From the NCBI GenBank assembly GCA_903953935.1, contig CAJBLF010000040.1:1-39983 (forward strand): 39,983 nt of DNA, written 5' to 3'. A program made the position numbers and the translations under genes. Shown in pieces: positions 1-39,983 of this stretch. The stretch is from an uncultured bacterium. Its GTDB lineage: Bacteria; Patescibacteriota; Gracilibacteria; Absconditabacterales; Absconditicoccaceae. Within the stretch, counting starts at the first letter, position 1; every line of letters starts with the position of its first letter. Under the pieces are notes generated by a model. That model had not been told where the DNA came from. It made no database searches and saw only the letters and a program-made list of their open reading frames with translations.

Positions 1-3000
1 TAACTTCTTTGGAATTCAACAAATCAGGTATGGTTTTGTTTTTGCCTGGTATCTGATATTTCAATATAGTAGCATTGAACTCATCCGTATAATCAAACTC
101 TGGTATTGCCACACTTGTTTGCATCGTTCATGCATCTGTTCTAAACTCTAATAAACTTCATCCAACAGATGAACTAATAGATAAATAATCGTCATACGTA
201 TCAACATCATTACTTGTACCAGATGACGCACAATGCAATATCATTATATAGGTATTTTCAAAAAACATTTGGAACTCATCATATTGTGGATCAAGCAATT
301 CCTTTGCTTTGTTTTGATCCATATGACTGAGCTGATTTTTTATATCTAATCGTTTCGCTCATTTTGCTGCAATCATTTTCTTAATATCTTCTTGAATATC
401 CAAATCCTCATCATCTAATACCATCATACTTGATAACTTTGCAACCAATCAATCTATGGTAGCCACCTTATCTTTTATCTCGCTAGAATATGCGACCTCT
501 TTCACAGCATACTGTTCTGTATTATTAGTCAATCCACATGTTTTGTTTGCTAAATATGCTGGTATTGCTCCGACTACTGCCTCCAGTGCAACTAATTTTG
601 TCCCGTCCCATTTGTAATAATAATATCCAGTATTCTCGATTCCTGCCCTAGTAAGATTGTTAATCATATCAGAAGTCAGTGGAATATATGTATCATTGCT
701 CTTTGCTTTGATATATTCTTCTGCAGCTTTTTTATACTTAGCAATATTTTCTGGTGTCCTATATGCCAATTCTTCTGTAATAATATTATTCATTAGCGTA
801 CCATATTCTTTGTTAATATTTTCTTGGTTGGTTCATGTTTCGACTTCTATCAAAGAATATCTGGCGTTATCCTTATTGGTGTTGGTAAAATAATTTCCTT
901 TATCAAATCATGTTGCCAACCTTATTTTTTCAAATAATAGTCCAACTTTTGTCACATCATTGAGTTCTTCGTCTTTACAAATACTTTGATCTGAACCAGC
1001 AAGGAAATTTCGATATCTGAATGTATTATTCACATACCATGTACCATCTTCATAATATATTCCATTTTTTGATTTTTCTGATGGCACGTAAAATGCTTTC
1101 AAATCATCCAATGTATTCTTTCAACGATATCATCAAAGCACTTCTTTTGCTACTCTATACAAAATATTTTGTCCCACCGATGAAGAGATAGATTCTTGCA
1201 TCTCAACTTCATCAGGAGTCATGATATCTATTTGATTGGCAGCAAATGCTGCTTCCATCTCCTCTTTGGTAAATCCCGTCGGATTTACGGTAAGATCTTT
1301 AAAGAACGCCTCCATCATAGAATAATCAACCTTATTGGCATCAACTGTTATGTCTGGAATATCTGAAGGCAACAATCAAAATGTTTTGCAATTATAAAAC
1401 TGCACCACATACTCCATATTGGTTTTTATCTGATCATACCCAACATACGTTTCTTTATTTAATTGTTGAAACATGAAATTATAATAAGGCAAAGACTTCA
1501 TAATCTTATGAAATTGCAATGGACTGGAAACATACAATGCTTCTAGTTTTGTAAATCATGCATTCTCTTTGAGTTTATTTAGTATCTCAGCTTGATATGT
1601 AGGGATATCTGTAGCTTTTGTCGTGGTATCTTTTGTCATCTTAAGATATTGTCTGGATTCTAGAAGTACACTATCTAGTGCTGTCTTGGCATTAGCACTT
1701 ATTATTTTATCTTTTGCTATAAATTTATCACCATATTTCTGCTTTATATAATTGAATCTGACTACACTATCAGCTTTCATAGCATCACTTTCTTTGTTTA
1801 CCTCTGTCTGTAATGCTGTATACCCTGTTCATTTAAATCATTCTAAATTTAATGTTGCATATGGATAATTTTCACATTCTTCCATCCAAATGAGCGCTCT
1901 GATTGCATCTTCTCTTGTCTTCAAAGAAAGCGTTTTCTTTCCCTCACCATGACATCGTGACCCAAAGACTGCAGATACTGATTCTTGAAAATTTTCTTGA
2001 AGAGAAATCTCTATACCGTCACCCCAAGCTTCTTTAGATATTATTTCCTGTTTAATCTGCGCCATACACATCCTCTTGAAATCTTCAAAATTTCTGTAGT
2101 ACGTTTCTACCACTTCATAATATTTATTCGCCCCATATTTGACCGCTTCTATACCTGCCGTAACAGCTAAAATAATTCGTCCAGCTGGATTCCAACTCAT
2201 AGCTACTCACACAGCAAACACCGTCAATTCTGCTCCTGCCAAAGTCAGCGTGAATGTTGCTTTTTCTTCTCTCACTGATGCTCTTTCCACATTTATTTTC
2301 TTAATCTCTGCGGCTTCTTTTATCAGACCTACACCATTAAAAATATTTATCACGCCATCTATCAACAGTGGACTCCATTTCAAAACCCTTGTCCATAGTC
2401 CTATTTTGCCTTGCATAGCATTAGCTACTGTCTTTGCTTCTTCTCCTGTTGGATTTTTTGTTGCTGCTTCAAACGTCTCTTCACTGATTTTTTCTGTTTG
2501 ATTGGTAGCGTTTGTTATTCACTCATTTAATCCTGACTCCTGGGCAGGAGATATAGTTTTATTCCCATTAAACAAACCTTTTATCTTATCCATTCATTCT
2601 TTGAACATGGTTTTTGCTCACTTCCATGCTTCTCCTATTTTTGTTGTTTCAACAGCTCATTCAGTTCATCCCCTCAATTCTATGACCTTTTCTGCATATG
2701 CTTTTGCCTTGCCTATCTGTGTAACATCAGTCAGATATTTTGCCGCATCACCATCAGCCGTTCACCACTGTTGTAATATCTTGTATGTCAGACTATTTAC
2801 ATCATCTGCTTTAGTCAACAAATTGGTATAATTGCCCGCAAGCGTCGTAATATCACCAAGGTTTTCTGTGGTTTTTGCTACTGTCACTATATTACTTATC
2901 GCTGATTGATATTCAGCACTAGCCCTAACGATGCCTTCATATTTGTTGAGTATATCAGGTAAAATATCACTTATTTGAATCGTTTTTTTTGCACTAAATA

Positions 3001-5731
3001 ATCATGGCTTGGTGATTGCTTCATTGAGAAATTTTTCTCAGACCTTCGTCACTTCACCATTACTAAATACGATTTTTTCCAATCTCGTGATAAACGCCTC
3101 ATCTCTTTGTATCTTCAACACTTCTGTAAAAAATCATCTCGTCACCTCTCATCAAGGACTAAGCGCATTATAAATTTTAAATGCTTTTCCGTAGGATAGA
3201 CCGCGACCTATTCATGCTGCTATTTCTGGTGCAGAATTATACCATAGTTGTGCAATAGGTGTCGGAATATAATCAGTTACTTTTGCTAACATAAGGGTTT
3301 TGGGCAGCGCTTTGCTTGCCAATTTAAATGGAGCTTTGGAAATCGTAGTCGCTAAACTAACTACTCAATTTTTTCAGAATCCCGTAATATTTCACAATAC
3401 AGACACTGAAGCACATCAGCCATATATCCATGTTGCCGACTTAAGATATTGCCCCTCATATGCAAGTTCTGCTCCATGAGAGAAACAATATGCTGTTCAT
3501 GTAAATACAGACGTAAAAGCAGTAATACCTCTAGTAACTATGTTACCATTTTTATCCGTCATATCTGCAATACTATTTTGCGTCGTATACAATTCTTTGA
3601 GCGTTGCATAATACTCATCTATTGATTTCTTTGCTTTGGTGGTGTCTGTTTCTTTTTTTAATTCCTCAAACTTTATGGTGAAGTCTTCAAGCATTTTTTT
3701 AAATCAAGCATCTTCTTTTATTTTCTTCTTGACAGCAGTTTTATCAAAAGATAATTCAGTCATATGAAGAAATGGAAATAATTTTTTGCTAGATTCCCAG
3801 AATCCATCAGCAATTTCATCTTCCGCACCATTTTTTATCTTATCCAATGTTCCATTGGGATCTTTATCAAAATCTTTGAGTGTGGTATCTCTTTTATCGT
3901 TAATAGATTTTATATCTTTTGCAATATCATAATTATACTTCAATATATCTTTGGTATCGATGTTATATTCAAACACCTCTGAAAGCTTTTTATTTCTAAA
4001 ATCATCTCTTATCTTGGATATTTCCTCTTCGCCTATTTTATATTCAGATGGATTATATTGCATATCATTTATCAATTCTTTTATTTTTTCAACATCAGTT
4101 GGCATAGCCTTAACTACATACTTATCATCTTCTTTTTTGTAAATTGTTTTTCATGCTTTTGCTTTTAACTCTACTTCTCTAGCTAAATATGCATTTTCTA
4201 AGTAATTTGTATATGACATTACCTTAAGTATTTTCCTAAACACCATATGAATTTCGTCGATAGAGTTTTTTCATCATACAAATTCATCGACTTTGGCTTC
4301 CATGGTAGCATCGTCTATAATTCATGCAATACCAAACATTCACAATACCCCGCTTACTAATTTTGTACATCATTTAGCTATCAAGCCTGAAAATGCTTTT
4401 TTTATCTCAGTTATAGTTCCATATGTACAGATAGTAAAGAGTCATCTTTGCCCTTCCATATCATCTATTTTTGCAAATTGATTTTCTAATATATGAGGAA
4501 TTGCTCCTTCATATTTTTCCTTTCATTTGCCAAGTTTTGCATCTTCCAATCATGTTGGCATAGTACCATCATTGAACTTGTATACTTCATCATAGACGTC
4601 ATTTACTTTATTTCCTAGAACATTTAATTTCTCAGCTTCTTTTGGCTTATCTTTCAGTAATTTTTCAAAACTTTCAGCTGCATTTTCTGTGGAAGTCATT
4701 GTATTACTTACATCAGCACCTGTCCCTTCTGTTTTAGATCGTGGCCGTTTACCTGTCAATAATCATTTTCACAAAAACCATATTCCTGTACCTACTGCTC
4801 ATCGTTTCAGTCCAGTTTTGATATAATCTCGAACACCTTTCTTTTCTTTTTTATCTTTTTTTTCATCATCTCCTGATGCTTCTTTTTTCTTTTTGCTAAA
4901 TAATTTACTGATTCCTCGTATAAGCAACCCAACACCTGCCGTAGCAGCAATTGCTGGAACTGGATTTTTCTTCCCCCATTCTCGCGCCTTATCTGCTGTT
5001 TCTTTTACCTTACCTCGTGTTTTTTCTACTCATGACTTTACTTTTTCTCGGGTTGTCGTAGCAGGTGTCTCCACCGTCTTGAGATCTATTTCATACGTTA
5101 CTAGCAAAGCCTCTTCTTTTGCTTTTTGTTCTATGATAATCTTTTTAATATCTGCATCGGTGATATCTTCTATTTTAACGTCCTTTCGTCATTTCCTTAT
5201 TTTATCTATAATATCCTGTACTTCTTTCCTTTTGGCTTCTATAGCTACTTTCTTTGCTTCTATCTCTTGCTCTTTTACTTTTTTCTCTGGTTCTCCCATA
5301 GTTGTTTTCTGTTTGAGATACTCATTGATGATTGTTTGGAGTTCTGTAACTAGCGTTTTTATTGTGGCAATACCCGTAGTAATGCTTCAGAAATCTAGGG
5401 TATTATCTATCTTTTCACTGCTTTTTTGTGTTTCTGCTGATTTTGCAATATCTGCCTTAAGTTCAGTAAGATCTGTACTTGAGGTTTCCATTGTTTCTAA
5501 TGTTGCAAACATCTTTTCAAGTTTAGTTTTGTTTGCTATAGATTCTTCATCCGTTTTTGATTTAAGCGCTTCCAATTCTTTCTTTATCGCTTCTTTGGCA
5601 GTAGTAACATCTGTTTCTATATTCCTTGCTTGGATTTTTTTCTGGTCTACAGAAGTTTCTGTCTTGAGTTTCTCAAGATCTATTTTAATATCATCTATTT
5701 GTTTCTGAAGTATTTCCACACTACTTACCAT
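1..5731 (-). CDS. Giant hypothetical protein, C-terminus beyond the left edge
   Basis: One open frame runs from ATG at 5731 to the left edge: at least 1,910 codons with no in-frame TAA or TAG and many in-frame UGA codons read as Gly. I do not recognise a family. The first ~230 residues are Lys/Glu/Asp-rich with long heptad-like stretches, probably coiled coil. Around residues 255-325 come Ala/Gly-rich hydrophobic segments separated by a very basic Lys-rich stretch, so a membrane-associated section is possible. The rest mixes helical charged segments with short hydrophobic patches. No N-terminal signal peptide is visible. The next gene upstream on the same strand is a DUF4112-like membrane protein, separated by a terminator-like hairpin, so the giant gene probably has its own promoter in 5732-5800. 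The open frame is certain; the function is unknown. Confidence 0.88.
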
Positions 5732-5803
5732 ACGTTCTATGATCTAATAATTAAACACTCTACGATACTATATACCTATTATATTCGGAAGTCCATTTTT
5801 AAC

Positions 5804-5837
5804 AAAAAAATACCCATCTCACGATGAGTATTTGTTG
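5804..5837 (-). terminator. Rho-independent terminator after the DUF4112-like gene
   Basis: Read on the minus strand, ATACTCATC pairs with GATGGGTAT (one G-U pair) around a GTGA loop, followed at once by a run of seven T. It lies about 30 bases beyond the TAA of the upstream gene and before the giant gene. Confidence 0.75.
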
Positions 5838-5867
5838 ACATATCTTCTTTTTGTTGTTAATTACGTT

Positions 5868-6629
5868 TTAATACTTTTTTTTACCATTTTCTGCTGATTT
5901 TTTGTTTTCTTTAGTTTTGAGTGAAATATCAATCTTTCTCATATTATCTTGCATTTCCATTTTGAGGGAAACAACATCTATCTGTTCTTTGTCTGGATTA
6001 TCTTTGTTCCACTGCTCTGCATCATCAAGCATTTTTTTGAAACTATCAGTAAAAAGTTTCGCTGTCCATTTATTTGCCTTGAATACACTATCAGCAAACC
6101 ATCAGATAGTCGCCTTGATAGGTTGTGTAATAGGCCACGTTAACCACCCAATAAATGGTATAGACTGAATAACTTCAACAGGTGCCTTCAAAAGTGTTTC
6201 AAACGTCCAATCACCCACTTGTAAGAGAAGTGCCTTGATTTTGTCACTCAATGGTAATCTATATTTTGCAGATAATTTTTGATTTTGAATGATAAAAAAC
6301 AACAAACCAGCGCTTGATGTAACAGTATCTCCTATAAATGGCAAAATCGTCAACCAAGAATCCATAGTATCCAAACGTGTCGATCGTTTGCCTATGGCCT
6401 CAGATACCTTCATACCGCTTGCTAAATCCTTCTCCAACTCTTCTTTTGTCTTTTCTTGTTCTTCAGTAAGGAGTGTTTCACGAACATCGTTTTCCAATTT
6501 TTTGGTGTCTATCTCAGCATCTACCTTTGTTTTTTGTGTACCAAGTCACTTATCTACTTCAAGCTTTGTCTCTGGAGTTTGTTTGACTTCATTATGCCGC
6601 TGTTCTTCTTTTTTTTCTGGTGTTGTCAT
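5868..6629 (-). CDS. DUF4112-like membrane protein
   Basis: This 253-residue protein starts at ATG 6629 and ends with TAA at 5868. The first ~85 residues are highly charged (Lys/Glu), probably a cytoplasmic helical region. Residues ~95-215 resemble DUF4112: a hydrophobic segment with LPFIGD, a second with IPFIGW, then FADSVFKANKW, matching the family's paired P-x-x-GD elements and its conserved K-A-N region. The tail is Lys-rich. DUF4112 proteins are small membrane proteins of unknown function. At least two UGA codons are read as Gly. The downstream neighbour is the giant gene, and the two may act together (inference only). Confidence 0.72.
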
Positions 6630-6822
6630 GGGAACATATGTATTTAAAAATATAAAAAATCGTTTTTACTGGTGTATTTATTTTTGCATCAATTTTATTT
6701 TTTTATGACATTTTTTACTATTTCTCTGCTAGCCACAAAGACTCATGAGACATATAAAATACCATATATTCATTATACCCAGAAAAAGAATCCTGTCAAA
6801 TATTTTATGTATAACACTATTA

Positions 6823-6856
6823 CAAAAAAATCCGTACCACTACAGATTTTTTTTAT
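6823..6856 (-). terminator. Terminator downstream of sufS
   Basis: On the minus strand, AAATCTGT and ACGGATTT form a stem (with a G-U pair) around AGTGGT, with an A-run before and a T-run after. It lies about 20 bases past the sufS stop. The symmetry allows it to work in both directions. Confidence 0.65.
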
Positions 6857-6874
6857 TAAAAAATAATTATGTTA

Positions 6875-8071
6875 TTATGCGGCAATTAGTCAGTCTAGAA
6901 CATCAAAAAAAGCAGCAATATCTTTTTCATCATTATATACATAGGCACTCATCCTACAGGTGCCAGCTTTTTTGAAGTGTTTATGTAGCGGATATGCGCA
7001 GTGTCCACCACAACGAATCGCAATATTAGCATCTGAAAATGTTTCGCCGATATTGTTGAAATTTGCGTTGTTGGCAAGTATGAAAGAAAATACCGCTATC
7101 CTATCAGAATTTACGGGTCAGAGAATTTCTATTTTTTCTTGATGTTTTTTAAATCCCTCCAAACATTCTTTCACTAATTTTTGTTCGTGTTCTCGTATTT
7201 TTTGCATACCACCATTTTTTTTGATATATTCTAGTGCTTTCAACAATGAAACAGCTCAGATAATATTTGGTGTCCCCGCCTCGAATTTGTCGGAATTGCC
7301 TGCTAAAGTATGTCACTCGATACTCACGTCTTCAATAGTTCATCATCAACGAATGATAGGTACCAATTTTTTAATCCATTCTTTTTTTACATAAACAACT
7401 CCGATTCCCGTATAGGCCATCATTTTATGTCCCGTAAATACCAAACAGTCACAGCCAATATCTTGCACATCGACGGGAAAATTTGGCACAGATTGTGAAC
7501 CATCCACGAGAAAAAACGTATCCTCACGAAGTTTGGATTGTATCTTTTTGACATCATAAATTTTTCCTGTAACATTGGATACCTGCGCAACAGCAACTAC
7601 CTTTACCTTATCAGTATATTTCTGATCAAAATCATTTCGATCGATCTCGTATTCATCGTTGATTGTTAGAAATTCTATACTAAATCACTTTCTCTGCGCT
7701 AAAATCTGTCGTGGAAGTATATTAGCATGATGCTCCCAAATTCAGAGAAGAACCACATCTCACTTCTTCAATACATCACTAACAACTAATGATTGAGCAA
7801 TTAAATTAATTCAATACGTAGAATTGTAACTGTATATTATTTCGCTCGCTTTGCAGTTGAGTAACTCACCTACCAGTTCTTTTGAATGATGATATGCTGT
7901 TTCGGATTTTTCGGAAAGCGAATATAATCATCTGTGAATATTTGCATATGATGAAGCTACAAATTCAGAAACCCCATCAATCACATATTGTGGCTTTTGT
8001 GTCGATGCTGCATTATCCAAAAAAACTAATCATGGATTGTTTGCAAAGATGGGAAAGTCAGATTTTAGCAT
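6875..8071 (-). CDS. sufS: Cysteine desulfurase, SufS type
   Basis: This 398-residue class-V aminotransferase (SufS is usually ~405) removes sulfur from L-cysteine for Fe-S cluster assembly. Visible marks are the N-terminal FLDNAAST, the DGSQSVPN cofactor region, the PLP lysine in TGHKMMA (K216), and the group II active-site cysteine in CGGHCAYP (C358). The start is ATG 8071, giving MLKSDFPIFANNPG in line with SufS N-termini. Several UGA codons are read as Gly, two of them adjacent in the RGGT element before TIED. No sufU or iscU scaffold lies beside it; the upstream neighbour is a purine deaminase gene. A DUF59 (SufT-like) gene sits far away at 35051. An isc-type or kynureninase-like role is less likely given the C358 context. 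Confidence 0.93.
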
Positions 8072-8103
8072 GATAATTTCTTAGATAACTAAAGTGATTT
8101 TTT

Positions 8104-8200
8104 ATTGAAAGATGGAAACATTGAAAGGTGGAGAGTGGAGAATTGGCGTGTGGAAAATAAACTTTAATTTTTCAATTCTCAACTCTCAACGTCTCAACAT
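8104..8200. repeat. 8-bp-phased inverted-repeat element, between guaD and sufS
   Basis: The left arm is built of 8-mers such as ATTGAAAG, ATGGAAAC, ATTGAAAG and GTGGAGAG. The right arm (8171-8200) is built of CTCTCAAC and GTCTCAAC, roughly complementary to the left. The element starts directly after the guaD stop. It belongs to the recurrent family described in the findings. Confidence 0.7.
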
Positions 8201-8202
8201 TT

Positions 8203-8673
8203 TTAGTAGTGAATCTTATCTTGTTTCTCTGTCCAAGCTTTAAATACTTCTAGAGCCTCATCATTCAACAATTGCTCTACAGGAATAGATCTTTGTGTAA
8301 ACTCTTTTTTGATATCTGTATGAAATGCGCTATCGTCGAATCCTATATTTGCTGCATCGTGTTCTGTATTTCCGTAATAAATTTTACTTATCCTTGCCCG
8401 CGAAATCGCTCCGTAGCACATCGGACATGGTTCACATGAGGTATAGATTTCACAACCATGCAAATCAAATGTTCATAAGTTTTTGCACGCATCACGGATA
8501 GCAACTACTTCACCATGTGCGGTCGGATCGTTACTTGAAGTAACTTGATTTCGTCCTCTGCCTACGATTTTATCGTCTTTTACGATAACTGCGCCAAATG
8601 GTCATCACGCATTTTTTTGCATATTTTCTAGGGACAATTTTATTGCCTCTCTCATAAATTGTTCTTTATTCAT
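8203..8673 (-). CDS. guaD: Guanine deaminase-like cytidine/deoxycytidylate deaminase family protein
   Basis: This 156-residue zinc deaminase has the same length as Bacillus subtilis GuaD and would convert guanine to xanthine. The zinc site is complete: H53-G54-E55 (usually HAE; here the middle residue is Gly) and PCPMC with C83 and C86. The C-terminal half (GFDDSAFH, then a helical tail ending in Tyr) fits GuaD better than the tRNA adenosine deaminase TadA. The start at ATG 8673 gives MNKEQFMREAI, like family N-termini. UGA encodes the GG pair before PFGAVIV. TadA is the main alternative, but TadA lacks this C-terminal extension. Confidence 0.85.
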
Positions 8674-8727
8674 AGTCGAAATTAGTAAAATCTAAAGTAA
8701 TATCTTTATTTTAATTTTTTTTAACAA

Positions 8728-8766
8728 ATCCCTCTCCCTTCGGGTATCTCCCTTTATCAAGGGAGA
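8728..8766. repeat. REP-like palindrome
   Basis: TCTCCCTT and AAGGGAGA form a perfect 8-bp stem around TATC (8747-8766). It is preceded by a related CCCTCTCCCTTCGGG segment. It lies between ftsQ and guaD and may also end ftsQ transcription. It resembles dispersed intergenic palindromes seen in many bacteria. Confidence 0.55.
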
Positions 8767-8840
8767 AGTACATTTATCCCTCTATTGATGTGTCCACGAA
8801 TATGGTAAAGGGATGTTAGGAGTGATTTGTTTATGGTTAA

Positions 8841-9683
8841 CTAGAATTTTCTCACAATCACCTTGTCTTTTTCCAAACTTCCAAGATCGATATCTTCCAA
8901 TGAAGCGTACTCCTTATAATATTTTTTGAGCAATTGATAATTTCTTATCTGATTTGCTATATCTGCTCCATTATTAATATAAAATTTTTTGTTTTCCAAA
9001 TACACTATAGATCTCTCTCATCAAGGCAAATATTCTATATGATCAAGCCCAGGAAATCATTGATAAAGGAGTTCTATTTGCTGCACTAATCATGAGGCCT
9101 GTTGCCTATAAAACAATCCGGAGAGTGATTGTACACCCGTTAGATATGATGGCATATCTAGTATTTTTATACCATTTGTTATCTTATTTCACGAATAGAC
9201 TTGCAACAATTTTCCATTGATGAGTACATATCTCTGGGTCTGATTTCTGATAACCATATCTATCGGAATAAAAGTCAAATTTATGGATACAGTATTTGAT
9301 GATACATATGCTACATCTATCGCTGATACCATAGGATATGTTGATTGTATGTCATGCAAAATTCTAGATCTATACATTTTTACCACATAATAATTTTCTC
9401 CTTTGACCCATGTGTTTATGCGTTTATATAGATATGGTTCATCATACCATGTTATATTTCATGAACTATATACCACTCTCTTGATAACATATTGATGAGC
9501 GAATATCGATCTACTGAGAAAATAATATCATCCGTAGATCACAGCGAACACAAAAAAAATAATCCGAATTATCTTTATAGAAAAAAAATGAAATCAGCTT
9601 TTGATTTTCTTTTTGTCTGAATCTATGGGAGTATATGTCCTATGTATCTTTTTTACAGGTCTTGGAACTACAAACTTTTTCAT
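8841..9683 (-). CDS. ftsQ: Cell division protein FtsQ/DivIB-like
   Basis: This 280-residue bitopic membrane protein has a short basic cytoplasmic tail, one transmembrane helix at about residues 38-58 (aromatic/Ile-rich), then an extracytoplasmic domain. That part begins with a POTRA-like section (VVKMYRSRILHDI, then a strand with SINLTF and IPIDMVIR). It ends with the typical FtsQ beta-segment (DIDLGSLEKDKVIVRKF), comparable to the D-L-R-x-x-x-x-V-I-V element of the family. FtsQ scaffolds the divisome with FtsB and FtsL. The start is ATG 9683, and an in-frame stop lies just upstream. The stop is TAG (8841-8843), showing that UAG is not reassigned. The neighbour upstream is a DUF212 protein, and ddl and murE lie just across a divergent gap. 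Confidence 0.8.
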
Positions 9684-9748
9684 ACTGACTGATTATAATG
9701 ACGATAAACTGATGATATTGATAGGATATCTTCTTATGAATGGACTAT

Positions 9749-9772
9749 CATTTCTAATTTCCAATTTCTAAA
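9749..9772. repeat. Short 7-bp tandem repeat
   Basis: Three tandem units, ATTTCTA, ATTTCCA and ATTTCTA, lie next to the stop of the DUF212 gene. This is a single-arm version of the phased element family. Confidence 0.5.
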
Positions 9773-10264
9773 CTATTTAATGTAATAGAGATAGTAAAAT
9801 ATATACGTCAAAATAGTACCAAACACTATTCCTCATGCCACTTCTACTGGAGTGTGTCAGATTCTTTCCTTCAGTATTCCTTTTTCTTTTTTCTGTAAAA
9901 TTGTCTGCAATTCCAACCTTAGGTCGTTGATATAATGAGCATGTTGTCCTGTCTCATATCTCAAATTCATTGCGTCATAGGCAAAAAGAACGCTAAACGC
10001 AAAAGCTACCGCAAAAAATATACTACCGAAACCATATTCCAATCGTACTAACATGGTCACACTACTTGCTAGTCAGCTGTGAAACGAAGGAAATCCTCCT
10101 GAAGCAAAAATATGTCCCGTATATATGCGCTTATATCTTATAATATCAATTATTACTTTTGTTCACTGGATGATACATCCTACAATGATTACGATAAAAA
10201 TCGGAGACATGTGGAATCCTTGGGCAAAGAAGCTTCTGAAAGCATCGATTGCATATTGTATCAT
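9773..10264 (-). CDS. Divergent PAP2 family protein (DUF212)
   Basis: This 163-residue membrane protein shows the DUF212 signature. It has a hydrophobic N-terminal segment ending in GTKVIID, then SGGFPSFHS (family SGGxPSSHSA, with Phe for Ser at one position), FLFAYDAMNLRYETGQHAHYIND, and a C-terminal LKERIGHTPVEV followed by a last membrane helix. DUF212 is related to phosphatidic-acid phosphatases, so lipid-phosphate hydrolysis in the membrane is possible but unproven. ATG 10264 follows AGAAGG, which decides the start; an internal ATG at 10216 is an alternative and would give a more typical length. The stop is TAG. Divergent from ddl. Confidence 0.85.
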
Positions 10265-10422
10265 GACCAACCTTCTATGGAATAAATCTCTTTCTGTGTG
10301 TACTGAAAAATCAGTGAAATTCAAACACAAAAACAACGGAATGGATGATTAGAGAATTAGAAATGACTAAACAGCTGAACATTAAGCTCCTATTGAATTA
10401 CCTCACCAAAATACTAAAAAAA

Positions 10423-10446
10423 TAGTACATTTATATGTAAATACTA
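10423..10446 (+). promoter_or_regulatory. Palindrome just before ddl
   Basis: TAGTACATTTA, loop TATG, then TAAATACTA form an imperfect inverted repeat ending three bases before the ddl ATG. It could be an operator or an RNA hairpin that blocks initiation. An upstream TTGAAT at 10393 could be a minus-35. Confidence 0.35.
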
Positions 10447-10449
10447 GAC

Positions 10450-11430
10450 ATGAAAAGGATTTGACTCTTTTTTGGCTGAATAAGTAATGAATCAGAAGTT
10501 TCGCTCTCTTCAGCAAAAAATATCATTAAGCATTTTGACTACAAAAAATATCAACTTATCCTTATTTATCGACACAAAAACGGATTATTTTATATCGTCA
10601 AAGATATCAACACATTACACAAAAAAAAGCTGCTTCATATCAGTGATTTTAAAAAAACATTTGATATAGCTTTTCCTATAACCCACGGTAAATATGGTGA
10701 AGATTGATCCCTTCAAGGTATTTTTTCTACACAAAAAATAAAATATTGTTGATGTCATGTTCTGAGTTCGGCATTGTGTATGGATAAATCACTTTTCAAA
10801 CATTTCCTTTCATGACATACCATCCCCCAGACAAAATTTATGGACATAGATTTTCAGCTCATGAATGATATATGAATTACTTTGAAAGTACAAGAAGCAA
10901 AAAAAAATTTATCTTTACCTCTCTATGTAAAACCTGCTAATTCCTGATCTTCTGTAGGTATTTCTAAAATAAGTACCTATAATCAACTCAATGCTGCTAT
11001 CAAAGAGGCAAATAAACATGATAGTAAAATACTTATCGAAGAATGATTAATTTCTCCCAGAGAGATAGAAATTGCAATACTAGGAAACAAGGAACTTAAA
11101 ATTTCTGAACCTGGAGAATTGGTTTTGGCAAAAGACTTTTATGACTACGATGACAAATATAAGAACAATACAACCATGGTTCATATTCCTGCAAAATTAT
11201 CTGCAAAAAACAAAAAATATATCATAGCTCTTGCACAAAAAACCTATAAACTTTGTGATTGTAGTGGTTTTGCTAGGATAGATTTTTTTATAGCAAACAA
11301 CACTATATATCTTAACGAAATCAATACCCTACCTGGATTTACTGATATTTCTATGTTTCCCATGCTCATGATGCACCAAGGAATGACCTATAAAAAGCTT
11401 ATAAATACCATTATTTCACTTGCTTACTAA
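10450..11430 (+). CDS. ddl: D-alanine--D-alanine ligase
   Basis: This 326-residue ATP-grasp ligase makes the D-Ala-D-Ala dipeptide of peptidoglycan. Seen in order: N-terminal IGLFFGGISNESEVSL (the first-domain signature), FPITHGKYGEDGSLQG (family H-G-x-x-GEDG-x-x-QG), the YVKPANSGSSVGIS ATP-binding segment, the IEEG-x(4)-REIE strand, and the metal-binding C-terminal NEINTLPGFT. UGA codons supply several of the glycines in these motifs, including the second Gly of FFGG and the Gly of EDGS. The start at ATG 10450 gives MKRIGLFFGG, as expected. It leads a plus-strand run with rsmE and murE (12-100 base gaps), divergent from DUF212 and ftsQ. Confidence 0.95.
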
Positions 11431-11531
11431 TATTTAAGCTATTGCTTTATCCAATGAAAATATTAAAAAACATAGTACCATATAATTCACTATCTACTCA
11501 TTGGATTATTTATTCGTTTTTTGTTTACCTT

Positions 11532-12230
11532 ATGCAACTTTTTGTCACAGAATATACAAAAAAAGATACCCATATCATTGTCGCTGACACCGATCTTTTG
11601 TCTCAACTCAGAAAAGTACTCAGAGTTAGTATAGGTGATGTTATTTGGATCCAAAGTCCCCATAAAGAAGATAAAAAAATAAGATATGAAATCCGTATAG
11701 AAGTTTGGGACAATAAAATGGTTGAATGAACTATAATTTCTGAACAAACACATGAGAATACTCATAAGAAAAGAAATATGATTGTCGCCATGCCAAACAA
11801 ACGAGATAAGGTAGAATTGATTATCCAAAAACTCACCGAATGTGGTCTAGATCAGATAGTATTTTGGCCTTCAGAAAGATCTATTATCAGAGAACGGAAT
11901 CCCAAAAAAGAAGAAAGATTGCAAAAAATAATCAAAGAAGCTGTAGAACAATCACGAGGACGAACAGTTCCTGAACTGCTATTTACAAACAATCCAAAAT
12001 CATTGGTAGCAGATAATCTTCTCGTAATATTTGATAAACAAACAGAAATATCACATAAAGAAAAATCTGACCATATGTACGGATTAATTTGACCCGAAGG
12101 TGGATTGACTACTAGAGATTATCAGACATTTGAATGAACAACACATACCATCTATACCCTTGGAGAAACGATTTTAAGAACTGAAACCGCAGCGATTATC
12201 TGAGGACGAATACTCAAAAACAATATATAA
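11532..12230 (+). CDS. rsmE: 16S rRNA (uracil-1498-N3)-methyltransferase
   Basis: This 232-residue SPOUT-class methyltransferase modifies U1498 of 16S rRNA in assembled small subunits. The N-terminal PUA-like part has LLSQLRKVLRVSIGD. The SPOUT part has KRDKVELIIQKLTECG, EAVEQSRGRTVPE, the cofactor-knot GPEGGLT and LGETILRTETAAI. The first Gly of GPEGG is UGA. I chose ATG 11532 (MQLFVTEYT) because the family starts right at this position. The frame is open back to ATG 11442, which would add a hydrophobic 30-residue extension with no family match. It follows ddl closely and precedes murE. Confidence 0.93.
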
Positions 12231-12282
12231 ACATATCTCAGAACATTTAGTATCAAATATTTAGCATTTATCATCTACCACC

Positions 12283-13587
<1,305 letters not shown>

Positions 13588-13589
13588 AT

Positions 13590-13670
13590 GTGGAAAGGTG
13601 GAAATGTGGCAAAATGAAAATATATATGATACAATAAACTTTTCAATATTTCAACTTTTCAATCGTTGAG
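13590..13670. repeat. 8-bp-phased inverted-repeat element, between murE and DUF58
   Basis: Left 8-mers GTGGAAAG, GTGGAAAT and GTGGCAAA face right 8-mers TTTTCAAT, ATTTCAAC and TTTTCAAT (13640-13663). A further GTTTAGTC/GTTTAGTT pair runs to about 13698, close to the next gene. Confidence 0.7.
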
Positions 13671-13703
13671 TCTTTTGGTAGTTTAGTCGTTTAGTTGTCT
13701 TTC

Positions 13704-14426
13704 ATGAAAAAAAAATTTAGCATCAAACTCACGAGACCGATTGTCGGCAAGCGATTTGGTGTTTTTCAGCATATTATGAAATGATCGGGAAGCGAAAAAG
13801 TCGACATGAGAAAATATTCTATCGGCGATAGTGCATCACAAATCAATCGAAAACTTTCAGCAAAATATCAGGAGTTGTATACAAACATTTTTCAACAAGA
13901 AAAATCACTCAGTTTGGACCTCTTTTTTGATATCAATTACAATCGAAGAGGTGGTAATATACCAAACAATGATCAAGTTCTCGCATATGCAGAAGATATT
14001 ATTTCTTATTGTCAGCATGAACAAATCAACATCAGATTTTTTTACCCGGAACAGAAGCTTTTTTGAACTACAAAGTTGATAGAGAAAGTCACGAAAAGAC
14101 ATATAGATGAAATAAGAGATACCTTATACACTATTTTAGCTAAGGTAAAAAGAACGAAAAAATATTACGAATCATCATTGAATATGTTTTTGAACAAAGC
14201 TGTGGAAGAAAAATGAAGAAGAGCAATCGTAATCTTTTCTGATTTTCTCGCTATGAATGAAGAGACCAAAAAACTTCTTCACTACCTCAGAACACATCAC
14301 ATCCTCTTTTTGTTTCAACTTCCAATATACCAAGAGCAATGACAAAATTATAGCAAGTTTTTCTTACAAAACGATATCGCTTCCGGTACATGAAGCAATG
14401 AAATCGAATTACTCCAAGTAGATTAA
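13704..14426 (+). CDS. DUF58 domain protein
   Basis: This 240-residue protein carries the DUF58 signature near its N-terminus: GSGSEKVDMRKYSIGDSASQINRKLSAK, matching the family pattern G-x-G-E-(x)n-R-x-Y-x-x-GD-x-x-R-x-I-x-W-x-x-SA (Asn replaces Trp here). Then comes a Glu and a hydrophobic strand ending FDINYN, comparable to the vWA-like metal site. DUF58 proteins usually accompany MoxR ATPases and vWA proteins in cell-envelope maturation, but no moxR gene lies in this window. No transmembrane segment is visible, whereas many DUF58 proteins have two at the N-terminus, so this is a short cytoplasmic form. The start is ATG 13704. It follows murE. Confidence 0.72.
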
Positions 14427-14446
14427 TCTTTATGAAAAACTACTTA

Positions 14447-14474
14447 TTGACTTTTATAAAATAATATGTACTCT
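14447..14474 (+). promoter_or_regulatory. Sigma70-like promoter of the 14512 gene
   Basis: TTGACT (14447-14452), a 16-base spacer and TACTCT (14469-14474), followed by an A-rich leader without a clear Shine-Dalgarno sequence. Confidence 0.5.
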
Positions 14475-14511
14475 ATTAAAAAAAATAAAACCATAATAAA
14501 ACGATATACCT

Positions 14512-15213
14512 ATGATTAGAATTGCATTAATTTTACCGAAAGATGGTGTTGTACTTGATTTACAAAAAGGAGAACATCTCTATTTTTTAGGTGGCCCTAT
14601 TCGTGGTGCAGGTGATTGGCAAGCAAAAGCTATCAGGATGCTTACAGAAAAAGATCCTGCTTGTTATATAGCTTGTCCTTGTAGATATTACGAAGGAATC
14701 AAAAATTCACATGAATTGTATCAATATCATTTGCCGGCTACCAAGCTTCCAAGTGAAACTGATGACATCAGAGAGTTTCCTGAGTATGTCTTAGAGTTTC
14801 CGAACCAAACTATGTGGGAAAGATATTACCTGGATATGGCATCACTTTGGGGGTCTATTATCTTTTGGCTTCCTTGTGAAGACCAGGAAAACCCTCGACA
14901 GAAAGATGACGGTCCGTACGCTCAAGATACTTATGGAGAACTTGGAAGATGGAGCATTCGTAGTTCACACAACATCAATCCCTACACCCGTGGACAACAT
15001 TCACATCTTGTTAAATCTTCTGAAAGTTCTTGCATGATTACTGATGAACAATTTAGACAGAAAATTCGTCTTGTTGTGGGCGCAGAAAAAAACTTTCCTG
15101 GACTCAAGGTAATCCAAAAAAACTTTGATGCGGATCATAAAGGAAAATATCCTATTTATGATTCTTTGGAAAAAACTATCGATCAAGCAATTGTATTGGC
15201 AAACCAAATTTAA
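14512..15213 (+). CDS. Nucleoside 2-deoxyribosyltransferase-like protein
   Basis: This 233-residue protein resembles the Nuc_deoxyrib_tr_3 family. An N-terminal YFLGGPIRGAGDWQ matches the family G-P-x(n)-W element. Next comes ACPCRY, then WERYYLDMASLWGSIIFWLPC, and YAQDTYGELGRW, where the Glu in the E-L-G-R context is the likely nucleophile. The last part has VVGAEKNFPG and a helical tail. Such enzymes swap or remove bases of deoxynucleosides and are frequent in phages and parasitic bacteria. It has about 15 glycines, none encoded by UGA, unlike its neighbours. It has its own promoter and a strong terminator, so it is a single-gene unit, possibly acquired (inference). The start is ATG 14512. 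Confidence 0.72.
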   Translation: MIRIALILPKDGVVLDLQKGEHLYFLGGPIRGAGDWQAKAIRMLTEKDPACYIACPCRYYEGIKNSHELYQYHLPATKLPSETDDIREFPEYVLEFPNQTMWERYYLDMASLWGSIIFWLPCEDQENPRQKDDGPYAQDTYGELGRWSIRSSHNINPYTRGQHSHLVKSSESSCMITDEQFRQKIRLVVGAEKNFPGLKVIQKNFDADHKGKYPIYDSLEKTIDQAIVLANQI

Positions 15214-15228
15214 TTTTTTTAAAGCACA

Positions 15229-15254
15229 CCCGGATGTATTATCCGGGATTTTTT
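15229..15254 (+). terminator. Rho-independent terminator with GTATT loop
   Basis: CCCGGAT and ATCCGGG form a perfect 7-bp stem around GTATT, followed by a T-run. It is the same loop as in the terminator at 39673. Confidence 0.88.
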
Positions 15255-15323
15255 TATTTCTCTAAGAATACGAACCGTGTAAACGAAGCTATGAAACAGC
15301 GTTGTTACCAATTATTTAGTATA

Positions 15324-15917
15324 TTATACAATTTTTTTTCGTCTTTTCCTATTGGTTCCGTTTATATCAAAAGCATTGTCCGGAGATTCAAATACAATTC
15401 TTTTGAATCAGATAGGATTTTGGGTATATATTTTTCATGGAGTGTTTTTTTCTATAAGTTCGTCTGCTATTTTCTTAATTTCTACTTTTGTATCTAATTT
15501 TCCTGGTGCATGAATATATTCATCTGAAGAAATGACTATGCCTATGTGTTTAGGTATCAATCAATCTCTAGAAAAAAATATTAAATCTCATGGTTGAATA
15601 ACTTCCTTATGGATAGGTATTCCATAGGAATCAAAATATTCATTGGCATGTCTTATTTCTTCTTTTGCAAGTCAAAACTTATCAAGTATATGTGTCACAA
15701 ATCATGAACAATCAAATCACTGTTCATCCATTCACGACATCGGATCCTGATATTTAATAGATGTATATCCTATATATTTTTTTGCTTCTTCCACTATTTG
15801 TATTCTCATATTCGCTAAGGTATTTCTTAATACAACCAAAATATCTCATTTGATATTATCACGAATATCAAGCTTACCATGTTCTATCTCTCCTATTCAT
15901 TCTATAATTTTTTTCAT
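15324..15917 (-). CDS. NlpC/P60 family peptidase
   Basis: This 197-residue cysteine peptidase would cut peptidoglycan stem peptides. The catalytic cysteine is in FDCSGFV (C70), the catalytic histidine in PKHIGI (H124), and the third polar residue is probably H136 in YIHAPGK. QPGDLIFFS just before the histidine is also typical. The first ~40 residues are helical with no signal peptide, so the protein may act inside the cell, be exported another way, or serve a different substrate. The C-terminus is strongly basic (NRKRRKK). UGA codes the Gly of DCSGF and of QPGD. The start is ATG 15917 and the stop TAA. RuvX lies 31 bases upstream. Confidence 0.88.
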
Positions 15918-15948
15918 ATATTATTCCTCACAGTATGAATAAACGCTA

Positions 15949-16419
15949 TTATTCATCGTCTTTCAATCCATCATCCTTCAATTCATCACCTTTCAATCCT
16001 CTCTCGAGAATTACCATTGCGCTAATGGTATCTTCAGCGGCATTTTTTTTAAAATCTCCTTTGAATCACATATCGTTAGCAGTATTTGATATAATTTCTC
16101 CTGACTGTACACTCGTATAATCCTCCTCTACAAGCTGTATTTCTATTTCTCTATTTTCAATGATATATCCCAGACTTTTCATAAATGCTTGGATTTTGTC
16201 TTGAATGTCTTTTTGTTTGCTAGGTCGCCCGAGCATAATTTTTCCGACGTTATGTTTTTCTATGATACCAGCAATATTGAAGTACATCATCTTATCATTG
16301 AGGATATATCCAATAGGAAAAATAACACTACTTCATTGAAGTGCGTATGCTAATCATATATATCTCGTTCCTCGATCGATACCAAGGATACATTTTTGTT
16401 TACGATAATTTGTCTGCAT
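15949..16419 (-). CDS. ruvX: Putative pre-16S rRNA nuclease RuvX/YqgF
   Basis: This 156-residue RNase H-fold protein has the N-terminal ILGIDRGTRYIGLA (family LGxDxGxKRIGxA; D14 catalytic). KIMLGRPSKQ follows in the place of the family VxGLP, then VEEDYTSVQSGE (family DER-x-T-T-x-x-A, with Asp and Glu) and the C-terminal FKGDFKKNAAEDTISAMVIL (family D-x-x-AA-xx-IL), which holds the last catalytic Asp. The tail carries a small repeat, LKGDELKDDGLKDDE. YqgF takes part in maturing the 16S rRNA 5' end. It sits directly upstream of the NlpC/P60 gene on the same strand. Confidence 0.85.
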
Positions 16420-16430
16420 AATTATACTGA

Positions 16431-16521
16431 GTGAAAAGTTAAAAGTTTAGAGTAATGGATTTTTTTTATTACATCAAAATATTTTCTGACACTGTTAGTT
16501 TTTAGTTATTCACTTTTAGTT
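16431..16521. repeat. 7-bp-phased inverted-repeat element, between tsaB and ruvX
   Basis: Left units GTGAAAA, GTTAAAA and GTTTAGA face right units TGTTAGT, TTTTAGT, TATTCAC and TTTTAGT (16493-16520). The right arm reaches the tsaB stop codon. Confidence 0.6.
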
Positions 16522-17122
16522 AATTCATAGTTGGTTGAATCATATATTCTGGTTGGACAGTCATACTCAAGGGAATACGGAGATTTCTGATAGATATTTC
16601 ATGAGCGTTGCCTTGATAATTAAGATATAAGGTATTGTTGGCCATAGAAAAAGAGATCATATGTTCAGTAGTTGGCCGATAAGGATCATGCACCCAATCA
16701 AAGAATAGATCATCAGTATATACAATCTCTTCCAAAGTTATTTGTTTGTGGGTATGCTCTTGGAAATCACACAACCAAACATTGTGTTTCTGACCAATAT
16801 ACACGACACCATATCTTGGCAATCGTCCTTGTTGGTGTGCATAGGCATATGCATCCATTTTGGTAATTGATGCAATAGGGATAAATGTTCCCGTATCGTG
16901 TTCCAGTAAGGTATTGAGCATATTGATCGTTAATGTTCCCACTCTGAGATTGGTAAATCCACCTGGCCCATTGAGGAGCACCAATGTCTCGACGGGATGC
17001 GTTTGTGTATACTTCAAAAGGTTTGATCCAAGCGTATCTTCTATTCCATTGCGCTGCAGAAAGTGTTCGTCCTGATCATCAAGCAGATGAACATGATCAC
17101 TAGAGATATTCATAAAAAGCAT
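16520..17122 (-). CDS. tsaB: tRNA N6-threonylcarbamoyladenosine biosynthesis protein TsaB-like
   Basis: This 200-residue protein has the TsaB core VLLNGPGGFTNLRVGTLTINML (family GPGSFTGLRIG), preceded by a short N-terminal strand (LFMNISSDHVHLLD) in place of the family LAIDTS. TsaB is the inactive ASKHA partner of TsaD in making t6A37 on ANN-decoding tRNAs. The second half is divergent and slightly short. The family Asp of the first strand is replaced by Asn, which agrees with a structural role. It has about 11 glycines and none is UGA, so absence of UGA alone does not prove foreign origin. ATG 17122 is used; ATG 17113 is equally possible. Confidence 0.8.
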   Translation of the reverse strand: MLFMNISSDHVHLLDDQDEHFLQRNGIEDTLGSNLLKYTQTHPVETLVLLNGPGGFTNLRVGTLTINMLNTLLEHDTGTFIPIASITKMDAYAYAHQQGRLPRYGVVYIGQKHNVWLCDFQEHTHKQITLEEIVYTDDLFFDWVHDPYRPTTEHMISFSMANNTLYLNYQGNAHEISIRNLRIPLSMTVQPEYMIQPTMN

Positions 17123-17170
17123 AAATACGTTACAGATTAATGAATTAAAATATTTTATGATTTTTTTATA

Positions 17171-17192
17171 GGAGACGGTTTTATACCGTCCC
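17171..17192. repeat. Small palindrome in the tsaB/17381 divergent gap
   Basis: GACGGT and ACCGTC form a 6-bp stem around a T/A loop. No T-run flanks it, so it is a possible operator or REP-like remnant. The remaining ~240 bases of the gap show no gene; AATATACTTT at 17286 could be a minus-10 for the 17381 gene. Confidence 0.4.
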
Positions 17193-17380
17193 TTAACTTA
17201 CTCACACCATCTATATACAATTTTCACCTTTTTGCAAGGTAACTAGCGAATAAAGTGTCTGTTTATTTGGTATTTGTGGTATTGGGGAATATACTTTAGG
17301 AATAAGGGACAAGGACCCAAATATCAGAAGTTTATTATAGATTCCATGTTCCAAAACTATTTAGCATTTAGCAATTCCGT

Positions 17381-19807
17381 ATGAAGCTATTTACCTCACG
17401 CCTCGTCAAAAGAATTCTCTGAGTACTCGTCATCATATGATGTTCAGGAATTTTTCTTAATGGACATGTGGGAGTAAGTGAACCTGTACATGCACAATGA
17501 ACAATAAACACTTGAGCAAGTGGTAGTGTTACTCAACCAACAGATTCTATGAGTATATGGCAAATCCTCAATATCTTCCTCAAGGTTATCTATCTCCTGC
17601 TCCGACCACTTTTGGTAATCGCGGGGCTTGCGTTAGATAATACCCTAGTGTATGCTTCTGTATTTCACCTTGATGCGCCACTTCGACAATTTCGAAATAT
17701 GATGAAAAATTTTGCTAATTTTGCTCTGTGATTTATGGTGCTCTATGCTATCATAAAAAGCATATTTTCTAACAGCTGAGAATGATCCTTCAAAGATGAA
17801 AAATCTCCCTTGGGAATCATTAAAGTCACCTTAATCGCAGGTATTCTAGTCCAAGCAAGCTGGTTTTTGCTTGCTGCACTCGTAGATATCTCTACGATAG
17901 CGACCTACGCAATAGGAGGACTTCCCCTCAATGTCATCAAAGGAAGTGACATAGACAAAACAAGAATTCTTTCTGTAAATAGCTCTATAGATCTCAATAA
18001 ATTCAACCTCAGTTTTGCATGAGGTGAAGATTTTAAAGTATGGTATTCTGTCTCGCATACCTGAATAAAACTACCTGATAATGTTGTAAAAATATCTCCT
18101 TGTAGGATAGCAAACTCTTATGTCATCGGAAGAGAATTCTGAGATCCGGAATTTAATAATGAAAAAAAACTCAATGCTATGGATGAGCAGCAATTCAAGA
18201 ATATGGAGCTCTGTGTTCTTTATGGCAATCAATTAGTAGTGTGGCCAGAACAATCATTTTTTGATGATGTTGTAAAACATCGATCATGATGTGAAACAAC
18301 ATGATGCTTAAGAGATACTAAACGATGATACGATAATGCAATGAGCAAACTACTATCAATGACATGACGAATAACTTCTGGTGCCATAACAGGAAAACTA
18401 GTAAATCTCGACGCAGGAACATGAGTACTAAAAGCATGAATTGCTTTTTTCTCTGGAAGTAATGCTCCATCATTGTCTAGTATCATCCAACAATCGAAAT
18501 GATTCGTATGACCATTAGTGACGATGTATTCCTCATTACTCAATTTCACTCAACTTACTACAGTTTCTGTAACTTCAGTCTCCTGAGCATCAGGTATGTT
18601 TATCATCAAAGCTCTGGTCGCTATAGCACTCTTTTTTCCGCTTATAGCTCTAGCCCTAGTACTTATTCTTAGAATAGGTGTCCTTTGGCTCTATATTGTT
18701 GCATCACCTTTCATTATTCTCAAAGAAAGCTTTAAACTCAAGCTATGAGGTTTAGATACGTATCTCAGCGTCAAGAGTGTCATCGGAATCATTTTTGCGC
18801 CAGTAGTTACCGTAGCTGCACTCAGCCTCTCATTGATTTTTATGACTGCCCTCGTCAATGGCTTTTCCTCCAATAATAGTAAAGAATCTATCCATGAAGC
18901 TTTTGATATTCAAACTATCACAGGTGATGTTGGTAATGATGCCGTAAGCTTTGGATGAATTACTCAATTGGAATTTACTAGACTTCCCTGGTGAGAAGGT
19001 ATGGATTGGTTTTCTCGGCTTATGGTAAACTGCTTTGCGATAGGACTTATGTGGATGATTTTTTTTGCGGCACTCAAATCCAATGAGCTCTGAAAAGCTG
19101 TCTGAGGCAAAGTGGAAGATATCGGAACCAATGTGTTTAAGACACTCCCTATCTTACCTATCGGTCCCGAAGGCAGATGAGTCGGTATCGGTAGCGCTGC
19201 TAACGTAATCAAATCGGTACCAGATACCTATATAAGCAATCTCAGCGACAAGCAAGAAAGATGGTTGACCAATCGTCTTAATAGCTGAGACAATACATGA
19301 TGAAATGAAAATAAGTGAGCGGCAACAACTTTTAGCGCAGCACCGATTGTAGCATGACTTTGATGATTATCTACTCCTACAAATAAACAAGAAGCAGAGA
19401 AAATATTTACCGATAATGGAGTTACCACGCCTCCTATACAAAATATAACGGATAATTCTCAAGCGTACTTTGCTGCTATAAAAGCACTGCCAGATGGTCA
19501 ACAAAAATCGTGAGCAATATCTGCTATTGAAACTGTTACATGAAATTCAAATTGGTATGAAGATATGGTTAAGACTGAGGCAAAAACCAATTTAGAAACT
19601 GTAACTAAATTGGCTGCAGACGGACCAGCACTAGAGACCATATTTACTAATCCATCTTCCGAAAACAGAACAAAAATAGAAGCATATTTTACTGCAACAG
19701 GATGAGCACCATATGAAGTACCATATAAAGATGGAAAAATATATACCGTCACCAAAATAACTACCACTACCCCACCTACCTATACAGTTGTGCTAAAAAC
19801 CCCATAA
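17381..19807 (+). CDS. VirB6/TrbL-like polytopic membrane protein (paralog 1)
   Basis: This 808-residue protein starts with a hydrophobic signal segment (residues ~10-30, ending near VHAQ). It then has several membrane helices: about 58-85, 112-130, 144-175, and a strongly hydrophobic block in the second half (GMFIIKALVAIALFFPLIALALV, in two overlapping helices) followed by others. The C-terminal ~230 residues are polar, Thr/Asn/Gly-rich and probably soluble. The pattern (signal, central helix cluster with LLRPLLVIAG, NFANFALGF and AGILVQASWFLLAALVDIST) fits the VirB6/TrbL class, the inner-membrane channel of type IV secretion systems, but no diagnostic residue is known. The next gene is a clear paralog. 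UGA glycines are abundant. Assignment by architecture and context. Confidence 0.62.
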
Positions 19808-19850
19808 CATTATACTTCCACTCTACTCCTCTTTACCCTGTTTATTATCT

Positions 19851-21818
19851 ATGCATATAAAGAAAATTATCAGAATACTATTTTGTCCAGCTACGATAAA
19901 AATCGTTGCACTCATTGGTATTGTCTGATTTTTCTTTATCCTGCCTACATACGCTCAAAGCGCGTCTTCAGTCGATCCAGTTTTAAGCAGAATCAAAGAA
20001 GCCTTGCATATTTTACTTTCACTGTTTTCTCGATTATGGATTATCCTCGCTATACTAGCGGGTAAGCTCATGACCAATGATTTTGTCTATGGCTCATTTA
20101 TTCATATGGACGTCTATCTGCGAAAAATACGAAATATTATGAAAAATTTTGCCAATTTTGCTTTAGCCTGACTCGTCTTAGTCTCCATCATTCAGGGTAT
20201 CGTGGGAAAAGAAACATTGGATGTCAAAAAAATCATTACCAATACTTTGTTGGCTGGGATACTTATCCAATCAAGTTGGTTTCTGATGGGAGCACTGATA
20301 GATATCTCTACAGTAGCTACTGCTTCTATCAGCGCCTTTCCTATGACGTTTCTCAAAAATGATATCAAGTTACAAAACAAGATAACCAGTGGCATGAGCT
20401 GATTTTCCTCCCAAAGAATAATCATCAATCCTGATGCTACTGGATGGAACAATTCTCTCTTCACCAAATCAGAGGTATCCCCTGTAACTGACGCTACCCG
20501 AGAAAAAATATTACCCAATCAAAATTCTGTCAGTTGACCATTTATCTATCTCGGTATGTCGGTATTTAGTTTTCAAAAATATCTCACTCCAGACATTACA
20601 ACCAATGCAGAAAATATCACTTTGGGTTTTGCTCTACAATTTTTTCTCCTATTCTTTTTTACGGTAGGACTCCTACTCCTCCTGGTAGCTAATATCCTGA
20701 GAGTAGGACTGTTGTGGATATTTATCGTATGAGGACCTTTCCTTATCTTATTTCAAGTTTTTAATAAAAAAATATCGGCGGGAGAATGATGAATAGGTAA
20801 GCTATTCACGATAAGCAACCTTATGGCTATAGTATTCAAACCGCTTATTTTCGTTGCTGGAATATCATTGATGCTCATAGTAATTGTCAGTATGCAGAAT
20901 AGTATATCCTGATCATGAGCCAGCTGGGAAAACGACCTCAATGGAGTTTCACTTTCCGTCACGTGAGATACCTCTACGCTCAGTATACCATGAATCAGCA
21001 ATGTTTCTATTAATCAAAAAGATATCCTAGGAAAAGATGTCATCGGAAGCGTTTGATGAAAAGCGCAGAATTTTTTTAGCACTATGATTATGTACTTGTT
21101 TACTATTTTTCTTATACGATTTTTTATCAAACTCTCTCTCACTACAGGATGATGACCTATCGAAAAGATTATGGAGGGATTAGTCAAACAAGCTGAAAAT
21201 TTTGCAAAATCTGCCCCTGTACTTCCTTTCCAATGAACAGGAGTCTCATATAAAGGACTGAAATCGTTTAGCCAACAATCAAGAGATAAAACACTCAAAT
21301 GATTTGGATTAAATAGAGAATGAAAATTCACTAAAGCAGAAGATGCGTTCCAACAAAAAATGAATTCATGGATAGGATTACCATCATCATGGTCTAATGA
21401 TGATTATGATACACTAGACCAGATGGCTAGATGAGGAAACTCAAGCTTTATGAGCAAGTCTATAGAAGTATGACAAAAAAATAGTGAATGATTGAGCTTA
21501 AGTGATTCAAAGTGGAAAACATCATTAGAAAAACGATTAGCTAGTGAGGTTGGAAAGAAAGCACTAAAAAATGCTATTCCAAGTCTTAAAGACAATGTTA
21601 CACGAAATAGTTCATTTAAAGATACCTTTGAAGATGACACTAAAGCAAATGTTGCAAACAATCGTAAGGCACTTCATATGCTTATGTGATGAGATGATGC
21701 TATACAATACGTTGGTTGAAAGAAACTAGGCAGTAAAGATGGTTTAAATTGAGCTATTTCCTATTCTGACCTAACCAACAATGTCTATCGAAAACAAACA
21801 GAGACCCCAACAGAATAA
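19851..21818 (+). CDS. VirB6/TrbL-like polytopic membrane protein (paralog 2)
   Basis: This 655-residue protein is a paralog of the preceding gene. Both share the sequence from the NFANFAL helix through AGILIQSSWFLMGALIDIST (versus AGILVQASWFLLAALVDIST), and both have a late hydrophobic block (FFLLFFFTVGLLLLLVANILRVGLLWIFIVGGPFLI versus a similar stretch with RIGVLWLYIVASPFIIL), each broken by short charged turns. An N-terminal signal segment ends near PTYAQS. The last ~190 residues are polar and charged. It is 43 bases downstream of paralog 1, so the two are probably co-transcribed. Role inferred as part of a type IV secretion-like channel. The start is ATG 19851. Confidence 0.62.
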
Positions 21819-21913
21819 TAAGATATCTCTCCATAGTGGCTTATTTCTCTAATACCACATTTCTCCTTGAAAAAGGAAGAGACAATCCTACATTGAAAGT
21901 TGCTTTTTATGGA

Positions 21914-21934
21914 AATCCCGGCTTTTGCGGGAAT
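21914..21934. repeat. REP-like GC hairpin
   Basis: TCCCG and CGGGA pair around GCTTTTG, inside an otherwise AT-rich gap between the second VirB6-like gene and the 21959 gene. It may attenuate transcription between them; a T-rich stretch follows about 15 bases later. Confidence 0.5.
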
Positions 21935-21958
21935 GAATTTATCTTATTTTTTTGTATA

Positions 21959-22795
21959 ATGAAAAACATTGGTATCTACCTTTTATTGGGCGGACTTCTG
22001 CGGGGAACAACATGTGCATATTCTCCTACTAGCCAGGACATTGCACAGATAAATATTCTTAAATGACAATTTGATACTATTACCACTGGTAATATGAAGG
22101 ACAAACGGGATTTTTATGCTCAACTCAAAACACTGCAAGAGCAATTCTCCTGATCCGAACAACTGAATTACTATCTCAACGATTTATCCGTCTATCTTAT
22201 TACCCAGATAAACACAGAAAAAACAAAAATCAAACCAACCTCAAAAACCGCTAAACAAGATTTTTTCACTACCTATGGTAGTTGATTTAGTCAGGAAATA
22301 CCTACTGCAGATACCTGTACCGGTCGATACAATACTATGGATACTATTAGTTTTGCCAACAATTTTCCTACTCCACTCACTATAGCCACTCGATATAGGG
22401 AGACAAATTGTGGCTATTATCTGCCTGCAAATGGTGATGGTCCATTTCAAATCCTGAGCAAAGACTATGGAACCTGACAAATTACTGAAGCCAAATTTCT
22501 TCAAACTATGCAAGACTTCATAGACTTCTCCAAATGGAAACGAACCCAATACAAAACAAAACTCTGAATCAACTTAACCTATACTGGCTTCGATATGACC
22601 TGACTTGTAAATCATACCGCACTCTACAACGGAGCAACTATCACCTGAAGTGCTGCGAGCGGATATCAAGCATTACCTATAAATCCAAGATATGCCTATG
22701 ATGGGTATGGACAGCAATATAGTGGAGCACTGAGATATGGTTTAATCCCTAAATTTTTGAAGGTATTGGACTGGGAACTGAAAAACAGTTATTAA
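21959..22795 (+). CDS. Secreted lysozyme/lytic-transglycosylase-like protein
   Basis: This 278-residue protein has a signal peptide (MKNIGIYLLLGGLL, probable cut after TTCA). A helical region follows. In the middle, YRETNCGYYLPANGDGPFQIL resembles the lysozyme-fold pattern of a catalytic Glu followed after ~15 residues by a G-P-x-Q-I strand (here interrupted by a short Cys-containing insertion). Tyr/Gly-rich segments near the end (RYAYDGYGQQYSGALRYG) also fit muramidases. The expected role is local opening of peptidoglycan, like VirB1 for the adjacent VirB6-like proteins. The frame is open further upstream to 21836, but that start has no signal peptide at the N-terminus. The family assignment is by motif only. 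Confidence 0.55.
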
Positions 22796-22805
22796 TTATT
22801 CAATT

Positions 22806-22868
22806 ACGAATAACGAATAACAAAAATGTAACTTCTAAATTTTACACTCTAAATTGTAAATTTAAAAA
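22806..22868. repeat. 7/8-bp-phased low-complexity element before uvrA
   Basis: Units AATTACG, AATAACG and AATAACA are followed by CTTCTAAA, TTTTACAC and TCTAAATT. The stretch ends at the uvrA ATG. Pairing between the halves is weak, so this is a marginal family member. Confidence 0.4.
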
Positions 22869-22869
22869 C

Positions 22870-25800
22870 ATGGCAAAAAAATCTGTAGAAAAACATATGA
22901 TAGCAAACTTAGGAACCTTGGAAAATAAAATTACCTTCCAGGGAATTAAAACCCATAATCTCAGAAATATTGATATCGAACTTCCCAAAAACAAACTGAT
23001 TACAATCACATGAGTTTCTGGTTCTGGTAAGTCTTCCCTGGCATTCGATACTATTTACAAGGAAGGACAATATAGATATATAGAATCTCTTTCGAGTTAT
23101 CTCAGACAGTTTTTTAATTTGGGAGAAAGACCAGAAATTGATCATTGTAGTGGTCTCTCACCTGCGATAGCTATTGAACAAAACAAGAAAGCAGGTAACT
23201 CAAGAAGCTCGGTCTGAACATTAACAGAAATCGATGATTACTTGAGATTGCTCTATGCAAAGCTCGGTGATAGCTATTGTTATAGTTGTGGAAAAGAAAT
23301 CAAACCACAAACAATCGAGCAGGTCATGAGCCAAATCCAAACCAATCATATGGGTCAGAAAATATATCTTTTACAAGAATCTGGACGCTTTGAAAAAAAA
23401 GAAGACCTGATGGAATTTGTTAAAAAGAATAGAAATAAAGTAGAAAAGGGGAAATGATTTACTCGCTATTTACTGGTGGCAGACACCACAAAGAACAAGG
23501 ATCAAGGCACAAGTACTGAGGGGAAAACAAAAAAACAAAACCTTGTTTCTGGTTCCAATTCCCTTGAACCTATTGAATATTTCTATCTTGAAACACCAAA
23601 TGTGCCAGCCGAATATTTTCCTCTCAATACCTATGGAATCTATGATCGTGTCACGGTTGAATCAGAAAAATTATGAAGACTAAAAGAAGATATCATCAAA
23701 ATACTCGCTGAGTTTAAAAAGTTTGGAATCTATACTACAGAGTCTGTTAAGCCCATAAAATCAAAAGTCAAAAAATCAGAAACTAAAGATGTTTGAGCTC
23801 ATGTTCCTTCGGCTATTGAATGGTTTACGGATAAAATGTATTGTCCTGATTGTAATATCACGTATCCTGAATTCACTCCACAACACTTCTCTCCCAACAG
23901 ACAGGAATGAGCTTGTGCCACTTGTCATGGTATAGGAGAAATATTACAGATAGATTTTGATAAGATGTTGGATCCTATTAGCCCGTATATGAAGGCAATT
24001 TTACCACGGAGAGACTCAAACCTAGGACAATCATTACTTTTGAAATTAGCGCAGAAATATAGTATTGATCCTGATAAGCTTTGGAAAGATTTACCAGAAT
24101 GGTTTCAACATGTCGTACTCTTTGGAGATGAAGAATTACTCAGAGTAAGTTATGGTGGAAAATACATCAGCATGTACTATAAGGGAATCGAAGAAATCAT
24201 CAAGGACCAGTATGCAAAAGGTCTTTTGACGGTAGATTTTCAAGCTATGCTTGATATGAAGACCTGTAATGAATGTAATGGAACGAAACTAAAAAAAGAA
24301 AGTCTCAATGTTTTTTTGACCGTCCATAAAATAGAAAGTCAAAAATCTGTAAAATCAAAACAGGCTGACCTTATTGATCTTTGAGTTGGTATACCTTTGA
24401 CCAAATTTAATATAGCTGATTTACAAAGAATGCCACTCAATGACTTGATTGCTTTCGTTGATTTGTATAAAGAACATGCAAACAAAGATCAGACACTTAT
24501 CCAAAGAATCATCAATCCACTCAATGATAGAGCAAAAACCATCCAAGATTTGTGACTTGGCTATCTAAGTCTTCATAGATGAATAGACACCCTTTCTGGA
24601 TGAGAAATCCAAAGACTAAGACTGGCTAAACAACTCGGAAATAAACTAACAGGAATCGTCTACGTACTCGATGAACCAACGATCGGACTCGATGATAAAG
24701 AAATTCATAGAGCTATAAAAGCTATAAAAAATCTTAGAGAAATGGGAAATACGATCATTGTCGTAGAACATAATGAAGAATTTATTAAGGCATCTGACCG
24801 AGTGGTTGAAATAGGTCCCGGCGCTGGAGACTTTGGTGGTAACCTGATGTTTAATGGTACGTATGATGATTTTTTACAATCTAATACACTTACTGCCCAA
24901 TACATTCTCGGCAAGAAAAAAGTATCTATCGATTTCGAACATACACCAAGCAATACCACTATAAAAATAAAAAAAGCATCAAAATTTAATCTTCAAAATG
25001 TCGATGTAAATATCAGACTCTGAACATTTACTATCATTACTGGCCCTTCTGGTGCTGGAAAAACCACACTTATGTATACTACCCTCTTCAAATTTTTGAA
25101 CGAAAAACAAAAATTTATCCAAAGTTTCATTAGGTTAACCCTTTTGAAACAGTGATGGAACTGGCAAGATATTCTCGCTGCACCCGTCATGAATAAAGAG
25201 AAATATGAACATTATGAAAACTTAGCGATGCAAGAATTTCACAAAGACTTGGCTGTGGAAACTATCATCGGCCATGAAGAAATCAAGAATACTATCTATG
25301 TAGACCAAACAAGTATCGGAAAAACTCCTAGATCATGTCCTGCAACATTTATAGGTACCTTCGATCATATCAGACAACTCTATGCATGAACGACCGATAG
25401 TAAATATCTCTGATTCAATGCCAGCTATTTCAGCTTCAATTCAAATAAATGAGCCTGTCCTGCTTGTGACGGCTATGGATACAAAAAAGTAGAATTACAA
25501 TTTCTTCCCGATACCTATATTCCGTGCGAACTCTGTCAGGGGAAAAGATATAAAACAGAAATCTTATGAATAAAACGAAGAGGAAAAACTATTTCTGAAG
25601 TGTTATGAATGTATATCAGTGACGCTTTGGATTTCTTTTCTGAAATCGATCATGTCCGTGAAGATTTACAACTTATGGTCGATATCGGGCTCGGCTACCT
25701 AAGAATGGGACAGCCTGCACATATGCTTTCTGGTGGAGAAAGTCAAAGACTAAAATTAGTAAAACACTTATTGAAATCATATAAGGGGCATACCATGTAC

Positions 25801-25974
25801 TTTCTCGATGAGCCAACCGTTGGGCTTCATTCAGAAGATATTGTAAAATTACTGAAAGTTATCAAAGAGTTTTTGAATAAAGGCGATACTATCCTTATGA
25901 TCGAACATGATAAAAATATTCTGAAATTTGCCGATGATGTCATTAGATTGGACAATGGTAAATTGGTAAAATAA
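22870..25974 (+). CDS. uvrA: Excinuclease ABC subunit A
   Basis: This 1,034-residue UvrA (usual ~940) is the damage-sensing ATPase of nucleotide excision repair. Walker A1 is GVSGSGKS (48-55). A first zinc finger lies in CPDC-x(n)-CATC, the first ABC signature is LSGGEIQR with UGA for the second Gly (residue 578), and a Walker [12 protein letters not shown] follows. Walker A2 is GPSGAGKT (from residue 725), the second zinc finger CPAC-x(n)-CELC, the second signature LSGGESQR (953-957) and Walker [12 protein letters not shown]. The first Gly of Walker A1 is UGA as well. A Lys-rich insertion at about residues 190-235 and a basic stretch near 300 account for the extra length. No uvrB or uvrC lies in the window. 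Confidence 0.97.
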
Positions 25975-26047
25975 ATTTTTTATAAGGTATGATCGCGAGT
26001 GTATCCTACCAGCCTACTAAAGTAACTAAACAGCACCATTTTTTCAT

Positions 26048-26142
26048 AAAAACGCAAGAGAATATGTGCTTAGTACGGCTAAAATTTGCAAAAATATAAG
26101 GAGACGCATATACTTATGCTGTACTTTATATTCTTGCGTTTT
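26048..26142 (+). promoter_or_regulatory. Long palindrome covering the leader of the DUF1846 gene
   Basis: AAAACGCAAGA (from 26049) pairs with TCTTGCGTTTT (26132-26142), and the stem continues through ATAT and AGTAC with bulges. Inside, GCATA and TATGC (26106-26119) form a second hairpin. The outer arm ends four bases before the DUF1846 ATG. It may terminate uvrA transcription or control translation of the next gene. Confidence 0.6.
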
Positions 26143-26146
26143 GCGT

Positions 26147-27250
26147 ATGATCAATTCTACCGACATCATTAATTACAAAAAACATGGATTCGATGGAGCT
26201 AAATATATCAGGCTTCAAAAGGAACAAATCCTCGATAGGATTGCTAATTTTTCCGGTGGAAGATTATATCTCGAAATCGGTGGAAAATTTATGTATGATA
26301 CCCACGCATCAAGAGTCTTGCCTTGATTTGATCCAGAATCAAAAAAAAAGATATTCGAATCATTAAAGAGTCAGGCAGAAATATTATTTTGTGTAAATGC
26401 TACAGATATCTTATCTAATAGACAATTAAGCAATCAGAATGTTTCATATAAAGACTATGTCTATCAATTAATTAGAAATATTGAAAAAAACATTTGAATC
26501 AAACCACATATTGTAATAAACAATATCGATGTCGGAAATATGTTTGACGTGATTCTTGAATTTGAAAAAGACTTTCAAAGAAAACAATATAGAGTACGAG
26601 AAAGATATAAGATAACCTGATATCCCCATAACATGGATACTATTCTCAGTGAAGATGGATTTGGTAACGACGATCATATTCCATTGACGAAGAATTTGGT
26701 ATTGGTTACTGGAGCCGCATCTAGTAGCGGAAAAATGTCGACATGTCTCGGACAAATTTATCTCGACCATGGTATTGATATAAAATCATGATATGCAAAA
26801 TATGAGACTTTCCCAGTTCGAAATATTGCTCTTGAACATCCTATAAATTTAGCATATGAAGCTGCTACGGTAGATATCGGAGACTATAACATGATGGATG
26901 AGTATCATAAAAAAGCATATGGACAGGATTCGGTAAATTATAATAGAGATGTAGAAGCGTTTGAGATCGTTATGTCTATCGCAAAAAAAATTGTAAACCA
27001 TAAAAATTACATGGTCAAATACCAATCCCCTACCGACATGTGAATCAGTTGTGCGGGTATGGCTATTACAGATGATGCTGTAGTAAGTCTTGCATCACTT
27101 CATGAGATAGAAAGAAGAAAGGTGTGGTATCAAGAAATGGTTGATAGAAAAGAAGGTAAACAAGAATGGACAGAAAAATGTGATGAATTATATACCAAAG
27201 CAAAAAAATACTGCGACGATAAAAAATATGATGTAGATATGAAACTCTAA
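26147..27250 (+). CDS. DUF1846 family protein, short form
   Basis: This 367-residue protein matches DUF1846 clearly: [64 protein letters not shown] (a P-loop-like SGKM element), AKYETFPVRNI, HPINLAYEAATVDIGDYNMMD, AYGQDSVNYNRDVEAF and YQSPTDMGIS. Full-length family members are near 490-500 residues, so this one lacks most of the C-terminal part. The reading frame ends normally with TAA. The family has no settled function. ATG 26147 is chosen because the family begins just before GFD; a GTG at 26066 would add 27 residues. UGA glycines occur, for example in PGFD and TGYP. Confidence 0.9.
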
Positions 27251-27254
27251 TATA

Positions 27255-27397
27255 TTGGGAAATGGAAACGTGGAGAAATGGAAAGCACATACTTTCTATT
27301 TTTCTTTTTTCAATTTTTTTAAAAAACAACCCAGCAAGAAATTACTGGTTTGTTTCTATTTATCTTACATATTTTTCAATATTTCAATGTTTTAACC
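27255..27397. repeat. 8-bp-phased inverted-repeat element between convergent genes
   Basis: Left 8-mers TTGGGAAA, TGGAAACG, TGGAGAAA and TGGAAAGC (27255-27287) face TTTTCAAT, ATTTCAAT and GTTTTAAC (27373-27396) across about 85 bases. It lies between the DUF1846 stop and the stop of the minus-strand gene that follows. Confidence 0.65.
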
Positions 27398-28099
27398 TTA
27401 TTTTAAGGTTGCTTGAGAACTATGTAATAATGGATTATAGCAACGGAACAATAAACTAATTATATCTGAAGTATTTACCCTTTCTGCGCCGATTCCCATT
27501 CCATTGAGCCCATCGACAATCAGATTTATTCTTGTATCCAATGAATTTTTACCTTTGAGAAATACTCTGTATCTAGAAACAATCTTCTCTACAGTATCTT
27601 TGGCATTGAGCACATCGAGTAACTTTCCCCATCGTGATCTCTGAATTTGTCCCTTATCTTGTTCTCATTCATAATAGGGAACAATGATATAAAACTCCTT
27701 ATTAAAGATCAATCATTGTTGCATATCGATATTTTGAAGAAATCTATAATAGGCCTCGCCCTGTTTCTTTAGGACTGGATTTTCCGTATCTTGAAGATTG
27801 TTGTTGATATAGGTGAGATAATTGGAAAGATCCAAGAATGTATTACGAACCAATATCTGAATAGGATACTCCAATCAGTTTAAAAATTTTTTGTATTGTT
27901 CTAAAACTATTTGTTGTTCATCACCATTTTTGAGATCAAGATTTATACCATTGATTCTAAGGATAGACCTGAGACCTCAATCCTTCATAATTATGATATC
28001 ATTTCTGATTTCTGAAACTGACAACATAGTCTCTGTATTAAAGAGATTTTCTTGTTTTTTCTTTTGTATCTTGTTCTGATCTCATAAATTTAATAGCAT
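27398..28099 (-). CDS. VirB4/TraC N-terminal-domain-like protein
   Basis: This 233-residue protein has the look of the N-terminal domain of VirB4/TraC conjugation ATPases, without the ATPase domain. ETMLSVSEIRNDIIIMKDGGLRSILRIN is followed by FLNGLEYPIQILVRNTFLDLSNYL, the pattern of that domain's first strands. No Walker motifs and no membrane helix are seen. ATG 28099 (MLLNLGDQNKI) is the only early Met. The gene lies 24 bases after the pilin-like gene on the same strand, so it is probably the third gene of that operon. A split or ATPase-free VirB4 could be an assembly scaffold (inference). Confidence 0.55.
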
Positions 28100-28123
28100 G
28101 CTCTACCACAAAAAGATTAAAAC

Positions 28124-28657
28124 TTATGTTACTGTCTTGTATATATCAAAGAAGAAGCTAGCGATAAACCGAGATAATCACATAATCGCAAGCGCTATAC
28201 CTACACCAACAAGAATCTTTTTTGCTTTACCGACTGCCTCTTCACCTTTGGAAAAGAATATCAGATAAAAGGCAAAGATAACCATAACCAAGGATATAAA
28301 ACTCACGAGTCCTAGCATAATGTTGAGTATCCATTTCACATAATCTGTTGCTTTGGATGTGGAATTTTGATTGTCGTATGCTGTTCAACTCAATCTAAAG
28401 AAATCAGTCAGTCTTTTAAGTATACTTGTGGTGGGATTTACGGTCTCTGTCTTTATAACTTGTCCTAGATTTGTCGGTTCATTATCTCCGATAAGCGGTA
28501 CAGTAGATTCTGTATCATAAGGAAAATCGCTAGCACCAAAGCCTTGTCCTACAGATATCGCTGGCACCAATGTTCCTGCCAACATCAATATCCCTCCTAT
28601 GACATAGAAAATACGCCTGATAATATTGTGTGATGTAGTAAAGATAATAGATCTCAT
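28124..28657 (-). CDS. Pilin-like small membrane protein (VirB2/TrbC-like)
   Basis: This 177-residue protein has an N-terminal hydrophobic segment (residues ~15-35) that may be a signal peptide, then a polar stretch, then two C-terminal helices (about 108-130 and 143-168). The loop between those helices contains FFSKGEEAVGKAKK. That two-helix, small-polar-loop plan is that of VirB2/TrbC pilins in candidate phyla. Its neighbour on the operon has the same plan. It starts 5 bases after the stop of the preceding gene. Function assigned by architecture only. Confidence 0.6.
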
Positions 28658-28661
28658 ATTC

Positions 28662-29159
28662 TTATGGTCAGATAACTAAAGCTATAATCCGGAATATTCA
28701 ACTCACTACAAGCCAGCTTATGCCGATTCCTAAGATTGCGATTGCCGCATATTTCACGCCTGACAATCATTTCTTGTACTGTGTTTCATCACCAGCTGCA
28801 GACACAATCAAAAAACCATGATACAACAAATATACCAATGCAACCAGGGCAAGCATTCATAAGATATAAACATTTATAATTTTCTTGACGATATCCAAAA
28901 CCTTACCTTGAGCATTTTGATGGCTTGATATCTGTTCTCCTACCCCTACAACTCAAGACAATGCACCTGTTCATGTTTCAGGTTGAATAATATTATATGC
29001 TCAATCTCTCAAAGGATCACCAATACCTGATGAGTGAAGTACTTGTCACTCTGTATCAGTGAGGATATAATTTTCTGAACTAGGAACTATCATCTGGGCA
29101 TATCAGACAACGAGAAGCGATGCATACATAATGACTCATCAGATGATGACTTTTTTCAT
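28662..29159 (-). CDS. Pilin-like small membrane protein (VirB2/TrbC-like), first gene of the operon
   Basis: This 165-residue protein has a signal peptide (ending near VVGYAQ), a polar region of ~60 residues, and two hydrophobic helices joined by SAAGDETQYKKGLSGVK, close to the loop of VirB2-type pilins. The last helix ends RIIALVIGP. UGA is used for many of its glycines, including the GG at residues 7-8. It leads a three-gene minus-strand run with the other pilin-like gene and the VirB4-N-like gene. The divergent gap upstream (29160-29415) should hold its promoter. Confidence 0.65.
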
Positions 29160-29347
29160 ACTCTACTGCGATATAAATTAAACAATTTTTACTGTTGATT
29201 TTATAATTTTTTGTAGTATTACCTAGGGTGTTTCTCTGAGTCACACCATACCATATTCATGTATTCATATATACCCAACATGGGCATTACTTAATTCTAT
29301 CTGTTTAGATACATTTTGCAAATTTTTACCTTGAAAACTGGCCCCTA

Positions 29348-29410
29348 TTGACTATATATACCCTATATATAGGTAAAATAAATTGACATTTTTACTTAAT
29401 GTTATATAAA
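29348..29410 (+). promoter_or_regulatory. Promoter and palindrome before the 29416 gene
   Basis: TTGACA (29383-29388), a 16-base spacer and TATAAA (29405-29410) end only five bases before the ATG, so the transcript would be nearly leaderless. Just upstream lies the perfect palindrome CCTATATATAGG (29362-29373), a possible operator. Confidence 0.55.
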
Positions 29411-29415
29411 AACTC

Positions 29416-30549
29416 ATGAAAAAAAATCTGTTTCTTCTGTTCAGTATCTATTTTTTTGTAGTACAACCATTGATTATAGGAATATTGCGATGACAGCCTA
29501 ATTTTTTTCGATTGTGAGCAATAAATCTTTTGGCAATTATCTTGATTGCGCTCTTATATTCTACCATAGAATGAGGAGGAGAAAAAGAAGAAGTACACCA
29601 TCATGAAAGAAAACCAGAACCAGTCAGTGAAGCTAAAGTATCGTTTCACGAACATTTCCGTGCTGTCGTCAAAGAACGCAAGAAAAAGACAGAGCTTCCC
29701 CTTCCATCAATTATCAGTTTCCTTGTCGGACTTTTCTTTTTCTTCATGTTTCCGTATACTAGCGTTTCTCTAGCTGTTATTATATTTTTTTCAATCATCA
29801 TCTGATTACTCGTCTTCATCATATTGACGATACTCTTCAAACATCGCATTACCAAAGGATTCCGATCGTTAATAGGTACTAGAATATATCTCATTCTTTT
29901 ACTCTGTAGTATAGTATATACCTGATATGATTATTATCAAGCATATACCAATTACCAGTCAAGCATAGGAGATTATCTTGGACAGAACTTCCTTTTACAA
30001 GAAAAGATTCCTACGGATGGATTCGTTTATACCGGTGAGGGAACAGTTTTGGGTACAGGCCTATGAAGTACCACCGGAACTCAAACAATCTATTCAGATG
30101 TATTTACTGGTACGACATGAACCGTCCAAGAAGCAACAGGTATAGTATTGTGAACATCTACTGATACAATCACCGGTGAGCAATTAATAACTACCACAAC
30201 AACAACTATAGGTAATCAAAAACTCATGGATGCAGTCATCTACCTCATCAAAAAATATAATGTGCCACTCATTACCAGTAAAGATATTTCCTTCACTTAT
30301 GTAACCACCAAAAATATTTACTACCCAGAACGAAGGACAGCATATGCAAACAAACTTATCTGAAAGAGTACAAATCCTAGCAAATATATCATCTGCGATA
30401 GTTATATCGTTATGAAATGAATATTAGAAAAACGGCCAGTGACCTATACATCTGCTACGGTATTGAGTAAATATCGAGCTGAAGCAATCAATAGAAACGA
30501 ACTCAATGGATGTGTAAAAGGTAAGATCGTAACTGATAAGACATTGTAA
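29416..30549 (+). CDS. Membrane protein with large extracytoplasmic domain
   Basis: This 377-residue protein is not a family I recognise. The first ~170 residues hold four hydrophobic segments (about 4-24, 34-50, 100-140 and 155-170) separated by a charged His/Glu/Lys loop. The rest, ~200 residues, is polar, rich in Thr and Gly, with threonine runs (TTTTTT) and then a compact domain with Tyr-rich strands and two cysteines (about residues 328 and 367). That domain is likely outside the cell. A promoter with a nearly leaderless start lies in front, and a lipoprotein gene follows 55 bases downstream. UGA glycines are frequent. Confidence 0.75.
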
Positions 30550-30604
30550 AAAACTATCTCATTTTCACTCATATACTAATGTTTTTTTATTCTTTTGGGT
30601 CTGT

Positions 30605-31342
30605 ATGAAAAAACTTTTACTCTTGATTACCTTACCTTTATTTTTCCTTTCAGGTTGTTGAATCATAAGCAACAAACAGACATGTAGCACATGAGATATA
30701 GCGAATATTTCTCTACTCCAGGAACAACTAAGTGGGCTTATTGCTGAGCTTTCTTGATCACAAGCTGAAAATACCTTACTCAGAACAAATTTATCTGGTC
30801 TCGAACAAATATGTACTACGTGAGACATAGAAAAAATTTCCCAACTGGAAGCACAGATTAGTGGACTTATTATGCAAAATTATTCGTTGCAGGCAGAGAA
30901 TACCCTACTAAAAGCAAATCTACCTAAACAAAATACTGGTACTAACCTTGCTAGAACCACTACTGGAAGTCGTTATCGAAAAATTTATAGCGATCAATAT
31001 AGTATATACACTAAAAACAAAACAACATATACCATATGTTTAGCCGAAAATCAAAGTGTCTGTATCGATATCAGTCAACACACATGAAATTTCAAAACCT
31101 ACTATAAGTCGCTTATGCCGGCAGCAGACAGAAGCAATCTTGCTGCGTCTCGAGAGCCAACTATTGTTTCTACGATATCATGAAAAATGCAACGAAAATG
31201 TAGTCTTTATATAGAAAGTCAGGTATGCTTTAATGAAAATCTCAATGGAATATTGGTAATGATTATAAGCGATCAACAATGAGTATGATTTAATGGATGA
31301 GCATATGATCCTAAAGACATATTAAAGGTTATTGATTTTTAA
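30605..31342 (+). CDS. Lipoprotein with internal coiled-coil duplication
   Basis: This 245-residue protein has a lipoprotein signal: Lys-rich start, hydrophobic core and LSGC lipobox at residues 16-19. Two related segments of ~40 residues follow (CSTGDIANISLLQEQLSGLIAEL and CTTGDIEKISQLEAQISGLIM, each cut here). Each begins with C-[ST]-TGDI and continues as a heptad-like helix ending in QAENTLLR or QAENTLLK. The second half is a globular region with four cysteines in two pairs, such as YTICLAENQSVC and CSLYIESQVC. No known family. It is probably cotranscribed with the 29416 gene, ending at the terminator at 31371. Confidence 0.78.
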
Positions 31343-31370
31343 CTTAATCTCATTGTATATATCTTCAAAA

Positions 31371-31398
31371 GCCGATCTAAAGAGGTCGGTTTTTTTTA
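31371..31398 (+). terminator. Rho-independent terminator after the lipoprotein gene
   Basis: CCGATC pairs with GGTCGG (one G-T pair) around TAAAGA, followed by eight T. Confidence 0.85.
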
Positions 31399-31407
31399 TG
31401 ATACATA

Positions 31408-31737
31408 TTATATTACCTCTAATTCATTGATAAGCATTTTTATATGGCTAATCTGCAATGCTTTCAACTCTTCATGAATAACTCTTTTTCTTTTCATAAA
31501 TCACGCTCTCTGCACTGCTGTATACTCATGCTTATCTTGAGCAAAAAAATAGAGTGAACGTTCAATTTCTGTACTTATATCCTGCAATATTTTTACACGT
31601 TCATGTCTTCTGATAGTGTGTTTCATTTCTTTTGTAGCATCTTTTATGAGAATATCCGCATATCCAAGATAAAATCACGACTGAGGAATATGCTTTGTGT
31701 CCCTTGTCAGACATATCATATCATCATGATGGAGCAT
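31408..31737 (-). CDS. Small helical hypothetical protein
   Basis: This 109-residue protein is not recognised. It reads as a mostly helical, charged, His-rich cytoplasmic protein: a start with MLHHDDMI, then HERVKILQDISTEIERS and MKRKRVIHEELKALQ helices. Its overall plan recalls short four-helix-bundle proteins, but I see no signature. It contains two UGA glycines and starts at ATG 31737. It is tail-to-tail with the lipoprotein gene, and its own promoter must lie in 31738-31830. Confidence 0.6.
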
Positions 31738-31832
31738 AGCTTGTAGAACACAAAATAAACCACAGTTTTATATATAAATAATACAAAAAGTCAACTACAT
31801 AGTATATACTGGTACATACCTTGCAATTATCG

Positions 31833-31865
31833 ATTTAATGTTTATTTAAGGTATATGAGTATACT
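31833..31865 (+). promoter_or_regulatory. Regulated promoter of the histidine kinase gene
   Basis: Two direct repeats 11 bp apart (ATTTAATGTTT at 31833, ATTTAAGGTAT at 31844) are followed by TATACT (31860-31865). TTTAAGG (31845) to TATACT is 15 bases, the same as before the 34296 gene. Repeats spaced by 11 bp are typical for OmpR/PhoB-family regulators. Confidence 0.55.
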
Positions 31866-31867
31866 AA

Positions 31868-31920
31868 TTTTTAATTTTCAATTTTCAATTTTCAATTTCT
31901 AATTTTCAATTTCTAATTTT
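31868..31920. repeat. 7-bp tandem repeat (ATTTTCA)
   Basis: Six units, three ATTTTCA then ATTTCTA, ATTTTCA and ATTTCTA, fill the leader between the promoter and the kinase ATG. There is no facing inverted arm. Confidence 0.75.
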
Positions 31921-31926
31921 AAAAAC

Positions 31927-33234
31927 ATGCAAAAAAACATACACGCTTACTATGAAGATATACTACATCACCTGAAAAATAGCTTCAATAATTTTACCTT
32001 TAGATTTTCTGATCTCAAAACATCGACACAGATAAGTCTAAAATTTACCTTATTTACCATGTTACAAGTCTTGCTTTTTAGCATCTTGGCAAATGGTATC
32101 TTTTTTCAGAACCGGTATAATAAACAACAAGGGCAGATACCCCCTGGACCTAGACCTCTCATGATAGAAAAGATGATACTCGGAAAAAATAGAATACCAG
32201 AAACAGAAACATTTGATATCGATAGTCCTGAATGAACAACACTTGAATCATCTCATCGAATAAAATCAATCGCAAAAATTGATGATATGTATTTTATGTA
32301 CAAGAAAGTCTGAAATCAGCTTATAGTAACGAACATTACTCAGCATATAGTTGTCCAAAGAAATCTCATCTGGATTAGTATCTATTTGATGCTTCTCTTC
32401 TGAGCTATCGCATATACACTATCTCATTTCTTCGTCAAAACTTCATTAAAAAAACTCAATCAATTACTCTGATTTCTTGATCATGTACATATAGATAATC
32501 TCAATGAAAAAATCGAAATCTCCGGACATCCTCATGATGAGATTAATAGAGTCAGTGAAAAGTTTAATGAGGTTTTAGAAAAAATCCACAAACAAACATT
32601 AAGCCTCAAGGACTTTGTAACAAATGCTTCGCACGAATTAAAAACACCTATGATGAGTATGAGCACGGAAATAGATTACGCAAACAAAACTAAAAAATAT
32701 GAAGAAGGACTCACCAATCTCAAACAACAGATGAAGTGAATGAATGCGCTCTTGGAAACACTAGTAACCATAAGTAAATTAGAAGCATTGGAAACATTAA
32801 AAACAGAACATATAGATATGAGTACAACTACAGAAACCATAGTGAATGATATACAAAAAATCTATCAAGACAAAAACATTACCCTCACTACACACATACA
32901 AAAACATGTTGATAAAAAAATACATAAAGAGAGCTGGAACATTATTGTAAAAAATATTTTGGAAAATGCATATAAATTTACTCCAGAATGATGAACGATA
33001 GATATCACGTTGGATGCTAAAAAATTCGTTATCAAAGATAGCGGCAAGGGCATTGCAGCAAATGATTTGGAACATATACGAGAAAGATTTTGGCAAGCTG
33101 ACCGTAGTAAAACAGATACTAAAAGCTTTGGGCTAGGATTATATCTGACAAAATTGCTTGTAGAAAAACACGGACGAATGATAGTTGTCAGTAGTAAAAT
33201 GCATAAGTGAACTGTGTGTACTATTAATTTTTAA
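31927..33234 (+). CDS. Sensor histidine kinase
   Basis: This 435-residue membrane kinase has a transmembrane helix at about 40-60, an extracytoplasmic sensor region of ~85 residues, and a second helix at about 147-167. A HAMP-like linker follows. The dimerisation/phosphotransfer box is NASHELKTP with H236. The ATPase domain has NILENAYKFTP (N box), DSGKGI (G1), ERFWQADRSK (F box) and GLGLYL (G2). This is the classic EnvZ/PhoR-type (HisKA) plan. The sensor region has no known domain. Its response regulator follows 95 bases downstream, separated by a phased repeat element. The promoter shares its boxes with the 34296 gene. Confidence 0.94.
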
Positions 33235-33242
33235 TAAGGTGG

Positions 33243-33312
33243 TGTTTTGAGAATTTGAGGATTGAGAGTTAATGTCTCCACTTCTCAATTCTTCACCTCT
33301 CCAACCTCTTTA
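33243..33312. repeat. 8-bp-phased inverted-repeat element between kinase and regulator
   Basis: Left 8-mers GTTTTGAG, AATTTGAG and GATTGAGA face right 8-mers TCTCCACT, TCTCAATT, CTTCACCT and CTCCAACC. It lies inside the two-component operon and may lower expression of the second gene. Confidence 0.65.
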
Positions 33313-33329
33313 TTGTATAATCATATTCC

Positions 33330-33986
33330 ATGAATATTCTTCTCGTCGAAGACAATAAGACCATCGGAAATAATATAAAAAAATATCTTGAGCTTGAACA
33401 CAATGAGGTTATGCGAGCTGAAAACGGCTTGTATGCACTTGAAATAATGAAGCATCATCAATTTGATGTTATTATTTTGGATATCATGCTTCCATGAATG
33501 GATGGTATAGAACTTTGTAAACATATCAGAAAAAAACAGCCTACTACCCCCATTCTTATGACAACTGCAAAAGGAGAACTTGATGATAAGTTGGAATGAT
33601 TTGCCTGTGGGGCTGATGACTACATTGTAAAACCCTTTGATCTCAAAGAACTCGATGCAAGAATTACTGCAGTTATAAAGAGAGTTCCTACAAGGGATAT
33701 TTTGGAACATAAAAATATTCGTCTCGATAGAAGTCAAAAAAAAGTTTTTAAGAACAATAAAGAAATCAAGACAACCTTGAAAGAATTTCAGATATTGGCA
33801 TATCTTTTAGAAAGAGAAGGAAGAAGCATCTCTAGAACAGAAATCATAGAAGAGATTCGAGGCAATGATCAAATTTTTGAAGAAGACGCAAAACTAGATG
33901 TCTATATTTCCAACCTCAGAAAAAAATTGGGTAAGACAATAATAGAGACAATCAAAGGCTTTGGATACCAAATACCAAACAACTAA
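33330..33986 (+). CDS. OmpR/PhoB-family response regulator
   Basis: This 218-residue DNA-binding regulator has a receiver domain with the acidic pair E7-D8, phosphoacceptor D51 in ILDIMLPGMDG, T78 or T79 in MTTAKG and K101 in VKPF. The C-terminal winged-helix domain contains LKEFQILAYLLEREGRSIS, RTEIIEEI, DVYISNLRKKLG and ETIKGFGYQI, all typical. The start at ATG 33330 gives MNILLVEDN. It is the partner of the kinase encoded just upstream. Predicted targets are the TTTAAGG boxes before the kinase gene and the 34296 gene (inference from spacing and repetition). Confidence 0.95.
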
Positions 33987-34073
33987 TAACTAATAACTAA
34001 CAACTAACAACTAACAATGATGGATTTTTTTATTTGTTGTTTTTAATAATTGTTAGTTGTTCACTGCTAGTTG
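33985..34073. repeat. 7-bp-phased inverted-repeat element
   Basis: Left units AACTAAT, AACTAAT, AACTAAC, AACTAAC and AACTAAC begin at the regulator's stop codon. Right units AATTGTT, AGTTGTT, CACTGCT and AGTTGTT (34047-34074) complement them loosely. The whole of 33987-34295 holds no gene, only this element, the promoter and a leader. Confidence 0.7.
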
Positions 34074-34131
34074 TTACCTTAAATAATGTTTAAGGTAATC
34101 TTTAGTTTTGTTTAAGGTCGATATGTATACT
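34074..34131 (+). promoter_or_regulatory. Operator and promoter of the 34296 gene
   Basis: TTACCTTAAA and TTTAAGGTAA (34074-34098) form a perfect 10-bp inverted repeat around a 5-bp centre. GTTTAAGGT occurs at 34088 and again at 34110, 22 bp (two 11-bp steps) apart, with a weaker unit TCTTTAGTT between. TATACT (34126-34131) serves as minus-10, 15 bases after the second TTTAAGG. Confidence 0.6.
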
Positions 34132-34135
34132 GAGG

Positions 34136-34272
34136 GCGTCAAAAGATATTTGAGACACAACTCTCGCAACTTTGCGAAGTGATGTCGAAATTATACCGGC
34201 GATTTTTGATACATAAAATATGAACGTAAGTGAAATAATTTATGATTTCAAAAACAGGCGGTAAATTGACGC
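34136..34272 (+). other. Possibly structured 5' leader
   Basis: GCGTCAA (34136) and TTGACGC (34266) would close a domain of about 130 bases, and an inner hairpin with TCGC and GCGA (34164-34177, extended by ACT/AGT) lies near its start. The predicted transcript start is close to 34138, so the leader is about 155 bases long. Could be an RNA regulator; no known riboswitch motif is recognised. Confidence 0.35.
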
Positions 34273-34295
34273 TTTTATTATTAACTATACAAGAC

Positions 34296-34916
34296 ATGAA
34301 AACAAAATTTATCGTAGCAAGTAGCCTCGGGTTACTTGGAATCACTAGTATGATCGTATGAGCAACTACATTTGCTTCTACCACAGGGACTGATAAAATG
34401 GGGGCATGACATGGTTCGTGAGCAAAAATGATGGGCAATCGTGATGGCATGATGAAATTATTTACCAACACTGGAGATGCACAAGCATTTAAAACAGCCG
34501 TAGAAAATGCTGTTGCGAACAAAGATTTTACTGCATTCACAGCGGTACATACCAAATATGGTATTACCATGAATATCACACAAGATCAATTTAACGAAAT
34601 GATTGCCGTAAAATCAGAAATGGATGCATTACACAAAAAAATTACTGAAGCACTCAAAAATGGTGACTATGCAGCATGGAAAGCACTTAATAAAGACACA
34701 CCAATCTTAACTAAAATCGATACGGAAGCTAAATTTAAAAAACTCGCAGAAATGGAAACGTATAGAGAAAAAATGGATACTATCCGTACAGAACTTTGAT
34801 TAGAATGACCTGGCATGGGTCAAGGACCAAGAAATGAAGGAGAAGGTGGAATGGGAATAGGAAAATGAATGGGACATTGAATGCATGTAGGAAATGGAAA
34901 CTGAACTAATCAGTAA
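34296..34916 (+). CDS. Secreted Gly/Met-rich protein, stress-response-like
   Basis: This 206-residue protein has a signal peptide (residues ~1-27, cut near TFAS). A Gly/Met/His-rich linker follows, then a helical core of ~110 residues with a repeated-looking pattern (FKTAVENAVANKDFTAFTAVH and ITEALKNGDYAAWKALN, each holding an A-[IV]-x-N-x-D-[FY]-x-A-[FW] motif). The tail is a Gly/Met/His/Asn-rich stretch, mostly with UGA glycines. The length, export and location behind a two-component system recall CpxP/Spy-type periplasmic proteins, and the Met/His content suggests metal binding. Both are inference; no family is confirmed. It has its own promoter and a strong terminator. Confidence 0.75.
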
Positions 34917-34942
34917 TATACTGAGACATAGAATTTATACCT

Positions 34943-34962
34943 CTGCCGGCACCCGCCGGCAG
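34943..34962. repeat. GC-rich perfect palindrome
   Basis: CTGCCGGC, loop ACCC, GCCGGCAG: eight perfect GC-rich pairs in an AT-rich region, directly before the terminator. It stands out in base composition and looks like a REP-type insertion. Confidence 0.65.
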
Positions 34963-34964
34963 AT

Positions 34965-34997
34965 CAAAAAAACCTGGACTGCATGGCCAGGTTTTTT
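34965..34997. terminator. Bidirectional terminator
   Basis: An A-run, CCTGG, a nine-base loop, CCAGG and a T-run. It serves the 34296 gene and probably the convergent DUF59 gene ending at 35051. Confidence 0.88.
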
Positions 34998-35050
34998 AAT
35001 TGAGACGCAATAAAAAATTGAAAGTAATGAAATTTTTTACGACGTCGAGA

Positions 35051-35371
35051 TTACATAAACATTCTTTGTAAATCTTCATCTTTTATCATAGTCTGGTTCC
35101 AGGTGGGTTCGAATGTGATTTCTAGTTGAACGGATGCGTCTGGTACAATTTCAAGGACAGCATTGGTTACCATCTCTTTGAGCATATCTGCCATAGGACA
35201 GAAGGGCGTTGTAAAGGTCATAAGGATATCAACTTTTTTTTCGTCAGGTGAAAAATCAACCTTATAAATCAATCATAAGGTATAAATATCAATCATAGGA
35301 AACTCAGGATCATATACGGTCTTGAGTTTTTCCTCTATCTGATGTATTGTTTTAGATATTTGGGAATTCAT
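35051..35371 (-). CDS. DUF59/MIP18 family protein (SufT-like)
   Basis: This 106-residue protein has the DUF59 layout: IEEKLKTVYDPEFPMIDIYTLGLIYKVD (family V-x-DPE-x-x-x-x-I-x-x-L-G-L-V), ILMTFTTPFCPMADML (family T-x-x-x-CP with the conserved Cys), and QLEITFEPTWNQTMI (family PxW near the end). Such proteins help Fe-S cluster assembly or delivery. The start is ATG 35371, and it overlaps the end of the upstream membrane protein gene by 20 bases, implying translational coupling. SufS lies at 6875, far away, so the Fe-S genes are scattered here. Confidence 0.88.
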
Positions 35372-35744
35372 GAGTTGTTTTCTTTTGCTCAGAGAATAAA
35401 GCCATCTGAAGTAATATAAATCCTACCAATAAGATGATTCATAATAATTTACTCCGATATCATAAAAATAAAAACAATGCATTGATGAGGACAAAAATCC
35501 CGAACAACAATGAAAGTTTATAGCTATCTTTTATAAGACGATCAGGTGATAAATCACGAAAAAACTTCTGCAAAACAAGAAACAGGTAAAAACTTGCACC
35601 TCGTGCAGCAATAAACAATCAGAGTATGCTCAGCCCGATCCCTATGACAGGATCCTCATATACATTAATAGATGTATAAGTGATAAGCAATATTATCAGA
35701 CCAAGTATAAACTTAATAAGTGAAGCTATGTGATAAAGATACAT
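35352..35744 (-). CDS. Four-helix membrane protein of unknown function
   Basis: This 130-residue protein has four hydrophobic helices (about residues 6-24, 32-54, 76-96, 101-117) and a charged central loop with QKFFRDLSPDRLIK. No family is recognised. Its last 20 bases overlap the DUF59 start, suggesting coupled translation. ATG 35744 is the only early Met; a short 7-bp-type A/T repeat lies just upstream. Confidence 0.75.
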
Positions 35745-35814
35745 ACTATGAAACTAATTTTAAATTTTAAATTTGTAAACATTTATTTTTTTGTTTGGAT
35801 TTGTGATTATTTTA

Positions 35815-36585
35815 TTAGTTTTCAATATTTACTTCATCTCCTGTATTAGTATCAGTTTCCTGATTATCTTGCTCTGGTTCCATGCCAGAAGGAATATAGA
35901 ATCCATTATTTCACAATTCATATGCCTTGTAATATACCTTTTCCCAGATACCAGAACCAAACGGTACTAATACATATCCAAGGATAGGAGGAAGAAGCAT
36001 AAATAGATAAATCTTTTGTTGTACCTCTGCAGATCCAGACATTTTATAGATCAAAGCATACGCAAGAAATGCAAATACAAATCATAAAACATTTCCCATA
36101 AGCGCTGATGCACTATAGTTAGGATTAGTAGAAAACTCTATCTGAGCAGCAGATGTGAATACAGAAAAAAGAATATGAAATCCTAATATAAGAAATAGAA
36201 TATCTATCTGGCTAGCAAACACGATATAGATTGGTGCAAGAAAGAAAAACAATATACCATTGGTTAAAAAGATTAACCCAAACATTTTTCCTGTATTATA
36301 ATATTTCTTGTTATAGAACAAACTGTATATGCCTCCTATAGCAATATTTCCGATAAAGGTACTAAGAAATCATATGAATAATAATACTAATGACAAAAGT
36401 GGATTTACGCTCGAAACGCCTTGTTGGCCGAATGCGCTTGTAAACATTCCCCCCATGAAAGATAGAATGATAAAGAGCAATGCAGCTATCACTCCTCCGA
36501 TAACCAAACCTATACACACCTTTCCTACCAACTGCCATCAGTTGAGATTACTCGGCTCATTGAAGAAATCTGATTGAGATGTCAT
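35815..36585 (-). CDS. Polytopic membrane protein of unknown function
   Basis: This 256-residue protein begins with a short polar N-terminus (MTSQSDFFNEP), then six or seven hydrophobic helices spread from residue ~20 to ~215, and a polar acidic tail (EPEQDNQETDTNTGDE). No transporter or enzyme motif is visible. It sits in a run of small minus-strand membrane and lipoprotein genes (35051-38042). UGA glycines are present, for example in the first helix. Confidence 0.78.
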
Positions 36586-36603
36586 AATACCTAATTTAAT
36601 AAG

Positions 36604-36662
36604 TTAAAAGGTTATACGTTTGGAAGGTTACCATTCCAAATCTTCTACATATTTTAACATTA
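36604..36662. repeat. 8-bp-phased inverted-repeat element
   Basis: Left 8-mers GTTAAAAG, GTTATACG and TTTGGAAG face right 8-mers TCCAAATC, TTCTACAT and ATTTTAAC. The right arm touches the stop of the 36660 gene. Confidence 0.55.
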
Positions 36663-37196
36663 TAAACATTTTATAGTTCTTATACTCTTTATGAAGCGAT
36701 TGATATCTTCTTCATTATCACTCGCCAAGGAGATACTATACAACGATGTACTATCAATAAATGTATACTGACCACCATAGAGAGTCTGATTATCGAATTG
36801 ATACGAAAAAGCATTGATATATCAAGAATCTTGCAACGTTTCACATTTGACCTTTTTTTCGGTAGCTGTGATGGTCGAATATTTCAACAATTTGCCTTGA
36901 AGTGTCTTAATGTTTGCAGTCATCAAAGTTGTTATATCTAATCATGACTGAATGGGTATCTTATTGATAATCAATGAATTAATAAATCATGTATCGTCTT
37001 GTATAGTCTGCTCTTTCATTTGATAGATAGTTTTCATCTCACTCGTACTTTGTTGCAATGGAAGCGCTATATATTGTTTATCATTATTATAAAATTTTAT
37101 CGTAAATGTATCAAAAGGAAGCAAAATATTTGATTTGGATGCGCATCCAGTCAGTAGCAATACCGTGAACATACTCAGTAAGAAATAGTTTTTCAT
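36660..37196 (-). CDS. Lipoprotein of unknown function
   Basis: This 178-residue protein has a lipobox LTGC (residues 15-18) after a hydrophobic signal (MKNYFLLSMFTVLLL). The mature part is a single compact domain of mixed strands and helices with two further cysteines, one in KVKCETL and one as the penultimate residue (IKCL). No family is recognised. ATG 37196 is chosen for the signal peptide; the frame is open to ATG 37301, but that region is the phased repeat element and would give an odd N-terminus. Confidence 0.78.
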
Positions 37197-37221
37197 AGAA
37201 TGATGAGAACTAAATAATTGA

Positions 37222-37307
37222 ACGATAGATCGATGGAAGAGTTGAAAAGTGGAAAGATGGAAGATTGCATATTTCAACATTTCAATGTTTCCATATTTCA
37301 ACGTTTT
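37222..37307. repeat. 8-bp-phased inverted-repeat element (clearest copy)
   Basis: Left 8-mers ATGGAAGA, GTTGAAAA, GTGGAAAG and ATGGAAGA, a short loop TTGCAT, then ATTTCAAC, ATTTCAAT, GTTTCCAT and ATTTCAAC. The arms complement each other well and a T-run follows, so it could act as a terminator for the upstream gene. Confidence 0.78.
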
Positions 37308-37601
37308 TTATATGAACATATAGGCAACTGCAAGCAACATACCTAATACAATACCGATAACGAATGATCTGACATAAATTCTATTTTTGTGAGGATGTTC
37401 ATCGTCATATCCGAGCTGTATGCGAGCAATGATATATCCAAACATCGTTCCACAAAATACCAGATAGCCTGGCATGAGCATCTGTTTTATTAAGAGTTGA
37501 TATTCAGGACCGAAAATCACTCCTCCTCTCAAAAGGAACAATCCAACAACTATAGTGAGAAAAAAGAAAATTCACTTGAGGACTTCGAAAAATGTATTCA
37601 T
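37308..37601 (-). CDS. Small membrane protein, three helices
   Basis: This 97-residue protein has hydrophobic helices at about residues 8-24, 38-54 and 78-97, with a charged loop (YDDEHPHKNRIYVRS) between the last two. Not recognised. It starts at ATG 37601 and ends with TAA just at the edge of the phased repeat element. Confidence 0.72.
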
Positions 37602-37664
37602 ATTATATGACTAAGCGATAAAACCCTCCAAAGAGGATAAGTAACATAATGAAGTATTCTAAGA

Positions 37665-38042
37665 TTATTTTATCGAAGATTTTAATTTTTCTATAATTTT
37701 TTCCATGAGAGAAATATCTTCTTCTGTAAGTTTACTTGCATCTTGTGGTTGATTTGCTCTTTCGTCGATAAGTCCTTTAACTTCAGCAGTCACTCCGGTA
37801 TTTACATCTACTCATTCACTACCTGTAAGTACAGAAACTACTCATGAATCGAATGCTCAGGAGATAATTTCTCAGGTCAATATTTCTGAGGCAGAAAGTA
37901 CTCATGTAGTTTCCCCTCACGTAAGCGTTTCTCACATCAATGTGTCTCATGTAGCAACTTCAGGTACTGTAGGGGCCTTGATTACACATCATCCTAAGCT
38001 AGCAGCTACCAGTACTACTACCGCCATGTATAATTTTTTCAT
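37665..38042 (-). CDS. Small Thr/Gly/Glu-rich lipoprotein
   Basis: This 125-residue protein has a lipobox LGGC (residues 16-19) after a hydrophobic signal. The mature part starts with a low-complexity spacer made of repeated T-G-x-x-x patterns (GDTLMGETLTGGETTG), in which most glycines are UGA, and ends with a charged helix (LTEEDISLMEKIIEKLKSS). It looks like a tethered helix on a flexible stalk. No family is recognised. Divergent from truB. Confidence 0.75.
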
Positions 38043-38095
38043 GTTTTTGTTTAAAATCTAAAAAATCACCAGAATAGTAGTGGTTTGAGCAGAAA

Positions 38096-38167
38096 AATCA
38101 ACTAAAAAACTAAAGGACATGGCACTTGGGACATGATTTTCATTTTATAGTTTTCTAGTTGAAAAAC
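38096..38167. repeat. 8-bp-phased inverted-repeat element upstream of truB
   Basis: CAACTAAA, AAACTAAA and GGACATGG face TTCATTTT, ATAGTTTT and CTAGTTGA. It lies in the divergent gap 38043-38232, which holds no gene. Confidence 0.55.
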
Positions 38168-38232
38168 TAATTGGCTTCTCTACTCTCTTACAAACACAAG
38201 CTTTGTCCTTTTACCTCGTTCCTTCTTTATGA

Positions 38233-38958
38233 ATGTTTTTGGCCGTCGATAAACCAGCACGAATTACGAGTTTTGATGTCATCCGCATCTTTAGACGTCA
38301 TTTCCCAAAGCAAAAAATATGACATAGTGGAACTCTTGATCCTATGGCTACTGGACTCATGATTCTCGCACTCGATAAAGACACAAAAAAACTGACAGAA
38401 TTAATCTGACTGGATAAATCCTATATTGCTACTATTGATTTTTCTAAATTGACGGACACGCGGGATATGGAATTTCGAGAAAAAATTCAAAATTTTGAAT
38501 TACGAATTAAAGATTGAATAAAAAAATGATTAGAGATGGAGTCTGGAAGTGTAGAATCGCCAAGCCTGGGGGAGATTCAAAGAAAATTAGATACATTAAT
38601 CCCAGAATATGAGTTACCACTCCCCGCTTTTAGTGCAAAAAAAATCGCAGGGAAAAAATCGTATGACGATGCAAGAGCAGGAACAATTAGAGAAGAAAAT
38701 AAAGTGATGAAGGTTCAGAAATATGAAATTTTGAAATATGATTTTCCTTTGTTACAATTGAAGCTTGATGTCGGTTCTGGAACGTACATTAGATCTATCG
38801 CTTATCGATTGGGCAAGGAATTATGAATAGGGTGAACTTTGATCCAGCTTAGAAGAACGAGCATCGGAGATCTAGATATCGATAAGCTTCCCAACTGGGA
38901 AGACTTACACAATACCTACAAAGAAAAAGAAGAAATTATCCGTTATTCTATACTCTAA
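38233..38958 (+). CDS. truB: tRNA pseudouridine(55) synthase
   Basis: This 241-residue enzyme makes pseudouridine 55 in the T-loop of tRNAs. Visible motifs are FLAVDKPARITSFDV at the N-terminus, KIGHSGTLDPMATG with the catalytic Asp (D36), LDKSYIATI, PAFSAKKIAGKKSYDDARAG and LDVGSGTYIRSIAYRLGKELG. It is shorter than the Escherichia coli protein (314) and lacks the C-terminal PUA-like extension, as in many small-genome bacteria. I chose ATG 38233 (MFLAVDKPA) because the family starts there; the frame is open upstream to ATG 38119 through the repeat element. UGA glycines include the ones before HSGT and IGGT. Confidence 0.94.
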
Positions 38959-38965
38959 TATATAC

Positions 38966-38993
38966 TTGACATTAAACATTAAATATATATAGT
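38966..38993 (+). promoter_or_regulatory. Sigma70-like promoter of the 39025 gene
   Basis: TTGACA (38966-38971), a 16-base spacer and TATAGT (38988-38993), then an A-rich leader without an evident Shine-Dalgarno sequence. Confidence 0.65.
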
Positions 38994-39024
38994 ATCTATT
39001 ACAAAAACATAAAAAAAACTAACC

Positions 39025-39651
39025 ATGAGAGACTACAAAGAAAAATTCCGTGAAGCATGTGTTGACCATATCAGACGCATCAAAATCATTGACCAGATTG
39101 CATTTATTGCGATTGTTATTATTATGCCTGTTGCATTGGTCATCTGGGCAGTGATTGATAGCTCTAAATCTTTAGAATTTTTCTATGTAAAAATTCATGG
39201 CTTCATAATTGTCGGTGTTGTTCTGTATACATTATTTATACTGATATCCTTCCGTCTTTACCAGCACATCAGGTTCTTCTACTGCAAACGACTGAGCAAT
39301 TCAGCAAGAAATTTCACTTCAGGATATGCAATAGATCTGGTTGATGCCCTGAGAAGAAGCTATTTCCCGACAATCAGCCGAGAATTCATCGATCAACTAA
39401 ATGTTTTGATGCGTGAAGAAAATTGGCTTGACTACAAAACATTTGAATTCGATGCCACGGGAATGGTATTCGATTATCAAACCAATAAAGAGGATGTTCT
39501 GATGCTCGAAAGCCATGGATGGCATTACTATCTCACGGGTTGGACGTATGGAGCACATCTGGATGGTTTCATATTCACCTTCGATAAAAGACCTATAGGA
39601 GGAAATGGACCCATTGAACAGGTTACGTACTACATACACCGTGCAGAATAA
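39025..39651 (+). CDS. Membrane protein of unknown function, single-gene unit
   Basis: This 208-residue protein has two hydrophobic helices (about residues 24-44 and 58-78) followed by a soluble C-terminal domain of ~125 residues rich in Tyr, Phe and Trp (HGWHYYLTGWTYG). I do not recognise it. It contains about a dozen glycines and none is UGA. It has its own promoter, an A-rich leader and a terminator with the GTATT loop also seen after the 14512 gene. This shared architecture suggests a common source or regulation (inference). A stand-alone unit after truB. Confidence 0.78.
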   Translation: MRDYKEKFREACVDHIRRIKIIDQIAFIAIVIIMPVALVIWAVIDSSKSLEFFYVKIHGFIIVGVVLYTLFILISFRLYQHIRFFYCKRLSNSARNFTSGYAIDLVDALRRSYFPTISREFIDQLNVLMREENWLDYKTFEFDATGMVFDYQTNKEDVLMLESHGWHYYLTGWTYGAHLDGFIFTFDKRPIGGNGPIEQVTYYIHRAE

Positions 39652-39672
39652 AAACAGCACAATCACTAAAGT

Positions 39673-39697
39673 CCGGCGTATTGCCGGTCTTTTTTTT
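39673..39697 (+). terminator. Rho-independent terminator with GTATT loop
   Basis: CCGGC and GCCGG pair around GTATT, followed by TC and eight T. The loop is identical to the terminator at 15229. Confidence 0.88.
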
Positions 39698-39721
39698 GTT
39701 ATATATTTACACCATCTAAAC

Positions 39722-39747
39722 TTGACTTTTTATTATCAATATATACA
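39722..39747 (+). promoter_or_regulatory. Putative promoter of the 39769 gene
   Basis: TTGACT (39722-39727) and TATACA (39742-39747), with a short 14-base spacer; an A-rich leader follows. Confidence 0.4.
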
Positions 39748-39768
39748 AGAAACAAAAAAACATTAGCT

Positions 39769-39983
39769 ATGGAAAACAAAAATATCTGTTCCCATCCCTT
39801 TTACTTGGATGATAGAATAGAAACCAAAATCCTCCAAGAACTCTGTAATCTTGGGATTCTGAACGAACGACATGCACTATTGTGCTATCCAGATTCAGCA
39901 ACCATACATATCGGATATTTGGATGTAGAGAGAATAGATTCGCAATGTATCCCCTTTTTCAAGGGAGGATACATAGAAATCTA
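39769..39983 (+). CDS. Hypothetical protein, cut by the right edge
   Basis: 71 codons are visible from ATG 39769 to the end of the window, with no stop. The N-terminus (MENKNICSHPFYLDDRIETK) is polar with a Cys and no signal peptide or membrane helix. Glycines are GGG or GGA, none UGA, as in the preceding gene. Family unknown. Confidence 0.6.
   Translation, partial: MENKNICSHPFYLDDRIETKILQELCNLGILNERHALLCYPDSATIHIGYLDVERIDSQCIPFFKGGYIEI

Follow-up and report, generated by a model that had tools for sequence, protein, structure and literature searches.

A giant protein family paired with exchangeable peptidoglycan-cleaving enzymes in Absconditabacteria suggests a cell-wall-breaching device

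A giant protein without a signal peptide, encoded at one end of an absconditabacterial contig, represents an undescribed protein family, confined to its class in the sample searched, and its pairing with peptidoglycan-cutting enzymes that are swapped between relatives suggests an unrecognised, fast-changing device for breaching cell walls. That giant and hydrolase are used in this way on other cells is a tentative reading, to which we give somewhat less than an even chance. We know of no account, in molecular detail, of the means by which Absconditabacteria and Gracilibacteria break into other bacteria and consume them. The locus offers testable genes, namely those of a giant family and of a paired enzyme with a cutting specificity that sister species exchange, and it offers a marker of diversification driven by hosts. 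The device, if it is confirmed, would account for wall breaching by episymbiotic or predatory CPR bacteria, and would supply a natural collection of wall-cutting enzymes that dock through the same domain.

The window, which is the whole stretch of 39,983 nucleotides that was analysed, is a contig (C40) of a 1.3-Mb genome that is 96% complete (G000). Its assignment to Absconditabacteria (SR1) and the use of code 25, both proposed in a sequence-only reading of the same DNA, agree with the reading of TGA as glycine and with the records of relatives, which are titled "candidate division SR1" or "Ca. Absconditabacteria". The record of one relative is labelled Peribacteria and is probably misnamed. 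The giant gene occupies positions 2 to 5731 of the minus strand as a single unbroken code-25 frame of 1,910 codons, which starts with ATG at 5731, contains 47 TGA codons translated as glycine, and runs off the contig at position 2; no chance open stretch among 200 base-shuffled windows exceeded 212 codons. The frame of at least 1,910 residues that had been placed at 1–5731 is real, and its strand is here corrected to minus. Positions 1–141 of the window recur as an exact 141-bp copy at the start of a second contig (C39:1-141), beyond which the frame continues (C39:142-323) and reaches a stop codon at C39:323 after another 60 residues, giving a total of 1,970 aa; the gene is thus no fragment that breaks off immediately to the left of the window. 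Two independent findings back the join: the tail encoded on C39 is homologous to the end of the giant of a relative, G007 (65% identity over 106 aa by BLAST), and the next genes on C39, an M23 peptidase-type partner (C39:359-1396, plus strand) and lexA (C39:1403-2020, minus strand), correspond to the hydrolase and lexA found after the giant in relatives. That the assembler left a 141-bp overlap unmerged suggests a branch point caused by a strain variant.

All features of the protein described below are on the minus strand of the window, and homology to the G007 giant extends over most of its length. The N-terminus (approximately residues 1–245; 4997..5731) is charged and helical or coiled-coil by composition, and its first ~100 residues are also found in a paralogous 558-aa protein at the same locus of G007 (BLAST, L031:7027-8703 versus residues 3-103 of the giant, P0001, 50%). 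This G007 protein, and a further one in G036 recognised by eye, are encoded upstream of the giant and combine the same type of coiled-coil and hydrophobic N-terminus with other C-termini. Two moderately hydrophobic segments flanking a lysine-rich stretch follow (approximately residues 245–330; 4742..4999, from hydropathy); this module is conserved class-wide and aligns in profile–profile comparison with giants of standard-code genomes (E 1.1e-5, probability 82%). The succeeding A region (residues 300–860; 3152..4834) is a separate gene in many relatives, in which an A gene of about 1,025–1,170 aa, matched by the A3 profile, adjoins a B gene of about 1,070–1,480 aa; the two are fused in G000 and others. 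The B region, the conserved C-terminal part delimited from alignments (residues 1095–1735; 527..2449), opens with a hydrophobic hairpin (residues 1119–1182; 2186..2377; hydropathy 1.35–1.7) that has counterparts in nearly all B or fused relatives, and includes a class-wide core with a GQNILYR...GIYY motif (residues 1370–1616; 884..1624), identified by genome searches and by profile–profile comparison with standard-code giants (E 4e-18). An AlphaFold model of the C region, built from seven sequences, is predicted to be mostly helical with medium confidence (mean pLDDT 63; best at approximately 1273–1550 and 1640–1715), and that of the A region is poor (pLDDT 49). The coiled-coil start and the basic and hydrophobic sections described in the sequence-only reading are thus borne out by composition and hydropathy, as is the lack of an N-terminal signal peptide, judged by a hydropathy scan rather than by a trained signal-peptide predictor; membrane segments in the giant are a supported but weaker assignment.

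The giant has no match above cut-off in Pfam, NCBIfam or PHROGs, and no relative was found in the PDB, in phage records or in IMG/VR; its earlier description as a member of an unknown family stands, and no clear match to a housekeeping family emerged. Within family f1 (49 genomes), members were detected in 16 genomes by protein query and in 24 by a profile covering the conserved C-terminal portion, and 17 standard-code genomes in seven further families of the class also match, mostly within frames of 1,360–2,200 aa. The conservation across Absconditabacteria and Gracilibacteria that the sequence-only reading had proposed to examine is therefore present, and matches in a sample of 380 genomes of the phylum were confined to the same class; most of the genomes compared are metagenome-assembled. 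Both class-wide elements, the C-terminal core and the N-terminal hydrophobic module, are present in the giant.

In f1, the giant or the A and B pair occupies a slot between a class-V aminotransferase of the SufS/NifS type and lexA. Many f1 genomes, among them most of those in the genus of G000, share the gene order DUF212 (PAP2-like), an unknown gene, usually a deaminase, the class-V aminotransferase, the giant or A and B, a hydrolase, and lexA, which is followed by recA in G000. The aminotransferase of the window (6875..8071, minus strand; Pfam E 2e-104) is conserved in relatives and marks one side of the slot, and the neighbours of the giant that belong to recognised families are housekeeping genes. 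The membrane protein encoded upstream of the giant (5868..6629, minus strand) had been called DUF4112-like; the match is weak in this genome (Pfam E 0.12), and an unambiguous DUF4112 gene lies at the same locus in a relative (L043, E 2e-17). A hairpin resembling an intrinsic terminator, from a consensus match only, lies between this gene and the giant (5808..5833, minus strand).

The hydrolase of G000 probably starts at an ATG 35 bases past the giant stop, in an operon-like pairing, and contains an M23 domain (E 5e-24) with intact HxxxD and HxH metal-site motifs. The catalytic domain in this position is M23 in G000, G010, G003 and G045; NlpC/P60 in G007, G004, G006, G043, G042, G025 and G015, the last with two such genes; VanY in G044, G046 and G005, the last with an additional M23 gene; and YkuD_2 in G036. 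Among relatives of the same genus (g1), the first ~150 residues of the hydrolase are kept and the enzyme domain behind them differs, and this N-domain is 42–66% identical within one genus though the catalytic domain has been exchanged. In G071, of family f15, an SLT lytic-transglycosylase domain lies inside the giant itself, near its C-terminus. Because giant and wall enzyme are fused in one lineage and form an operon in another, there is good evidence that they act in one process. The hydropathy scan found a signal-peptide-like N-terminal hydrophobic stretch in none of the hydrolases; among the giants and A and B proteins, one was found in L036 (3.3), where it exists only if translation begins at a TTG located before an internal Met, and a borderline one in L037 (1.9). 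A C-terminal alanine ends 15 of 21 hydrolases and 7% of the locus proteins; as the tmRNA tag of the genome ends in SLAA, this alanine is possibly a degradation signal. Proteins of G037, G029 and G023 have Cys/His motifs and no Pfam family, and resemble papain-type amidases by eye.

The hydrolases and the B proteins also appear to have an N-terminal domain in common. The N-domain of four hydrolases is matched (E 4e-6 to 2e-4) by a profile built from the first ~105 residues of split B proteins; these four exceed the best of 4,200 shuffled sequences by 7–12 bits, and in the reverse direction a hydrolase profile matches B proteins with E values down to 4e-8. The other hydrolases individually do not exceed the shuffled sequences, and the B profile gives the G000 hydrolase 3.0 bits, which is not above shuffles; the domain is accordingly a supported but weaker claim, based on four relatives and the alignment of the hydrolase family.

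The giant turns over much faster than its surroundings, as shown by a comparison of the B region with the aminotransferase flank in eleven genomes with a syntenic aminotransferase. Seven species of one genus carry five giant classes (G000 and G007; G010; G004 and G006; G003; G009), between which the B region is 20–33% identical; most flanking genes are ~80–90% identical within the genus, and same-genus aminotransferases are 79–86% identical, with G009 lower at 64–67%. The classes cross genera: the B regions of G003 (g1) and G046 (g21) share 64% identity. The AU test rejects monophyly of the genus for the giant (delta lnL 549, p 7e-5) and does not reject it for the flank (p 0.39), figures that could shift with the alignment at such divergence, whereas the G003/G046 grouping is fully supported; trees from wider B regions and from the best domain only gave the same outcome. 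Giant class and hydrolase type are not inherited together, because the G000 and G007 giants are 67% identical in the B region and are paired with M23 and NlpC/P60 enzymes, respectively, and because the hydrolase of G007 has its nearest counterpart in G004, a genome with a giant of a different class. A locus under diversifying selection with exchange would be expected to show this pattern.

Vampirococcus, an absconditabacterium, is a predator that attaches to and kills other bacteria (PMC8080830), and in a mechanism that may underlie the locus, the giant (or A and B together) would be a long helical scaffold that exits the cytoplasm independently of Sec, with marginally hydrophobic helices able to insert in a membrane. 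The peptidoglycan-cleaving enzyme of the operon would join it through the common N-terminal domain, and the pair would open the wall of a foreign cell, rather than that of the producer, when the producer attaches to another bacterium or consumes it, while an arms race with different hosts would drive the exchange and diversification of the catalytic domain and of the giant sequence. A link to an episymbiotic or predatory lifestyle, suggested in the sequence-only reading from gene size, gains plausibility from the exchange of the partner enzyme, the SLT fusion and the turnover of alleles, which stop short of demonstrating it. More specific, and distinctly less probable, is a class-specific, Sec-independent delivery device in which a membrane-active giant carries exchangeable peptidoglycan cutters into host or prey envelopes and cross-genus allele swaps tune host range.

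Several observations count against the wall-breaching reading. The membrane helices predicted in the giant are weak; the C-region model has no match with E < 0.1 in the PDB or among viral structures, so that no structural match backs the reading; and no secretion genes lie beside the giant locus. The giants of L036, L041, L092 and L096 have no hydrolase immediately downstream, and standard-code giants except that of G071 have no recognised adjoining hydrolase. About half of the f1 genomes, including single-contig ones and several near-complete ones such as G001 and G002, have no detectable member, which may reflect true absence or divergence; the latter is a real possibility because the slot of G042 and G005 holds shorter, more divergent proteins together with a hydrolase. 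Moreover, peptidoglycan hydrolases also remodel the wall of the organism that produces them.

This last point leads to the main rival, a rather unlikely one, in which giant and hydrolase make local openings in the peptidoglycan of the cell that produces them, so that an envelope-spanning machine (type IV secretion or pili) can be assembled, in the manner of VirB1-type enzymes. Type IV secretion systems of Patescibacteria often come without a VirB1 gene linked to them, and its role is suspected to fall to other hydrolases (PMC12102498); the genome encodes a TraG/VirB4-like ATPase, and the window contains genes of peptidoglycan synthesis (D-Ala ligase, Mur ligase). VirB1-type hydrolases are likewise dedicated wall-opening enzymes near a large partner, but the ATPase lies on another contig, the hydrolase is not linked to VirB4 or VirD4, no secretion gene is adjacent, and the giant has no Pfam match to parts of these systems. 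In addition, the chemistry of the cell's own wall should stay stable within a genus, yet M23, NlpC/P60 and VanY alternate, and turnover of the giant is far more rapid than that of the genes flanking it.

An improbable alternative is that the giant derives from, or acts like, a phage tape-measure or ejection protein that has been domesticated together with a wall lysin. The anatomy is similar, since such proteins are also long, helical and coiled-coil, without a signal peptide, with a few weak membrane helices and with SLT, M23 or NlpC/P60 domains fused or adjoining; moreover, the best PDB relative of the partner M23 domain is named Gp16, and one member of the alignment alone has a weak PHROG tape-measure match (E 5e-4). 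Nevertheless, the giant is unmatched in 50,697 phage records and its profile in IMG/VR, no structural match was obtained, the slot is stably syntenic, and no tail or virion genes were found among the neighbours and no contractile-sheath gene in the genome. Origin from a prophage was rejected for lack of phage homologues, sheath gene and virion neighbours.

Slightly less probable again is a structural surface or cytoskeletal protein with an incidental hydrolase neighbour. Large, putatively surface proteins are numerous in Absconditicoccaceae, and the giant membrane or surface proteins of Vampirococcus lugosii and its relatives (PMC8080830, PMC13059738) resemble the present one in bacterial group, size and host-interaction lifestyle. 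Those proteins are described with WD40, PKD and fibronectin domains and a predicted membrane or surface location, whereas a search of the giant for a signal peptide (hydropathy scan) and adhesion domains (Pfam) found neither, and the pairing conserved over many genera, the common N-domain and the SLT fusion tie it to wall-cutting enzymes. An intracellular lysis or defence module, in which the giant controls the hydrolase as an altruistic or lysis toxin, would fit the signal-less enzyme, its alanine ending and the allele turnover, but is the least probable reading, as no nucleotide-sensing or effector family is recognised and defence genes do not usually occupy a fixed chromosomal slot beside housekeeping genes.

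The combination of a conserved N-domain with an exchanged C-terminal domain, by which polymorphic toxins are recognised, is found in the hydrolase partner, and the fast turnover is likewise shared with these systems. In contrast to them, no established trafficking domain was recognised, and the conserved partner is itself the diversifying giant. Nor was an immunity gene recognised; DUF4112 and other accessory genes turn up irregularly, and no small partner recurs alongside all of the hydrolases.

A mobile module of ~70 aa (residues 947–1018; 2678..2893, minus strand) in the giant is also present in L035 and in an unrelated giant, L046 of G048 (G048:C6, E 3.8e-6, with alignment). As this module is all that the two proteins have in common, L046 was dropped from the alignment as a relative, and the FHA and 2H-phosphoesterase matches seen with an early alignment are ascribed to it, judging from its sequence.

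In the same-genus species G005, the slot between the class-V aminotransferase and lexA (L098:3334-7811) is occupied by an 899-aa protein followed by two hydrolases (VanY and M23). The 899-aa protein matches DUF4073 (E 5.5e-9), and no recognisable B, the conserved C-terminal part of the giant protein P0001, was found in this slot.

A second family of hydrolases lies near recA (L003:4111-5472 on contig C39, and L037:15973-17214), and its members are conserved over the C-terminal ~105 aa. The member from the source genome (G000) carries a CHAP domain, while a G012 protein with the same ~105-aa tail matches the M23 enzyme that partners P0001. The recA-proximal hydrolases may represent a second instance of catalytic-domain swapping.

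At the right end of contig C39, a very large frame (L003:7426-11142) of at least 1,238 aa, containing 52 TGA-encoded glycines, shows right-handed beta-helix matches; it probably encodes a surface protein and is truncated where the contig ends. A 1,942-aa giant distinct from P0001 (L046, G048:C6:2-5830) apparently contains FHA and 2H-phosphoesterase domains; one of its modules, ~70 aa long, also occurs in P0001, at residues 947-1018.

Within the window, two neighbouring proteins rich in TGA-encoded glycine, of 808 aa (17381-19807) and 655 aa (19851-21818), yielded no PDB relatives; UvrA (22870-25974) is an ordinary housekeeping gene. A perfect 12/12 match to a sigma-70-type promoter lies at 6772-6799, upstream of the DUF4112-like gene. 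The tmRNA of the source genome (L109:1501-1862) encodes the tag peptide AKTLNRAFALVPSYSLAA.
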